This document shows, piece after piece, positions 1 to 59,604 of a stretch of 59,604 nt of DNA. The DNA lies in contig JAHDLC010000031.1 of NCBI GenBank assembly GCA_018436595.1, positions 1 through 59,604 of the forward strand. The letters run 5' to 3'. The stretch's first letter is position 1. Each line of letters starts with the position of its first letter. The translations under genes and the position numbers were made by a program. A model generated the notes under the pieces. That model was not told the DNA's origin and ran no database searches. It worked only from the letters and a program-made list of their open reading frames with translations. Source of the stretch: Synergistaceae bacterium. Its GTDB lineage: Bacteria > Synergistota > Synergistia > Synergistales > Aminobacteriaceae.

Positions 1-1554
1 CAGGACCTTGAAAACCGTAAATTGTTGTCATGACATGGGAAAAGCAGTTAAAACGCCCATTTTATTCCTCAGGAAGCGGGGCGTTTTCCGTACGAATTCC
101 GCGAACATCCCCTCCAGGATGGTTTCTGTCAGGGCGATTCCGGCCCGGACGGCGGATTTCAGCATCTCCAGAAGGAGAGCGAGCGACGCGACGAAGGATA
201 TGTCTTCCAGCTCTTCGCAAAACCGGCAGAATAGTTCACCGTACGCCCGGTCATCCTCTGACCGTCTCAACTCGAAGGAGAGCATCATGTATCTCAGGAA
301 GACGATGCTCGTATGGGCCACCAGGGAATCGTAGCTTCTGGTCTGGAATTCTTTCCCCAGGCGGAGCATGCTCTTGCAGGCCTTGAAGAAGACCTCTATG
401 GACCAGCGCTTCCCGTAGATCCGGACAACTTCTTCGTCGGGAACGGAAGTATCGGTGCACAGAACGGCCAGCCAATCACGCTTCGCGCCGCTCTTCCTGT
501 TTCTCACGAACACGACCTTGACCGGCAGGGGAGCTTCCTGGGAGTCCTTCCCGCTGTCTACCTCCACGAGCACGGAACCGGGGATATCCTTTCTATCCAA
601 TCCCGGGGAGGCCTGCTGATACAGGTCTGCGAGCTTCATCCGCCTCTTCGTTCCGTCCTTCTGCACTACCAGGAACTGCAGGGAATTGAAGTCCTTGGCC
701 ATGGCGATGGAACGGATGCCTTTCCTGTGCACGGAGTGCAGAAACTGGTTGGTGGCAAACCAGGAATCGAAGAGAAGAAAGTCGGCCTTTATGCCGTTCT
801 GGAGCGTAGCGTCAAGAAGGATAAGGGCCGCTTCCGACGTCTTCATCACCGCTTCTTTCCGTCTCCGTGCCCCCGATGTTCTTCCGTCGGTGTCCGCGGC
901 TCCGAAGAATCGTTTCTCCTCCTTGGCCGAACCGAGAAGGGAGAATGCCAGGGGCAGAAAGGACCTTCCGTCGGACCAGCCGAGGGAGAGCATGCGGAAA
1001 CCTCTGAAGTATCGGTGAGCACAGTGGTCGTAGCATTTCGACAGAAGTTCCACCTTTTTGCTTCTGTTCCTCGAGTAGATGGAATCGTCGAGGATCAGAA
1101 CCCGGTCTCTTCTCTCCGTCGTGAGAGGGAGAAAGAAGGTGTCGAGAAGCCTCTTCGCGACGAGCAGGAGGAAGCGCCTCCAGTTGATCCGAGATTCCGA
1201 GAGGAAGCGGTAGAACGTGTCCTTGCCCCAGGGCAGGCAGTTCTCGCGCACCAGCTCGAAGAAGGTCTTCCTGAGGAAGACGAGGGCGAAGAGAAACTGC
1301 AGGATCCTGACGGGGGGAATTCCCTTTCCTGTCCTGGCTGAGCGGTTGAAGAGCCCTGAGATGCCGAAGGTGTGAAAAAACGCTGCGGCGGAACAAAGAG
1401 TATCGTCGTCAGAGCCGGCATGATGTAAAATGGGAGTCACGGGAAGGCCTCCTTTTGTAGTTTTGTTATCTCGCGACTACAATTTTACAAAACAGGGGCC
1501 TTCCTGTCATTTTTATCCAGTCATTTCAACGGTTTTTAGGCTGTCAAGGTCCTG
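1..1554 (-). mobile_element. Complete IS4-family insertion sequence
   Basis: The two ends carry matching terminal inverted repeats. The left end begins CAGGACCTTGA and continues AAACCG. The right end, read inward on the opposite strand, begins CAGGACCTTGA and reaches AAAACCG a few bases later. The element holds one transposase gene on the minus strand. Its left end coincides with base 1 of the window, so the target duplication cannot be checked. The right end lies 56 bases before the start of the MBL-fold gene, so the element may have supplied or disrupted that gene's promoter. Confidence 0.85.
28..1440 (-). CDS. IS4-family DDE transposase
   Basis: Cut-and-paste transposase of 470 residues acting on the surrounding inverted repeats. 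The catalytic aspartates fit ILDDSIYS (about residue 117) and LLFDSWFAT (about 224). The family's YREK signature (Y-2-R-3-E-6-K) is intact in YGKRWSIEVFFKACK near residue 345 and supplies the catalytic glutamate. The start is a GTG preceded by AAGGAGG at seven-base spacing. The frame is uninterrupted and the terminal repeats are present, so the copy looks functional. Assignment to a subgroup of IS4 is not possible by eye. Confidence 0.9.
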   Translation of the reverse strand: MTPILHHAGSDDDTLCSAAAFFHTFGISGLFNRSARTGKGIPPVRILQFLFALVFLRKTFFELVRENCLPWGKDTFYRFLSESRINWRRFLLLVAKRLLDTFFLPLTTERRDRVLILDDSIYSRNRSKKVELLSKCYDHCAHRYFRGFRMLSLGWSDGRSFLPLAFSLLGSAKEEKRFFGAADTDGRTSGARRRKEAVMKTSEAALILLDATLQNGIKADFLLFDSWFATNQFLHSVHRKGIRSIAMAKDFNSLQFLVVQKDGTKRRMKLADLYQQASPGLDRKDIPGSVLVEVDSGKDSQEAPLPVKVVFVRNRKSGAKRDWLAVLCTDTSVPDEEVVRIYGKRWSIEVFFKACKSMLRLGKEFQTRSYDSLVAHTSIVFLRYMMLSFELRRSEDDRAYGELFCRFCEELEDISFVASLALLLEMLKSAVRAGIALTETILEGMFAEFVRKTPRFLRNKMGVLTAFPMS

Positions 1555-1610
1555 CGAAAGTTGAGATATAATATGGTCAGTAAATTTAGCGGTTCAAGGG
1601 GGAATGAAGC

Positions 1611-2354
1611 ATGCTGAAACTGCTTTCCTTCATGACGGTGTTCCTGTTTCTGGGAGGCCTGTGGTACTGCGGGGCCGCTTCGGCGGCAGGATTTGAGGAA
1701 GACGTGTTCAGGACCTCCGCCGGAGAGGTGACCATCACCTTTCTCGGCCACGGAACCCTGATGTTCTCTGTCGGCGGCAGGGTGATCCACGTGGATCCCT
1801 ACAGCAAGGTCGCCGACTACTCGGCTCTTCCGAAGGCCGATGCGGTGCTGATAACCCACGAGCACCAGGATCACCTGGATACAGAGGCGCTGAAGCACAT
1901 AGTCACCGATGGGACCGATATCGTGCTGAACAGGAAAAGCGCGGCGGCCCTGGGCAAAGGGCGCATAATCGGCAACGGTGAAACAAAGAAAGTCCTCGGC
2001 ATAACAGTGGAAGCCGTGCCGGCCTACAATATCGTTCACAAGCGGGACAACGGCCAGCCGTTCCATCCGAAGGGAGAGCACAACGGCTACGTTCTCACCT
2101 TCGGCGACACACGGATCTACGTAGCGGGGGATACGGAGAACATCCCCGAGATGAAGGAGCTGAAGGATATTTCCATCGCCTTCCTGCCCATGAACCTTCC
2201 CTACACCATGACGCCGGAGATGGCGGCGGACGCCGCCCTCTCCTTCCGGCCCAAAATCCTCTACCCCTATCACTACGGGCAGACGGATCCGGAAAAGCTT
2301 GTGGACCTCCTGAAGGACTCGGGGATTGAAGTTCGGGTCAGAAAGATGAGCTAG
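1611..2354 (+). CDS. Exported MBL-fold metal-dependent hydrolase (UlaG-like)
   Basis: A 247-residue protein with a Sec signal peptide (residues 1-26, cleavage likely after ASA) followed by a metallo-beta-lactamase fold. The metal-binding motif HEHQDHLD sits near residue 84, with further candidate ligands in VAGDTE (about 178) and YPYHYG (about 222). The short single-domain architecture resembles the UlaG-like or YycJ-like L-ascorbate-6-phosphate lactonase group, but export argues against that substrate. An AAGGGGGA ribosome binding site precedes ATG 1611. A TATAAT box lies at 1567-1572, just outside the IS4 end. The substrate is unknown. Confidence 0.85.
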   Translation: MLKLLSFMTVFLFLGGLWYCGAASAAGFEEDVFRTSAGEVTITFLGHGTLMFSVGGRVIHVDPYSKVADYSALPKADAVLITHEHQDHLDTEALKHIVTDGTDIVLNRKSAAALGKGRIIGNGETKKVLGITVEAVPAYNIVHKRDNGQPFHPKGEHNGYVLTFGDTRIYVAGDTENIPEMKELKDISIAFLPMNLPYTMTPEMAADAALSFRPKILYPYHYGQTDPEKLVDLLKDSGIEVRVRKMS

Positions 2355-2409
2355 GGAGAGCCGGAACGGCCTTTGCCTCCCGTCAACCCGGGGCGGCATT
2401 GCTGTTTCT

Positions 2410-2628
2410 GTCATCCTGAGGAGCGAACGCGACGAAGGATTCCCTTTGGTCCGGGATCGTAAAATTTCGAGGTCCTGAGCGGAGCGAAGGACGACAGAGG
2501 AAGAGTGTCATCCTGAGACCGGGTTTGGGGTTTGTCATCCTGAGGAGCGACAGCGACGAAGGATCTTTTTTGTTCCGGGGCCTCAATGGCGAAATCCTCC
2601 CCACGCTGCGCTCGGGATGACAAAATAG
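2410..2628. repeat. Dispersed palindromic repeat cluster
   Basis: Two or three copies of the window-wide repeat, recognisable by GTCATCCTGAGGAGCGA, GACGAAGGAT and the closing CTCGGGATGACA. No gene is supported in this roughly 320-base gap after the MBL-fold gene. The short open frames here are by-products of the stop-poor repeat. Confidence 0.75.
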
Positions 2629-2641
2629 AGGAATCAGGAAG

Positions 2642-2677
2642 AAAAAGGTGGCCGGGACATTGTGTCCCGGCTTTTTT
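2642..2677. terminator. Bidirectional intrinsic terminator
   Basis: A perfect nine-base-pair stem GCCGGGACA / TGTCCCGGC with loop TTG at 2651-2671 is followed by T6 on the plus strand and, across CACC, by T5 on the minus strand. It sits between the convergent MBL-fold gene and MFS gene and can end both transcripts. Confidence 0.85.
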
Positions 2678-3828
2678 CATACCCTCCCTTTTTTTCCGGG
2701 CAGCCACATGACCGTGGTCATCACCGCGGTGGCGATGCAGATCAGGGTAAAGAGAAGAAATGCCTGCCGGGTTCCCAACAGGGTGCAGCCGAACCCCATG
2801 TAGAGAGGAAGGATGAACCAGCTCAGGTCCATGGAGAAGTGGACCAGCGCCGAGGCCTTCGCCCGGAGACGGGGCGCGGCGAGATCCGCCGTGAGGGCGA
2901 GATGGGCGGGGTATCCGTATCCCATGCCCATGCCGTAGAAAAATCCCCAGAAGACCAGCCCGAGGGAAGAGTCGGCGAAGGCGAGGCCGAGAAGGCAGAG
3001 GGCCATGACGAGGAAGGAGGGGCCGGCGAAGACGGTCCTCTGGTACCGGTTGAAGAGGTTTCTTCCCGCCGTCCGGACGAAGAGGGCCCCCGCCCCGAGG
3101 GAGAAGATGAACCACGAGGGGACGAGCCCCTTTTCCAGAAGCACCGTGCCGATGAAGACGATGGATGCGTCGCACAGGCCGAAGAAGAAGCATGAGAAGA
3201 CGATTTTCCCCGCAGGCGTTTCCCGGAAGAGGTCGCCGTAGGTCCCCCATTCCATGGGCTGGTCCTGTCCCGGGGAGCCCTGGAACCGGGCGGGCCTGAG
3301 CCGGAGGGCCAGGGAGAAGGAGAGGGCCGCCGCCGCCAGGGGAAGTATCATGAAGAACCGGTCCAGGCCGCTCCGGACAAGGTAGTCGGTGAGGGGGACC
3401 ACGGTGAACATGGGGATGAGGCTTCCCACGGAGACGAGGACGAATCCGAGCCCCCGCTTCGATTCTTCGATGACGAGGGCCTGGTAGGTGGTGAGGGCCA
3501 CCATGAAAATGCTGTATGCCAACCCCATGACCACCCTCACTCCGACGAACCAGCCGAAGGCACCCTGGTAGAGTTGGAGGGCCAGGGCGCAGGCGATGCA
3601 GACGCCGGAGGACCAGATCATGCTCTTTCTCACGCCGATCCGTTCGGTGATCCAGCTTCCCACCGGCCGGACCGCCGTGGTGGCGGCATAGAAGACGCCG
3701 ACGAGGATCCCCGCCGACGCCGCGGAGTATCCCCTCCCGGCAAGGTAGGGGGCGAGGAAGAAGAATGCGTTGGAATAGGAATAGATTGCGAAATTGATAA
3801 TCAAGAGAGACAGAATAAGCCTGTCCAT
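2677..3828 (-). CDS. Major facilitator superfamily transporter
   Basis: A 383-residue membrane protein with about 12 hydrophobic helices and the MFS layout: a GERIGVRKS-type loop 2-3 motif (ITERIGVRKS) near residue 62 and a repeat of the fold after the central loop (about 195-215). The chosen start, MDRLILSLL, has GAGGAGG nine bases upstream; a longer upstream frame lacks membrane character. The gene stands alone between a terminator and the diguanylate cyclase. The substrate cannot be predicted; drug efflux or organic-acid export are both possible. Confidence 0.85.
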   Translation of the reverse strand: MDRLILSLLIINFAIYSYSNAFFFLAPYLAGRGYSAASAGILVGVFYAATTAVRPVGSWITERIGVRKSMIWSSGVCIACALALQLYQGAFGWFVGVRVVMGLAYSIFMVALTTYQALVIEESKRGLGFVLVSVGSLIPMFTVVPLTDYLVRSGLDRFFMILPLAAAALSFSLALRLRPARFQGSPGQDQPMEWGTYGDLFRETPAGKIVFSCFFFGLCDASIVFIGTVLLEKGLVPSWFIFSLGAGALFVRTAGRNLFNRYQRTVFAGPSFLVMALCLLGLAFADSSLGLVFWGFFYGMGMGYGYPAHLALTADLAAPRLRAKASALVHFSMDLSWFILPLYMGFGCTLLGTRQAFLLFTLICIATAVMTTVMWLPGKKGRV

Positions 3829-3905
3829 TCTGGCGGCCTCCTCGGTGCCGTTATGGTCCGGGGCGGTTCCGGACGGGTGTATTGTATGCTCCCGGGGGAG
3901 TTGGT

Positions 3906-4964
3906 TCAATCCTTTCCGCAGAGTGAGGCAAATGCGGGGGTGAGCATAGCTCCGGATACGATGCATCCCTTGCCCTTCGATTTCGCCTCGTAGAGGGCCG
4001 CGTCGGCCTTTCTGAAGGCATCCTCCGGGGACGAACCGCCCGGAGCGAACGCCACGCCGAGGGACACGCTCAGGTACGGAGCGCAGCTTCGAAGCTGGCG
4101 GCAGATATTTTCCGCGATCACCAGGCCGTTGTTCTCCGGGCAGGCGGGGAGAAGGACGGCAAATTCGTCCCCCCCTATCCTGCAGGCGATGTCGTCTCTC
4201 CGGACGGCCCGGGAGACGGCTGCAGCCATTTTTTTCAGGGCTTCATCCCCCGCCTGGTGTCCGTGGACGTCGTTGATGTCCTTGAAATCGTCGAGGTCGA
4301 GAATAAGGAGGGTGACTCCGGTTCCCTCCCGGAGCATCCGGGCAAGGTGTTCGTCGAAATGGCGCCGGTTGAAGAGTCCCGTGAGAGGATCCCTGCTGGC
4401 CATGTCCCGTGCCTGCCGCTCGGCGGTTGACAGGGCGGCGAGTTCCCTGGAGGTATTTCTTTGCAGCATGGAGAAAAAGTACATGCTGGAGACGATGAAA
4501 ATATAGCAGATGGCCAGGTTTGCTGTTTCTCCCCGGAAGTCCCCGGCCAGGAGAAAGGTGCCGAGGAAGGAAAATGCGTTGATCACGAGATAGGTGAAGA
4601 ACACGTCCCGTCGCCGGAACTGCATGAAAACCCATGTCCCCAGAAGGGTGACGATATGCCGGAGGAGGAGGGTGAAGAAGCCCGCTTCGAGGAAGGAAGC
4701 CCCCAGGGGCAGCAGGTTCAGGAAGAGCAGGATGGGCGGAACGAATCCCCGGACGGCCGAAATGGGCATGGCGTTCATCCTGAGGCGGAAAAACAGGAAA
4801 AGGGAGGCGAGGAAAAAGTCCAGCACCGCCAGGAGATGATATCCCATCAGCACGTCGGCCCAGCCTGCGGCGAGAAACCAGACCGCTGTGATGACGCTGA
4901 GGAGACGGAGGGCGGGCAATTCTCTTTCGAGTCGGTTTCCCCTGTGAACGGTGCGGTATGCCAT
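3906..4964 (-). CDS. Membrane-bound diguanylate cyclase
   Basis: A 352-residue protein making cyclic di-GMP from two GTP. The N-terminal half (residues 1-170) has about six membrane helices. A short linker leads to a GGDEF domain with DPLTGLFNRR near 193, the nucleotide-site LILDLDDFKDIND near 223, and an intact catalytic signature RIGGDEFAVL near 262. An inhibitory RxxD site is plausible upstream but not certain. I chose the ATG at 4964 because GGGAGG lies six bases before it; a start 12 codons upstream has no such site. Input is probably sensed in the membrane or periplasm. Confidence 0.9.
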   Translation of the reverse strand: MAYRTVHRGNRLERELPALRLLSVITAVWFLAAGWADVLMGYHLLAVLDFFLASLFLFFRLRMNAMPISAVRGFVPPILLFLNLLPLGASFLEAGFFTLLLRHIVTLLGTWVFMQFRRRDVFFTYLVINAFSFLGTFLLAGDFRGETANLAICYIFIVSSMYFFSMLQRNTSRELAALSTAERQARDMASRDPLTGLFNRRHFDEHLARMLREGTGVTLLILDLDDFKDINDVHGHQAGDEALKKMAAAVSRAVRRDDIACRIGGDEFAVLLPACPENNGLVIAENICRQLRSCAPYLSVSLGVAFAPGGSSPEDAFRKADAALYEAKSKGKGCIVSGAMLTPAFASLCGKD

Positions 4965-5021
4965 TGCAGCCTCCCGGACTTTGTTGACTGCCTGCGACAA
5001 GGATTATACCCTCCATGAGGC

Positions 5022-5063
5022 GGGAAAAAAAGAGCCCTTTCCCGGCCTGGGCCGGAAAAGGGC
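5022..5063 (-). terminator. Intrinsic terminator after the ferredoxin gene
   Basis: On the minus strand GCCCTTTTCCGG pairs with CCGGGAAAGGGC (5034-5063) and is followed by a run of seven Ts. It lies 26 bases after the ferredoxin stop and separates it from the diguanylate cyclase. Confidence 0.85.
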
Positions 5064-5088
5064 GGATTCAGCCTTTTCCGAAAGCGGA

Positions 5089-5259
5089 TTACTGGGTAAT
5101 CGCGTTCACGGGGCAGACGGACACGCAGCTGCCGCACTCGATGCAGCTCTCGTCCACAAGCGCCTTGCCGTCAACCATGGAAATGGCTTCCACGGGGCAG
5201 GTGCCGACACAGGTCTCGCAACCTACGCATGCATCCTTGTCCACGACTGCTTTTGCCAT
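5089..5259 (-). CDS. 2[4Fe-4S] ferredoxin
   Basis: A 56-residue clostridial-type ferredoxin. Two classic cluster motifs are present: CVGCETCVGTCP (from residue 11) and CIECGSCVSVCP (from residue 39), each CxxCxxCxxxCP. It is a soluble low-potential electron carrier for reductases and hydrogenases in anaerobes. The start has GGAGG seven bases upstream. A strong promoter (TTGCCC, 17 bases, TATAAT) sits at 5337-5309, inside the end of gpsA, and a terminator follows, so this is a monocistronic, probably highly expressed gene. Confidence 0.95.
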   Translation of the reverse strand: MAKAVVDKDACVGCETCVGTCPVEAISMVDGKALVDESCIECGSCVSVCPVNAITQ

Positions 5260-5308
5260 TGTTCATTCCTCCTCGGATATAGTCTGCTGGTACACTGTGC
5301 CGGTCCGG

Positions 5309-5337
5309 ATTATACCCCACTTTCTTTTTCCGGGCAA
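5309..5337 (-). promoter_or_regulatory. Sigma-70-type promoter of the ferredoxin gene
   Basis: On the minus strand TTGCCC (5337-5332), a 17-base spacer and a perfect TATAAT (5314-5309). The -35 region overlaps the 3' end of gpsA. The leader before the ferredoxin ATG is about 45 bases. Confidence 0.75.
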
Positions 5338-6356
5338 CTTGAAGAGCCCCAGAGTATGGCGGGAGGGTATTCCGCTTTTGGGTCCCTGGTGAGCAGCCGT
5401 TCCAGTTCTTCCGCCGGGGAAGCGCCTTCATACAGCAGGCGGTGGACCCCCCTGGAGATGGGCATGTCCACTGAAAGGCTTACAGCCGCTTCGGTCACAG
5501 CCCTGACGGTATAGGCTCCCTCGGCCACCTGGCCGATCTCCTTCCTGGCCTCTTCCAGGGAAAGACCCCGTCCGAGAGCCATGCCGAGCCTGAAATTCCG
5601 CGACTGGGAGCTGTAGCAGGTGAGGACCAGGTCTCCCATTCCAGCAAGGCCCGCGAGTGTGAGGGGATGGGCGCCGAGAGCTTCGCCGAACCTCATGATC
5701 TCCGCCAGCCCCCTGCTCACCAGAGCCGCCCGGGCGTTGTCCCCCAGGCCGAGGGACGAGGCCAGCCCGGAGGCGATGGCCATGATGTTTTTCACCGCCC
5801 CCCCGGTCTCGGTACCGGCAACGTCATGGGATGTATAGATCCTGAGCCGGGACGTGTTGAGCAGGGACTGCCAGAAAAGAGCGGACCCTTCGTTCCCGGA
5901 GGCGACGGTCACCGCCGTGGGAAGCCCCCTGGCAACCTCTTCAGCGAAACTCGGCCCGGAGAGGACCGAATAGAGCCCGACGGGAAGGATCTCCCTCACG
6001 ATTTCGCTGATCCGTTTTCCCGTGTCGATCTCTATGCCCTTGGCCACGTTGCAGATTTCCGTCCGGCCGGTGCAGTATGCTCCCAGCCCGGGGAGAAATT
6101 CCCTGAGCGTCTGGGTGGGGAGGGCCAGTATCCAGTAGTGTGAAAACAGGGCCGCCTCCTCGATGCCGGATGTCGCCGATACTCCTGCAGGGAGGGGGAT
6201 GTCACGGAGATAGTCCGGGTTTTTTCCCGTGGCGGTGATTGCTCTCGCCTGCTCGCTTCTTCTGCACCAGAGACAGACTGAATGCCCCGAAGCCGCCGCC
6301 GATGCCGCCAGGGCGGTGCCCCAGCTTCCTCCGCCGAAAACCGTCAGTTCAGCCAT
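5310..6356 (-). CDS. gpsA: NAD(P)+-dependent glycerol-3-phosphate dehydrogenase
   Basis: A 348-residue cytosolic enzyme reducing dihydroxyacetone phosphate to sn-glycerol-3-phosphate for phospholipid synthesis. The Rossmann motif GGGSWGTALA is at residues 8-17. The conserved SGPSFAEEVARGLPTAV stretch lies near 132 and the catalytic lysine in TGGAVKNIMAIASG near 185. GLAGMGDLVLTCYS near 238 is the C-terminal substrate-site signature. AAGGAGG precedes the start. The first eight bases overlap the end of the upstream MFS gene, so the two are co-transcribed. Confidence 0.95.
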   Translation of the reverse strand: MAELTVFGGGSWGTALAASAAASGHSVCLWCRRSEQARAITATGKNPDYLRDIPLPAGVSATSGIEEAALFSHYWILALPTQTLREFLPGLGAYCTGRTEICNVAKGIEIDTGKRISEIVREILPVGLYSVLSGPSFAEEVARGLPTAVTVASGNEGSALFWQSLLNTSRLRIYTSHDVAGTETGGAVKNIMAIASGLASSLGLGDNARAALVSRGLAEIMRFGEALGAHPLTLAGLAGMGDLVLTCYSSQSRNFRLGMALGRGLSLEEARKEIGQVAEGAYTVRAVTEAAVSLSVDMPISRGVHRLLYEGASPAEELERLLTRDPKAEYPPAILWGSSSCPEKESGV

Positions 6357-7536
6357 TGTGTACCTCCTTTCCCTTCCCGTCCTTTCCGTCCGGTGTGGCC
6401 GGCGTGAACAGAAGCAGCGCCGAGCCGGCGAACATGAGCGCTACGCCGGCGGTTATGGCGGGAACGAGGGACCCCGTAAGGTCCCGAAGAAATCCCGAAA
6501 CCAGGGGGGCCACCACGGCGGACGACATGACCGAGCCGTTGAAAAAGCCCACCGCAGCCCCCATGGAACCGGGGTGCCGCCTGCTGACGATATCGCCCAC
6601 CCACGAGATGGCGATGGGGGTAAAAGCCGTGTTGCTGAAGAGCCCGAAGAGAAGCAGCGTCCCGACGATGGCAGGAGTTCCCTGGGCCCTTGTGAGAAGG
6701 AAAAGGGCCGCGGCGCTCAGCGGGAGGACGAAGAGAGCCGTCCGTTTCCTGCCCAGACGGTCGGAGAGCCGACCCCAGAGAATGCCTCCCGGGAGAGCCG
6801 TCAATGCGATGAGGCCGGTGTAGAGCCCGGACTGGGTCAGGGAGAACCCCCGCTCCGCCTGGAGGAACGTTGGGCCCCAGGTGGCCGCAGCCCAGAAGCC
6901 ATAGAGGGACGTGAATGTGGCCAGGTTGATCTTCCAGATGTCCCTGTCGCGGAACAGCCTGCCGTAGGCCGCAAAGGACGGGGAGACGTCATTTCGGACG
7001 TCGGGGAGGTACTTCATGAACATGAAGATTACAAGGACGGAGGGAACTGCCAGGAGAATGAAGGGGATCCTGTAGCTGCCGAAGAACTGGTAGAGGGGGC
7101 CGCTGACCGCCATCCCCCCGATGGTGCCCACGGCCATGCCGATTCCGATGAGACCCGAGCTGAGCCCCCGCTTTTCCGCCGGGACGGTGGAGAGCATGGT
7201 TCCGAAGCAGCAGGGGTAGTAGGCGGAAGCTCCGAAGCCGTGGAGCCCCGAGAAAAAGAGCAGGAGTGCGTAGGATGTGCCGAAGAGCCCGAATCCGAGG
7301 ATTCCGAGGCCTGAAAGGGCAAACATGAAAATCAGGACTCGTTTCGCACCCCACCTGTCGGCGGCGAATCCGCTGGGGATCTGGGGCAGGACGTACAGCA
7401 GGAAATATGTGCTGGTTATGGCCCCGGCGCTGGCGGATGATATGCCGAGACTGTCGGCGATAACGGAGAGAAGAGGGTACAGGGCGGTCCTGTCTGCGTA
7501 CAGAACGGCCCAGCCAAGAATAAGAGCCAGGATCAC
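6349..7536 (-). CDS. Major facilitator superfamily transporter (ACS-like)
   Basis: A 395-residue, roughly 12-helix transporter. The loop 2-3 motif GFAADRWGAKRVL is near residue 57, and the second-half equivalent GRLSDRLGRKRT near 255. The arrangement, including an aspartate-rich first helix (YADRTALYP), resembles the anion:cation symporter group carrying organic acids, though this is only a family-level suggestion. Translation starts at a GTG with GGGAGG seven bases upstream. The stop overlaps gpsA by eight bases, an unexpected coupling to lipid biosynthesis. Confidence 0.85.
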   Translation of the reverse strand: MILALILGWAVLYADRTALYPLLSVIADSLGISSASAGAITSTYFLLYVLPQIPSGFAADRWGAKRVLIFMFALSGLGILGFGLFGTSYALLLFFSGLHGFGASAYYPCCFGTMLSTVPAEKRGLSSGLIGIGMAVGTIGGMAVSGPLYQFFGSYRIPFILLAVPSVLVIFMFMKYLPDVRNDVSPSFAAYGRLFRDRDIWKINLATFTSLYGFWAAATWGPTFLQAERGFSLTQSGLYTGLIALTALPGGILWGRLSDRLGRKRTALFVLPLSAAALFLLTRAQGTPAIVGTLLLFGLFSNTAFTPIAISWVGDIVSRRHPGSMGAAVGFFNGSVMSSAVVAPLVSGFLRDLTGSLVPAITAGVALMFAGSALLLFTPATPDGKDGKGKEVHNG

Positions 7537-7607
7537 GGTATATTCCTCCCAGTATGGTTGTGTAGCGTCTATTGTATCCCTTTTCGCCGGGAAGGAAGAG
7601 CGGGAAA

Positions 7608-7652
7608 TTGCCAGACTTCATCGGGAGGGCTACAATACATCAGGTAATGTAT
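7608..7652 (+). promoter_or_regulatory. Promoter and possible operator of the sensor kinase gene
   Basis: TTGCCA (7608-7613), a 17-base spacer and TACAAT (7631-7636) form a good sigma-70 promoter. An inverted repeat, ATACAT and ATGTAT separated by six bases (7635-7652), overlaps the -10 box and start point and could bind a regulator. Confidence 0.6.
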
Positions 7653-7677
7653 CTGTTCCTGACGGGAGGAATCTGGA

Positions 7678-8817
7678 ATGGCGCCGGACGACATGGCCAT
7701 GAGGCTGAAGGAAATCCAGGACAAGGTGAGCGAATCACTGCAATACAGCATCGACAGCCTCGTTACGCTCCGGGAGGAGGAGCGGGAGCGCCTTTTCGAA
7801 ATCCGGACCCGGCGGGAGGGCGTGCAGAAAGAACTCAACGAGGTCATCGTGGCGTCGGAAAAAGCCGAGGCGGAGTACAGGCGATCCAGGCAGGTCCTCC
7901 TGGATGCCTCCAGGTCCGGGAACGAGTCCAGGGAAAAAGAAGCCTACGAGCGGGCCATGAACCTCATGAAAATCAGGGGGGCCTTCGAGGAGAGAGAAAA
8001 ACACCTGGCCGCCCAGCGGGACGATCTTGACCGGGAGGAGCGCCGTATCGAACGGCTCATCGCCCGGAGCGAGGAGATGGGCAACCGGTTCAGGGTTGTG
8101 CTCAATCTGCTCAACTTCAGCATCGAGGATGAAGGATCGGGTACCCTTTCTCCCGAGCAAAAAGAGTTCAGCGCTGGGCTCCTGCTGGCGGAGCGGGAAA
8201 GCATATCCCTCTCCCGGGAGCTCCATGACGGCCCGATTCAGAAATTTTCCGCCGCCGGCCTGATGATCGATCTCGCCGGAGAATTCCTCTCCCGGGGGGA
8301 TTTCGGGAAGGCGAAGGAAGAACTCGCCAGAACCCGTTCCCACATCGGGGATGCCCTGGAGGAATTCCGCTCGTTCCTCTTCCAGCTCAACCCCACCGGC
8401 CTCAAGGAGGGGTTCGATGTCGCCCTGAGCCGCCTCGTCGCCCAAACCTCCTCCCTGTCCGGAGCGGACGTGCGCTATGCCGTGGAAGGTCAGTCCGACC
8501 TGATTTCCCTCCCCATGCGGACCACCGTGTTCAAGATCATCCAGCAGGCGGTGGTCAACGCCGTGAAAAACGGAAAGGCACGCCGCATCAGGGTTCTTGT
8601 GAGCATAGGCAGGGAAATGCTGCGGGTGAAGATCGTCGATGACGGGCTCGGCTTCGACGTTGAAAAAGTGCGGAGCGAGGCCGAGGAAAAAGGCGCCTGG
8701 GGGCTGGTCAACATGGAAGACCGGGCCGCCATGATAGGGGGGGAGTTCTCCGTCCTCAGCGAACCCGGAAAAGGAGCCACGGTCTCCCTCGCGGTTCCCC
8801 TCCCCGTGAAACGATAG
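7678..8817 (+). CDS. DegS/NarX-type cytoplasmic sensor histidine kinase
   Basis: A 379-residue kinase without membrane segments. Residues 8-140 are highly charged and heptad-like, a long coiled coil of the DegS sensor kind. A HisKA_3 dimerisation domain follows with phospho-acceptor His183 in SRELHDGPIQ. The HATPase domain carries the N-box QAVVNAVKNG near 296 and the G1 box VDDGLGFD near 320. Such kinases normally phosphorylate a NarL/FixJ-type response regulator, but none is encoded nearby, so this is an orphan. GGGAGG precedes the ATG by about eight bases. Confidence 0.88.
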   Translation: MAPDDMAMRLKEIQDKVSESLQYSIDSLVTLREEERERLFEIRTRREGVQKELNEVIVASEKAEAEYRRSRQVLLDASRSGNESREKEAYERAMNLMKIRGAFEEREKHLAAQRDDLDREERRIERLIARSEEMGNRFRVVLNLLNFSIEDEGSGTLSPEQKEFSAGLLLAERESISLSRELHDGPIQKFSAAGLMIDLAGEFLSRGDFGKAKEELARTRSHIGDALEEFRSFLFQLNPTGLKEGFDVALSRLVAQTSSLSGADVRYAVEGQSDLISLPMRTTVFKIIQQAVVNAVKNGKARRIRVLVSIGREMLRVKIVDDGLGFDVEKVRSEAEEKGAWGLVNMEDRAAMIGGEFSVLSEPGKGATVSLAVPLPVKR

Positions 8818-8822
8818 GCACA

Positions 8823-8855
8823 GGGCCGCCCCGGTTGGGAGGCGGCCCTTTTTTT
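8823..8855 (+). terminator. Intrinsic terminator after the sensor kinase
   Basis: GGGCCGCC pairs with GGCGGCCC around an approximately nine-base loop and is followed by T7. It lies five bases after the kinase stop and overlaps the last codons of the convergent typA gene. Confidence 0.85.
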
Positions 8856-10734
8856 ATGCGGACAGCTTTTTCGCGGCTTTTCTCCGCTCGCCGTCGTCGA
8901 GGATGATTTTCCTCAGGCGGATGGACTTCGGAGTCACTTCCACCAGCTCGTCCTCGGAAATCCACTCCAGCGCCTTTTCGAGCCCCATTTTGCGCGGCAC
9001 GTCGAGCTTCACCGTGAAGTCCTTCGTGGAGGACCGGTGGTTCGTGGCCTGCTTCCGCTTCGTGGGGTTGCAGGGCATGTCGTTGGGACGGGAATTCTCG
9101 CCTACGATCATGCCGGTGTAGATTCTGTCCATGGGAGAGACGAACAGGGTCCCCCTCTCCTGGAGGTTCTCGAGCTGGTAGCTCGTGGCCTCTCCGGTGT
9201 CGAGGCTCACAAGGGCTCCCCTGCTGCGGGGGGTTATCTCCCCGGACCACGGGGAGTACCCCGAGAAGCGGGAGGACATGATGCCCAGGCCCCTCGTGTC
9301 GGTGAGGAACTCGCCGCGGTAGCCGATGAGGCCCCTGGTCGGGATATTGAAGAATATGCGCATGAGCCCGGTGCGGAGGTTCTGGATCTCCTTCACCCTG
9401 GCTTTCCGCCGGGACAGTTTTTCAAAGACGATGCCCTGGTATTCCTCCGGGATATCCACCACCAGGTCCTCCATGGGCTCGTGAAGCGCTCCGCCGATCT
9501 CCTCGGTGATCACTTCCGGCTTGGAGACGCAGAACTCCATCCCTTCCCGGCGCATCTCTTCGATGAGAATGGCCAGCTGCAGCTCTCCCCGGCCGGAGAC
9601 CTTCACGCCGTCCGGCCGTCCCAGATCTTCCATCCGAAGGGCCACGTTGACGTGCATTTCCCTCTGCAGCCTGGCCTTGAGCTGCCGGAGGGTGATGGCC
9701 TGTCCCTCCTGGCCCGAGAAGGGGCCGTTGTTCACCAGGAAAAACATGGAAACCGTTGGCTCTTCGATATCCAGGGGCGGCAACGCCTGCCCCTCCAGCT
9801 CGGGGGAGGAGAAGGTGTCCCCGATGCCGATTTCCTTCGGGCCGGAAATCCAGACGATGTCCCCTGCCGAGGCTTCTTCTACCTCAAGGCGCTCAAGCCC
9901 CCGGGTGACGAAAATCTGAACTGCCCTTGTACGTTCCGTCTCGGTGACGGAGTAATTTTCGTTGTCCTTGTCGGAAGGGTCTTCCCAGCGGGTGGCCATG
10001 CGGAGAAATTCTTCTCCCTTCCGGATCTTTCCCTGGAGGATTTTCCCGCAGCCCATCCGGCCGGTGTATTCATTCCATGCCAGGGTGCTCACCTGCATTT
10101 TGAAGGGGGCTTCCTCGTCGGCCAGGGGCGGTTCCACGCACCTGATGACGGCTTCAAACAGGGCGTCCATGCCCTTCGACTCCCCGCCCTCGATCTCCGA
10201 GAGATCCGACACGGCCCATCCCGCAAGGCCGGAGCCGTAGAGCACGGGGAAATCCGCCTGCTCTTCGGTGGCGCCGAGTTCGAAGAAGAGGTCGAAGGTG
10301 GCGTTGAGGGCCATGACGGGGTCGGCTTCCTTGCGGTCAACCTTGTTGATGTAGACGATGGGTTTCAGTCCCATGCGGAGCGCGTGGGACAGGACGTAAC
10401 GGGTCTGGGGCATGGGGCCCTCGCCGGCGTCCACGAGAAGGAGCACCGAGTCCACCGTGGAAAGGATGCGCTCCACTTCCCCGGAAAAATCGGCGTGGCC
10501 GGGAGTGTCGATGATGTTGATGCGGCAGCCCTTCCATTCCACCGTGCAGTGCTTGGCCCGGATGGTGATGCCCTTTTCCCGCTCAAGCTCGTTGTTGTCC
10601 ATGATCCGTTCTTCAATCCGGGCGTTTTCCCGGAAAACCTGGGCGGCCCTGAAAATGGAGTCGATGAGGGTGGTCTTGCCGTGGTCGATGTGGGCGATTA
10701 TGGCGATGTTTCGTATGTGTTCCGCTCTTTTCAT
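8854..10734 (-). CDS. typA: Ribosome-associated GTPase TypA/BipA
   Basis: A 626-residue translational GTPase of the EF-G/LepA type that binds the ribosome and aids assembly and stress adaptation. The P-loop is AHIDHGKTT near residue 13, switch II IIDTPGHADFSGEVER near 75, and the guanine motif INKVDR near 129. The C-terminal portion has the BipA-specific TRGLIGYRGEFL and SRPNDMPCNPTKRKQ signatures. The ATG at 10734 was preferred over an upstream in-frame codon because the protein then begins at the family's usual MKRAEHIRNIAIIAHIDHG, with GGAGG 12 bases upstream. Confidence 0.95.
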   Translation of the reverse strand: MKRAEHIRNIAIIAHIDHGKTTLIDSIFRAAQVFRENARIEERIMDNNELEREKGITIRAKHCTVEWKGCRINIIDTPGHADFSGEVERILSTVDSVLLLVDAGEGPMPQTRYVLSHALRMGLKPIVYINKVDRKEADPVMALNATFDLFFELGATEEQADFPVLYGSGLAGWAVSDLSEIEGGESKGMDALFEAVIRCVEPPLADEEAPFKMQVSTLAWNEYTGRMGCGKILQGKIRKGEEFLRMATRWEDPSDKDNENYSVTETERTRAVQIFVTRGLERLEVEEASAGDIVWISGPKEIGIGDTFSSPELEGQALPPLDIEEPTVSMFFLVNNGPFSGQEGQAITLRQLKARLQREMHVNVALRMEDLGRPDGVKVSGRGELQLAILIEEMRREGMEFCVSKPEVITEEIGGALHEPMEDLVVDIPEEYQGIVFEKLSRRKARVKEIQNLRTGLMRIFFNIPTRGLIGYRGEFLTDTRGLGIMSSRFSGYSPWSGEITPRSRGALVSLDTGEATSYQLENLQERGTLFVSPMDRIYTGMIVGENSRPNDMPCNPTKRKQATNHRSSTKDFTVKLDVPRKMGLEKALEWISEDELVEVTPKSIRLRKIILDDGERRKAAKKLSA

Positions 10735-10982
10735 AAAATATCCGTTCCTCCGGTGCAGTCGGACTTGGTGTTTCTTCTCTGCAAACGAAAATGATACATC
10801 CTGAGGAAGTGAAATGCAAGAGTATTCCGCTGAAATCAGGAAAAGGCGCATTATGCCGCTGGGGCGTTCAAACCGGACCCGGATTTCACCGTGATATTTT
10901 ACAAAAGCGTAACGGAACGTGTGTCCGGAGGTTACATTGCGGTGCTAGTGTTCCTGCAGACAAAGCGGAAGGGAGAACGGAA

Positions 10983-12800
10983 ATGACATCTTTCATCGTG
11001 CAGGAAAAATCCCATGACCTGTTTTTGCGGGAACTTCTCGAAAAAGGGAGGATTCACCCTGTGTTCCAGTCCATTCTGGATGTCGCCGAGGGAAAGGTTT
11101 ACGGTTATGAAATTCTGTCCAGGGGAATGCCCCCAATGGAATCCCCCCTGGATCTGCTTGCCGCGGCCCGGGAATGCGGCATGCTCTGGGAGGCGGAAAG
11201 GGCCTGCCGAAGGGCGGCCCTGGAAGGCATACGACGGTGTGATACAGGAGAAGGGGCCCGCTATTTCCTCAACGTTAGCCCCGGGGTTCTGAGCGATCCG
11301 CGGTTCAGGGAGCTTTTCACTCCCGAACGGCTGAAACCCTATGAAATAAGCCCGGACAGGATCGTTCTTGAACTGACGGAAAACCTGCCCGTCGAAGATT
11401 ACGGAAAACTTGAAGAGTCTGTGGCCTGGTTCAGAAAAGAAGGGTTTTCCCTCGCCCTGGACGACGTCGGATCCGGGTATTCGGGGCTTCGGACGATGGC
11501 TGTCAGTGCCCCGGATTTCTTCAAGATCGACATGGAGATCGTCCGGGGGGTGGCGGGAGACCCGTACAAAAAACATGTGGTCCGGTTTCTCTGTTCCTTT
11601 GCCGCGACTGTCGGAGCAAAGATCATTGCGGAGGGGGTAGAGAACTGGGAGGATATGAAAGCGCTTCTCGAACTGGGAGTTCACTACGCCCAGGGGTTTC
11701 TTTTCGCCCGTCCTCAAAAGGAACCCGCTCCTCCCCCTGATCATGTGATGGCTCGGCTTTCAGCCATGTATGCCGAGTTGAACGGGGACGACCACATGGT
11801 GGGCGAGGGGCTGCGGGCCCTTGTGATCAAGGGAACGGCTGCCCGGAAGGGACAGATGTCCTGCGAGGACCTGGAGCAGCTTCTCCGGAAAAACAGGACC
11901 CTGGATCATCTTGTCGTTCTGGACGGGGATCTTCCGGCGGGCCTTATTACCAGGCAGTCCTTTTTTCTGCAGACGGGGGGTGCTTTCGGATACCAGCTTT
12001 TTCAGAAAAGACCCCTGGAAGAAGCTGCGAAGAAGGAATTCCTTGCCGTGCCCGTATTCAGTCCTGTAAGCACCCTGGCGAAGCTTGCCATGGAACGGCG
12101 CCAGGATGATCTCTACGATCCCGTTGTCGTGGTGGACGACAGGGGATGCTTTCTCGGCACGGTGACCATGAAACAGATAATCTCCAGGTCCACGGAGCTG
12201 GAGGTGGAGCGGGTCCGGAGCTGCAATCCCCTGAGCGGACTGCCGGGGAACAATCATATCCGCAAGTGGATAGGGGATGCCCGGAAAGAAAGCCTTTTTT
12301 CCCTTATCTACTGCGACCTCGACAGATTCAAGGAGTACAACGACCGTCACGGGTTCCTGAAAGGCGACGAGCTGATCAACTTTACCGCAACAATTCTCAG
12401 GGAGGGGCTGGACGAACTGCCGGAAGGGACCCGTCTCGGGCATATCGGTGGTGACGACTTCGTGCTCGTCTGCCCGGGAAAGGTGTCTTCCTCCGCTCTG
12501 GATGCCATCTGTGACGCTTTCGACCGGAAAAAGGGACTCTATTTTTCAAGGGAGGAGAATGCCGCCGGGTGCTACCGTGCGACGGACAGGCAGGGAGCGG
12601 TGTGTTCCGTTCCCCTGGTAACGCTCAGCCTTTCAGTAATAGAGAAGGATAACCTTGATCTCTGTGCTCACCCGGCGGTGATAGCGGAAAAAGCGGCTTC
12701 CCTCAAGCATGCGGTGAAGCGTATCACTGCGGCTGAACGCCGCAGTTCATGGCTTATCGACCGGAGAAAAGCGGGGGTTTCCGGGGAGGCTGAACAATGA
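10983..12800 (+). CDS. EAL-CBS-GGDEF cyclic di-GMP protein
   Basis: A 605-residue cytoplasmic protein. The EAL phosphodiesterase domain (residues 15-250) keeps its metal and catalytic residues: E43 in YEIL, N98, ELTEN at 130, LDD at 159, K181, AEGVE at 216 and QGFLF at 237, so hydrolysis of cyclic di-GMP is likely. A CBS-like pair (about 260-400) may sense a nucleotide. The C-terminal cyclase-like domain has GGDDF (489-493) instead of GGDEF, so synthesis is uncertain. The ATG follows GGGAGA. The last four bases overlap the chemoreceptor start (ATGA). Confidence 0.88.
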
Positions 12801-14785
12801 CGCTCAAATCAAGGCTGTTCGTGCTCGCATGCTCCATTCTGCTTGTAACTGCCTGCTTTGCCTTTATTTCTTACCGCGGGGGAGCGGAGATACTCTTTTC
12901 CCAGGCGGGGAAAAGCGACCGGCTTATGGCCGAAAGGGCTGCAAGAGCCGTTTCCGAACGGATTGCCTCATGGGAAAGCGTCCTCCTGACGGCATCATCC
13001 AATATTGCCTTTATGATAGAAGACCTTGGAGTGCTTCCCGGAACTCTCGGCAATTACATGAGAAATCTCACGGAGGCATCCCTGGACCAGGGCTTTTCCG
13101 CCATCTCCTTTGCTCTGTCCAGCGGTGTCCTGCTGGAAGGAAGCGGATGGTTCCCCCCGGAGGAATATGACCCGAAAAATGAGACGTGGTTCAAGGAAGC
13201 GGAAAAAGGCAGAGGACCCGTTTTCCTTGTCCGCTGTCAGGAAGTAAAAAAAGAAAAGGAGGTTTCCCTTCTTGCCGTTCCGGTCTATTCCCTCTACCAG
13301 GAAGGGCTTTTGCTCGGTGTCCTGGCCGGTGAAATTTCGTCCGAAGCTCTTTCATCCCTTTCCTCGACGGAAAACGGCGAACTGATGATCCAGCTTATCG
13401 GACCGGAGGGAGGAAAACTGTTCCCGGAGGATAGAGAGCAAAACGGCGTGGGAGACCTTCAAGCTCCGGCTTCTTCGGGAGGCGGAAGCTGTTCGTTGGT
13501 GAACCGGGAGGGAGAAATCTTCAGGGTAAGTGCCTATGGGTTGCCCTATGGAATGTCTCTCGCCGTTTTTTCTTCCGAAGAAAAACTCCTTCACCCGCTG
13601 AGAACTCTTGCTTTTCGGCAGGCCGCTTTTCTGGCGGCGGCCCTTCTCTTTATTTGCTCCATGCTGTATGCCACGGGAAAGAGTATCCTTTCTCCTGTCA
13701 GCAGGTTGATTCTTTCAGCAAAGGCGGTGGCAGACGGAAACCTCACCCGTCCTGATTTTCCGAAGGGGAAGGATGAGATTGCCTTCGTAAGCCGCGCCTT
13801 TTCTGATATGGTCTGCAGACTGAGGACTGTTCTGCTCGGTATCAGGGAAGAAAGTGAAAATATCTCCCGGAATGCGGCTCTCGTGAAGTTTGTTTGCATT
13901 GAAATGTCGGACAGGTTCCGTGAAATGCTTGTGGGGTGCGAACAGCTGGGGCGTTTTCTCTCAGACAGCGATGAAAGCCTTGCCGGCTTGAAAAAATCAG
14001 CTTTTGTTTCGGGGCGGGAGGCGGAGGCGGCAGAAGCCATCTCCGACATGTGCCGCCGAGAAGCTGACCGCCTGATCAATCTGGGCACCGTCGCTTCGGG
14101 AACAGCGGGCGAGGCCGTCGAATCTGTCCGGGCGATGGCGGCATCCTTCGGGAGAGTGAGCGAAGCAGTCAGGGTACTGGAAAAGAGGACCAGCGACATC
14201 GCTCTCATCATCAGGATTATCGATGACGTTTCACGGCGAACGAACTTCCTGGCCCTGAACGCCTCCATCGAGGCAACGAAGGCTGGCCCTGCGGGGAAGG
14301 GATTCGCAGTGGTCGCCGAGGAAATACGAAAGCTCGCTCTTCAGAGTGCTGATGCGGCGCGGAGAATCGGAACCCTGGTAGGAGGCATTCTCGAGGGAGG
14401 CCGGGCCGTCGGAGAAGAAGCCCTTTCCGGTGAGCGGATTGCCTCGCTGAACTGTACGAAAATCGAAGATCTCATGAGTTTTCACGACGATCTCCAAAAG
14501 GTCATGAAATCCATGAAGAGCTCTATAGGAACGATGGTATCGAAAGCGGAAGTAAATGCCGCACTCGTAAAAGAGGTTACAATCACTGCCGACACCCTTG
14601 AGAACCGGTCACGGGACGGTGCCGGCGCCGCTGCGTCCATATCGTCCGCGCTCTGCGAACTTGGAAACAAACTTGAAGTACTCCGGGAAGGGGCCGCTGA
14701 ACTGGACGGCAGGGCTGCCCTGCATGTCCGGAGCATGGAAAACTATCGGCTGGGTTCCCATACGCAGACCCTTCCCGTTGAGTGA
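12797..14785 (+). CDS. Methyl-accepting chemotaxis protein with Cache-type sensor
   Basis: A 662-residue transmembrane receptor. Helix 1 (about 5-25) is followed by a large extracytoplasmic domain (about 30-275) of double-Cache type, helix 2 (about 278-298), a HAMP domain and a signalling coiled coil. The hairpin tip, including [21 protein letters not shown] and [16 protein letters not shown] (about 473-520), is the conserved CheA/CheW contact. The ligand is not predictable; amino acids and organic acids are typical for Cache domains. Translation is coupled to the upstream EAL gene by an ATGA overlap, linking chemotaxis and cyclic di-GMP. Confidence 0.9.
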
Positions 14786-14814
14786 TGGACGGGCCGGTTC
14801 TACCGTTTTTTTCG

Positions 14815-15144
14815 TTAGAGAAGCTCCCGTATGGACTGCTCGAGCTCGTCCTGGGAAGGAACACCCTCGAATGCCTTCCTGCCGTTCAGTATCCAGACGG
14901 GGTCGGTGCCGCGGACCCTGTACCGGAAAAGGTCGAAAAAGGAGAAGATGCTTCTCGGATCCATGACTGAAATATGGACCTTGTCGCCGAAGGTCTCCCT
15001 GATGCCCGAGAGAAGCCTGCCGATCTCTTCCGCCGTGTCCTTCCTCCACTCCGTCTCTTCGCTTCCGGGAACGAAAGTGCTGCAGCCTCCGCTGCCGCCT
15101 GTGGAACTCCGTTCCATGATCAGTTTCAGCTTGACGATCGACAT
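14815..15144 (-). CDS. Uncharacterised thioredoxin-fold-like small protein
   Basis: A 109-residue protein I cannot name. The order of a GG-rich N-terminal stretch with one cysteine (GGSGGCSTF), a helix, HISVMDPRSIFSF, and WILNGRKAF is reminiscent of small thioredoxin-fold proteins, but there is no CxxC redox pair. The ATG at 15144 has AAGGAGG at good spacing, which is better than the in-frame codon ten residues upstream. It stands alone between the chemoreceptor gene (convergent) and the regulator gene (divergent). The fold suggestion is a guess from motif spacing. Confidence 0.7.
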   Translation of the reverse strand: MSIVKLKLIMERSSTGGSGGCSTFVPGSEETEWRKDTAEEIGRLLSGIRETFGDKVHISVMDPRSIFSFFDLFRYRVRGTDPVWILNGRKAFEGVPSQDELEQSIRELL

Positions 15145-15250
15145 ACTCGCCACCTCCTTTCTGGTAATTTCCAATAATACACCAAAAAGTCAGAAATATG
15201 AACTATGTTTACAGTGTTCCGGTTCTCTTCTCGGCGCGGGGCGGGAAAAA

Positions 15251-15287
15251 TTGACTTTCCCTTTCACGAGCAATAAAATTACTCGTG
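15251..15287 (+). promoter_or_regulatory. Promoter with palindromic operator (regulator-galE)
   Basis: TTGACT (15251-15256), a 17-base spacer and TAAAAT (15274-15279) form a strong promoter. A 23-base palindrome with arms CACGAG and CTCGTG (15265-15287) and an inner AAT/ATT pair covers the -10 box. The core, GAGCAAT, AAA, ATTACTC, recurs upstream of the Ldh2-type gene at 37055-37071. A winged-helix protein is encoded immediately downstream, so autoregulation is plausible. Confidence 0.75.
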
Positions 15288-15315
15288 ACTAAATTCCCGA
15301 AAAGAAGGCACCCAT

Positions 15316-15861
15316 ATGCTTGAATCCCTCATCACCTCGAAAACCAGGGCCAAACTGCTGCTGAAGTTTTTTCTGAATCCCGGCACCAGCGCCTATCTTC
15401 GCGGTCTTGCCGACGAGTTCGGCGAGTCCACCAACGGCGTGCGGGTGGAGCTGAACCGCCTGTCCGAGGCGGGATTGCTGGAGTGCGCCGACGAGGGCCG
15501 GACGAAGGTATACCGGGCGAACACGGGCCACCCCCTGTTCCCGGAACTGCAGCGGATCGCCGCCAAGACCCTGGGGATCGACCAGGTGGTGGAGCAGGTG
15601 ATCCGCCGGCTGGGCAACGTGGAGCTGGCCTTCGTGACGGGAGACTACGCCCGGGGGATCGATTCCGGGCTCATCGACCTGGTCCTCGTTGGAGAGATCG
15701 ACCGGGGATATTTCGACCATCTTTCCGACAAGATCGAGAAGCTCATCGGGCGGAAGATCCGGGGGCTGATCCTCAGCAGGGACGAGTTCTCCCGGCTGAA
15801 GGGACGCCTGGAGGCCGAGAATGCCCTGCTGCTCTGGGACGGGGACGGAAAGACGGGATGA
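15316..15861 (+). CDS. Winged-helix regulator with nucleotidyltransferase-like domain
   Basis: A 181-residue protein. Residues 1-70 form an ArsR/MarR-like winged helix-turn-helix (LLKFFLNPGTSAYLRGLADEFGESTNGVRVELNRL). The second half (about 95-175) resembles a minimal nucleotidyltransferase fold, with VTGDYARGIDSGLIDLVLVG where the catalytic GSxARG...D.DL motif usually stands; the GDYARG form may be non-catalytic. Proteins of this architecture often sit beside sugar-nucleotide genes, and here galE follows 13 bases downstream. It is the best candidate to bind the palindrome at its own promoter. Confidence 0.75.
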   Translation: MLESLITSKTRAKLLLKFFLNPGTSAYLRGLADEFGESTNGVRVELNRLSEAGLLECADEGRTKVYRANTGHPLFPELQRIAAKTLGIDQVVEQVIRRLGNVELAFVTGDYARGIDSGLIDLVLVGEIDRGYFDHLSDKIEKLIGRKIRGLILSRDEFSRLKGRLEAENALLLWDGDGKTG

Positions 15862-15874
15862 AGGGGGAGAGGCC

Positions 15875-16882
15875 GTGATTCTTGTTACCGGAGGGGCCGG
15901 GTTCATCGGGAGCCACACCTGCGTGGCCCTGGCGGAAGCGGGGTTTGACGTCCTGATCATGGACAATTTTTCCAACAGCAGTCCCGGCGTGCCCGGACGG
16001 CTGGAACGTCTCGCCGGCCGGCCGATGAAGTGTGTCCGAGCCGATGTCCGGGACAGGGAAGCCCTTGACCGTCTTTTCCGGGACCACGCCATTTCCGCCG
16101 TGATTCATTTCGCCGGGCTGAAAGCGGTGGGTGAGTCGGTGGCCAAACCCCTGGAGTATTACGGGAACAATCTCGGCTCCACCCTGGCCCTCTGCGGGGC
16201 CATGGCGGCCGCCGGGGTGAAGCGGCTTGTCTTCAGCTCCTCCGCCACGGTCTACGCCACGGGCTCGCCCATGCCCCTGGACGAAGACTCTCCCCTGGGG
16301 TGCACCAACCCCTACGGGTGGTCCAAGTTCATGATCGAGCAGATGCTTCGTGACCTGGCGGCCTCGGACCCGGAATGGTCCATTGCCCTCCTGCGGTACT
16401 TCAATCCCATCGGGGCCCACCAAAGCGGCCTGATCGGCGAGGATCCCAGGGGCATCCCGAACAACCTCTTCCCCTATGTCTGCCGGGTGGCCTCAGGTCG
16501 CCTGGAAAAGCTCTCCGTTTTCGGCGACGACTATCCGACCCCTGACGGCACGGGAGTCCGTGACTATATCCATGTTTCCGACCTGGCCGAGGGGCACGTG
16601 AGCGCCCTCAAATTTCTCGAGGGAATGGGTGGTGCGGAGGCTTTCAACCTGGGAACCGGAAAAGGAACGTCGGTGCTCGAGCTGATCCGGGCCTTCGAGA
16701 GAGCCTCGGGGAAGGCCGTTCCCTTCGAGATCACCGGGCGGCGTCCCGGGGACATCGCCGTCTGCTATGCCCGCACGGACAGGGCCCGGAAGATGTTCGG
16801 CTGGTCGGCGAAGCGCACCCTGGACGACATGTGCCGCGACGGATGGAACCGGGAACTCCTGAGGGATGACGGAGAAAAATAA
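15875..16882 (+). CDS. galE: UDP-glucose 4-epimerase
   Basis: A 335-residue short-chain dehydrogenase/reductase that interconverts UDP-glucose and UDP-galactose (or the N-acetyl forms), feeding surface polysaccharide synthesis. The Rossmann motif TGGAGFIGSH lies at residues 5-14. The catalytic serine and threonine region FSSSATVYAT is near 122, and the YGWSKFMIE active-site motif (YxxxK) near 149. RYFNPIGAH and a C-terminal GRRPGDIA are family hallmarks. The GTG at 15875 follows AGGGGGAG; it gives a length matching the usual 338 residues. It is co-transcribed with the preceding regulator. Confidence 0.93.
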   Translation: MILVTGGAGFIGSHTCVALAEAGFDVLIMDNFSNSSPGVPGRLERLAGRPMKCVRADVRDREALDRLFRDHAISAVIHFAGLKAVGESVAKPLEYYGNNLGSTLALCGAMAAAGVKRLVFSSSATVYATGSPMPLDEDSPLGCTNPYGWSKFMIEQMLRDLAASDPEWSIALLRYFNPIGAHQSGLIGEDPRGIPNNLFPYVCRVASGRLEKLSVFGDDYPTPDGTGVRDYIHVSDLAEGHVSALKFLEGMGGAEAFNLGTGKGTSVLELIRAFERASGKAVPFEITGRRPGDIAVCYARTDRARKMFGWSAKRTLDDMCRDGWNRELLRDDGEK

Positions 16883-16885
16883 CAG

Positions 16886-16915
16886 GACGCCCCCGGACGG
16901 GGGCATCCTGCTTTG
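16886..16915. terminator. Hairpin between galE and the ferritin-like gene
   Basis: AGGACGCCCCC and GGGGGCATCCT pair around a short CGGA-containing loop. The T run is weak on either side, so it may act as an intergenic stabiliser rather than an efficient terminator. Confidence 0.5.
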
Positions 16916-16933
16916 AATCGAAGCCCCAAGGAA

Positions 16934-17404
16934 TCAGAAGGCCCTGAAGCCCACCACGTCCTCGCGGATCTTGAGGTAGCGTTTCTTGGTGATGTCCATA
17001 TGCTCCTTCTCCATGTCCTTGATCTTGCCGAACATCATGGCCGTCTCGCCCTTGCTCTCCTTTTCAAGGCGCTCGTAGAATTCCATGGCGCGCATCTCGG
17101 AGAGATAGGCGGCGGAGGCGATGCGGAGCACGGAAGTGACGTCGCCGAAGTCCTTTGTCTGGACCTTCAGCTCGGGGGCCACCACTAGGTCGGGGTCGAT
17201 GGGGCATTTCTCGCCGTACATCTTCTCGTAGTAGTTCAGGAGGCTTGCCTCGTGCTCGCTCTCCCAGTCGGAGAGCTCCAGCAGCTCCTTCTTGAGGTGT
17301 TCCTCATCCACGCTGTCGGCCCACATCTTGTAGAACCGCTTTGCCTCGATCTCTGCATGGATGCCGTACCGGAGAGCTTCCTTCATGTCGAATGCCACTG
17401 TCAT
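16934..17404 (-). CDS. Ferritin-like/rubrerythrin-type di-iron protein
   Basis: A 156-residue four-helix protein. Two pairs of metal-ligand motifs are visible: E18 with DWESEHE (about 46-52) in the first half, and EMRAMEFYERLE (about 103-114) with DMEKEHMD (about 129-136) in the second, a ferritin-like ExxH arrangement. There is no C-terminal rubredoxin domain, so it is not a full rubrerythrin. Likely roles are peroxide protection or iron handling in an anaerobe. AGGAGGGG precedes the ATG at 17404, which removes a 14-residue upstream extension. Confidence 0.85.
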   Translation of the reverse strand: MTVAFDMKEALRYGIHAEIEAKRFYKMWADSVDEEHLKKELLELSDWESEHEASLLNYYEKMYGEKCPIDPDLVVAPELKVQTKDFGDVTSVLRIASAAYLSEMRAMEFYERLEKESKGETAMMFGKIKDMEKEHMDITKKRYLKIREDVVGFRAF

Positions 17405-17581
17405 ATTCCATCCCCTCCTGATATATGGGTTATTTCCGCTCTTCATTATACCCTATACCCGAGAAAATTCCAAAAATAGAAATTGACTACAAACCGGAGA
17501 CGTCTCCCTGCCTTTCAAAAGAATTCCCCCTGTGAGAGAATGAAAACAGAATGCATTTCCGATGAAAGGCTGGGATAGACA

Positions 17582-18772
17582 ATGGATTTATGGAAATCGG
17601 TCCGGGAAATTGAAGAGGACGTGGTGGCGTACCGCCGTCACATCCACGAGAATCCCGAACTGAGCCTGAAGGAGTTCGACACCGCCGACTACGTGGAGAC
17701 GGTGCTCAAGGGGATTGAAGGGGTTGATTCGATCCGCCGGATCTCCCCCACGGGAATTCTCGCCGAAGTGCGGGGGACGAAGGAGGGGAAGGGCCGGTGC
17801 ATTGCCCTGAGGGGGGACATGGACGCCCTTCCCGGCGACGAAATGGCTGACGTGCCTTTCAAGTCCAAACGGCCGGGGGTGGTCCATTCCTGCGGCCACG
17901 ACGTCCACACCGCCCTGCTGCTGGGCGCGGTGCGGATTCTGGCCCGCCACAGGGGCGAGTTCGCCGGGACGGTGAAGTTCTTCTTCCAGCCCGCCGAGGA
18001 GGTCCTCGGGGGAGCGATCCAGTTCCTCGGGGCCGGGGCCCTGGAGAACCCGAAGGTCGATGCCGCCGTGGGCATCCACGTGTTCTCCGACCATGACGCG
18101 GGCATTATCTCCTCCAGGAAGGGGCCCATGCTCGCCGGGGCCGACGGCCTGACCATTGAGGTGAAGGGATGCCAGTCCCACGCGGCCCATCCTCACACGG
18201 GGCGGGATGCCGTGGTCATCGCCGGGCAGGTGATCGGAGCCCTCCAGACCATTTCCTCCCGGTTCGTGGCCCCCACCGATCCCGTGGTGGTGACCATCGG
18301 GCAGATTAACGGCGGGATTGCCCGGAATATCATCGCCGGAAGCGTGACCCTCGAGGGAACCATCCGGACCGTGAAGCCCGAGACCCGGGACAGGGTCCAC
18401 CGGGAACTTGAAAAGATGGTCCCGGCTCTCGCCGAAGCCATGGGCGGATCAGCGGTTGTGGAGATCCAGTGGGGAACACCGCCCCTGATCTGTGACGACG
18501 GGCTCGTGGACAGGCTGCAGGCGGTGACGGAAAAGCTGCTGGGGAAGGACCGGTACGTGTCCCTTCCCGACCCGTCCATGGGCGGGGAGGATTTCGCCTT
18601 CATCATGGAGAAGGTGCCGGGGCTCTTCATCCGTCTCGGCGTGAAGCGACCGGGAGGGCCGGTGACCCCTGGTCACTCGGTGGACTTCTTCGCCGACGAG
18701 TCGGCCATCGCCCCGGGGCTCGCGGTCTTCGCCGGAACGGCCCTGGACTTCCTCGGGGTGCCGCTGGAGTAG
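17582..18772 (+). CDS. M20-family amidohydrolase (N-acyl amino acid or hippurate type)
   Basis: A 396-residue cytosolic metallohydrolase releasing amino acids from N-acyl conjugates. Metal-binding motifs of the M20D group are all present: GDMDALP near 79, HSCGHDVHTALLLGA near 101, FFQPAEEVLGGA near 134 and GGEDFAF near 337, with the dimerisation-domain histidine in VKGCQSHAAHPHTG near 200. The length is normal. It lacks a signal peptide. The exact acyl group cannot be predicted. The ribosome binding site is AAAGG at about 12 bases. It stands alone, followed at once by the cobalamin riboswitch promoter. Confidence 0.9.
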   Translation: MDLWKSVREIEEDVVAYRRHIHENPELSLKEFDTADYVETVLKGIEGVDSIRRISPTGILAEVRGTKEGKGRCIALRGDMDALPGDEMADVPFKSKRPGVVHSCGHDVHTALLLGAVRILARHRGEFAGTVKFFFQPAEEVLGGAIQFLGAGALENPKVDAAVGIHVFSDHDAGIISSRKGPMLAGADGLTIEVKGCQSHAAHPHTGRDAVVIAGQVIGALQTISSRFVAPTDPVVVTIGQINGGIARNIIAGSVTLEGTIRTVKPETRDRVHRELEKMVPALAEAMGGSAVVEIQWGTPPLICDDGLVDRLQAVTEKLLGKDRYVSLPDPSMGGEDFAFIMEKVPGLFIRLGVKRPGGPVTPGHSVDFFADESAIAPGLAVFAGTALDFLGVPLE

Positions 18773-18786
18773 GCTGGCTCCCTTCC

Positions 18787-18816
18787 TTGACAAACTCCGC
18801 CGGAAGGTCATAATAT
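18787..18816 (+). promoter_or_regulatory. Promoter of the rightward cobalamin operon
   Basis: A consensus TTGACA (18787-18792), an 18-base spacer and TATAAT-like TAATAT (18811-18816) lie directly upstream of the riboswitch. This gives a start point near 18823. Confidence 0.85.
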
Positions 18817-18829
18817 CAGGACGGAAGCC

Positions 18830-19010
18830 CGAAGGGCTTTCGCCGCACGATGCTCGGGAAGCCGGTGAAAATCCGGCGCGGACCCGCCACTGTAAGCCTG
18901 ACGAACCCATCGGTCCACTGGAGGGAAAACCTCCGGGAAGGGATGGGGGAGGACGAGGGCAAGCCAGGAGACCGGTCGTGCGGAACCAGGGAAGACTCGC
19001 GAGGAATCGA
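18830..19010 (+). promoter_or_regulatory. Cobalamin riboswitch (upstream of cbiK)
   Basis: The core contains GGGAAGCCGGTGAAAATCC, followed by GCGCGGACCCGCCACTGT (the B12 box), a peripheral GGAGGGAAAACCTCC hairpin, and the closing AAGCCAGGAGACC element. These are the defining blocks of the class I cobalamin aptamer. Adenosylcobalamin binding is expected to reduce expression of the cbiK-btuCDF-cbiL operon downstream. Confidence 0.95.
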
Positions 19011-19052
19011 GGCCGCCTTTTCGCAGCACCACCGCCGAAACCGCATCCATTC

Positions 19053-19090
19053 AAAGGGGCCGATCCGCACAGGACGGCCCTTTTCGTCTT
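19053..19090 (+). terminator. Expression-platform terminator of the cbiK riboswitch
   Basis: GGGGCCG (from 19056) pairs with CGGCCCT (ending 19081) around a 12-base loop, followed by TTTTCGTCTT. The stem lies between the aptamer and the cbiK ribosome binding site, as expected for a transcription-attenuating B12 riboswitch. Confidence 0.7.
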
Positions 19091-19165
19091 CGGACGCGGG
19101 GGGCGGACTCCTTTCCTCCCGGCGCATTCCCCGGACATCTTTCATCATTTCGGGAGGAGAACAGG

Positions 19166-20056
19166 ATGAGGAAGAACATGGTTACGGTACTGCTGCTGGG
19201 ACTTGCGGCTGTCGGTCTGCTTGCGGGTGCGGCTGCCGCAGCGGAAAAAGCGGAAGCGGAGAAACAGGGGATTCTGCTTGTGGCGTTCGGGACCTCCGAG
19301 CCCGAGGCCCGGGGCGCCATCGACCGGATCGTGGAGACTGCCCGGAAAACGTTTCCGGACGCGGAAGTGCGGCTCTCCTACACGTCCAATATCATCCGCA
19401 GGAAGATCCTGAAGGAGGAGGGACTCGCAATAGATTCCCCCCTCATCGCCCTGGCGAAGATGCAGGACGAGGGCTTCACGTCGGTGACGGTGCAGTCCCT
19501 TCATATCATCGCCGGAGAGGAATTCCACCAGCTTGCGTCGGTGGTCCGCACCCTGGAGTCAGTCCGGGGAAAGTACGGATTTTCCAGGCTCTCACTGGGC
19601 ACACCGCTCCTCACCACCCTTGAGGACTACCGGAAGACGGCGGAGCTTCTGAAGAGGAAATACGGCTCCCTGGGCGGGGACGGCGGAGTCGTGGTGTTCA
19701 TGGGACACGGCACCCACCACGGGGCCAATGCGTCCTATGCCCAGATGCAGATGATCTTTGACGAGGAAGGCCTTCCCTTCATTTTGGGACTTGTGGAGGG
19801 CTACCCGGACCTGGAGGGAGTGAAGCGGCGCCTGGCGTCCCTGAAGCCCCGGAAGGTGACCCTCGTCCCCTTCATGGTGGTGGCCGGCGACCACGCCCGG
19901 AACGACATGGCCGACGAGGAGGACCCGGAATCGTGGATCTCCGTGCTCCGAAAGGAAGGCTACGACGTTGAGGCCGTTTTGAAGGGTCTCGGCGACGGAG
20001 AAGGCCTGGCGGAGCTGTTCGCGGACCATATCCGGGAGGCCTCCGGGAGCAGGTAG
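19166..20056 (+). CDS. cbiK: Exported sirohydrochlorin cobaltochelatase (CbiK-type)
   Basis: A 296-residue class II chelatase that inserts cobalt into sirohydrochlorin at the start of the anaerobic B12 pathway. Catalytic histidines are expected in GHGTHHGANA (about 180-189) and VAGDHARND (about 245-253). An N-terminal signal peptide (residues 1-27, ending AAAAA) places it outside the cytoplasm, as in the periplasmic CbiK of Desulfovibrio. That location, with btuCDF directly downstream, suggests a role in metal or corrinoid handling outside the cell as well as, or instead of, biosynthesis. GGAGGAGAACAGG precedes the ATG. Confidence 0.9.
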   Translation: MRKNMVTVLLLGLAAVGLLAGAAAAAEKAEAEKQGILLVAFGTSEPEARGAIDRIVETARKTFPDAEVRLSYTSNIIRRKILKEEGLAIDSPLIALAKMQDEGFTSVTVQSLHIIAGEEFHQLASVVRTLESVRGKYGFSRLSLGTPLLTTLEDYRKTAELLKRKYGSLGGDGGVVVFMGHGTHHGANASYAQMQMIFDEEGLPFILGLVEGYPDLEGVKRRLASLKPRKVTLVPFMVVAGDHARNDMADEEDPESWISVLRKEGYDVEAVLKGLGDGEGLAELFADHIREASGSR

Positions 20057-20061
20057 AGGCA

Positions 20062-21051
20062 GTGGCTCCGGGAACACCGGGACGAAGGCTGTTTTTTGCG
20101 GGGCTGCTCCTCCTTCTGGGGGGAGCGGCCCTGTGGCGTCTTCTCGCGGGGGACATGCCCCTTTCCCCGGCGGCGGTGGCGGACATCCTCTTTTCGCCCT
20201 CCCCGGACGCATCGCCCCAGGAGATCCTTGTGGTCCGATCAGTCCGGCTGCCCCGGCTGCTGGCCTCCCTGGGTGCGGGGGCGTCCCTGGCGGTGTCGGG
20301 GGCGGTCCTCCAGGGCGTGCTGGGGAACCCCCTGGCGGAACCCTATACGCTGGGCATCGCCGCCGGAGCGGCCTTCGGGGCATCCCTGGCCATCTCCCTC
20401 GGGGGGATCTGGGTCTCAGGGGCTGCCTTCGCGGGGGCCTTGGCCGCCCTGGGGCTGGCCCTGGTGCTCTCCCGGCTTTCCGGGCGGGGGTCCCAGCTCT
20501 CCATGGTTTTGTCGGGCATCGTGGTGAGCTCCGTCCTCTCGGCGGGGGTGACCCTCTTCAAGGCCCTGGCGGACGAGAGAGTGTCCTCCATCGTGCTGTG
20601 GCTCATGGGCAGCTTCTCCGGGGCCTCCATGGAGGAGGCCGGGGCGGTCTGCGCCGGGGCGGCACTGCTCTTCGGCACCGCCCTGTGGTGGGGACGGGAC
20701 CTGGACGCCATCTCCCTTGGCGAGAGCCGGGCGGTGTTCCTCGGTGTGGAGGAGGGAAAGATCAAGACGGTGCTGCTGGTGCTGGCCTCCCTGGCGACGG
20801 CCCTCACAGCGGCCTCCTTCGGCATCATCGGCTTCGTGGGACTTGTGGGGCCCCACCTCGTGCGGCTGGTCCTGGGACCGTCCCACCGGCCATTGCTGGC
20901 CGCGTCTTTCCTGGGCGGGGCGGTGCTGCTCGCCGGTGCCGACGGCCTGGCGAGGTCCCTGGGCGAGCTGCCCGTGGGCGTGATCACGGCCCTCGCCGGA
21001 GGACCGGTCTTCTGCTGGATCCTTGTGAGAGAAAGGGGGAAAGGAGCATGA
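20062..21051 (+). CDS. btuC: Cobalamin ABC transporter permease (BtuC-type)
   Basis: A 329-residue FecCD-family permease with about 10 membrane helices. Signature segments are RLPRLLASLGAGASLAVSGAVLQGVLGNPLAEP (about 60-90) and GFVGLVGPHLVRLVLG (about 258-273). It starts at a GTG five bases after the cbiK stop and ends in an ATGA overlap with the ATPase gene. The riboswitch upstream and cbiL downstream support B12 rather than siderophore as the substrate, although cobinamide or another corrinoid is possible. Confidence 0.9.
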   Translation: MAPGTPGRRLFFAGLLLLLGGAALWRLLAGDMPLSPAAVADILFSPSPDASPQEILVVRSVRLPRLLASLGAGASLAVSGAVLQGVLGNPLAEPYTLGIAAGAAFGASLAISLGGIWVSGAAFAGALAALGLALVLSRLSGRGSQLSMVLSGIVVSSVLSAGVTLFKALADERVSSIVLWLMGSFSGASMEEAGAVCAGAALLFGTALWWGRDLDAISLGESRAVFLGVEEGKIKTVLLVLASLATALTAASFGIIGFVGLVGPHLVRLVLGPSHRPLLAASFLGGAVLLAGADGLARSLGELPVGVITALAGGPVFCWILVRERGKGA

Positions 21052-21821
21052 AGGGCGTATCGGTGCGGGACCTTTCCGCAGGGTACGGCGGGAAAACGGT
21101 CCTCCGGGGAATCTCCGGGGACTTCCCCCAGGGTGCCCTGACCTTCCTCCTCGGCCCCAACGGCAGCGGAAAGAGCACCCTGCTCCGGGCCCTCGGCGGT
21201 GCCCTTCCCCACGGCGGGACCGTAACCCTCTGCGGACGGGACGGGTCGTCCCTCTCTTCCCGGGAGCGGGGCCGCCTGGTGGGCGTGGTGACCCAGTCCC
21301 CCTCCCTGAACTTTCCCTTCACGGTGGAGGAGGTCATCGCCATGGGGAGGCTCCCCCACAGGACGTTCTTCGGGAGTCCCGATGTCCGGGGCCGGGAGGC
21401 GGTGCGGCGGGCGGCGGAGGCCATGGAGCTGGAGGACCTTCTGGACCGGCCCCTGACCACCCTGTCCGGAGGGGAGCGCCAGAGGACCATGATCGCCCAG
21501 GCCATCGCCCAGGAGCCCGAGGTGTTCCTCCTTGACGAGCCCTCCTCGGCCCTGGACCCGAGGCACACCCTGGCCCTCTTCCGGTTTCTCCGGCAGGCCG
21601 CGGCGGAAGGAAAGACCGTGGCGGCGGCGGTGCACGACATCAACCTCGCGGCGGAGTTCGGCGACTGCGTCTGGCTGTTGGGCGGGGATGGCCTCGCCGC
21701 GTCCGGGAGGGTGAAGGACGTCCTCACCGGGGAGGTGCTTTCCTCGGTGTACGGCGTCTCCTTCGCGCCCCTCGGGCGTGGGGCCGGGGAGGGAGAACGG
21801 GTGCTGTGGCGCGCCGTCTGA
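21048..21821 (+). CDS. btuD: Cobalamin ABC transporter ATP-binding protein (BtuD-type)
   Basis: A 257-residue ATPase energising the permease. The Walker A motif LGPNGSGKST is near residue 37, the Q-loop VTQSPSLNF near 79, the signature LSGGERQRT near 140, Walker B VFLLDEPSSALD near 160 and the switch histidine AVHDINLA near 193. Start 21048 (ATG after AAGGAG) shares four bases with the permease stop. The end overlaps the binding-protein gene by 16 bases. A longer open frame upstream is only the GC-rich shadow of btuC. Confidence 0.92.
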   Translation: MKGVSVRDLSAGYGGKTVLRGISGDFPQGALTFLLGPNGSGKSTLLRALGGALPHGGTVTLCGRDGSSLSSRERGRLVGVVTQSPSLNFPFTVEEVIAMGRLPHRTFFGSPDVRGREAVRRAAEAMELEDLLDRPLTTLSGGERQRTMIAQAIAQEPEVFLLDEPSSALDPRHTLALFRFLRQAAAEGKTVAAAVHDINLAAEFGDCVWLLGGDGLAASGRVKDVLTGEVLSSVYGVSFAPLGRGAGEGERVLWRAV

Positions 21822-22705
21822 CCCTTCCGGCCGCTCTCCTTCTAGTGCTGGCTTCCTGTTTTTCCGCCTTCGGGGAGATCCGGGTTTCCGACGACAGCGG
21901 TAGGACCGTGGTCCTGGAGCAGGCGGCCCGGAGGGTGGTCTCCCTCTACGCGGGGCACAGCGAGAACCTGCTGGCCCTCGGTGCGGGGAACGCCATTGCC
22001 GGAGTGTCCGCATCCGACGATCCGGCCCTTTTCCCGGGAGTTCCGGTTCTGCCCATGCGGGCTGACGGGGAGCGCATCCTCGCCCTCCGCCCGGATCTGG
22101 TGCTGCTGCGGCCCCAGGGAGAAGCGGCAGCCGCGGGGGTGATCCGGCTCCTGGAGAAGGCCGGCGTGCCGGTGGTCTCCCTGTCGCCCCCCACATGGGA
22201 AACCATGGAGGCCTATCTCGCCCGTCTGGGAGCCCTCGTGGGCGCGGCGGATCCGGCAAGGCCCTGGCGGGAGACTGTGTCCGCCCTGGAGCGCACCGTC
22301 CCGGCGGGGAATCGTCCCAGGGTCTTCCTGGAGAGCGCCTCCCGGGGGCTGATGACCTGTTCTCCCTCCTCCTGGGCCGCCCGGGTGATCGCCCTGGCCG
22401 GGGGAGAGAACGCCGCCTCCGAAGCGGTGCCCCTCCGTTCCGGGAGCCCCCTGGCCCCGTGGGGAGAGGAGCGGCTGCTTGCTCTCGCCGGGGAGGGGAT
22501 CGACGTCTACCTCGTGCAGGCGGGGGCGATGAACCCGGTGACGGAACGGGATGTCCTGGCGCGGCCATGGATTTCCGGTCTCGGGAACGCCCGGATCGTG
22601 CTTGTGCCTGAAGAATGTGTGAGCCGCCCGTCCTTCCTCCGACTGGAGGAGGGGGTGGAGTGGCTGCGGAACGTGTTGTACCCTGAAGGAGGAAAAAAAC
22701 AGTGA
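21806..22705 (+). CDS. btuF: Cobalamin-binding lipoprotein (BtuF-type)
   Basis: A 299-residue periplasmic binding protein of the cobalamin/Fe-siderophore class (TroA fold). The N-terminus MARRLTLPAALLLVLASC ends in a lipobox-like LASC, so it is probably membrane-anchored by a lipidated cysteine. The typical RVVSLYAGHSENLLALGAGNAIAGVS segment (about 36-62) and GERILALRPDLVLL (about 82-95) follow. It starts at a GTG inside the end of btuD and finishes in a GTGA overlap with cbiL. Confidence 0.88.
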   Translation: MARRLTLPAALLLVLASCFSAFGEIRVSDDSGRTVVLEQAARRVVSLYAGHSENLLALGAGNAIAGVSASDDPALFPGVPVLPMRADGERILALRPDLVLLRPQGEAAAAGVIRLLEKAGVPVVSLSPPTWETMEAYLARLGALVGAADPARPWRETVSALERTVPAGNRPRVFLESASRGLMTCSPSSWAARVIALAGGENAASEAVPLRSGSPLAPWGEERLLALAGEGIDVYLVQAGAMNPVTERDVLARPWISGLGNARIVLVPEECVSRPSFLRLEEGVEWLRNVLYPEGGKKQ

Positions 22706-23394
22706 AATTCTGGGGAGTGGGCCTCGGCCCCGGCGATCCCGAACTTGTTACGCTGAAAGCGCTTCGCATCCTCCGGGAGGCCGGGGCGGTCTTCGTTCCC
22801 CTGTCGGGAAAGGGGCGGGAGAGCGTTTCCGGCGCCATCCTTGGCGCCCACCTGGACCGGGAGACCATCCCTCTCCATTTCCCCATGGTGCGGGATGATG
22901 CCCGGAGGGATGCCCTGCTCCGGGAGGAGCTGCGGAGGACACGCTCTCTCTGGGAAGGGGCGTCCTCCCTGGCCCTGCCGGTGATCGGGGACTCCGCCCT
23001 GTACGCCACGGCAGCCTATCTCTACGACCTCCTGAAGGCGGAGATTCCGGACCTGTCCCTGGGGCTTGTCCCGGGTATTTCGGCCCATTCCCTGGCGTCG
23101 TCCCGGGCGGGACGGTTCCTCGCCCTCGGGGACGAGAGCCTGTCGGTGATTCCCGGCACGGCTCCGGCGGAGCGTGTGCGGGCCATGCTCGCCGCGTCGG
23201 ACGGGGCGGCCATCTACAAGCCGTCGGCCCTCGGCGGGGATCTCCGGACGGTAGTGGAAGCGACGGGCCCGTGGAAGACCATCCTGCGGGTGGACCGGGC
23301 GGGCATGGAGGACGAGCGGATCCTGGAGGGGGATGCTGCCCTCGCCCCTTCGGGGGAGTACCTGAGCGTGGTGGAGCTGCTCCGCCGGAGATGA
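22702..23394 (+). CDS. cbiL: Cobalt-factor II / precorrin-2 C20-methyltransferase
   Basis: A 230-residue SAM-dependent methyltransferase adding the C20 methyl group of the corrin ring, the step after cobalt insertion. The family-opening GVGLGPGDPELVTLKA is at residues 5-20. The second glycine-rich loop, IGDSALYATAAYL, is near 97, and VPGISAHSLASSRAGR near 118. It starts at a GTG overlapping the btuF stop. It is the only corrin methyltransferase in the rightward operon; the rest lie in the leftward one. Confidence 0.93.
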   Translation: MKFWGVGLGPGDPELVTLKALRILREAGAVFVPLSGKGRESVSGAILGAHLDRETIPLHFPMVRDDARRDALLREELRRTRSLWEGASSLALPVIGDSALYATAAYLYDLLKAEIPDLSLGLVPGISAHSLASSRAGRFLALGDESLSVIPGTAPAERVRAMLAASDGAAIYKPSALGGDLRTVVEATGPWKTILRVDRAGMEDERILEGDAALAPSGEYLSVVELLRRR

Positions 23395-23428
23395 CCGGCG
23401 GGGGAGCGGAGAAGGAGGGGAAGGGATC

Positions 23429-24343
23429 GTGGGCGGCATCGACTGGACCGGACTGCTGAAGGGCATGGGGCTCCTGGCCCTGTCCGTGTCGGGCGGCCTC
23501 GCCCTGGGAAAGGCCATCATCGCCCTGTCCCTCCCCGAACGGCTCCTGGGTTCCCTGCTGCCCCGGCTGCGCCGTCTCCGGATTCCGGCCCAGGCCCTCT
23601 TCGCCCTCGGCGTGAGCCTGGGATCCTCCAGGGCGGGGTCGGCTCTCGTAGCGGAAGCCTACGGCCAGGGGATCCTCTCGGAGCGGGAGGCCCTCTTCGG
23701 CACCCTGCTCCAGTCCTTTCCCGGCTACCTGAAGCGGTGGCTCGTCTCCTTTCCCGTGGCGGCGGCCCTCGCCGGGACTGCGGGGGCCATCTACTCCGCA
23801 GCGGTGCTGGCCAGGAGCTTCTGCCGTTTTCTGCTCTTCCTGTTCCTGCTCCGGGGGCGGGGGGCCACAGAGAATGAGGAATCCGTCCGCGGAACGGAAG
23901 GCCGCAGGGGACGGGAATTTTCCTTCTTCGGAACCCTGGCGAGAACCCTGCCGGCCGCGTGGGCCTTCTACGCCCTGGCGTACCTGGCCACCCCGGCCCT
24001 GCAGGAGTTCATCGAGGCCAGGGGAGCCTCTTTCCCCCTGCTTTCGGCGGCGGGGTGGACCGTGGCGGCGGCGTCCTTCGCCCATGTCAACGCGGCCCTC
24101 GGCGTGGCGGGGGGAGCCCTGGCGTCGGGGAGCCTCACCACTGCCCAGGCGGTGCTGGCCCTGCTGACGGGGAACATGCTCGCCGTGCTCTCCCGGGTGC
24201 TGCGGCAGGACATCGCCTTCTGGATCGGCATTTTCCCGGGGCGGATGGTCCGGTCCCTGTTCGTGTGGAACCTCGTCACCCTGGTGGCGACCATGGCGGC
24301 GACGGTGTGCCTTGCGGCCGTGCCCGTCTTGTGGGGATGGTAG
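23429..24343 (+). CDS. GATE (nucleoside-recognition) domain membrane protein
   Basis: A 304-residue protein with about eight hydrophobic helices in two halves separated by a charged loop (about 148-166). Both halves have the small-residue-rich gate motifs of the nucleoside-recognition family (for example LGVSLGSSRAGSALVAEAYGQG near 66 and HVNAALGVAGGALASGS near 218). Position in a B12 riboswitch operon between cbiL and hemL suggests transport of a cobalamin-pathway compound, such as a lower-ligand base, alpha-ribazole, or cobalt. That is inference. It starts at a GTG after GAAGGAGGGGAAGG. Confidence 0.7.
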   Translation: MGGIDWTGLLKGMGLLALSVSGGLALGKAIIALSLPERLLGSLLPRLRRLRIPAQALFALGVSLGSSRAGSALVAEAYGQGILSEREALFGTLLQSFPGYLKRWLVSFPVAAALAGTAGAIYSAAVLARSFCRFLLFLFLLRGRGATENEESVRGTEGRRGREFSFFGTLARTLPAAWAFYALAYLATPALQEFIEARGASFPLLSAAGWTVAAASFAHVNAALGVAGGALASGSLTTAQAVLALLTGNMLAVLSRVLRQDIAFWIGIFPGRMVRSLFVWNLVTLVATMAATVCLAAVPVLWGW

Positions 24344-24369
24344 GAAAGGTTTCGGAAAACTCAGGCAGA

Positions 24370-24533
24370 GGGAGTGTCGCCGGGCATTAGGTGAATTCGC
24401 CCCCAGGGCGAAGAGAGGACCCCCTGGGGGGCAGCGCCCGGGCCGGGAAACCGACAAGGATGTCGGTTTCAGGCGCAGTTGTCACGGATGACAATGTGCG
24501 CCGACGGCCCAAGCGAGCACCGGTGACGCTCCC
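24370..24533 (+). ncRNA. Candidate multibranched structured RNA upstream of hemL
   Basis: A 14-base-pair closing helix (24370-24383 with 24520-24533, two wobble pairs) encloses a hairpin at 24400-24430 (nine pairs, 13-base loop ending GAGAGGACC) and an inner helix GGGCCG/CGGCCC (24440-24445 with 24505-24510). The inner helix holds two further hairpins: a perfect nine-pair stem with loop AGGA (24448-24469), and a roughly 13-pair stem with loop CGGA and one bulge (24472-24502). No known riboswitch core is recognised. GGA in hairpin loops, especially ACAAGGATGT, matches the CsrA/RsmA binding consensus. It ends 40 bases before the hemL ATG. Confidence 0.65.
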
Positions 24534-24573
24534 CGCTGCCACAGGATACGCAGAGAAAGAGAGGCTGATTGCT

Positions 24574-25851
24574 ATGGCGACGAGTGCGGAGTGGTTCACC
24601 CGGGCGAAGGAATCCCTCGCCGGGGGAGTGAACAGCCCTGTCCGCTGCTGGCGGGGCGTGGGCGGAGACCCCCTGTTCTTTTTCCGGGGGGAGGGCCCCT
24701 ACCTCTACAGCGTGGAGGGGAAGCGCTACACCGACTACGTGGGGAGCTGGGGCCCCCTCATCCTCGGCCACGGCCACCCCGAGGTGGTGGAGGCCGTCTG
24801 CCGGGCCGCCTCCGACTCCACGTCCTTCGGGGCGTGCTGTCCCGCCGAGGTGGAGCTTGCCGAGGAAGTGAAGGGGGTCTTCCCCTCCATGGAGCTCCTC
24901 CGGTTTGTCTCGTCGGGAACGGAGGCGGTGATGACCGCCCTTCGGGTTGCCCGGGGGTTCACGGGGCGGGACCTGGTGGTGAAGTTCGAGGGGTGCTACC
25001 ACGGCCACTCGGACAGCATGCTGGTGAACGCCGGGAGCGGCGCCCTGACCCTCGGGAATCCCGACAGCGGCGGCGTCCCTGCTTCCGTGGCGTCCGCCAC
25101 GGTGGTGGTGCCCTTCAACGATGAAGAGAAGGTCGCCGAGGCCTTCCGGCTGTTCGGCGGGCGCATCGCCGCCGTGATCGTGGAGCCCTGGGCGGGGAAC
25201 ATGGGCCTGGTGCCTCCCTGCGAAGGCTTTCTGCCCTTCCTGCGGGAGATCACGGAGAAGCACGGCGCCCTGCTGGTCTTCGACGAGGTGATCACCGGAT
25301 TCCGGGTCCCCGAGGGAGGGGCTCAGCAGAGGGCCGGTATCGTCCCCGACCTCACCTGCCTCGGAAAGATCATCGGCGGGGGGCTTCCCGTGGGGGCCGT
25401 GGGCGGCCGCCGGGAGGTCATGGAGGTGCTCGCCCCCCTCGGGCCGGTGTACCAGGCAGGAACCCTCTCGGGGAATCCCCTGGCCATGGCGTCGGGACTG
25501 GCGACCCTCGGGGTGCTGAAGCGGGAAGGGGTTTACGAGCAACTGGAGGAGAGGGCCGTCCTGTTCGCCGACGGGCTGAAGGATGCCGCTTCCCATGCCG
25601 GGATCCCCCTGTCGGTCTCCCGGTTCGGCTCGGTGCTGGGGCTGTTCTTTGCTCCCCGGCTTCCCCGGAACCTCGGGGAGGTGAAGGGGACGGACGGGGC
25701 GAAATACCCTCCCTTCTTCCACGGCATGGAGGAGAGGGGGCAGTACTTCGCGCCGTCGCCTTTCGAGGCCGCCTTCGTCTCCCTGGCCCACGGCCGGGAG
25801 GTGGTGGAGGAGACTCTCGCCGCCGCCGGGGAGGTCTTTACCTCCCTGTGA
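24574..25851 (+). CDS. hemL: Glutamate-1-semialdehyde 2,1-aminomutase
   Basis: A 425-residue PLP enzyme making 5-aminolevulinate from glutamate-1-semialdehyde, the second step of the C5 tetrapyrrole route. The start gives AKESLAGGVNSPVRCWRGVGG at residues 10-30, the usual N-terminus. LVFDEVITGFRV near 235 and the PLP-lysine CLGKIIGGGLPVGAVGG near 260 are typical. GAGAGG lies nine bases before ATG 24574; the longer in-frame opening through the structured RNA is not coding-like. Its last 14 bases overlap the convergent hemB end. Confidence 0.95.
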   Translation: MATSAEWFTRAKESLAGGVNSPVRCWRGVGGDPLFFFRGEGPYLYSVEGKRYTDYVGSWGPLILGHGHPEVVEAVCRAASDSTSFGACCPAEVELAEEVKGVFPSMELLRFVSSGTEAVMTALRVARGFTGRDLVVKFEGCYHGHSDSMLVNAGSGALTLGNPDSGGVPASVASATVVVPFNDEEKVAEAFRLFGGRIAAVIVEPWAGNMGLVPPCEGFLPFLREITEKHGALLVFDEVITGFRVPEGGAQQRAGIVPDLTCLGKIIGGGLPVGAVGGRREVMEVLAPLGPVYQAGTLSGNPLAMASGLATLGVLKREGVYEQLEERAVLFADGLKDAASHAGIPLSVSRFGSVLGLFFAPRLPRNLGEVKGTDGAKYPPFFHGMEERGQYFAPSPFEAAFVSLAHGREVVEETLAAAGEVFTSL

Positions 25852-26821
25852 CCATTCGGGCCACTTCCACGGCGGCGTAGGTGATCAGGATGTCCGCTCC
25901 CGCCCTGCGGAGGGCGAGGTGGGCCTCCAGGAGCCCCCTTGGACCGTCCAGGGAACCGGCGGCGGCGGCGTGCCGGAGCATCATGTACTCGCCGCTCACC
26001 AGGTAGCAGGCCAGGGGCAGCAGGGTGGACTCCCGGAGCCGGGAAAGAATGTCCATGTAGAGGAGGGAGGGTTTCACCATGAGGATGTCGGCCCCTTCCT
26101 CCTCGTCGAGAAGGGACTCCCGGAGGGCTTCTTTCCAGTTGGTGGAGGCCATCTGGTAGGACCGCCGGTCCCCGAAGGAGGGGGCGCTGCCGGCCGCGTC
26201 CCGGAAGGGACCGTAGAAGGCCGACGAGAACTTGGAGCTGTAGCTCATCACCGGCAGGGAGGGGAATCCCCCGTTGTCCAGGGCCCTCCGGATGGCGGCC
26301 ACCTGGCCGTCCATCATGGCGGAGGGGGCCACCATGTCCGCACCGGCCCGGGCGTGGCTGAGGGCGATTCGGCCGAGCTCGAGAACCGTGGGGTCGTTGT
26401 CCACGGCGCCGTCCTCCTTCAGGAGGCCGCAGTGGCCGTGGTCGGTGTACTCGCACATGCAGACGTCGGTGGTGAGGTGGATCTCCCTGCCGTACTTTTC
26501 CTTCAGCAGTCTGAGGCCCTGCTGCACCGGCTGGTCCTCCGCCCAGGCGGACGTTCCCCGGGGATCCTTCCGGGAGGGGAGGCCGAAGAGCAGAAAGGAC
26601 CGGATCCCCGCTCCCAGGGCGGTGTCCACCGCCTCGTGGAGGCGGTCGGGGGAGATGTGGTCCACCCCGTGCAGGGAGGGAACGGGTTTCCGCACCCCCG
26701 TGCCCGGCACCGTGAAGAGGGGAAGGATCATCTGCCTCGGCTCGAGGGAGACCTCCCGCACCATTTCCGCCAGCACGGGATGCTCCCGCAGGCGGCGCAT
26801 TCTGTTCGTCAATCCGTTCAT
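25838..26821 (-). CDS. hemB: Porphobilinogen synthase (delta-aminolevulinate dehydratase)
   Basis: A 327-residue enzyme condensing two 5-aminolevulinates into porphobilinogen. The catalytic lysines are expected in YSSKFSSAFYGPFR near 199 and ILMVKPSLLYMD near 251. The three-cysteine site TDVCMCEYTDHGHCG near 121 marks the zinc-dependent class. The start at 26821 has GGAGG eight bases upstream and shares four bases with the cobA/hemD stop. It is the last gene of the leftward operon, and its 3' end overlaps hemL tail to tail. Confidence 0.95.
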   Translation of the reverse strand: MNGLTNRMRRLREHPVLAEMVREVSLEPRQMILPLFTVPGTGVRKPVPSLHGVDHISPDRLHEAVDTALGAGIRSFLLFGLPSRKDPRGTSAWAEDQPVQQGLRLLKEKYGREIHLTTDVCMCEYTDHGHCGLLKEDGAVDNDPTVLELGRIALSHARAGADMVAPSAMMDGQVAAIRRALDNGGFPSLPVMSYSSKFSSAFYGPFRDAAGSAPSFGDRRSYQMASTNWKEALRESLLDEEEGADILMVKPSLLYMDILSRLRESTLLPLACYLVSGEYMMLRHAAAAGSLDGPRGLLEAHLALRRAGADILITYAAVEVARMVTGR

Positions 26822-28284
26822 TCTTTTTCCTCCGTAAATTTCATGTTTTTCAGCTCCGCCAGCAGGGCGGCGAGAGATTCCAGCGTCGGTTCGGCCATCA
26901 CGAGGGCCTTCCGTCCGAGGAGCCGTTCCGCGGCCGCGGCGCAGGGTGTTCCCCAACCCACGGGAACGGTTCCCTCGGGCAGGGACAGGCCCGCTGTTTT
27001 CCAAGCCCGGACCAGGGCAGCGCTGCCGAAGACCACCGCATCCAGCCCCGTCTCCTCCCACAGGGACGGGTAGCTCTCCCACCCCGGGGGCAGGCCCGGG
27101 ACCATGCGGTAGGCGGGGATGTTCACAACAGTTGCTCCTGAGGTGCGCACCGCGTCCTCCGGCAGGGGGGACCCCGCCTCGTTCCGGAAAAAAACCACCC
27201 GTTCCCCCGGCTGAACCTGCTTGGCGAGCAGGGACGCCAGGGCCTCCGATGTGGAGGGCCGGGCCTCGCCGTCGGCCCTGATGCCGGTCCGGGCGAGGGC
27301 TGCCGTGGTTCCCGGGCCGATGGAGGCGATCTTCCCCCGGAGGGTCCGCAGGTCGGTCCTCCGGGAGAGGAGTGCGGCGCCCCGGGGGCTTGTGAGCACG
27401 ATCCAGTCCGCTCCTGCGAGGATGTCCTCCTCACCGGGGAAAGGCAGTTCTTCCTCCGCGAGGAGGGGAAGGCTGAAACCGTCTGCTCCCAGGCTCTCCA
27501 GGAACCGGGCGGTGTCCCAGCTCTCGGGGGCGGGGCGGACCACGGCGACCTTCAGTCCCGCCAGGGGCCCCCGCTCGGGAGAGAGGGCAAGCCCCGCCGT
27601 TCCGCCGGCCGTCACCACGGCGGGACCCCGCAGGGCCGAAGGGCTGCACGACAGGGAGAATCGCACCGTGGAGGCGCATCCCCATCCGCCCCGGGTGACC
27701 GCCGCGCAGGGAGTCTCCGGGGCCATGCCGTTCGCCTCCAGGAACCGGGCGAGGTTCCCCCATGACGATGCCCCCATGTAGACCGCCAGGGTGCCTCCTC
27801 CTTCGGCGACGGCCTTCCAGAGGTTTTCCCGGGGAGCGCCGTTCTGCTCCGAATGTCCCGTGGCCAGGGTGAGGGAGTCGGCGAGGCCGCGATGGGTGGG
27901 GGGGATGCCCGCTCTTCCCAGCCCTCCGATGGCGGCGGTGATTCCCGGGGTGTAGGTCCAGGGAATGCCCTCCTTTTCCAGGGCGAGGGCCTCTTCGCCC
28001 CCCCGGCCGAAGACGAAGGGGTCACCACCCTTCAGCCGGACCACCGTTTCCTTCGCCTTTCCAAGTTCTGTGAGGAGGGCGTTGATCTCGGGCTGTTTCA
28101 GGCTCGCCCGGCCCTTCCGCTTGCCGGCGGCGTGGAACTCGCACGTCCGGGGGGCGAGCTGGAGCAGGTCCGGGTGGATGAGGCTGTCGTAGACCACCGC
28201 GTCGGCCTGGCGCAGGAGTTCCATGCCCTCGAGGGTGATCCATCGGGGGCCGGCGCATCCCGCCCCCACAAGGTGGACGGTCAT
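26818..28284 (-). CDS. cobA/hemD: Uroporphyrinogen-III C-methyltransferase / synthase fusion
   Basis: A 488-residue two-domain enzyme. Residues 1-235 are the SAM-dependent methyltransferase (VHLVGAGCAGPRWITLEG at the start; RLKGGDPFVFGRGGEEA near 83; YTPGITAAIGG near 113) making precorrin-2. Residues 245-480 are uroporphyrinogen-III synthase, with SPRGAALLSRR near 304 and SEALASLLAK near 357. The fusion carries out ring closure and the first two methylations, diverting flux toward siroheme and B12. Both gene ends overlap neighbours by four bases. Confidence 0.92.
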   Translation of the reverse strand: MTVHLVGAGCAGPRWITLEGMELLRQADAVVYDSLIHPDLLQLAPRTCEFHAAGKRKGRASLKQPEINALLTELGKAKETVVRLKGGDPFVFGRGGEEALALEKEGIPWTYTPGITAAIGGLGRAGIPPTHRGLADSLTLATGHSEQNGAPRENLWKAVAEGGGTLAVYMGASSWGNLARFLEANGMAPETPCAAVTRGGWGCASTVRFSLSCSPSALRGPAVVTAGGTAGLALSPERGPLAGLKVAVVRPAPESWDTARFLESLGADGFSLPLLAEEELPFPGEEDILAGADWIVLTSPRGAALLSRRTDLRTLRGKIASIGPGTTAALARTGIRADGEARPSTSEALASLLAKQVQPGERVVFFRNEAGSPLPEDAVRTSGATVVNIPAYRMVPGLPPGWESYPSLWEETGLDAVVFGSAALVRAWKTAGLSLPEGTVPVGWGTPCAAAAERLLGRKALVMAEPTLESLAALLAELKNMKFTEEKE

Positions 28285-29204
28285 GGCCGTCCCTCCGCTC
28301 CCGCCAGGCTCTCGGCGAGCAGCCGCACAGCCTCAGGTGTTTCCCGGAACCGCTCGCCCAGGGCCGCCCCCGCCCTGACGGCCTCCTTCTCCGAGGCCAC
28401 GGGGCCGCGACAGGAGAGGCGGACGCTCTCCCGGCCCAGGGGGTCGAGGATCTCCGCCTCGAGGACGAGAATCCGGCTCTCCATGCGGGCGAGGGCGGCG
28501 AAGGGGACATGGCACCCCACCCCGAGAGTCTTCAGCAGGGACCGCTCCGCGACTGAGCAGAGGAAAGTCTCCCGGTGGGCGAGCGAGCGGCCGAGGAAGA
28601 AGAGGGACGAGTCGAGGGGCGCCTCCAGGGCGATGATCCCCTGGCAGGGAGCGGGGAGGAAGGGAAGGCTCTCCGCCCCCCCGGGGTGGATTCCCATGCG
28701 CTCCAGCCCTGCGGCGGCGAGGACGAGGGCGTCGTACAGTCCGTCCTCCATTTTTTTCAGACGGGTGGAGAGGTTCCCCCGGATCTCCCGGACGGAGAGC
28801 CCTGGCCGCACCCGGAGGAGCTGGGCTTTCCGGCGGGGGCTCGACGTGCCCACCACGGCCCCTTCGGCCAGGGTTTCCAGGGTGTGCCCGCCGCGGGAGA
28901 CCAGCACGTCTCCTGCGGAATCCCGGGGGAGGACCGAGGCGATCTCGAGGCCGTCCCGACAGCAGGAGGGAACGTCCTTGAGGCTGTGGACGGCCCCGTC
29001 TCCCTTTCCGCCGAGGAGGGCTTCCTCGATGCAGCCGGAGAAGGCGCCGCTGCCACCGAAGGAGCAGAGGGGGCTGACGGTGTCCCGGTCGCCCCGGGTG
29101 GACAGGGGAACGATCTCCACATCCAGGCCCTTCTCCCGGAGCGGGAGGGCCATCCGTTCCGCCTGCAGCAGTGCGAGGGCGCTGCCTCTGGTAAGCAGTC
29201 TCAT
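28281..29204 (-). CDS. hemC: Hydroxymethylbilane synthase
   Basis: A 307-residue enzyme polymerising four porphobilinogens. RGSALALLQAE near residue 6, HSLKDVP near 74, GTSSPRRKAQLLRVRP near 120 and the dipyrromethane-cofactor cysteine in GVGCHVPFAALA near 227 are present. The length is normal. It overlaps the upstream sirC and downstream cobA/hemD genes by four bases each, indicating tight translational coupling. Confidence 0.95.
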   Translation of the reverse strand: MRLLTRGSALALLQAERMALPLREKGLDVEIVPLSTRGDRDTVSPLCSFGGSGAFSGCIEEALLGGKGDGAVHSLKDVPSCCRDGLEIASVLPRDSAGDVLVSRGGHTLETLAEGAVVGTSSPRRKAQLLRVRPGLSVREIRGNLSTRLKKMEDGLYDALVLAAAGLERMGIHPGGAESLPFLPAPCQGIIALEAPLDSSLFFLGRSLAHRETFLCSVAERSLLKTLGVGCHVPFAALARMESRILVLEAEILDPLGRESVRLSCRGPVASEKEAVRAGAALGERFRETPEAVRLLAESLAGAEGRP

Positions 29205-29695
29205 GGGCGGTTCTCCTTTTCTTCAGTCATGTCTTCGAGGCTTTGCCGGAGCCGTTTTTTAAGTGAAGCCGACCCGGCGGGGTCGCCCCCTCCGCTTCCC
29301 GCGCCGACCACAAAGCCTTCCCACCGGAACTGGGCCGCCAGGGCCCAGGAACCGGATTCCGGGGCGCCGCAGCAGTTGAGCAGGCATCCCGTCCCCTCCG
29401 CCAGGGTAAGGACGTCTGCCGTCTCCTCCGGCGGCAGGGCCAGCAGGGCGAGGCGGTGCTCGAGAAAATCCTCCCGTTCCGCCCTCCGGCGCTCCCACCG
29501 GATGGATCCATCCGCGGCGAGGGCCTGGAGTTCCGGCACGGCCTCCGGAGAGACGAGGTCCACGGCGGCTCCCCCGTCCAGGAGGGTGCGGATCTTCCGC
29601 AGCCCCACGGGACCTCCTCCGACCGCGAGGATGGGGCCCGTGGCCGGGGAGAGGCAGATCATGAGGGAGAAGTTCCCGGGCCGCTGCTCAGTCAT
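29201..29695 (-). CDS. sirC: Precorrin-2 dehydrogenase (SirC / CysG N-terminal type)
   Basis: A 164-residue NAD-dependent enzyme oxidising precorrin-2 to sirohydrochlorin, the substrate of the cobaltochelatase. The N-terminal Rossmann motif ILAVGGGPVGLRKIRTLLDGGA (about 22-43) and VVGAGSGGGDPAGSASLKKRLR near the C-terminus (the S-x-x-L-x-x-x-L-R pattern) match the family. The chelatase extension of full Met8p/CysG proteins is missing, which is common where a separate chelatase exists. Overlaps: eight bases with hemA, four with hemC. Confidence 0.88.
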   Translation of the reverse strand: MTEQRPGNFSLMICLSPATGPILAVGGGPVGLRKIRTLLDGGAAVDLVSPEAVPELQALAADGSIRWERRRAEREDFLEHRLALLALPPEETADVLTLAEGTGCLLNCCGAPESGSWALAAQFRWEGFVVGAGSGGGDPAGSASLKKRLRQSLEDMTEEKENRP

Positions 29696-30836
29696 CGGCC
29701 GGTTCCTCCATGTCGCCGGAGAGAATCTTCCAGAGCCTCCGGGCGTGGGGGTCCGATTCGGCGAAGGCGGGGGAGAGGAGGGCTTTCACCACGCTCCATC
29801 CCATGCGGCGGAGGGATTCCCGGTCGGCGCCGGTCTTCCGGGCGGTGAGGTCCGCCCGTTCCTCCACGATGCGCTCCGCCCGGAGCAGGACGAGGCGCTT
29901 GTAGGTCTCCGCCGAGAGGGAGGTGAGTTCCGCGCAGACGGACCGGGCCGCCTCGGCGGCCTCGCTCTCCAGCCGCCGGAGCTGTGTGCGGTATTCAGCC
30001 GTTATCGCCGCAGCCTCGACGGCGAGATCGTCCATGGCCAGGAGGAACGGGGAGCCTCCTGCGTTCCGCTCCACCTGGGGGGGCGAGCCGAGGTCGAAAA
30101 TCCTCTGCCCCTCCCGCCGTTCGGCAAGGGAAAAGAGGGGGGCCGGGGCTCCCGTGCAGAAGAAGAGGGCGCCGAAGTCCGCAGCACGCTCCCGCCAGTC
30201 CTCCCAGGGCAGAAAGGGCGCGCCCAAAGTTTCCGCCAGAGAGCGGCCCCGTTCACCGGAACGGTTTGTCACCGACACGGGAACGGAGAGCCCGGCGAGG
30301 ATCCGGGCGGTTTCCTCCCCTATCTCACCGGCCCCCACGACCAGGGCCGGAATGGAAGGAAAGGAGGGGTGCTCCCGGAGCTTTTCCGCCATGAGCCGGG
30401 GCACGGAGGGTTCCCGGCCGGGGTGGTAGCAGGTCCGCAGGAGCTTGGCCATCCGGAGGCAGCCCTGGAAAAGACGGTGGAGCCAGGGGCCGCAGAGGTC
30501 GCCCGCTCCCCCGTAGCTCTCCCGGACCTGCCCCACGATGGAGGACTCGCCGCAGGCCATGCTCTCCAGGCCGAGGAGCACCCGGAGGAGGTGGAGCACC
30601 GCCTCCTCGCCGGAGAGGGTCCGGACCCGGGGGTGGAGTATCTCCTCCGGCACGGTGCCGCCCGGGGGCAGTCGGAGGTAGATTTCCGTCCGGTTGCAGG
30701 TGGACACGGGGACCGCCTCGAGGATCCGCCCTTTCTCCCTGAGGGCCGGGAGGAAGGACCAGGAGTTTTTCGCCTCGTCCCGCTCAGCGGTGGAGACGGC
30801 CGTGTAGTCCAGGGAGAGGCAGAGGAGGCTCTTCAT
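29688..30836 (-). CDS. hemA: Glutamyl-tRNA reductase
   Basis: A 382-residue NADPH enzyme forming glutamate-1-semialdehyde from glutamyl-tRNA, the committed step of the C5 pathway. The catalytic cysteine lies in STCNRTEIYLRLP near 48. The substrate loop GLESMACGESSIVGQVR near 88-104, NADPH motif VVGAGEIGEETARIL near 166, and a C-terminal dimerisation helix are present. The start at 30836 shares four bases with the cbiGH stop. Placement under a B12 riboswitch means corrinoid levels would control entry into the whole pathway. Confidence 0.93.
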   Translation of the reverse strand: MKSLLCLSLDYTAVSTAERDEAKNSWSFLPALREKGRILEAVPVSTCNRTEIYLRLPPGGTVPEEILHPRVRTLSGEEAVLHLLRVLLGLESMACGESSIVGQVRESYGGAGDLCGPWLHRLFQGCLRMAKLLRTCYHPGREPSVPRLMAEKLREHPSFPSIPALVVGAGEIGEETARILAGLSVPVSVTNRSGERGRSLAETLGAPFLPWEDWRERAADFGALFFCTGAPAPLFSLAERREGQRIFDLGSPPQVERNAGGSPFLLAMDDLAVEAAAITAEYRTQLRRLESEAAEAARSVCAELTSLSAETYKRLVLLRAERIVEERADLTARKTGADRESLRRMGWSVVKALLSPAFAESDPHARRLWKILSGDMEEPADD

Positions 30837-32554
30837 GAGTCCGCCCCCCGTTTTCCGGCCCGCTCGGCCCGGTAGCCCCTGCGGTCCAGCAGGAGGTCTC
30901 CCACGCGCTCCACCGACGACCCGGGAAGAAGCAGGAGGGTGCGCATGTCCACGCCTTCCGCCGACAGGTCTTCCAGGGGGAGCCTCCGGACCGAGGCACC
31001 GGGCCGTCCGGCGTCCCTGACGAGGTGGACTTCCCCATAGCCGGCGGCGCCGAAGATCTGCCGCACCGCCGCCAGCTTTTCCTCCAGGTCCCGCTTCACC
31101 GGGTTGTACAGGGCGGCGGTGAGGCCCGACCGGGCGGCGCCCTTCAGGGCCTGGCGGACGTTCTCCCATGGCTGGAGGTAGTCGGACAGGGAGAGGAGCA
31201 CCAGGCCGTTCACGTAGGGGGCCCCGGTCATGAGGCCTGCGGCCTGGGCCGCGGTGACCCCCGGAACCACCGATGCGGGGACCCGACCCCGGGCTGTGCG
31301 GAGGGCGAGGGCCGCGAGGCCGAAAAGCACCGGGTCGCCCCCGGAGAGGAGGACCACCCTGTTCCCCTCTTCGGCGAGGGAGACGGCCCGCTCCACCCGC
31401 TTCTCCTCCTCCCCCATGGAGTAGGTCTCCACGGTCTTCCCGCGGAGCCAGGCCGGGGGAAGAAGGTCCGCGTAGAGGCGGTAGCCCACCACGGCGTCGG
31501 CCTCCCCGAGGGCCTGCCGCCCCTCGAGGGTGAGGTACTTCCCGTCCCCGGGGCCTGTGCCGAGGATGGTGAGCTTTCCGCCTCCCGGGTGCGAAAGCAG
31601 GGAGAAGGCGGCGGTGACACCGTCGGAGGCGGTCCGCCTGCCGAGGAGATACCCCGCCGACGCGGCGCAGGGTTCCGCCACGCCGGGAAGACCGAGATGG
31701 CGGGAGGCCGCCGAGGGGGTGAAGTCCCCGTCCAGGGAGAGGATCTCCTCCCTGTCCACGATGATCAGGGGGATCCCCAGATCTCCGGCCAGGGCCGCGA
31801 GGCCCGGCTCGTCCCGTTTCTCCTCCACGGTGCGGATCTCCGCCAGGCTTTCGGCGAGGAGTCCTTCCGACTCCAGGGCCCGGAAGAGCACCCTGCGGAG
31901 GGTATCGGTGTCCGTGCCTCTCCGGCAGCCCATGCCGGCGGCGACGCACCGGGGAATGAGCTGTACCTGCCGGGGGGCGAGGTCCCTTCGATAGGGGGAG
32001 AGGATGACTGAAGCCTCCCCGGGAGACGGAGCGGGGCGGTACTCCTCCGGCAGTTGGGGCAGGGCTGCGGGCACGTCGGACCACCAGGCAAGGGCGCCCT
32101 CTTCAATAAGAGCCCGGTTCACTCCCGGCAGGGCTTCCCTGCCGAGGAGCTTCCAGCCCCGGCGGGAGGCCATGAGGTCCGGGGCGGTGAGTCCGGCCCG
32201 GTCGCTGCTGGTGGTGAGCAGGAGGGAGGCTCCGATCCGTCCGGCAAGCCTTTCGGCGAGGTCCCTTCCTCCGCCGAGGTGGGCGCCGGTGACGGGGAGC
32301 ACCGTGGAGCCGTCCTCGGTGACCACGAGCACCGCGGGGTCGGTCTCCTTGTCCCGGAGATGGGGGGCCGAGGCCCGGACAGCCACTCCGAGGGAGGAGA
32401 CGAAGACCAGGGCGTCCGCAGCGGGCCACCACCGGGCGACCGTTTCGGAGAGGGTCCCGGGGGCCACCCTGACCACCCTTTCGTCCGGCCCTTCGGCGAG
32501 CCGCCCTGCCAGGGCCTCGCCGGGGTCGGAGAAGCAGAAAAAGACGGTCGTCAT
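30833..32554 (-). CDS. cbiGH: CbiG-CbiH fusion (cobalt-precorrin-5A hydrolase / C17-methyltransferase)
   Basis: A 573-residue bifunctional protein. Residues 1-325 are CbiG (SSLGVAVRASAPHLRDKETDPAVLVV near 53 and CVAAGMGCRRGT near 203), which opens the delta-lactone and releases acetaldehyde. Residues 326-565 are CbiH, a SAM methyltransferase that contracts the ring (ILGTGPGDGKYLTLEG near 330, LSGGDPVLFGLA, VPGVTAAQAA). The start at 32554 shares four bases with the cbiF stop. The fusion order follows consecutive or near-consecutive pathway steps. Confidence 0.92.
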   Translation of the reverse strand: MTTVFFCFSDPGEALAGRLAEGPDERVVRVAPGTLSETVARWWPAADALVFVSSLGVAVRASAPHLRDKETDPAVLVVTEDGSTVLPVTGAHLGGGRDLAERLAGRIGASLLLTTSSDRAGLTAPDLMASRRGWKLLGREALPGVNRALIEEGALAWWSDVPAALPQLPEEYRPAPSPGEASVILSPYRRDLAPRQVQLIPRCVAAGMGCRRGTDTDTLRRVLFRALESEGLLAESLAEIRTVEEKRDEPGLAALAGDLGIPLIIVDREEILSLDGDFTPSAASRHLGLPGVAEPCAASAGYLLGRRTASDGVTAAFSLLSHPGGGKLTILGTGPGDGKYLTLEGRQALGEADAVVGYRLYADLLPPAWLRGKTVETYSMGEEEKRVERAVSLAEEGNRVVLLSGGDPVLFGLAALALRTARGRVPASVVPGVTAAQAAGLMTGAPYVNGLVLLSLSDYLQPWENVRQALKGAARSGLTAALYNPVKRDLEEKLAAVRQIFGAAGYGEVHLVRDAGRPGASVRRLPLEDLSAEGVDMRTLLLLPGSSVERVGDLLLDRRGYRAERAGKRGADS

Positions 32555-33324
32555 TCCGAGCCCTCCCGGCAGCCGTGGGAGAAGGAGGGAGAATAGAGGA
32601 GGCTGCGGGCGTCCGTCGAGGCGAGGCATTCCCCGGCGATGATGAGGGCGTGGCGGGTGATGCCGTGCCGCTTCATGAGGGCCGGGAGTTCCGCGAGGGG
32701 AGCGGTGAGGATCTTCTCGTCCTCCCAGGAGGCCCGGTATACGCACGCCGCCGGAGTGCGGGGAGAGAATCCCCCGTCCATGAGGTCCGCCGCCACGGCT
32801 TCGGCCTGGTCGGCGCTCAGGAAGACCACCATGGTGGTCCCCACGGCGGCGAGGCGGCGGAGATCCTCCTCCGGGGGCACAGGCGTCCGTCCCGCCCTCC
32901 GGGTGCAGATCACCGTCTGGTTTCCCCCGGGAACGGTGTACTGGATGCCGAGGGCTGCGGCGGCGGCCTGGAAGCTGCTGACACCGGGGATGAACTTCAC
33001 GGACAGGCCCTGTTCCTCCAGGAGGCGTTTCTGTTCCGCCACGGCGCCGAAGAGGCTCGGGTCCCCCGTGTGGAGGCGCACCACAGGCACTCCCCGGCCC
33101 GCGGCGTCCGCCATGATGGCCACCTGCTCCTCCAGGGAGAGGCCGGAGGAGTCCGCCCGTTCGCACCCCGGAGAGCAGAAATTGAGAAGAGCGGCATTTA
33201 CCAGGCTGCCGGCGTAGAGCACCAGCCCCGCTTCCTCGAGGGCCTTTTTCCCCTTGAGGGTGAGGAGTTCCGGGTCTCCGGGGCCCGCCCCCACGAAGAG
33301 TATGGGTCTTTCAGCTGTGTCCAT
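32551..33324 (-). CDS. cbiF: Cobalt-precorrin-4 C11-methyltransferase
   Basis: A 257-residue SAM-dependent methyltransferase. ILFVGAGPGDPELLTLKGKKAL opens the domain at residue 8. YAGSLVN near 36, RLHTGDPSLFGAVAEQ near 84, IPGVSSFQAAAAALGIQYTVPGG near 111 and VFLSADQAEAV near 160 are the CbiF/CobM pattern. The chosen start, MDTAERP, has AAGGA about 11 bases upstream. The first 14 bases overlap the cbiET gene. Confidence 0.93.
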   Translation of the reverse strand: MDTAERPILFVGAGPGDPELLTLKGKKALEEAGLVLYAGSLVNAALLNFCSPGCERADSSGLSLEEQVAIMADAAGRGVPVVRLHTGDPSLFGAVAEQKRLLEEQGLSVKFIPGVSSFQAAAAALGIQYTVPGGNQTVICTRRAGRTPVPPEEDLRRLAAVGTTMVVFLSADQAEAVAADLMDGGFSPRTPAACVYRASWEDEKILTAPLAELPALMKRHGITRHALIIAGECLASTDARSLLYSPSFSHGCREGSE

Positions 33325-34558
33325 GGTCCGTACCGTCCTTGTCTGCATTCCTGTCCGCATAGACGAGAAACACGGGGTTCGCCGCCGTGAGCATCCACGA
33401 ACCGCCCGCCTCCGCCGAGGAGGAGGGCGCGACGTGGAGCACTTCGGGGCGGCTTCCGAGGTTTTTGAGGGTTTTCCATGCCCTGTCGGCCGATGAGGGC
33501 ATGTTCGCCGTCGCCAGGAGCCGTCCGCCGGGCAGGAGCTTTTCCCAGGCGGCTTCGAGAACGGCCTCGACGGCCCCGCCGTGGCCGCCCACCACGACCC
33601 GGGTGCACCGGGGGAGGGAAGCCAGTGCCTCCGGTGCCTGTCCTTCCACGAAGCGTATGGAGGAGAGGCACCCGGCCCGTTCCGCGTTGTTCCGGGCGGC
33701 GTCGAGGGCGTCCGCCGAACGCTCCACGGCGAAGACCGTACCCGTTCCCGTCCGCCGGGCCAGCTCCACGGTGATGCCGCCGGAGCCCGCCCCGATCTCG
33801 AGGACGGCCTGCCCGTCCAGGGGATGGAGCAGGGAGGCGGCCAGGGCCCGGCAGGCCGCCTTGGACAGGGGTACACCAGGGGCACGGACAAACCACCCGT
33901 CGGGGAGGACCCCCAATCTTTCGGGCGGGAGGGGTCCCGGACCGAGAAGGAGCAGGGCCAGTTCCCCGGCCTGCCTTTCCCCGGCGAGGCCGAAGAGGGT
34001 CGTCCGGAGGATCCGCTCCTCAGGGTAGCCCAAGTTTTCCGCCAGCACCGCCGGGCGGTCGGGGAATCCCCGGTCCTTCAGGAAGGCCGCCACGGCGGGG
34101 CCGGTGTTCTTCCGGTCGAGGAGGAAAAGGGTTCCCCGGTCCTCCCGGACGGATTTCAGGGCGTCCTCCAGCGGGCGGCCGTGGAGGCTCGCGGTCTCCG
34201 TGCCGTTCCACTGGATTCCGAGCCGGGCGAAGAGGACCTGGAAGCTGCTCACCCCGGGGACAATCTCCATCTCCTCCGGGGCGAAGCGGGTCCCCAGCCT
34301 GCCGAGGAGGCTGTAGAAGCAGGGGTCGCCTGAAAGGAGCAGGGCGACCTTTCCGGTGGCTCGCTTCTCTTCGAGGCGGTCCAGAAAGACGTCGAGGCTG
34401 CCCTCGAGGGGAAGGAGGTCCTTGCCGGACTCCCGGTAAGGCTCCAGGTGGCGGGGGCCCCCGGCGAGGATGTCCGCCCCGGCGATGGCCTCCCGGGCCG
34501 CCGGGAGAAGATAGTCCCCGGTTCCCGGCCCTACGCCGACGACGGCAATTCTGTCCAT
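33311..34558 (-). CDS. cbiET: CbiE-CbiT fusion (cobalt-precorrin methyltransferase/decarboxylase)
   Basis: A 415-residue fusion equivalent to CobL. Residues 1-200 are CbiE (VVGVGPGTGDYLLPAARE at 5; LLSGDPCFYSLLGRL near 79; VPGVSSFQVLFARLGI near 103), which methylates C5. Residues about 225-400 are CbiT, a classic Rossmann methyltransferase with VLEIGAGSGGITVELAR near 258, which methylates C15 and removes the C12 acetate carboxyl group. The start at 34558 overlaps cbiD by 28 bases. Confidence 0.93.
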   Translation of the reverse strand: MDRIAVVGVGPGTGDYLLPAAREAIAGADILAGGPRHLEPYRESGKDLLPLEGSLDVFLDRLEEKRATGKVALLLSGDPCFYSLLGRLGTRFAPEEMEIVPGVSSFQVLFARLGIQWNGTETASLHGRPLEDALKSVREDRGTLFLLDRKNTGPAVAAFLKDRGFPDRPAVLAENLGYPEERILRTTLFGLAGERQAGELALLLLGPGPLPPERLGVLPDGWFVRAPGVPLSKAACRALAASLLHPLDGQAVLEIGAGSGGITVELARRTGTGTVFAVERSADALDAARNNAERAGCLSSIRFVEGQAPEALASLPRCTRVVVGGHGGAVEAVLEAAWEKLLPGGRLLATANMPSSADRAWKTLKNLGSRPEVLHVAPSSSAEAGGSWMLTAANPVFLVYADRNADKDGTDHGHS

Positions 34559-35679
34559 GACAGGGCCTCCCTTCCTATCTCCGGGAAGCTCCCGAGAACC
34601 TCGCCGTCCAGGGAGAGCACGGCAACCCCCAGGGGGACCGCACCGCCCATGTGAAGGGAGCTGCGCCGATGGGCCCGCTCCGCCACCAGGGAAAAGACGG
34701 AGGAGAGTTCCCACTGCCGGAGCAGGGGAACCGCCTCCTCGGCCAGGGGCAGGGAGAGAAGCTCCCGGACCTGTTCCTTCGACGCCCCTTCGGCCCCGGC
34801 ACAGGCCGCCAGGGTTTCGAGGCGGGCATCGCCGAAGTCGCAGTGGGTGTTGAAGAGTCCTGCGGCCACCTTGGCCCACTTGCCCACGTGGCCGAAGAGA
34901 TGGACCGGTCCCGCTCCCCGGGACGCGCACTCTTTCAGGGCGTGTCCCACGTGGTCCCCCATGCGGACGATGAGCTCCCTGGGCGCCCCGAACCGCTCCG
35001 CCAGGCATTTTTCCCCTACGTAGCCGGGGACGAGGAAGACCGTGCCGGGACGGGGGGAGTCGAAGGCCTGGGCCGAGGAGATGTAGAGATCGATGGAGGC
35101 CAGGTAGGCGGCGGTGGACTTGGGCTCCACGATGCCCGTGGTGCCCAGGATGGAGATGCCCCCCTCGATGCCGAGGCGGGGGTTCCAGGTTGTTTTCGTC
35201 CGCTCTTCCCCCTCGGGGGCGGAGATAGCGATCTCCACGCCCTGTCCTTCGAGAAGGAGGGCCCCCACCTCCGACTCGATCATGCGCCGGGGGCCGGGGT
35301 TGATGGCCCATTCGCCGGGGGGGACAGGGAGTCCCTTCCGGGTGACCTTCCCGATGCCGGGACCGCCGGAGAGGGTCACTCCCGGGCGGGAAGACGGACG
35401 GGCTTCGGCAACGATGAGCATGCCGGAGGTGCCGTCGGGGTCGTCGCCCGAGTCCTTCCGGACGGCGCACCGGGCGAGCTTTTCCGAAAGGGTGCACTCC
35501 TCAAGGGGAAGGGTGAGGGACTGCCCTCCTGGAAGGGTGACCGTGACAGAGGACAGGGGGGCGCCGGAAAGGAACATCCGGGCGGCTCCCTTCGCCGCCG
35601 CCGCTGCGCAGGTTCCCGTGGTGTAGCCCCTCCGCAGGCCCCCGGTGTATCCCAGTCCGTCGAAGGGCTTCCCGTCCAC
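34531..35679 (-). CDS. cbiD: Cobalt-precorrin-5B C1-methyltransferase
   Basis: A 382-residue enzyme methylating C1 of the corrin ring; CbiD marks the anaerobic (early cobalt) branch. The N-terminal RRGYTTGTCAAAAAKGAARM (residues 16-35) and GPGIGKVTRKGLPVPPGEWAINPGPRRMI (about 105-133) are diagnostic. GTTGIVEPKSTAAYLASI near 177 and HVGKWAKVAAGLFNTH near 263 follow the family order. It starts at GTG 35679 with AAGGAG at good spacing, four bases after the cbiC stop. Confidence 0.95.
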   Translation of the reverse strand: MDGKPFDGLGYTGGLRRGYTTGTCAAAAAKGAARMFLSGAPLSSVTVTLPGGQSLTLPLEECTLSEKLARCAVRKDSGDDPDGTSGMLIVAEARPSSRPGVTLSGGPGIGKVTRKGLPVPPGEWAINPGPRRMIESEVGALLLEGQGVEIAISAPEGEERTKTTWNPRLGIEGGISILGTTGIVEPKSTAAYLASIDLYISSAQAFDSPRPGTVFLVPGYVGEKCLAERFGAPRELIVRMGDHVGHALKECASRGAGPVHLFGHVGKWAKVAAGLFNTHCDFGDARLETLAACAGAEGASKEQVRELLSLPLAEEAVPLLRQWELSSVFSLVAERAHRRSSLHMGGAVPLGVAVLSLDGEVLGSFPEIGREALSWTELPSSA

Positions 35680-35683
35680 GGTC

Positions 35684-36328
35684 CTACTCCTTTTCCGCGA
35701 GGCGGATAAGGGCGTTCACGATTGCCGCCGCCACCGGGCTGCCTCCCCTGGGGCCGGGGGCGGTGATCCAGGGGCAGTCCAGAGTCACCGTCTCGTCGTG
35801 GGATTCCGCGGCACCCACGAAGCCCACGGGAATTCCCACCACGAGGGCGGGTTTGCAGAGGCCCTTTTTCACCAGGTCGCACACCTCGAAGAGGGCCGTG
35901 GGGGCGTTCCCAATGGCCACGATGGAGCCGTCGAGGAGGGGCAGGGCCTTCCGCATGGCCGCCCGGGCCCTGGTGGCGGCGGCCCGCTTCGCGTCCTCCG
36001 CCACGTCGGCGTCGTTGAGGAAGCAGAGCACGGGGCTTCCCGTCCGCTCCAGGGCGGAGCGGCGGATTCCCGCCCGCACCATCTCCACATCAGTGATGAC
36101 GGGCGCTCCCCTCCGAAGGGCCTCTACACCTGAGACTACTGCATCGGGGGAGAACCGGAAGGTCTTCGCCCATTCGACTTCCGTGGTGGCGTGGGCAATG
36201 CGCAGGACCACCTCCCGCTCGGCGGGGGAGCCGGAATACTCGCCCAGGAGACCCTCCAGGATCCGGAAACTTTTCTTCTCGATCTCCCCGGGGGAGAGAA
36301 AACGGTCCGGCTTTTCTCTTTCGTCCAT
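35684..36328 (-). CDS. cbiC: Cobalt-precorrin-8 methylmutase
   Basis: A 214-residue enzyme moving the methyl group from C11 to C12 to give cobyrinate. Characteristic stretches are IEKKSFRILEGLLG near 16, RIAHATTEVEWAKTFRFSPDAV near 43 (with the catalytic histidine), GAPVITDVEMVRAGI near 74 and VVGIPVGFVGAAESHDE near 163. It is the first gene of the leftward operon. The riboswitch terminator T run directly abuts its GAGGAGG ribosome binding site. Confidence 0.95.
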   Translation of the reverse strand: MDEREKPDRFLSPGEIEKKSFRILEGLLGEYSGSPAEREVVLRIAHATTEVEWAKTFRFSPDAVVSGVEALRRGAPVITDVEMVRAGIRRSALERTGSPVLCFLNDADVAEDAKRAAATRARAAMRKALPLLDGSIVAIGNAPTALFEVCDLVKKGLCKPALVVGIPVGFVGAAESHDETVTLDCPWITAPGPRGGSPVAAAIVNALIRLAEKE

Positions 36329-36339
36329 GATGCCTCCTC

Positions 36340-36375
36340 AAAAACAGGCGGACCCCCGCACAGGGAGGTCCGCCC
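36340..36375 (-). terminator. Expression-platform terminator of the cbiC riboswitch
   Basis: On the minus strand GGCGGACC (36374-36367) pairs perfectly with GGTCCGCC (36354-36347) around a 12-base loop, then TG and T5. The T run ends at the cbiC ribosome binding site, so formation of this hairpin would both stop transcription and hide the start. Confidence 0.88.
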
Positions 36376-36394
36376 CTCGACCATCTTTCAAACG

Positions 36395-36595
36395 TGAAAA
36401 GATCTCCAGGGAAGCCGACCCGAACCCTCGCAGGCGTCACACCGAAATGTCCCCTCCAGGGTCTTCTGGCTTCCCTCATCCTCGCCCGTCCCTTCCCGGA
36501 AACTCCGGTGGTACGGCGGACTCGTCAGGTACACAGCGGCGGGACCGCGCCGGATTCGCACCGGCCTTCCCCTTGGAGAAGAATCGTTCATTCAT
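36395..36595 (-). promoter_or_regulatory. Cobalamin riboswitch (upstream of cbiC)
   Basis: Read on the minus strand it has GGGGAAGGCCGGTGCGAATCC, then GGCGCGGTCCCGCCGCTGT (B12 box), a GGAGTTTCCGGGAAGGG peripheral element, and GGGAAGCCAGAAGACC closing the core. All class I cobalamin blocks appear in order. It controls the ten-gene cbiC-to-hemB operon. No clear promoter could be picked upstream because dispersed repeats begin close by. Confidence 0.95.
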
Positions 36596-36699
36596 GAAAG
36601 AACCGTCTTTCATATATGATCATCGTAATCTCAGCGGCCGAAAGTGTCAATCTCGGGATGGGTAGATGATGGGATGGGCAGAGTGCACCTGGCCCCTCT

Positions 36700-36976
36700 G
36701 TCATCCTGAGGCCGGCATCACGGCCGAAGGATCTCACTTTTGACTCCGGTTTTCTCAACCCCGAGATCCCTCCCCTCCGGGGACGCGATCGGCCATGGAA
36801 CCGCCCTCGGGATGACACCCCGGCGGCCTTGTCCTCCCGAACGAGCGAATTTGCTTGTCATCCCGAACGACCGAAGTACTTTGTCATCCCGAACGAGCGA
36901 AGCGAGGAGGGATCTCGCTTTTGACTCTGGGTTCCTCAACCCCGAGATCCCTCCCACTTCGCTCAGGACGACAGAG
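36700..36976. repeat. Dispersed palindromic repeat cluster
   Basis: Two full repeats of the GTCATCC...GGATCTC / GAGATCCCTCC...GGATGACA type plus a half unit (TTGTCATCCCGAACGACCGAAGTAC). They fill the gap between the cbiC riboswitch and the Ldh2-type gene; no gene is supported. Confidence 0.8.
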
Positions 36977-37036
36977 TGCATTGGAGCCATGCCGTTGTTG
37001 TACCGATCGATCTCAAACGCCCCAAAAACGTCAAAT

Positions 37037-37071
37037 TTGACTTTCCCCCCTATAGAGTAATACCATTACTC
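37037..37071 (+). promoter_or_regulatory. Promoter with palindromic operator upstream of the Ldh2-type gene
   Basis: TTGACT (37037-37042) is followed by CCCCCTATA and a perfect inverted repeat GAGTAAT, ACC, ATTACTC (37055-37071) over the expected -10 region. TTGACTTTCCC, the operator core, and a downstream TTCCCGAAAAGA are shared with the promoter at 15251-15310, implying a common regulator. Confidence 0.75.
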
Positions 37072-37115
37072 AAGATTGAATTACCCTACTATTTCCCGAA
37101 AAGAGATGACGCCCC

Positions 37116-38198
37116 ATGGCCCACGCCCCCGCACCGGACAGTATATACATTCCTTCAGAATCACTCCGCTCCTTCATGGAAAGGGTTTTCGCCGCCCTCG
37201 GCGTGCCGGGCGAAGATGCCCGCATCACCGCCGATGTGCTATTGGAAGCGGATCTCCGGGGCATCGACTCCCACGGCATCGGCCGCCTGTCCATTTACGT
37301 CGGTCGCCTCCTGTCGGGCAGCCAGAACCCCAAAGCCCCCCTGGCGATCGTAGCCGAAGCCCCCGGCACCGCCCTTCTGGACGGGGGAGCGGGCATGGGA
37401 CAGGTCATTGCCGTCCGGGCCATGGAGCTTGCCATCAGGAAGGCAAAAGAAACGGGCATCGCAGGGGTCGCCGCGCGAAACTCCAGCCACTTCGGCTTCG
37501 CCGGCTACTTCCCCCTCATGGCGGCCGACAAGGGCATGATCGGCATGGCCTTCACCAACGCCCGGCCCTCCATCTGCCCCACCTTCGGCACCGAGCCCAT
37601 GCTGGGGACCAACCCCATCGCCTTCGCCGCCCCCACGGACCTGGACTTTCCCTTCCTCTTCGATGCAGCCACGTCCATCATCCAGCGGGGAACAGTGGAA
37701 CTGCACGACAGGCTCCACGTCCGGCTCCCCGACAACCTCGTCATCGGTCCTTCGGGAGAGTCCCTTTCCGACCCCGCCGGAATCCTGCAGGGCATGCTCA
37801 GGGACTCCGCCGCCCTTCTGCCCCTCGGCGGCAGGGGAGAAGAGGGGGGCGGCCACAAGGGATACGGCCTTGCCATCCTGGTGGAAATCCTCTCCGCCGC
37901 CCTCCAGAACGGCCCGTACCTCAAGCACGTCACCGGCGTGGGGATGGGGCACTTCTTCCTCGCCATCGATATCTCAAAATTCCTCCCGGTGGAGACCTTC
38001 CGGAAAATCACGGGGGCCATCCTTCGGGATCTGCAGAATTCCAGGAAAGAACCGGGGAGGGACAGGATCTTCGTCTCGGGGGAAAAGGAGCATCTGACCC
38101 GCCTCGAGCGGCTGAAGACCGGAATCCCCCTGCCTCCGGACTTCGTGGAAAAACTCCGCCACATGGCGGAGCATGTCGGGGTGGAGCCGCTGCGGTAA
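37116..38198 (+). CDS. Ldh2-family malate/L-lactate-type dehydrogenase
   Basis: A 360-residue NAD(P)-dependent 2-hydroxyacid oxidoreductase of the non-Rossmann malate/(sulfo)lactate/ureidoglycolate group. EADLRGIDSHGIGRLSIYV near 47-65, NSSHFGFAGYFPLMA near 120 (catalytic histidine), GTNPIAFAAP near 166 and GGGHKGYGLAILVEILSA near 246 are typical. The exact substrate is not predictable. It is a single gene between repeat clusters. The ribosome binding site is weak (AAGAGA). Its promoter shares an operator with the regulator-galE promoter. Confidence 0.88.
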   Translation: MAHAPAPDSIYIPSESLRSFMERVFAALGVPGEDARITADVLLEADLRGIDSHGIGRLSIYVGRLLSGSQNPKAPLAIVAEAPGTALLDGGAGMGQVIAVRAMELAIRKAKETGIAGVAARNSSHFGFAGYFPLMAADKGMIGMAFTNARPSICPTFGTEPMLGTNPIAFAAPTDLDFPFLFDAATSIIQRGTVELHDRLHVRLPDNLVIGPSGESLSDPAGILQGMLRDSAALLPLGGRGEEGGGHKGYGLAILVEILSAALQNGPYLKHVTGVGMGHFFLAIDISKFLPVETFRKITGAILRDLQNSRKEPGRDRIFVSGEKEHLTRLERLKTGIPLPPDFVEKLRHMAEHVGVEPLR

Positions 38199-38211
38199 AA
38201 ATCAGAACCAG

Positions 38212-38545
38212 GTCCTTCGCGTTGCTCAGGACGACAAGAACCTGGGCTGCTCAACCCCGAGATCCCTTAGACATGGAGTTGTCTCGGGATGACAGGTCAC
38301 ACCGGGTTCTGGCTTGCTTGCCGTCCCGAACGAGTAAAGCGAAAAACTGTCATTCCGAAGGGCGAAGCGAAAAGCTGTCATCCCGAACGAGCGAAGCGAG
38401 GAGGGATCTCGTTTTTGACTCTGGGTTTCTCAACCCCGAGATCACTTGGACATGGAGTTGCCTCGGGATGACAGAGGGTTGTCATCCTGAGGGCTGTTCC
38501 ACCGCCCGATCGCGTCCCCGGAGGGGGAGGATCTGCCCCGGTATC
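38212..38545. repeat. Dispersed palindromic repeat cluster
   Basis: Several overlapping repeat halves: CTCAACCCCGAGATCCCTTAG...TCTCGGGATGACAG, then GTCATTCCGAAGGGCGAAGCG, GTCATCCCGAACGAGCGAAGCGAGG and the matching GAGATCACTTGGACATGG...CTCGGGATGACAG. No gene is supported. Confidence 0.8.
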
Positions 38546-38555
38546 TGTTCTTAAC

Positions 38556-38583
38556 CAAAAAAAGGGGGGCCATGCGGCCCCCC
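38556..38583 (-). terminator. Intrinsic terminator of the subtilase gene
   Basis: On the minus strand GGGGGGCC and GGCCCCCC pair around GCAT and are followed by T7. It lies about 20 bases after the subtilase stop. Confidence 0.88.
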
Positions 38584-38601
38584 TTCTCCATCGGTCTATT
38601 T

Positions 38602-40461
38602 CTATTTCTTCCTGAACAGCGCCAGGAGCGGCACCGCGAGCAGCAGGCCCCAGGGAGAGACCGCCGAAGCCGCGCACCCTTCCACGGCACCGTCGGGTTC
38701 CCTGTACTGGTAGAGCGTCTTGTACAGGTTCAGCCGCCCGCCCGTTATGGTGAAATCTCTCAGGGAGTCGAGCCTGTCCACGTTTTCCAGAACGCGTGTC
38801 CTCGGCGACTGGTTCGGGAACTGGGACGCCGCCAGGGCCACCGCTCCGGTCACGAAAGGAGCGGCCATGGACGTGCCGCTCATGGAGACGTACCGGGATT
38901 CCGCGATGCCAACTCCCGTGGCACCAACCAGCACCCCGTTCAGGCCTGCACCGGAACTTCCTGTCTCCAGTTCGATTTTGAACAGGAACTCCGACGTCTT
39001 GAAAGTGTCGGGAATCTTGATCCGGAAATCCATAACATTGAAGTCCGTATCCAGGGAAATTTCATACACCCTGGTCCAGGTGACGCCGTTGTCCGCGGAG
39101 AAGTACAGCCTCACGTAATCTTCGTTTTCAACGATATCCAGCGCCACGGGAAAACCGAGGACGACCGTGTTCTCCAGTGTCCCCGACAGGTCTATGGGAT
39201 CCTTCGCCATGATCCATGAGGTATTGTCCGCCTCGTAGCCGCTCAGCCATACCTGCTGCGAACCGTACGTTCCGATAGCCCACCCGTCAACGGAGCCCGC
39301 TTCCGCGCCGGAGAGCCAGTTCCCTTCGCCGCTTTGCAGATCGTCGAAAAACGGGTCTCCTGCCGCCGGCATGTAGGAAGTGTGGGTGCTGAGAATGCCA
39401 CCTCCCGGCGCGGCGAGATGGACCGTGTTCTTGCCGTAGTTCGAGAAATCGGAGAGGGTGTCGTCTTTTTCCGTCGACGCCACGGAGATGATGTTCGGCA
39501 GGTTGTAGCAAGCCGGATAGGAGGGCATAAGGTCGTTGTCGTTTGTTTCGTTTCCGGCCGAGGCAACGAAGATGATCCCCTTGTTCGCAAGGGCGGAAAT
39601 GGTCTCCCGCTGGACCGCCGAAGAGGCGTATCCCCCGTAGGACGCGTTGACCGCGACGATGTCCACGCCCGAGTCCTTCTTGTCGAGTATCCAGTTCAGA
39701 GCGGCTATCTCCGCGCTGTCGTACACCCTGCCGACCCCGTCGCCGATCTTCAGGGGGATCATCTTCACGGTCCACGCCACGCCCGAAACGCCGAGAGCAT
39801 TGTTCCCCACGGCCCCGATGATGCCTGCCACGTGGGTTCCGTGGCCGTTGTCGTCCTCCGGTTCGTCGTCGTTGTTCACGAAATCGTATCCCGATGTGCC
39901 GTCGGCGGCTCGCCACAGGTTGGCCTGAAGGTCGGGATGATCCAGAGCCATGCCGGTATCAAGGATGGCCACCACCTTCCCCGGGGTCACGATTCTGCGG
40001 ATGTCCCATCCTTCCGGGGCGCTGATATCCGCTCCCGCTGTTCCACCCGACGAGCCCGTATTCTGCAGCCCCCACTGGTTGCCGAAGTAAGTGTCGTTCG
40101 GAACAGTGGCGGAAATATGTCGGATGTAGTTCGGCTCGGCGGCTTCAACCTCAGGCATATTTCGGAATCTCGCCAGAAGCTCTTCCGTGGTTTTTCCCGT
40201 GCTGCGGATGAAGGCCACCTGCCTTCCTGAAGCTCGGGACAGGGCGCTGAACACCCTGTGATCCGAGGCGTTCACCGATGAGGCGGCAAGAGAAGGGGCG
40301 GAGGAAGAAGCTCCTGCTTTGAATACCACCAGGACCTCCCCCGGAACATACTCCGCCCCGGCAGGAATCGAGGCAAAGGCCCCGCCTGCGAAAAACAGAA
40401 GAAAAGCAAGTGCCATCCCCACAAAAAGGCCATTGCCGATACCTTTACCAAAACGGTGCAT
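38602..40461 (-). CDS. Secreted S8 subtilisin-like protease with Synerg-CTERM-like tail
   Basis: A 619-residue exported protease. A signal peptide (about 1-30) precedes an I9-like propeptide (about 40-115). The catalytic triad is D in VAILDTGMALDHPDL near 168, H in DNGHGTHVAGIIG near 207 and S in SGTSMAAPFVTGAVALA near 531, with the oxyanion N in ASAGNETND near 302. Between the oxyanion asparagine and the serine lies an extra beta-rich insert (about 370-510). The C-terminus has a GC pair, a hydrophobic helix and FRKK, resembling Synerg-CTERM, a proposed sorting signal. Confidence 0.9.
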   Translation of the reverse strand: MHRFGKGIGNGLFVGMALAFLLFFAGGAFASIPAGAEYVPGEVLVVFKAGASSSAPSLAASSVNASDHRVFSALSRASGRQVAFIRSTGKTTEELLARFRNMPEVEAAEPNYIRHISATVPNDTYFGNQWGLQNTGSSGGTAGADISAPEGWDIRRIVTPGKVVAILDTGMALDHPDLQANLWRAADGTSGYDFVNNDDEPEDDNGHGTHVAGIIGAVGNNALGVSGVAWTVKMIPLKIGDGVGRVYDSAEIAALNWILDKKDSGVDIVAVNASYGGYASSAVQRETISALANKGIIFVASAGNETNDNDLMPSYPACYNLPNIISVASTEKDDTLSDFSNYGKNTVHLAAPGGGILSTHTSYMPAAGDPFFDDLQSGEGNWLSGAEAGSVDGWAIGTYGSQQVWLSGYEADNTSWIMAKDPIDLSGTLENTVVLGFPVALDIVENEDYVRLYFSADNGVTWTRVYEISLDTDFNVMDFRIKIPDTFKTSEFLFKIELETGSSGAGLNGVLVGATGVGIAESRYVSMSGTSMAAPFVTGAVALAASQFPNQSPRTRVLENVDRLDSLRDFTITGGRLNLYKTLYQYREPDGAVEGCAASAVSPWGLLLAVPLLALFRKK

Positions 40462-40599
40462 TGTTATCGACTTCCTTTCGTTGTTTTATTACCTGTTCCA
40501 TTCCCCGGGCAGAATGCACAACAAACTCTAACATAAGCAGGTAAGTTTCTCAATTGCGGCAACATTGGCCCCTGGATGGAAAGCAACCTTGTCCGCGGG

Positions 40600-41130
40600 G
40601 ATAAAACGGAGCGATGCCGGACTTTTGCCGGATCGCTTCCCTGGAGGGGGAGGATCTCGCTTTTGAATCTGGACTTCCCCAAAGGCAAGATTCTTTCCCT
40701 CCGGGGATGCTCCGCGATCGGGCTGCGCCCTCAGAATGACAGGAATAGCCAAACCCTTCTCCTCCGGGGATGCTCCCTCCGCTTCGCTCTGGATGCTGCG
40801 CGAGCGCGATCGGCCATGAAACCGGCCTCGAGATGACGCTCTTTTTTCTGTCATCCCGAGCGAGCGAAGCGACCGAGGGATCTGCTCTTGATTCTGAAAG
40901 ACCTCAAACCGAGATCCCTCCCCTCCGGGGATGCTGCGCGATCGGCCATGGAACCGGTCTCGGGATGACAGAGCACACCCGACTTTTGTGTGTTGTCATT
41001 CCGAAGGGCGAAGCGAAAAGCCTGTCATCCCGAACGAGCGAAGCGAGGAGGGATCTCGTTTTTGACTCTGGGTTTCTCAACCCCGAGATCCCTCCCCTCC
41101 GGGGACGTGATCCCTTCGTTCAGAACGACA
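40600..41130. repeat. Large dispersed palindromic repeat cluster
   Basis: Several copies, including a clean 122-base unit at 40849-40970 bounded by perfect 12-base terminal inverted repeats TGTCATCCCGAG and CTCGGGATGACA, with GAGGGATCTG and CGAGATCCCTCC as inner arms. Some copies carry an extra GGGGATGCT...GATCG module. No gene is supported in 40462-41139. Confidence 0.85.
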
Positions 41131-41139
41131 AAAACGAGG

Positions 41140-41397
41140 TTACGGATGCTGCATTGGGAAGCCTTTTCTTCGAACAGGATATTTCCACAAACGCATACCG
41201 GTTCGTTCATCCCTGAATGACGGCATGGAACGTCCCTTTCGGCCGTAGAATTCTATAAGGCCGGCAACTTTGCTCCCGGTTCTGGGGCGATGTCGGTTCT
41301 TCCGGGATGCCTCTTTTTCTTCAGCCATTGCCAGACGAAGGAAAGAAAGGTTTCTTTCTCCTGCTTTTTTTATTTCCGAATACCGTCGAGTCCTCAT
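41140..41397 (-). CDS. Small basic protein coupled to a nucleotidyltransferase remnant
   Basis: An 85-residue lysine- and arginine-rich frame whose ATG overlaps the stop of the preceding reading frame (ATGA) and has GAGGAG at good spacing, so translation is believable. I do not recognise the protein. Its last ten or so codons run up to the edge of a repeat cluster, so the original C-terminus may have been lost. It could also be non-functional debris next to a broken gene. Confidence 0.4.
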   Translation of the reverse strand: MRTRRYSEIKKAGERNLSFLRLAMAEEKEASRKNRHRPRTGSKVAGLIEFYGRKGRSMPSFRDERTGMRLWKYPVRRKGFPMQHP

Positions 41398-41765
41398 GTT
41401 TCTTGCTCCTCTGAATAGGGAATAATGCCATCCTCCGGGCGACGAAGGGACAGCAGAAATTCTTCGAATCTGTCGAGAGCCTCCCGGTCGTCAGCACCCG
41501 ATAGTTTTCTTCTAATATACTCCAAATCGATGGGTTCATCCGTTTCCATGCCTATTTTCATCATCACCAGCGCCCAAATTCCGCTTTCCGCATGTTCCCA
41601 GTACACACATGCACGGATTCGGTCAATAATCAGGTCTTCCAGAGAGATAATGCGGAATTGCCGGTTTTCGCCAAGGAGGATCGCCTCCACCCTGCCCGTC
41701 GCTTCGGGGTCGTCGTTGAGGTTCCCCGAAAACTCAATCTTCCATTCAATGGTGTTGTGTGGGTT
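41394..41765 (-). pseudogene. C-terminal remnant of a nucleotidyltransferase-like (AbiEii/DUF6036-type) gene
   Basis: Open frame reading NPHNTIEWKIEFSGN, then RVEAILLGENRQFRIISLEDLIIDRIRACVYWEH, and ending in EEQET. The SLEDLIIDR motif followed by an alternating-charge helix is typical of the C-terminal half of antitoxin-type or DUF6036 nucleotidyltransferases. The N-terminal GSxxR catalytic domain is absent: a stop lies just upstream of 41765, then repeat-like sequence. An internal GTG at 41690 gives a 98-residue frame. I regard the whole as a truncated gene. Confidence 0.6.
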
Positions 41766-41912
41766 TCATTCTATCATTCAAACAACAACGGCTGCGAGCT
41801 CCCTTGAAAGATGTTCCCTCCACTTCGTTCCGTGTGCTGCGCAATCGCGACCGCTGCGCCCCGAACGGCAAAACCGGCTTCCCCGCCGCCTCAGGAACGG
41901 GCCGGCCTCCTC

Positions 41913-42518
41913 TTATTCATGCCACTCGATGGGGCCCCAGTCCAGGTGCCTGTCCCTGGACCACATCAGGTATCTCAACAGCATCCAGTTGATTCCGTCG
42001 GGGTCGAAACACTCGCCGTCATACTCTCCGCCGACCCACTCCAGCAGCTCTTCGTGGTCTTCATGGGCGGGATCCTTCACAGCCCTGCAGAATTCGTAAT
42101 ATCCGGGCACTCCGCCCACATCCTCCGGCGGGCAGGCCCGTTCTCCCTCAAAGCAGAGCATCACGGGCTCGGCAAAATGACTGTCCTCGAGGGTCAGCTC
42201 ATGTTCCCATCCGTCGCCGAAGTCGTACCTGTAAAGAAATGTCCGTCCTTCTTTCTTGATCAGGTCCCCCAGTCGGTACCGGCCGCACACCAGCCCGTCC
42301 TGCCGTGATTCGGGGAATTCGGTGTAGCGCTTCTTCCCTATGGTGAACTCGTGAAGATGGCTGTCGTTCCATCCCATGACGATCTGGATGACGTCGTGCA
42401 GCCGGTCCAGGGTAATGCACGCAGGCACCGTGAAACGCCGCCAGATTTCCGGCTCGATGTCGAGCAGCCGTATCTTCAACTGATAAAACCGTTCTTCCCT
42501 CATTTCTTCACCGTTCAT
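41913..42518 (-). CDS. pRiA4b ORF-3-like protein
   Basis: A 201-residue protein of the plasmid pRiA4b ORF-3 family, widespread on mobile DNA and of unknown biochemical role. The diagnostic features are the N-terminal QLKIRLLDIEPEIWRRFTVP (residues 13-32), TLDRLHDVIQIVMGWNDSHLHEF (about 37-59), FLYRYDFGDGWEHELTLE (about 91-108) and CPPEDVGGVPGYYEF (about 127-141). The start has GAGGTG upstream. It lies in the accessory island between the nucleotidyltransferase remnant and the toxin-antitoxin genes. Confidence 0.88.
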   Translation of the reverse strand: MNGEEMREERFYQLKIRLLDIEPEIWRRFTVPACITLDRLHDVIQIVMGWNDSHLHEFTIGKKRYTEFPESRQDGLVCGRYRLGDLIKKEGRTFLYRYDFGDGWEHELTLEDSHFAEPVMLCFEGERACPPEDVGGVPGYYEFCRAVKDPAHEDHEELLEWVGGEYDGECFDPDGINWMLLRYLMWSRDRHLDWGPIEWHE

Positions 42519-42593
42519 CTCCGCACCTCGATTTCCGGCCGGAAGCTCTTCCTGCGGCCGGGGAATATAAAAGCCGTTTTCTCATGATCTTCC

Positions 42594-42628
42594 ATGCGCA
42601 ACATGCCTGCGCAACATGCCTGCACAAC
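42594..42628. repeat. Short tandem repeat, 13-base period
   Basis: TGCGCAACATGCC occurs twice in a row, followed by a degenerate third unit TGCACAACCTACC. It is intergenic, between the ORF-3-like gene and the PIN toxin. The rest of 42519-42771 shows nothing else recognisable. Confidence 0.6.
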
Positions 42629-42771
42629 CTACCTGCAGGGCGACAAAATTCCCGCCCGGGCCGAAGCCTGAAAAGGCATACCGATACCATTGTGGGGGAA
42701 TGGACGGCCATCGTCAATGGAGGGGGGTTTTTTGTCTTTCCGGGGAAGGTCATCTATCTTATCGGACTGAA

Positions 42772-43167
42772 TCAATACTTTTCAAGGAATCCGGCCGGGC
42801 CGAGGATTTCCGGTTTTTCAAGGTTCAGCCCGCCAAAATCCTTGTCGCCCGTTATAAAAACGTCAACGTCCTCCGTGATGGCTGAATACTAAACAGGGTA
42901 GTCCTTTTCGTCCCGGATTTCGAAAAGCCCTGGCTCCGGATGTTCCGGTGTGTACACAAGCTCGTACGGAAGCCGGCTCAGGAGTAAATCCATGGCTTCA
43001 AACTTATTCCGGAATTTGCGCCGAACCACATTCAGCAACTCATCTACGACATAGGATGAAAGAACGAGCTGATGCTCCGTCGTGACCCTGACAATTAACG
43101 CATCCATTTGCGAGTTTAGGAAAAGAAGCGCAGAAATGAGGATGTTGGTGTCAATCATTACGCGCAT
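42772..43167 (-). pseudogene. PIN-domain toxin (VapC-like) interrupted by an in-frame UAG
   Basis: The frame runs 92 codons to a TAG at 42889-42891 after RDEKDYPV, then continues without further stops as YSAITEDVDVFITGDKDFGGLNLEKPEILGP and on to TGA at 42772-42774. Intact relatives have a leucine or methionine where the TAG stands. The acidic active-site residues are split: MIDTN (residue 6) and VVDELLNV before the stop, TGDKDF after it. The product is thus truncated before the last catalytic aspartates unless the UAG is read through. It overlaps its antitoxin gene by 17 bases. Confidence 0.85.
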
Positions 43168-43426
43168 GGCGTTCGTCCCAAACCTCGCGGCGCACCTCTT
43201 TTACCATATCCACAACGTCCTGTTCCGTTTTCAGTCCCATTCGCTCCGCTTCCCCGACAAAAGCGGCCTGTGCTTCCCTCAGCGCGACCATGGCCGCATT
43301 TCCCATGATGATGCGGCCGTTTTCCTCCAAAAAAACAACCTTGTCACCGTCTTTCACACCCAATTTTTTCCGTATTTCCACGGGGATGGTGATTTGTCCC
43401 CGCATCGTGATTTTTGCAAGTTCCAT
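43151..43426 (-). CDS. AbrB/MazE-type antitoxin
   Basis: A 91-residue antitoxin. The swapped-hairpin AbrB domain is at the N-terminus (MELAKITMRGQITIPVEIRKKLGVKDGDKVVFLEE); the remainder is a charged helix for toxin binding. I chose the second ATG because AAAGGGG is seven bases upstream of it but almost touches the first (43432). It overlaps the PIN toxin gene that follows. It probably autoregulates through the palindrome just upstream. Confidence 0.88.
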   Translation of the reverse strand: MELAKITMRGQITIPVEIRKKLGVKDGDKVVFLEENGRIIMGNAAMVALREAQAAFVGEAERMGLKTEQDVVDMVKEVRREVWDERHARND

Positions 43427-43446
43427 ATCCATGCCCCTTTCCGGAT

Positions 43447-43464
43447 TGCATTGGAATCAATGCA
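43447..43464 (-). promoter_or_regulatory. Operator-like palindrome of the AbrB/PIN module
   Basis: A perfect inverted repeat, TGCATTG and CAATGCA with a four-base centre, lies about 20 bases upstream of the antitoxin start. Toxin-antitoxin complexes commonly bind such sites. Confidence 0.6.
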
Positions 43465-43544
43465 TTCATTGGTTAAATTCTAAGCCTTTTTCTCTGAAAA
43501 TTCAACCGTATGAATTGCGGAGAGAAAAGACTCAAGCCCAAGGA

Positions 43545-43856
43545 GCGGTTTTGGCGACGCTCGCGATCGTGAAGCACCCAGAGCGAAGCGGAGGGAGCCT
43601 CCTTGCAGGGGGAGAATCTGATCTTTGCTTCTGAAGGCCTTAAACCCAGGTCTCGCGTTCTTCAGGAAGACGACCAACCCGAGGCCTGCACCGTGATTAT
43701 GTCATTCTGAGGAGCGCAGCGACGATCGCGGAGCATCCCCGGAGGGGGGAATCTCGAATTTGATTCTGAAGTGCCTCACCCCGAGATCCCTCGGCCATCA
43801 AACCGGCCTCGGGATGACACTATTTTTTCTGTCATCCCGAGCGAGCGGAAAGTTTT
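43545..43856. repeat. Dispersed palindromic repeat cluster
   Basis: Repeat fragments with GCGATCGTGAAGCACCC, GTCATTCTGAGGAGCGCAGCGACGATCGCGGAGCATCCCC and CACCCCGAGATCCCTCGG...CTCGGGATGACAC, plus a half unit at the right edge. It fills the gap upstream of the XRE/ImmA gene. No gene is supported. Confidence 0.78.
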
Positions 43857-43884
43857 GGGGGTAGGTTTTGATAAAATATACTAA

Positions 43885-43913
43885 TTGACAAGAATGGGAA
43901 GTATGGTATGTTT
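43885..43913 (+). promoter_or_regulatory. Promoter of the XRE/ImmA-PIN operon
   Basis: TTGACA (43885-43890), a 16-base spacer and TATGTT (43907-43912) in a locally AT-rich stretch, about 30 bases before the ATG. Confidence 0.65.
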
Positions 43914-43938
43914 AATAAAAACGAGAAAGGAGACGCCT

Positions 43939-45051
43939 ATGGATCTGCAGATACTAGCCCAAAACGTGAGGCGGTTGAGAACTGCAAAACGCTTGAGCCA
44001 AAGAGCCCTGGCGGATGTTGCCGGTCTCTCCCTGCCGGCTGTAAAGAACCTGGAACTCGCAAAGAGTGAGCCGCGGATGAGGACCATGCAGGCAATAGCA
44101 AGGGCTCTGGATGTGAAAATTCAGGTGTTTTTCCAGCCGGTTCGTGAATTGCACACCGTCCGGTTCCGATCGGCAAAGCGGATGCAGAATCGCGAGAATG
44201 TCCTGGCTGAAGTGGCCAGATGGCTTGATGATTTCAACTTCCTTGAAAAATGTATGAACAAACAGATGCTGTACAGCCTCAAGGGTGTCAGGCCACAATG
44301 CGCCCCTGACCTTTTGATAGAGGCGGCTGGACTGTGCCGTAAAAAATTGGGCCTGAAACCCACCGAGCCTATCCATGACATTTGTGGCCTGCTCGAACAA
44401 GCGGGCGTCAAGGTTTTTCCGATCCCCATGGCCTCCGATAGTTTTTTCGGCCTGTCTGTGGGGGAAGAGGACGGTGGTCCGGCTGTGGTGGTGAACATAT
44501 GGGAGCGGATTTCGGTTGAAAGACGCATTTTCAGCGCCGCCCATGAACTCGGTCATCTTATGTTGCACCCGGAAGCCTACGACGTCGCCAAGGTCGAAGA
44601 AAGCAAAGAAGAAGAACATGAGGCAGACCGTTTTGCCGGACATTTTCTGATGCCGAACGAGGGATTCCGGAAGGAATGGAATGAAGCGTCCGGATTACAC
44701 TTCGTGGACAGGGTTTTCAAGATCAAACGAATTTTCCGGGTCAGTTACAAAACCGTTCTCTCGCGCCTGGTGGAAGATGGGGCTGTGGACAAGTCAATCT
44801 GGATGAAGTTCAACATGGCCTATCAGCAGCGTTTCAACAGGAAACTCTCCTTCAAAGAAGAACCGTTGGGTATTGATTCTGCTGAGCCTTTCGGGATGCA
44901 GCGATTTGATTTTTACGAAGACCGGTTCAGCCGCCTGGCCAGGGAAGCGGTGGAAAAAGACAGGATTTCAGTCAGCCGGGGCGCTGAGATGCTTCGGATC
45001 GGTATTGAGGAAATGCAAGACCTTCTGCAGAATTGGGGGGTCATTCTGTGA
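43939..45051 (+). CDS. XRE-family HTH and ImmA/IrrE-type metallopeptidase fusion
   Basis: A 370-residue protein. Residues 5-65 form a Cro/C1-type helix-turn-helix (RLRTAKRLSQRALADVAGLSLPAVKNLE). The zinc-peptidase domain has HELGH in FSAAHELGHLMLH (about 200-212) and the third ligand region in EEEHEADRFAGHFLMP (about 225-240). The architecture is that of COG2856-type proteins, which regulate mobile elements or act as antitoxin-like partners. ATG 43939 follows AAAGGAG. Its stop overlaps the PIN gene (GTGA), so the two form one module. Confidence 0.9.
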   Translation: MDLQILAQNVRRLRTAKRLSQRALADVAGLSLPAVKNLELAKSEPRMRTMQAIARALDVKIQVFFQPVRELHTVRFRSAKRMQNRENVLAEVARWLDDFNFLEKCMNKQMLYSLKGVRPQCAPDLLIEAAGLCRKKLGLKPTEPIHDICGLLEQAGVKVFPIPMASDSFFGLSVGEEDGGPAVVVNIWERISVERRIFSAAHELGHLMLHPEAYDVAKVEESKEEEHEADRFAGHFLMPNEGFRKEWNEASGLHFVDRVFKIKRIFRVSYKTVLSRLVEDGAVDKSIWMKFNMAYQQRFNRKLSFKEEPLGIDSAEPFGMQRFDFYEDRFSRLAREAVEKDRISVSRGAEMLRIGIEEMQDLLQNWGVIL

Positions 45052-45581
45052 CACTTCGCCCGACCTCCCGAAAATTGATGATCATGGATGCATGCGTGCT
45101 GATCGATTTCATCAAAGCGGAGCGGGCCGTGCTGGAACTCGTTGTGAAACACGTCGGCCCGCTGTATGTGACCAGTCCGGTGGTCGAGGAGGTCAAAGAA
45201 ATCGATGACGAGGACGAACTGGCAGCTCTCGGGCTGATCATCGTCGAACCCGAAATTGAAGATGCGTACACTGCCGGCATCCAGTCAGGGCCATTATCGT
45301 TCGAGGACTGGCTGTGTCTGTTAACGGCCAGGCGGCATGGTTTTACCTGTGTGACCAACGATAAAAACCTGCGGAAGTTGTGCAAACGGGAAAGGGTTCC
45401 ACTATTGTGGGGGCTCGAGCTCCTGATCGAACTCCACAAGGTTGGAGGCATCACCGGCAAGGAGGCGGAGGCGCTCGCCAAAGCCATAAGGCAGTCGAAT
45501 CCGAAGCACATCACAGAAAAGATCGTTTCGGACTTTGTTGAACATATCCGGAGTCAGGAAGATCACAATCATCAGACATGA
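45048..45581 (+). CDS. PIN-domain protein partner of the XRE/ImmA protein
   Basis: A 177-residue probable ribonuclease. PIN acidic residues fit MIMDACVLIDFI (first aspartate), SPVVEEVKEID, LSFEDWLCLLTA and CVTNDKNLRKLC. The 40-residue C-terminal extension (about 125-177) is longer than in VapC toxins. Start GTG 45048 shares bases with the upstream stop. Pairing of an XRE-COG2856 protein with a PIN protein is a recurring toxin-antitoxin-like arrangement; which one neutralises the other is not shown by sequence. Confidence 0.82.
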   Translation: MTLRPTSRKLMIMDACVLIDFIKAERAVLELVVKHVGPLYVTSPVVEEVKEIDDEDELAALGLIIVEPEIEDAYTAGIQSGPLSFEDWLCLLTARRHGFTCVTNDKNLRKLCKRERVPLLWGLELLIELHKVGGITGKEAEALAKAIRQSNPKHITEKIVSDFVEHIRSQEDHNHQT

Positions 45582-45635
45582 TGAATGCGGTTTTCCCCAA
45601 ACACTTTCATTCAGATGTGCGGCACCTTTGATTTA

Positions 45636-46130
45636 TGTCATCCTGAGGGCTGTTCCATAGTCTGATCGCGTCCCCGAAGGGGGAGGATCTGGTTGATTCT
45701 GAGGGCCTTAAGCCCAGGTCCTTCACTTCGTTCAGGACGACAGAGCAAGGTCCTTCGCGTTGCTCAGGACGACAATCAACCCGAGGCCGGTACCATTTTT
45801 ATGTCATTCTGAGGAGCGATGCGACGAAGAATCTGACCTTGGTCTTTAAGACCCTAAATCCAGGTCCTTCCCCTCCGGGGATGTTCCCTCCGCTTCGCTC
45901 TGGATGCTCCGTGACCGCGATCGCGTTGTTCAGGACGACAATCAACCCGAGGCCGGTACCATTATTATGTCATTCTGAGGAGCGATGCGACGATCGCGGA
46001 GCATCCCCGCAGGGGAAGAATCTGACCTTGGTCTTTAAGACCCTAAAACCAGGTCCTTCCCCTCCGGGGATGTTCCCTCCGCTTCGCTCAAGACGACAAG
46101 ACCCGGATCCTCTGCAATCGCTGAGGACGA
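45636..46130. repeat. Large dispersed palindromic repeat cluster
   Basis: At least four repeat units in 45582-46135, including two long near-identical blocks that begin ATGTCATTCTGAGGAGCGATGCGACGA; the second has the extra TCGCGGAGCATCCCC module inserted. Apparent open frames here are translations of the repeat. No gene is supported. Confidence 0.82.
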
Positions 46131-46175
46131 CGCTATGCCGCCCCTGCTCATCAATTCCGAAAGCATCACCCGTGC

Positions 46176-46205
46176 TATAATGATCAATAGCTATACTATG
46201 GCTAT
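46176..46205 (+). promoter_or_regulatory. Promoter and operator of the RelB/YafQ module
   Basis: A TATAAT box (46176-46181) is followed by a 19-base imperfect palindrome with arms ATAGC and GCTAT (46187-46205) covering the start point. A -35 box is not clear. The location suits autorepression by the antitoxin. Confidence 0.6.
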
Positions 46206-46224
46206 AAATAGGGATGTGATGCAA

Positions 46225-46482
46225 ATGGCACAAACGGTTGTTCGGGCAATAGTGGAAGACGAACTCAAGGTAAAGGCCCAGGCGGAACTGGCAAAGCAGG
46301 GGCTGACGCTTTCCGACCTGGTACGTATGGCCCTGCGGGAAGCGGCCGAGGGCAGAATATCTTTCTCTTTCGACGGCGTCATAAGAAACCGGGAGACTCT
46401 CAAGGCCATGCAGGAACTGGATGAAGGAAAAGGGGAGCGGATGGCTTCACTCAATGCGTTTCACGAGATGATGAAAAAGTAG
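46225..46482 (+). CDS. RelB/DinJ-type antitoxin
   Basis: An 85-residue antitoxin with a ribbon-helix-helix N-terminus (AQTVVRAIVEDELKVKAQAELAKQGLTLSDLVRMALREAAEG), like DinJ, and a charged C-terminal tail for toxin wrapping. Translation may begin at ATG 46219 or 46225; AGGGA at 46210-46214 could serve either, and 46225 gives the more usual MAQ start. The toxin gene begins three bases after the stop. Confidence 0.85.
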   Translation: MAQTVVRAIVEDELKVKAQAELAKQGLTLSDLVRMALREAAEGRISFSFDGVIRNRETLKAMQELDEGKGERMASLNAFHEMMKK

Positions 46483-46485
46483 ATT

Positions 46486-46758
46486 ATGCTTGCCATAGTC
46501 TGGAGCAGGCGTTTAAAAAGGATTACGCCCGATGTCTTTCACAGGGGAAAGATATGCGTAAACTTGATACGCTCCTCATCCTTGCTGATGAATGAGAAAC
46601 CATTGCCGCCGCAGTATACAGACCACCCTCTTAAAGGCGAATGGGCTCATTATCGGGATGCCCATATCGAGTTCGATTGGATCCTGATTTATCGAATCGA
46701 CAGGGAGAGCAAAAGTCTGCTGCTGGCAGCACTTGGAAGCCACTCGGAAATACTCTGA
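46486..46758 (+). pseudogene. YafQ/RelE-type toxin scrambled by two compensating frameshifts
   Basis: The 90-residue open frame ends like YafQ (KPLPPQYTDHPLKGEWAHY, HIEFDWILIYRID, GSHSEIL), keeping the DHPL, HIE.DW, YR and SH residues of the active site. Codons from about 46507 to 46590, however, read as unrelated sequence. Shifting frame from 46506 gives the expected QAFKKDYARCLSQGKDMRK and LDTLLILADE, which then hits TGA. One base lost near 46506 and one gained near 46590 would explain this. The middle helices of the toxin are therefore replaced by 28 or so foreign residues, probably inactivating it. Confidence 0.8.
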
Positions 46759-46937
46759 TACCAGCCATGAAGCCGGCCTCGAGATGACGGCACCCAATTC
46801 ATCCCACCTTTTGGATTGTTCAATCCAAAAGAAAAACCCAAGGCAGGAACAGGCATCCGGTGGTCTTTCGATGGGGGAAAGTCCTGAGATAACCAGGCTG
46901 GAGTCCGTAACGAGAGGGACGCCGCGAAGGTGTCAGC

Positions 46938-47333
46938 CTATTCTTCAGTCGAGCAGACGGTTTGCAACCAACAGTAAAGCTGCTCCACCCGTATGTTTCC
47001 GCAGGCCATTTCCATAGCCGTCTCAAAAAAAGCTTCGTCGGTCGCAGTGATAAGAATTCCGTTTTTTTCGAGAAAGTACGTCCCGAGAAACATGCCCAGC
47101 CGTTTGTTGCCGTCCTGTAAAGGATGTCCTTGAATAATGGAACGTATTATCACAGAAGCCAGCAAGAGTATGTTGTCCTCAAAATAATAGGATATATCCT
47201 CGAGTTTTAGGATATATCCTATTGGATTGAAATTGATTATACAGATAGGATCATTTTCATACTGTTCCTTGAGTGACGAAATGGCTTCCCAAATTTCATC
47301 CTCGCAAAGCCACTCAATACTTGGCAAGGGCAT
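46938..47333 (-). CDS. Doc-type (death-on-curing, Fic fold) toxin
   Basis: A 131-residue Fic-fold protein. The active-site loop HPLQDGNKRLG (near residue 69) matches the Doc/Fic HxFx(D/N)GNKR motif; Doc enzymes phosphorylate elongation factor Tu. The flanking helices (FEDNILLLASVIIRSIIQG before, FLGTYFLEKNGI after) fit the fold. I start at ATG 47333; a TTG one codon upstream is possible. AAAGG inside the upstream gene serves as ribosome binding site. The gene overlaps its small partner by 20 bases. Confidence 0.85.
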   Translation of the reverse strand: MPLPSIEWLCEDEIWEAISSLKEQYENDPICIINFNPIGYILKLEDISYYFEDNILLLASVIIRSIIQGHPLQDGNKRLGMFLGTYFLEKNGILITATDEAFFETAMEMACGNIRVEQLYCWLQTVCSTEE

Positions 47334-47490
47334 CAAAAGCGGCCTTTCGTTTTTTCAGGATTCCTTTCATCATGTTTCGTTTTTCGTCCGAAAGGCAGGT
47401 TTCCTTTTTCGAAATCCCTTTTCCGGCAACGGAAACGGATATATTTTTGCAAGAAACTCTGCTTTCCTGAGGTTTCACATTGTTTTTCAT
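47314..47490 (-). CDS. Small basic partner (putative antitoxin) of Doc
   Basis: A 58-residue protein with a strong AAGGAGG site seven to eight bases before its ATG and a TATAAT box at 47519-47514. It is serine- and lysine-rich (RVSCKNISVSVAGKGISKK, then RNMMKGILKKRKAAF). It does not look like Phd, nor does it carry the (S/T)xxxE(G/N) inhibitory motif of Fic antitoxins. Position and overlap with doc make an antitoxin role likely by analogy only. Confidence 0.7.
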   Translation of the reverse strand: MKNNVKPQESRVSCKNISVSVAGKGISKKETCLSDEKRNMMKGILKKRKAAFDALAKY

Positions 47491-47551
47491 GGCGCTCCCT
47501 CCTTGATTCGATCATTATATCAAAGAAGGTTTGAAGTTTCCTGTTCCCTAA

Positions 47552-47875
47552 AGATCCTCCCCCAAAGGGGGGAAATCTCGTATTTGATTCTGAAGTGGCT
47601 CAACCCCGAGATCCCTCCCCTCCGGGGATGCTCCGCGATCGCGTTCGCTCGGGATGCTCCGCCACCGCGATCGGCCAAGAAGCCGGCCTCGGGATGACGC
47701 TCTTTTTTCTGTCATCCCGAGCGAGCGAAGCGACCGAGGGATCTGCCCTTGATTCTGAAAGACCTCAAACCGAGATCCTTTCCCTCCGGGGATGCTCCCT
47801 CCGCTTCGCTCTGGATGCTCCGCGACCGCGATCGCGTTGCTCAGGACGACAGGAACGAGATTCTTTCCTGATGGA
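47552..47875. repeat. Dispersed palindromic repeat cluster
   Basis: Two main units: one ending CTCGGGATGACGC near 47701 and one beginning TGTCATCCCGAGCGAGCGAAGCGACCGAGG at about 47709, the latter nearly identical to the copies at 40849 and 49700 in its first half. No gene is supported in 47491-47992 apart from the promoter upstream of the next module. Confidence 0.8.
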
Positions 47876-47995
47876 AAGGATCCTACTATTGCCTTTCCCC
47901 CTCACCCGCAACTGATGATCTATACATCAAATTTTGGCAATAACTCGAACACCTGAGGTAAAATAAGTATAAAAAAAGAAAGGAGGCAGCCCGTG

Positions 47996-48226
47996 ATGGT
48001 TGATCTTGTAAAAGAGCGCAATGAAGTGCGCCGCGTTCTTCGGCGCCTCTCTCCCCAGGGCGTGGAGCGCCTGAAAATGTATGCCCTCCATGTCGAAATG
48101 GAAGAGTTGGAGGACCGTGAGCCTCCCCTGACGCCAGACGAAGAACAGTGCCTCTCCATCTCCAGGGCAGAATTCACAGAAGGAAAAGAGATACCGCTGA
48201 AAAGAGCCCTGAAGGAACTATGGTGA
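47996..48226 (+). CDS. Putative antitoxin of a RelE-type module
   Basis: A 76-residue acidic protein with two predicted helices (ERNEVRRVLRRLSPQGVERLKMYALHVEMEELED) and a tail (LKRALKELW) that would dock on the toxin. It does not match a named family by eye. The start lies after AGGAGG (47981-47986); a GTG one codon upstream is also possible. The stop overlaps the toxin start by seven bases. Confidence 0.75.
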   Translation: MVDLVKERNEVRRVLRRLSPQGVERLKMYALHVEMEELEDREPPLTPDEEQCLSISRAEFTEGKEIPLKRALKELW

Positions 48227-48477
48227 GCTCCTGGGCAGTCTTCCTCTCCCCAGAGGTAAAAAAGCGCCTTGAGAAAATCCCCAACCCCGACCGCAGAAGA
48301 ATCCTCACCGCCCTCGACGCTCTTTCCAACGGCCCTTCCGGCGACATAAAACCGCTGAAGGGCCGTTCTGAATGGAGGCTTCGAATCGGCGGCTGGAGAA
48401 TCCTTCTTGATGTGTACGAGCCGGACAGAAAAATACGAGTTGCCTCCATAGGATCCAGGGGAGACGTCTACAAATAA
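48220..48477 (+). CDS. RelE/ParE-superfamily toxin
   Basis: An 85-residue toxin with the RelE fold order: VFLSPEVKKRLEKIPNPDRRRILTALDAL, LKGRSEWRLRIGGWRILLDVYE and a C-terminal IGSRGDVYK. The GWRILLDV strand and the basic RGDVYK end are typical of ribosome-dependent mRNA interferases. ATG 48220 has GAAGGA upstream and lies inside the antitoxin's last codons, so translation is coupled. Confidence 0.88.
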   Translation: MVSSWAVFLSPEVKKRLEKIPNPDRRRILTALDALSNGPSGDIKPLKGRSEWRLRIGGWRILLDVYEPDRKIRVASIGSRGDVYK

Positions 48478-48534
48478 GAATAGTGCTTCCGTTCTGAAAT
48501 AAGGGGGGCTGATGGATGATCGAAACCAAAACCA

Positions 48535-48765
48535 AATCCTTCCCCTCCGGGGATGCTCCACGATCGCTACGTTCAGGACGACAGACCCAGGTCCTTCGCC
48601 TTGCTCAGGACGACAGACCCAGGTCCTTCGCCTTGCTCAGGACGACAAAGCCGGATCCTTCCCCTCCGGGGATGCTCCACGATCGCTACGTTCAGGACGA
48701 CAGAGCAAGATCCTTCTCCTTCGGGGATGCTGCGCAATTACTCCGTTCAGGACGACCTGAGGCCT
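48535..48765. repeat. Dispersed and short tandem repeats
   Basis: Repeat halves of the CCTCCGGGGATGCTCC...CAGGACGACAGA type. Within them, a 32-base unit beginning ACAGACCCAGGTCCTTCGCC is present twice in direct tandem (about 48580-48645). This is not CRISPR-like: the copies are adjacent with no spacers. No gene is supported in 48478-48796. Confidence 0.78.
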
Positions 48766-48796
48766 GAAGACACCCCTTGTCCCCGTTTCAAAAATT

Positions 48797-49192
48797 TTAC
48801 AGGCGCTGCAACTCTTTTTCCAAGGCCTTGGTCAGAACACCGGAGAAGTTGATTCCCGCCAGTTCTGCCTGAAACGCCAGTTTGGCCGGTATGGTCAGGT
48901 TTTTCCGGACGGTTTTTTCCCTCAGAGGGACCATCCAGGCTTCGACGAGAACGACGGCTTCATTTTTCCCGGGGTGAATGCTCCGGAAATCAGAAGGTTC
49001 AGGGATGGGGTCTTTGTCGTCCTCGAGGCAGGACAGGTGCCCTCTCAGCGCATCCTGTGCCATGAGGACGGCTTCGTCCTGGTCTTCCCCGCAGGTGTTG
49101 CACCCGGGAAGGTCGGGGAAAGAAACTGCAACACCATCCTCATCATAGCTGAACAGGGCTGGAAAAACGTATCTATCCGGCTTTTTTCGCAT
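48797..49192 (-). CDS. hicB: HicB-type antitoxin
   Basis: A 131-residue antitoxin. The N-terminal partial RNase H-like fold has the HicB pattern FPALFSYDEDGVAVSFPDLPGCNTCGEDQDEAVLMAQDAL (residues 10-49), and the C-terminus has a short ribbon-helix-helix (NLTIPAKLAFQAELAGINFSGVLTKAL). It lies 26 bases downstream of hicA with AAGGAG before its ATG. Besides blocking HicA it should repress the operon through the palindrome upstream of hicA. Confidence 0.92.
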   Translation of the reverse strand: MRKKPDRYVFPALFSYDEDGVAVSFPDLPGCNTCGEDQDEAVLMAQDALRGHLSCLEDDKDPIPEPSDFRSIHPGKNEAVVLVEAWMVPLREKTVRKNLTIPAKLAFQAELAGINFSGVLTKALEKELQRL

Positions 49193-49218
49193 TGTCGGTC
49201 AACTCCTTTTTCATGGGG

Positions 49219-49404
49219 CTAAATAAGCCCCGCCTGCTTCAGAATGCTTTTGTATGTTTTCGGGTGGAGGCTTTTCCTGGGGTGGGGAACCGTAACTTTT
49301 CCCGGTTTCACCGGATGCTTGAAGTGATGATGGCTGCCTTCTATCTTTGCCGGGAACCATCCGTCTGCTTCAAGTTGCCTGATCACTTCCTTCGATGTCG
49401 GCAT
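49219..49404 (-). CDS. hicA: HicA-type mRNA interferase toxin
   Basis: A 61-residue double-stranded-RNA-binding-fold toxin that cleaves mRNA. The SKEVIRQLEADGWFPAKIEGSHHHFKHP core contains the catalytic histidine (GSHHHF), and VTVPHPRKSLHPKTYKSILKQAGL completes the family pattern. The ATG at 49404 is chosen because GGGGGAGGT lies seven bases upstream of it, whereas it abuts the first ATG at 49410. It is the first gene of the operon, the usual hicA-hicB order. Confidence 0.92.
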   Translation of the reverse strand: MPTSKEVIRQLEADGWFPAKIEGSHHHFKHPVKPGKVTVPHPRKSLHPKTYKSILKQAGLI

Positions 49405-49431
49405 CAGCATACCTCCCCCTTTTCGGGATCA

Positions 49432-49456
49432 ATTATACCATGCGCATGATATGCGC
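49432..49456 (-). promoter_or_regulatory. hicAB promoter -10 box and operator palindrome
   Basis: A consensus TATAAT (49437-49432, minus strand) lies downstream of an inverted repeat GCGCAT and ATGCGC with a three-base centre (49442-49456), between the -10 and -35 positions. This is a likely HicB binding site. Confidence 0.7.
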
Positions 49457-49569
49457 GTCTAATGGTGGAAGAATAGTGAGAGGCGAGTTCTATAATTACT
49501 CTTGAAGGGGAGTTTGAGGCTCAAGGACGAGTGGGGTAGTTTATCGTCCCAAAGAGAGGAATCTGCCCG

Positions 49570-49761
49570 TGCCTGTCATCCTGACGGTGCGCTTTTGCCG
49601 GATCGCGTCCCCGAAAGGGATCTGGTATTTGATTCTGAAGTGCCTCAACTCCGAGATCCCTCGGCCATGAAACCGGCCTCGGGATGACACTATTTTTTTC
49701 TGTCATCCCGAGCGAGCGAAGCGACCGAGGGATCTGCTCTTGATTCTGAAAGACCTCAAAC
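49570..49761. repeat. Dispersed repeat cluster interrupted by IS3
   Basis: One unit ends CTCGGGATGACAC near 49690. The next begins TGTCATCCCGAGCGAGCGAAGCG at about 49700 and matches the copy at 40849 base for base until CCTCAAAC, where the IS3 left end takes over at 49762. The missing right half shows that the element landed inside a repeat. Confidence 0.8.
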
Positions 49762-49833
49762 TGACCTTCCCCGGAATTGACGGACACAGATGAAGGCCCG
49801 ACAATGGGAATGATTCCACTGGAGGTGCCTCAC

Positions 49834-50151
49834 ATGGGAAAGGGAGAAGGAGAACGACACCGGAACTACGACCCTGAATTCAAGCAGGAAGTGCTCCGTC
49901 TGGTCGCGGAAGGGAAACCGATCTACAAAGTGGCGGAGGACCTGGGAATACGGCCGAACCTCATATCCGCCTGGAGAAAGCGGGAGAAAAAGGAAATGGG
50001 AGCCGTTGCCTTTGCCCAATCGGGAGGCAAGGTTCTCACCCCGGAAGAAGAAAACAAGGCTCTCCGGGAAGAACTAGCCGTCACCAGGCGTGAGCGTGAC
50101 ATCCTAAAAAAAGCCTTGGCCATCTTCTCGAAAGAACCTCAGAGTCGCTGA
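49834..50151 (+). CDS. IS3 transposase OrfA (helix-turn-helix subunit)
   Basis: A 105-residue protein with a helix-turn-helix ([41 protein letters not shown]) and a leucine-zipper-like helix ending [26 protein letters not shown] precedes the ATG. The sequence A AAA AAA G at 50106-50113 is a classic slippery site; a -1 slip there joins OrfA to OrfB and makes the active OrfAB transposase. Confidence 0.9.
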
Positions 50152-51017
50152 AGTACGAGGTAGTACGGGATCACAGGGAATACCCTGTGGAGGAGATGTG
50201 CCGGGTGCTCGAAACATCCCGGAGCGGCTACTACGACTGGCTGAAGAACTCGGCCGCCAGGAAGGAACGAAAGAAGGAGCGGGAAGAGCTTGTGGAGGCC
50301 ATCCGCCGGATTCATAAAGAAAGCGGTGGAACCTACGGAAGCCCCAGAATCCTCCGGGTACTGCGCAGCGAAGGGATTGAATGCGGAAAGCACCGTCTGG
50401 AAAAGCTCATGCGCGAAGAGGGCATCTTCGGGAAACAGAAGCGGAAATGGGTGGCCACCACGGACTCGAACCACGGGAACCCCGTGCTGCCGAACCGGCT
50501 GAACAGGAAATTCACGGCCCATGAACCGAACAGGAAATGGGTATCGGACATCACCTACTGCGCCACGGAAGAAGGCTGGCTGTACGTAGCGGCCATAATG
50601 GACCTCTATTCCAGGACCATCGTGGGATGGGCGGCAAGCGACCGGATCAACACGGACCTTGTATCGAAAGCCCTGGACAGGGCTATAGACAAAAGAAAGC
50701 CGGGGCGTGGACTGATCCTCCACTCCGACAGGGGGAGCCAGTACACCAGCCGGGACTACCAGAAAAAACTCTGGGCGAACGGAATCATAGGATCCATGAG
50801 CAGGAAAGGGAACTGCTGGGACAACGCGCCCATGGAAAGCTTCTTCGGGACCATGAAGACGGAGTGCGTCTATGGGAGAAAGAAATACGGAACGAGGGCG
50901 GAAGCAAAGACGGACCTCTTCAGGTACATCGAGATATTCTACAACAGAAAGCGGCTGCATTCGGGGCTAGAGTACAAATCCCCGGAAACGTACGAAAAAG
51001 AGAGATTGCGGGCATAA
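50112..51017 (+). CDS. IS3 transposase OrfB (DDE catalytic part, by -1 frameshift)
   Basis: Read from the slippery site, this frame gives a roughly 300-residue rve-type integrase; an internal ATG at 50187 gives a 276-residue protein. The DDE triad fits [23 protein letters not shown] (D), [14 protein letters not shown] (D) and [15 protein letters not shown] (E). An N-terminal HTH_21 segment ([19 protein letters not shown]) is present. The frame is intact. Confidence 0.9.
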
Positions 51018-51048
51018 ATCTGTGTCCAGTGTTTGGGGGTAACCTCAC

Positions 51049-51897
51049 GGCCCCTATCCCCCCTACCATGCGGACATCAACTCCATGCCCGCCTACGTGG
51101 GATGGGTGGACACGGCGGGCATCAAGTGGGCCGGCGGATGGATGGACAACCCCGCCCTGGGCCTGCCCTACGTCAGCGCCATCATCGTCCTCGTCAACCC
51201 CCGGAACGGCATCTTCACCGGGGTGATGGACGGCACCCTCATCACCAACCTGCGGACCGGAGCCCAGACCGCCGTGGCGCTGAAATACCTCTTCCCGGAG
51301 CGGAAATCCCTCTCCGTGGGCCTCTTCGGCGCGGGAGTCCAGGGAAGGACCCAGACCCGGGCCATAGCGGAGCTTTTCGGCATCGACGAACTCAGGGTGT
51401 ACGACATCTTCCCCGAAGCCGCCGCACAATTTGCCGCCGACATGGAATCTGTCGTCACGGGAAAAATCACCGTCTGCACAGCCCCCGAACAGGCCGCCGA
51501 AGGGGACGCCGTCATCACCGTCACCCACGCCAAGGACGGCTTCTTCCGGAAGGAATGGTTCGCCCCCGGCTCCGTCCTCTTCCCCATGGGGTCCTACAAG
51601 GAATGCCGAGACGAAACCCTGCTCTCTGCGGACGCCATCGTGGTGGACCACGTGGCCCAGTGCCTCCACCGGGGAGCCCTCAAGGACCTCGCCGAGGCGG
51701 GCAGAATCAGCGAAAAGGACATCACCGCCACACTCGGTGAACTTGCGGCGGGAAAGAAAACCGTCACCGCCTCGTCCGGCTCCAGGATCCTCTGCATCCC
51801 CATCGGCACCGGGGCCATGGACGTGGCCGCAGCGGCCGTGGTGCTCCAGCGGGCGGAGGAACAGGGCATAGGCGGAACCTTCGACTTCGCCGTCTGA
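51049..51897 (+). pseudogene. Ornithine cyclodeaminase family gene, 5' end lost to IS3
   Basis: The frame opens at the IS3 border with GPYPPYHADINSMPAYVGW and continues through the NAD-binding VGLFGAGVQGRTQTRAIAELF to GAMDVAAAAVVLQRAEEQG. Complete family members have about 325 residues; roughly 60 N-terminal residues are missing and are not found on the other side of the IS. A 270-residue product could start at ATG 51085, but it would lack substrate-site residues. The family makes proline from ornithine or acts on other imino or amino acids. Confidence 0.85.
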
Positions 51898-51921
51898 AAC
51901 AGGAACAGCATAGAGAATACC

Positions 51922-51962
51922 AACCGCGGCCGGGGTTTTCCCCCGGCCGCGGATTATTGTTG
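51922..51962 (+). terminator. Terminator after the ornithine cyclodeaminase remnant
   Basis: CCGCGGCCGGGG pairs perfectly with CCCCGGCCGCGG (51924-51952) around a five-base loop, followed by the T-rich ATTATTGTTGT. Confidence 0.75.
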
Positions 51963-52591
51963 TCCCGAACGGGATCTCTGCGCTCAGGACGACCGAGGGT
52001 TGTCATCCTGAGGGCAGTTCCATCGCCTGATCGCGTCCCCGGAGGAGAGCAGCTGGTTCTGCTTTTGCCCTGTCATCCTGAGGGCTGTTCCACCACCCGA
52101 AGGATCTGCTTGATTTTGAAGTCCTTAAACCCAGGTTCTTCCCCGGAGGGGAGGAATCTCGGAGTTGCCTTTGCCCCGGTCTGTCATCCTGACGACCGTA
52201 GGGAGGAAGGATCTCGCCTTGGTTATTGGTTGCTCAATTTCTGCTGCCCGAACGAGCGAAGTGGAATGTCGTCCCGAACGAACGCAGTGAAAAGCTACCA
52301 TTCCGTGGAACGGGTTTTGGCGACGAAGGATCTCGTATTTGATTCTGAAGTGGCTCACCCCGAGATCCCTCGGCCATGAAGCCGGCCTCGGGATGACGGA
52401 CCACACCGGATCCAGCTTTGCTGTCATCCCGAGGAGCGGTTTGGGCGACGATCGCGGAGCATCCCCGGAGGGAGAGCAGCTGGTCCTGCTTTTGCCCTGT
52501 CATCCTGAGGGCTGTTCCACCGCCCGAAGGATCTGGTTGGTTTTCGGAGGAAAAGCAAGACCAGGTCCTTCGCGTTGCTCAGGACGACAAT
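51958..52591. repeat. Large dispersed palindromic repeat cluster
   Basis: At least five units or halves (for example GTCATCCTGAGGGCTGTTCC at 52073 and 52499, CACCCCGAGATCCCTCGG...CTCGGGATGACGG ending near 52400, and the GATCGCGGAGCATCCCCGGAGG module near 52449). No gene is supported in this roughly 700-base interval. Confidence 0.82.
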
Positions 52592-52757
52592 GACCTTCCC
52601 CGGAATTGACGGACCTCCATAAAGGCCCGACAATGAGATCAATCTCACTGGAGGTTCGGCAGCATGGGATTCCCATGGTTCTCCGGAAGAAGAACCCAAG
52701 GCCCTCCGGGAAAAACGTGCCGTAACCAGGCGTGAGCGAGCGCTTCATCCTTAAAAA
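52592..52757 (+). mobile_element. IS3 left-end remnant
   Basis: TGACCTTCCCCGGAATTGACGGAC is identical to the left end of the IS3 at 49762. It is followed by degraded leader (CATAAAGGCCCGACAATGAG) and collapsed orfA pieces (GAAGAAGAACCCAAGGCCCTCCGGGAA and GTAACCAGGCGTGAGCGAG). Most of the element is deleted, and the sequence passes directly into the glycosyltransferase tail. Confidence 0.85.
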
Positions 52758-52946
52758 GGGGAGGCCGGATTTGCTGTCTCCCCCTCCGATCCGGAGTCGA
52801 TATGCGATGCCGTTCTCAAAATACTGGGTTCTTACGAGGAAACATCGAAAAGGTGCCTGCGCCTATCGGAAAAATTCAGGTGGGAAACGGTCGTCGAGGC
52901 ACAGAAGCAGATATACTCCATGATTCCGGAACGGGAGGGGATTTAA
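52758..52946 (+). pseudogene. C-terminal tail of a family-4 glycosyltransferase
   Basis: The frame GEAGFAVSPSDPESICDAVL, continuing KILGSYEETSKRCLRLSEKFRWETVVEAQKQIYSM to a TAA, matches the usual end of GT4 enzymes (ExGxxVxPxDPE, then a helix, FxWE and IY). About 60 codons survive downstream of the IS3 remnant; the rest of the gene is gone. The stop overlaps the end of the convergent glycosyltransferase by four bases. It shows that the polysaccharide cluster was once larger. Confidence 0.75.
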
Positions 52947-54061
52947 CCGAGGATTTGCCTCACAAAGGCGACAAGCTGTTTTTCTTCTTCAGCCCAGCTA
53001 TATTTATCAGCGGCAAGCAAAGCGTTTTTTTCAAGCTCTTCATGGCAGTGGCCTAGTTCCATTAAATTCTGAAGTGCTTCCGCAAGGGCAGAAGGATCAT
53101 CGGGGGGAACAGTATAAAAAAAACGGTTTTCCGTTACCATCTGCCTGTAAATTGGGAAATCGGAAATGATGGCGGGCAGACCGAGGAGCACATATTCAAA
53201 AAGTTTGGTTGAAGATGAATTCGTATAGTTAGGTACAGCGCGGAGAACCGCAAGTCCCACATGACAATCGGCCATGATTTTTAAGCCGTGTTCGTTTTGC
53301 AAGTATCCCCTGAAATTCACATTGTCCGCAATGCCCAACGCTTTCGAAAGAGAGCGGAGTTCTTTTTCATGGCCAGGTTCGGCATGGCCAATGCATTCGA
53401 AAAAAAAGGGAAGCTGTTTCTTCCTGAGAATGCCGAGCGCTTTCAATGCGGTAATGCTGCCGCGTTTTTCAGCTACTTCCCCCATGTAGCCCACAGTGAA
53501 TAGATCTCTTTTCCGTGCAGATTTTCGTATCTCCCCGAACATTTCTGCTCTCGGCATATTCAGGGCGGTTATACTTTCTTTTATCCATGGATACTCAATG
53601 CTGTAGGATTTTTCTGCGAAAATCACAGGAAGCCCTCTCATCAATACACGTTCAAGAAGTGCGAACAGCCGTGCTGCAGGACGGCGGACCGCTCGAGGTA
53701 TCCATTCCTTTGATTCAAGCTGTTTGGGGGTGTTCTCGTGCATATCGAAGATGACTTTCCCGTGCCTTCTGAGAAGCGGCGCGACAGTCAGAAGTTCCGG
53801 ATCGTGGAGTATGAAAAGATTTGCTTTGGTTTCAAGGGCTTTCCTGAAAACGCGCCAGACTCCTCCGGTCATTCGCCCGAACCGTGTACCCCTCTTCCCA
53901 CCCGCGTCCAGAATCCTGATCCCGCCTATTGTGGCGTCTCCCAGGCCATCCATCACCACAAGGTTCACATCAAACCCTGCGTCAGCCAGGCTTCTGCATT
54001 CCTTAAGAAAAATCCTGTTGTCATTCCGCCTGTGGGCGGACGTCATGTGTGTGATTTTCAA
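52943..54061 (-). CDS. Family-4 glycosyltransferase
   Basis: A 372-residue GT-B fold enzyme. The N-terminus KITHMTSAHRRNDNRIFLKECRSLADAGFDV is typical. FDMHENTP near residue 104 and the C-terminal nucleotide-sugar region with VGYMGEVAEKRG near 195 and SSTKLFEYVLLGLPAIISD near 290 match GT4 enzymes (E of the EYxxxGLPxI motif). The start is probably TTG 54061, with GGGAGA upstream and four bases shared with the preceding gene; ATG 54046 is the alternative. The sugar specificity is unknown. Confidence 0.85.
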   Translation of the reverse strand: MKITHMTSAHRRNDNRIFLKECRSLADAGFDVNLVVMDGLGDATIGGIRILDAGGKRGTRFGRMTGGVWRVFRKALETKANLFILHDPELLTVAPLLRRHGKVIFDMHENTPKQLESKEWIPRAVRRPAARLFALLERVLMRGLPVIFAEKSYSIEYPWIKESITALNMPRAEMFGEIRKSARKRDLFTVGYMGEVAEKRGSITALKALGILRKKQLPFFFECIGHAEPGHEKELRSLSKALGIADNVNFRGYLQNEHGLKIMADCHVGLAVLRAVPNYTNSSSTKLFEYVLLGLPAIISDFPIYRQMVTENRFFYTVPPDDPSALAEALQNLMELGHCHEELEKNALLAADKYSWAEEEKQLVAFVRQILG

Positions 54062-54873
54062 TGGGCTCTTCTCCCTTCAAGAGCTGTTTCAGGCCATATC
54101 CTCCTGAAAAAGTCCCCGGAGGTGTGATAAAGCCTGCGCCCGATCAGGAAGAGCAGAAGCCGGCAGGATTTGCCGAAGGGCAGTTTCTCGATTGATCGGT
54201 ACACTTTCCATTGATACGCCACAAGGGGTATTTTTCTGGCCGACAGGGAATTGCATCTGACCCGATAGCACCCGAGGGGCTGCTGGATTCCATAGAGCAG
54301 TCCGGCCTTCTTGATCACCTGAAGCCACAGGGCATAGTCGTTTCGCTTCCGTATGTCGGGGATGGAAAACTTTCCGAGGACTTGGGTATTGAACATAACT
54401 GTTGAATTGCCGGGGCATCTTTTCAGTACGCCTTCGTAATCAAGGATTTTTCTCGCGGTGACTGTCCCCCCGAAATTTGCCCCGCGCTCGTGGATTTTTG
54501 TGTAACTTGTGCATGTGAAATACACGTTGTTTTTTTCCATGAAGCTGACCTGAACGGCAAGTTTTTCAGGAAACCAGGTATCGTCGCTGTCGAGAAATGC
54601 AAGGTATTTCCCTCCGGCGATGTCCATCGCGGTATTCCGGGCTGTGGAGGCTCCGCAATTATTCTCAAGTTTGATGTACTTGATCCTGTCGTCCTGTGCC
54701 GCAAAGGATTTCGCTATTTCAGAAGTTCTGTCAGTGGAGCCGTCGTCAATTATCAGCAGTTCCCAGCATGTGAAAGTCTGTTGCACTACGGATCCAATAG
54801 CCTCTCCGATGAATTGCTCCGAATTGTACGCAGGCATGATTATCGAAACCGCAATTTCTCCTGGGGGGTTCAT
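54058..54873 (-). CDS. Family-2 glycosyltransferase
   Basis: A 271-residue GT-A enzyme. VSIIMPAYNSEQFIGEAIGSV opens the domain, LLIIDDGSTDRTSEIA holds the UDP-binding aspartates, AFLDSDDTWFPEKL the DxD motif, and RKRNDYALWLQVIKKAGLLY the ED-type acceptor motif (ND here). I start at MNPPGEIAVSI (54873); the nearest good ribosome site (GGAAGGAG) is 14 bases away, so the start is less certain. It lies upstream of and overlaps the family-4 gene, forming an operon. Confidence 0.85.
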   Translation of the reverse strand: MNPPGEIAVSIIMPAYNSEQFIGEAIGSVVQQTFTCWELLIIDDGSTDRTSEIAKSFAAQDDRIKYIKLENNCGASTARNTAMDIAGGKYLAFLDSDDTWFPEKLAVQVSFMEKNNVYFTCTSYTKIHERGANFGGTVTARKILDYEGVLKRCPGNSTVMFNTQVLGKFSIPDIRKRNDYALWLQVIKKAGLLYGIQQPLGCYRVRCNSLSARKIPLVAYQWKVYRSIEKLPFGKSCRLLLFLIGRRLYHTSGDFFRRIWPETALEGRRAH

Positions 54874-55065
54874 CGCTGAGATGATGTCTCCTTCCGTGCT
54901 CGAGCCAGGCGAATAATGAGGATGAAATGTGGCCCCGTCTGCACCATGAAAAACATTAAAAATTATACAACAAATAAATGCCAAAGAAAAATGCTAAAAT
55001 AATAAACTACAACGATTAATTGGCTATTGTAATAGAGTCGCCCCTTGGAGAAAGGTGACGTTGAA

Positions 55066-55251
55066 ATGGGTATCCTTTTCCTGCCGGTCATTGTTTTAGT
55101 GCATGGAAATGAACTGTGCACCGGAAGGCGCCGGGACGGTATTCCGGAAAACCGGAAATGGGAAACGGCGTTTTTCTTCTTTCCTCCGATAGGGCTGGAA
55201 GTTCTGTCTCTTGTTTTTCGTGCCGTGCTAGGGCAAAAAGTGCAACGCTGA
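55066..55251 (+). CDS. Possible small leader ORF coupled to the flippase gene
   Basis: A 61-residue frame with a good GAGAAAGGTG site upstream. Its stop (TGA 55249-55251) is two bases before the flippase ATG, which itself lacks a clear ribosome binding site. The peptide (MGILFLPVIVLVHGNEL..., later FFFFPPIGLEVLSLVF) is hydrophobic in parts and not recognised. It may be a translational-coupling leader, or chance. The remaining intergenic stretch 54874-55065 is AT-rich and probably contains the divergent promoters. Confidence 0.35.
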   Translation: MGILFLPVIVLVHGNELCTGRRRDGIPENRKWETAFFFFPPIGLEVLSLVFRAVLGQKVQR

Positions 55252-55253
55252 AA

Positions 55254-56777
55254 ATGGGAAGGACTCGAAATGCAGCCGTCAATATGAGCGCGGCATTCTT
55301 CGGCCAGGGAGCGGCGCTTGTCGCGAGCTTCGCCGCGCGCACCGTGTTCGTCCGAATGCTCTCGGCGGAATACCTCGGCGTAGACGGTCTTTTCAGCAAC
55401 ATCCTGAACATGCTTTCTCTTGCGGAACTGGGCCTCGGATCGGCTGTAGCCTACAGCCTGTACCGGCCTGTCGCCCTGGGTGACACAGGGCAGGTGCAGG
55501 CCATACTGGCGTTTTTCAGGAAAGCGTATATGGTCGTCGGCCTCTTTATCGTCGGGCTGTCTCTTTTTCTTTCCCCTTTTCTGGAAATCCTTATCAAAGA
55601 CCCCCCGAACATACCAGAGCTTCGCCTTTATTTTCTTCTCTTTGCCGCTAACAACGCCCTCTCCTATTTTTTTGCGTCCAGGAGAGCCCTCATACTTGCT
55701 GAGCAAAAAGCGTACCTTGACACATTTTTTCACCAGGGCTTCTTCATTCTACGGAAGATTGGGCAGATAGGCGTCCTGCTTCTGACCTCCAACTTCACGC
55801 TCTATCTCCTTGTTCTGCTGGTGTGCACCCTTCTGGAGAACCTTTTCCTCTTCGACCAGGCCGGCCGTCTTTTCCCCTACCTCAGGGAACACCCCAAAGA
55901 ACCACTGAAAAAAGAAATCCTCAGGGAGATCGGGAAAAACACCATGGCGATGGTGTTCCACAAAATAGGGGCCGTGGTGGTCTTCGGAACGGACAACCTT
56001 CTCATTTCAAGGCTCGTGGGGCTGAAGGAAGTTGGTATATGTTCGAATTACTTTCTTGTGACAGGGGCAGTGAATAATATATTAGGCCGTGTATTCTACG
56101 GCCTCCTGGCTCCGGTGGGCAATGCCGCCGCGACGGAAAGTCCGGAACGGAACCTTTTTTTCTTCAGGGTGACCGACATGGCGGTCTTCTGGGCCTTTGG
56201 AACCGTTTCAGTATGTCTTTTTGCGTGCCTGAATCCTTTCATTGCGCTTTGGCTCGGAAAGGCCTATATTCTCCCAGTGCACATAACCGCAGTTATTACG
56301 CTCAATTTTTTCCTCACCGGAATGCGCAGGAGTGTCCAGCTCTTCCGTTCCGCCTACGGTCTTTTCTGGCAGGATCGTTACAAGGCCATCTTCGAAGCAT
56401 TGATCAATATCGGGGCATCCATTCTCTTGTTTCAGTTCTTCGGAACGGCAGGCATCTTTTGGGGAACCTCCGCAAGTACCCTGGTCACCTCCTTTTGGGT
56501 GGAGCCATATATTCTGTACAAGCACGGTTTTAAAAGTCCTGTAAGGGGATATTTTGTACGGTATTTAGTCAACATGCTCCTTCTTTTTTTTGCTGCCTCT
56601 GCCGCCTTTTCCGCGGCGAAAATGATCCCGGGGCAGACTGCAGGAGCGGTTATCGGAAAAACCATGGTCTGCGTCATTCTTTCCAGTGCTTTCTTTGCAG
56701 CCGCTTTTTGCCGGACAGCGGAATTCCGTTTCCTTGCGGGCACGGTGTGTACCTTGTTTAGGCGGAAGCACGGATGA
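55254..56777 (+). CDS. Wzx-type oligosaccharide flippase
   Basis: A 507-residue polytopic membrane protein with about 12-14 hydrophobic segments of the MOP (MATE/Wzx) superfamily. The start RNAAVNMSAAFFGQGAALVASFAARTVFVRMLSAEYLGVDGLFSNILNMLSLAELGLGSAV is the usual polysaccharide-export N-terminus. It would move undecaprenyl-linked repeat units across the membrane. The ATG at 55254 lies just after a small leader frame; ATG 55284 is an alternative. It ends four codons before the next gene's frame and is co-transcribed with it. Confidence 0.88.
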   Translation: MGRTRNAAVNMSAAFFGQGAALVASFAARTVFVRMLSAEYLGVDGLFSNILNMLSLAELGLGSAVAYSLYRPVALGDTGQVQAILAFFRKAYMVVGLFIVGLSLFLSPFLEILIKDPPNIPELRLYFLLFAANNALSYFFASRRALILAEQKAYLDTFFHQGFFILRKIGQIGVLLLTSNFTLYLLVLLVCTLLENLFLFDQAGRLFPYLREHPKEPLKKEILREIGKNTMAMVFHKIGAVVVFGTDNLLISRLVGLKEVGICSNYFLVTGAVNNILGRVFYGLLAPVGNAAATESPERNLFFFRVTDMAVFWAFGTVSVCLFACLNPFIALWLGKAYILPVHITAVITLNFFLTGMRRSVQLFRSAYGLFWQDRYKAIFEALINIGASILLFQFFGTAGIFWGTSASTLVTSFWVEPYILYKHGFKSPVRGYFVRYLVNMLLLFFAASAAFSAAKMIPGQTAGAVIGKTMVCVILSSAFFAAAFCRTAEFRFLAGTVCTLFRRKHG

Positions 56778-56797
56778 TTATCTGCAGGAGGGAAAAT

Positions 56798-57832
56798 ATG
56801 CCTTTGTTCAGTGTAATAGTGCCGGTCTATAATACGGCCCCCTATCTTCGGGAATGCCTTGACTCGCTGTGCTGCGGCAAGGACGGGGATGCGGAGATAC
56901 TTGCCGTTGATGACGGTTCTTCAGACGGGTCCGCGGACATCCTTTACGAGTATGCAGCACGTTTTTCGGACTTTTATACCGTCAGTCAACACAATGGAGG
57001 AGTCGCAAAAGCGCGCAACAACGGCCTGGAAAGGGTGAAGGGCAAATATATCCTCTTTGTGGACAGTGATGACAGCCTTGTTCCGGGGGCCCTGGAGAGG
57101 CTGCGCCTTTTTGTTGAAAATGAAGAGCACGACATCATTGAATTTGACAGTGTCTCTTTTGACGACCGCATTCCTCTTTCAAAAAGAGTTTTCAGCAGAC
57201 CGCAAAGGGGCCATTACAGCGGCAACGTGGAAGGAAACGGACAATTTATCTTTTCCGAATGGATCCGGACGTTTTTTTTCAGGACAACCGCCTGTCTCAG
57301 GATGTATTCTGCCGATTTTCTTCGAAAAACGGGAATTCGTTTTCTAGAGGGCGTTTGTTTCGAAGACGTTGATTGGACCCCCCGTGTTTTCCGGTATGCC
57401 CAAAAGGTAAAATATCTGCCGGAAGTCCTGTACAGACGAAGGCTCTTTCGTCGCGGGTCCCTCATGAACAGCTGCAGGACGATATTCAACCCCAAAGGAT
57501 GCAGGGATCTATTCTTCATGACGGATTCACTGTGTGCCCTATCCGGTGAAAAAGACATCTCGCCCTCGTTTTCACTGGCCCTCAGGCAGCGCGCAGCTTC
57601 GGTTTTTCTCTTTTCCTGTTTTTTGATATGGACGAAGGCCGATGCCTTTCAGAGGAGTGAATTCGAGGACGACATCCGCACAAGGTGGCACCTGGCTGCC
57701 ATATCCCCGAACAGGGCATGGAGGATGCTCCACCGGCTCTCTCCTTTGGCAGGCCTGGAAAATGTGCGCAGGATATACCTGCTGCGCAATGCCCTTCGCC
57801 CGTTTTTTTCAGATGATAAAAAGACGGAATAG
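56798..57832 (+). CDS. Family-2 glycosyltransferase (CPS/EPS type)
   Basis: A 344-residue GT-A enzyme. The start MPLFSVIVPVYNTAPYLRECLDSL has GGAGGG six bases upstream. ILAVDDGSSDGSADILYEYA holds the nucleotide-site aspartates, NGGVAKARNNGLERVKGKYILFVDSDD the DSDD metal motif, and CFEDVDWTPRVFRYA the ED catalytic motif. About 100 further residues are helical and basic. It follows the flippase by 20 bases in the same operon. Confidence 0.88.
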   Translation: MPLFSVIVPVYNTAPYLRECLDSLCCGKDGDAEILAVDDGSSDGSADILYEYAARFSDFYTVSQHNGGVAKARNNGLERVKGKYILFVDSDDSLVPGALERLRLFVENEEHDIIEFDSVSFDDRIPLSKRVFSRPQRGHYSGNVEGNGQFIFSEWIRTFFFRTTACLRMYSADFLRKTGIRFLEGVCFEDVDWTPRVFRYAQKVKYLPEVLYRRRLFRRGSLMNSCRTIFNPKGCRDLFFMTDSLCALSGEKDISPSFSLALRQRAASVFLFSCFLIWTKADAFQRSEFEDDIRTRWHLAAISPNRAWRMLHRLSPLAGLENVRRIYLLRNALRPFFSDDKKTE

Positions 57833-57837
57833 CCTCT

Positions 57838-57878
57838 GCCGGGCCTCCATAGGAATCCGAAAATTCCGGGGAAAGTCA
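57838..57878 (-). mobile_element. IS3 left-end remnant, inverted
   Basis: Read on the minus strand, TGACTTTCCCCGGAATTTTCGGATT resembles the IS3 left end at 49762 and 52592, followed by a GGCCCG stretch. Only about 40 bases remain. With the plus-oriented remnant at 52592 it brackets the polysaccharide genes. The sequence from 57879 to 57982 contains a fragment like the dispersed repeat (GTCGTCCTGACGG) and nothing else recognisable. Confidence 0.6.
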
Positions 57879-57982
57879 GCAGCGAAGTATCCGGGGCTGC
57901 TGTTGTTATTGCTCTGTCGTCCTGACGGTACTCTCTTTGCCGAGTCGTGCTCGCGCAGCATCCAGCCTGGATTCCCGCCCAC

Positions 57983-59596
57983 TCATAACGAGCCTGGAGG
58001 CGGAACACCCAGCGCGACATAGATTTGTTTCTGTTTCTCCAAAACTTCACCAACCCGCAGCTTCTGTCCCGGATGCTCAAAGCATTCGATCACATCAAGT
58101 TTATCCAGAAGTCCCTGAAGGGTGTAGTCCCTGAACAGGCCCGTATCCTGCATCCGCTTCTTTATGTACGACAGGTAAATCAGGGCGATGAACTCAACGA
58201 ACAGTTTGCCTTCGAGGCTTTGTTCCGAAGAAACAAGAGTTCGCCTCATGTTGAGCCGCTCCTTGAGGTTGCCGAAGGCCTTCTCGACCAGGTCCTTGTT
58301 GCGGTAGAGCTCAAGGGCGGTGACTGCGTCCATGGTCTCGTTGGTGAGCAGGGCGAAGAAACCGAACAGCTCTTTCTCTTTGGCCACAGCTTCCTCCCTG
58401 ACGGTGACTTTGATCCCCCGTTTGGGTGCGGTCCTGATGTCGAAGTACCTGCTGTACCCGGTCTCGTGCTCCGGAACCCTTTTGCCCGACTCGAGTTCGT
58501 TCCTGAGGGCGATCAGCCGGCGGTCGAAGGCCTTCTCTTCCTCGGCCGCCCTGTCGATGTTGTAGTAGTAGTGCACGTAGATGCGCCTCGGCTCCGAGAC
58601 AGTATCCCCCTTGTACGGACGGTATTGCCTGTAGTTCCATTCGGCCTGCACCGTATGGCAGTAGAGCCCGTACGTGTCGTTGAAGCGGTCGTAGGAGCGG
58701 AACTGCCCGTATATGGGTTCCAGATTCTGCCTGACGAAGGACAGGGACATCTTCCCCGCGATCAGGAACTTGACATGCTCCCTGAAGAGGGCGTTGAGGT
58801 TGTCCTCGCTGTAGAACCCCCTGTCCATGACCAGCTTGACCTTTGAGTATCCGAGAATGTCCAGTTCCGACAGAAGAAGCTTGACCGTCTTCACGTCGGG
58901 GATGTTCCCGGCCATCTTGCGGTAGTAGAAGGGAAGCCCGGAGCTTTCGCCGAAGACAAGGGCCAGGTTCAACTGGGGCAGCAGACGGTCGTTCTCCTTG
59001 TTGTTGCCGTAGAGAACCTGCCTGAGGCACTCGGAGCAGCTTGATATGGAGGTGATGTCATAAGCCCAGAACTCATTCTCCAGACGGCGCCTCCCCTGAA
59101 GCCTGAAGAACTCGTTCTTCCCTTCTTCCGTGATGGACGCGAAGAGCTCGCTGCTCCGCTGGGAGGTGATGCTCTCCCCGCAGGGGTGTTTGTGAAGGGA
59201 GCTCCACTTCTCGAACCGGTAGAGGGGATTCTTGTCCTCCAGAATCAGGTAGTAGGCTATGGACAGGATCTGCCTGAAGGTCTTCGGGAAGCACCTCTTC
59301 AGGTCCTCGGTGATGCCCAGCTGTTCCCCGATGGCATCGAAGAGCCAGGTCGCACCGTAGAAGAGCCTCGCGGTCCGGGTGGCCGGAACGGGTCCGGGCT
59401 TGGCCGCTGTCTCCCCGGCTCTTTTCTTTCGTCCCCTGCCGTCGGTGGGACTGATCTCGCCGGTTTTTTCATCGACCCGGCCGACCAGGGTCCGCTTCGC
59501 CCGTGACTGCTTTTTTTCCTTGTCCCAGTAGGAGACCGATTCATAGGCGTAGGTGATCCCGGAGCGTTTGTCCTTCTGGAAGACGATGCTTGCCAT
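57983..59596 (-). CDS. IS1634-type (IS4 superfamily) transposase
   Basis: A 537-residue DDE transposase. The N-terminal SIVFQKDKRSGITYAYESVSYWDKEKKQSR opening is typical of the IS1634 group. Catalytic aspartates fit WAYDITSISS near 177 and LVMDRGFYSEDN near 262, and the YRNKDLVEKAFGNLKERLN stretch near 442 supplies the glutamate. The frame is intact. Only eight bases of the window lie upstream of the start and no inverted repeat can be paired, so the element's limits are unknown. Confidence 0.88.
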   Translation of the reverse strand: MASIVFQKDKRSGITYAYESVSYWDKEKKQSRAKRTLVGRVDEKTGEISPTDGRGRKKRAGETAAKPGPVPATRTARLFYGATWLFDAIGEQLGITEDLKRCFPKTFRQILSIAYYLILEDKNPLYRFEKWSSLHKHPCGESITSQRSSELFASITEEGKNEFFRLQGRRRLENEFWAYDITSISSCSECLRQVLYGNNKENDRLLPQLNLALVFGESSGLPFYYRKMAGNIPDVKTVKLLLSELDILGYSKVKLVMDRGFYSEDNLNALFREHVKFLIAGKMSLSFVRQNLEPIYGQFRSYDRFNDTYGLYCHTVQAEWNYRQYRPYKGDTVSEPRRIYVHYYYNIDRAAEEEKAFDRRLIALRNELESGKRVPEHETGYSRYFDIRTAPKRGIKVTVREEAVAKEKELFGFFALLTNETMDAVTALELYRNKDLVEKAFGNLKERLNMRRTLVSSEQSLEGKLFVEFIALIYLSYIKKRMQDTGLFRDYTLQGLLDKLDVIECFEHPGQKLRVGEVLEKQKQIYVALGVPPPGSL

Positions 59597-59604
59597 TGCC
59601 CCAC

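Follow-up and report, generated by a model that had tools for sequence, protein, structure and literature searches.

A TwoAYGGAY-type double hairpin upstream of hemL in a Synergistaceae genome is probably the cargo of a decayed IS1380-type MITE copy

Results

The window analysed here, a 59,604-nt stretch of contig JAHDLC010000031.1 from a Synergistaceae bacterium (assembly GCA_018436595.1), holds a modular structured element between a gene for a membrane-protein-like product and hemL (Table 1). The name hemL, for a gene that starts some 30 bp after the element, was taken from the sequence-only reading of this DNA and from pathway context; Pfam gives the aminotransferase family. A Pfam search with the upstream gene returned no match. 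According to an ORF/GC3 heuristic, an upstream extension of the hemL reading frame is all that overlaps the element, and a search for a sigma-70-like promoter near it found none. Two cobalamin riboswitches (18831-18994, plus strand, 94.8 bits; 36439-36615, minus strand, 73.4 bits) sit at the edges of the cobalamin/haem gene cluster that contains hemL. A known riboswitch at hemL itself was considered and rejected: Rfam gave only a sub-threshold match to TwoAYGGAY there, the rest being chance matches, and the cobalamin riboswitches lie elsewhere in the window.

Table 1. Features at the hemL locus, in positions of the window.
Feature	Position	Strand	Basis
Upstream gene, 304 aa, membrane-protein-like	23429..24343	+	ORF; stop 20 bp before the element
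Inner part of MITE copy, modular structured element	24364..24540	+	BLAST to ~20 genomic copies (query 21-197 of 24344-24573) and copy alignment
Long closing helix, 5' strand GGGAGTGTCGCCGG	24370..24383	+	Fold; two-sided changes across copies
Optional module A (side hairpin arm)	24386..24432	+	Alignment of copies
TwoAYGGAY core, two GGA-loop hairpins	24447..24503	+	cmscan RF01731, 41.7 bits (gathering score 43)
Hairpin 1 GAAACCGACAAGGATGTCGGTTTC, containing ACAAGGATGT (CsrA consensus core)	24447..24470	+	Fold
Hairpin 2, containing TCACGGATGA	24472..24502	+	Fold
Long closing helix, 3' strand CCGGTGACGCTCCC	24520..24533	+	Fold; two-sided changes across copies
hemL, glutamate-1-semialdehyde aminotransferase (class III aminotransferase)	24574..25851	+	ORF; PF00202 (Aminotran_3), E 8.7e-68

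The fold drawn in the sequence-only reading, with a closing helix, a side hairpin and two long hairpins that expose AGGA and CGGA loops, is present in our prediction, the closing structure of which spans 24364-24540 and so goes slightly beyond the 24370-24533 originally outlined. The minimum free energy of 24364-24540 is -109.9 kcal/mol, compared to a mean of -74.1 for shuffled versions (z = -8.0), and none of 200 dinucleotide shuffles was as stable.

When the 230-bp leader was used as a BLAST query, it matched about 20 other sites of its own genome (3.2 Mb), which rules out an unrelated palindrome. Alignment yielded 19 full-length copies including the one in the window, plus remnants, with a core of 132-223 bp (~165-255 bp with ends). 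Arm A, the side hairpin, is found in 7 of these 19 copies and absent from 12, and in four another arm (arm B, CAGGCAGGCAACCGGCGAACGCAGGGAGCCGAGTTGATCGCCTGG) separates the two GGA hairpins. In other copies arm A reads GAGACAAT, GAGAATAT or GAGATCAT; the loop GAGAGGA, once proposed as a third CsrA/RsmA-like site, is peculiar to the window copy and hence not a conserved GGA site, in contrast to the sites in the two long hairpins, which held up (see below). By the ORF/GC3 heuristic, the other 18 full copies are all intergenic. As for orientation relative to the downstream gene, the count is 13 of 19 copies, a bias that is not significant and, as expected, fits a parasite as much as a regulator. 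Among 83 genomes of the family, carriers are the own genome, two congeners and one representative of another genus. Four additional loci may be solo or degraded ends belonging to this repeat family, one of them beside CAAGGA, and suggest older generations.

IS1380 elements have ends that start with CC and generate 5-bp target duplications. Intact copies of the element start with CCTAAATCCGCAG and finish with TGCGGATTTAGG (13-bp ends), and an exact 5-bp target duplication accompanies 8 of the 12 intact-ended copies in the own genome and 34 of 44 when the sister genomes are included (shuffles: mean 0.8, maximum 5). With the flanks joined, seven of eight pre-insertion sites match uninterrupted sequence in the sister species G001 and thus represent empty sites, and the eighth holds an insertion of the same 165-bp element in G001. 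The outer terminal inverted repeats (TIR) and target site duplication (TSD) looked for at the window copy are absent; its outer ends have decayed, so that the insertion which produced it can no longer be seen directly. An insertion sequence (IS) with CCTAAATCCGCAG-type ends and the duplication ACTTT is split over two contig ends of the own genome, both halves matching the IS1380 transposase model, and an intact 1.9-kb IS in the sister species G004 has the TIR of the MITE, the TSD CGGTC and a 533-aa transposase that scores 174 bits (E 3.6e-51) against the IS1380 model NF033539, slightly under the curated cut-off of 180. An Rfam search of this IS gave no relevant RNA family and, in particular, no match to TwoAYGGAY, which identifies the hairpins as cargo, and since the resident IS1380-family element shares the ends and the 5-bp duplications yet is free of such hairpins, we class the element as an IS1380-type MITE that, to judge from the shared ends, is presumably mobilised by the resident transposase. 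Many contigs of G001 (six among them) and of G004 have a copy of the IS1380 element at an end; as both assemblies break at this element, copy numbers are to be read as minimum values. A mir-3926 match at one locus lies outside the IS and was dismissed as a chance match to a perfect hairpin.

Whether the element belongs to hemL can be judged from its relatives. Its location after the upstream stop and before the start of hemL, in hemL orientation and next to a gene from a cobalamin/haem cluster, together with the copies at the same place in sister species, would suit a hemL-specific leader that is controlled by CsrA or senses a ligand and gates 5-aminolevulinate synthesis, as had been considered in the sequence-only reading. 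However, the orthologous hemL leaders of G001 and G004 carry their copy on the opposite strand and with other modules (in G001, Rfam places TwoAYGGAY on the minus strand with 42.6 bits), so that sense-strand control of hemL is not conserved; nor is a conserved sense-strand structure found at hemL in these two relatives. In addition, the nearest conserved GGA lies ~90 nt from the hemL start codon and the element occurs at 19 places in the genome. A dedicated hemL leader is, in our opinion, very improbable, and the window feature is best read as a mobile regulatory element copy rather than a hemL-specific switch.

The core of the element resembles the TwoAYGGAY family (RF01731), and this supersedes the initial impression that no known class could be recognised. 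The window copy scores just under the gathering threshold (Table 1); in the whole own genome 15 copies match the model, two of them above threshold (45.2 and 45.0 bits), and several copies including these two align over model positions 1-168. Taken literally, AYGGAY fails in hairpin 1 of the window copy (AAGGAT). Among 48 distinct copies from four genomes, the base before GGA takes all four letters and belongs to the most variable columns, and GGA itself is kept in 48/48 copies in hairpin 1 and in 47/48 in hairpin 2, each copy having two GGA hairpins of the CsrA consensus type. Standard pairs make up 96% of the pair cells in this set, and both partners have changed in 9 of 52 pairs (for instance, C-G to T-A at columns 15/117 of the copy alignment, in the closing helix), albeit pair changes in an inverted repeat can also arise at the DNA level. 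Together with the shuffles above, these figures bear out the original claim that the pairing goes beyond chance. G-U cells outnumber A-C cells (99 versus 35), an excess most of which comes from two consensus wobble positions and which, as far as sequence can tell, favours the GGA strand being a folded RNA.

A double-hairpin pattern run over GTDB genomes found at least 118 loci, many from single Pseudomonas genomes, and among the matches listed are also Marinobacter, Pantoea, Lachnospiraceae and others, with outer sequences that are unrelated; some single matches, one in an archaeal MAG included, may be due to chance. In genomes picked by this pattern, so that the counts are not a survey, four Pseudomonas genomes have 64, 47, 37 and 29 RF01731 matches, a Lachnospiraceae genome has 34, a Eubacterium MAG 14, a Marinobacter 13 and a Pantoea 12; 14 control genomes gave none. 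The double hairpin of the Lachnospiraceae genome caps an inverted repeat with arms of ~100 nt, the ends of which were inspected for TIR and TSD and are too fuzzy to show a duplication. In Pseudomonas sp. CAN1, TwoAYGGAY copies are embedded as the core in a larger composite repeat, which runs on into CTTTTGGTTAC..GCCCGAGGGGGCGAAAC and often has GGCTCT/GGCTTT tandem repeats in front of it. Identical double GGA hairpins are also repeated, with different outer sequence, at four loci of MAG JPNA_metabat.86; an RF01731 search of this MAG gave 0 matches, so the class of double-hairpin repeats may exceed the Rfam model.

These data bear on the option that the element is a purely selfish MITE, the RNA fold of which has no regulatory role and the hairpins of which persist because the copies are young. 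Copies that are 85-99% identical and polymorphic in their presence between species would be in line with this, but the invariant GGA beside a four-state loop base, the two-sided changes and the reappearance of this core across phyla, in repeats that are otherwise unrelated, are not, and we regard a purely selfish element as quite unlikely.

CsrA has the SELEX consensus RUACARGGAUGU, the GGA of which sits in a hairpin loop, and ACAAGGATGT in hairpin 1 is an exact match to its core. A search of the host genome for csrA, as suggested at the outset, found the gene: there is one csrA, and its product keeps Leu4, Arg6 and Arg44, residues with functional roles in CsrA. The reading frame just upstream of it resembles the C-terminus of FliW. 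Association with csrA was examined in 250 genomes of one Lachnospiraceae family, that of the 34-copy genome, in which RF01731 occurs in 39 and csrA in 128 genomes. Carriers of RF01731 have csrA in 38 of 39 cases (97%) and non-carriers in 90 of 211 (43%), which amounts to an odds ratio of 51 (p 9.7e-12) with shared ancestry ignored; the sole carrier without csrA is a 1.6-Mb genome that is possibly incomplete. This co-occurrence supports, at the level of sequence, an earlier proposal from the RMfam study, called unvalidated there, that TwoAYGGAY binds CsrA (PMC4333381), and, with about half of the family's genomes having csrA, renders that proposal directly testable. The CsrA resemblance noted in the sequence-only reading has thus gained from the TwoAYGGAY match, from the invariance of GGA and from the csrA association in an independent clade, and the cargo RNA of the copies very probably binds CsrA. 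Lachnospiraceae B94_19, with 34 TwoAYGGAY copies, has seven CsrA-family matches, six of which are frames of 110-124 aa, and extra csrA paralogs are seen in four other RF01731 carriers too; csrA paralogs and repeats are possibly co-evolving.

Discussion

Our findings point, with a probability of roughly 0.7, to a decayed IS1380-type MITE copy upstream of hemL that carries a dual-hairpin RNA of the TwoAYGGAY type and is, as such, a mobile and predicted dual-site CsrA binder. Mechanistically, the IS1380 transposase would mobilise the MITE via the common 13-bp ends and leave 5-bp target duplications, and transcription of the copies would most likely come from read-through of adjacent genes. One CsrA dimer would bind per copy, each of its two faces being offered A-N-GGA-Y by one hairpin, and the 20-40 dispersed copies per genome might serve as CsrA decoys as well as local CsrA-binding UTR modules whose effects on neighbouring transcripts would be local. 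A CsrB-like sponge, which was among the initial suggestions, is a possible role for the family of copies. The place before hemL would represent one insertion, and any influence on this gene would be incidental.

The main rival sees the hairpins acting as DNA, in the form of cruciforms or single-stranded hairpins during transposition or excision, with the CsrA likeness being accidental. It can draw on the long palindromes of the element, which is a DNA transposon, and on the fact that covariation between inverted repeats is expected for DNA hairpins, too. Yet the IS with the same ends does without hairpins, the same double hairpin occurs in other phyla within repeats whose ends are unrelated, GGA is fixed next to a free loop base and csrA is found in 38/39 carriers. 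The first, second and last of these points weaken a role as DNA and make it, to our reckoning, improbable.

Returning to an RNA that binds CsrA, one may tentatively envisage a wider scenario, in which transposable repeats in several phyla have adopted a CsrA/RsmA-binding double hairpin and transposition tunes the pool of free CsrA and plants CsrA sites by genes. Such a mobile, copy-number-encoded CsrA sponge could be an answer to what TwoAYGGAY RNAs are, though we hold this to be rather less than an even bet. If this is true, transposition would open a global post-transcriptional regulator to titration; we did not find such a path of regulatory evolution described in the literature searched. 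The present data also recast TwoAYGGAY, reported in 2010 as a candidate RNA (Weinberg 2010, PMC2864571) and of unknown function ever since, as cargo of mobile or multi-copy repeats. The TwoAYGGAY family, the CsrA proposal and MITEs are already known; a TIR/TSD-bounded carrier of the IS1380 type, genome-scale copy numbers across phyla and co-occurrence with csrA were not found in the literature searched, which comprised texts outside subscription and without supplements, and a search for CsrA together with MITEs or repeats returned nothing relevant.

How does the element compare to known systems? Like TwoAYGGAY RF01731, it has two adjacent, conserved GGA-loop hairpins inside an outer helix, whereas here they are carried as cargo by a transposable element that is bordered by TIR and TSD, has optional extra arms and reaches 20-40 copies per genome; searches of PMC2864571 and PMC4333381, which describe a candidate RNA or sRNA, found no passage on transposition of this family. 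With CsrB, RsmY and RsmZ it shares GGA hairpins that match the CsrA consensus, here in pairs, but those are one or few dedicated sRNA genes and the element provides two sites per copy in many dispersed copies, the one in the window yielding no sigma-70-like promoter when searched. Relative to IS1380-family insertion sequences (e.g. ISEcp1), the MITE has the TIR and TSD length of the resident IS1380 element and differs in being devoid of a transposase, the ends alone being common to both. Finally, ERIC, Correia and REP are bacterial MITE or palindromic repeat families that are short, intergenic, palindromic and transcribed by read-through. Our element resembles them in being short, intergenic and palindromic, and what sets it apart is its cargo, a double hairpin of the CsrA type.
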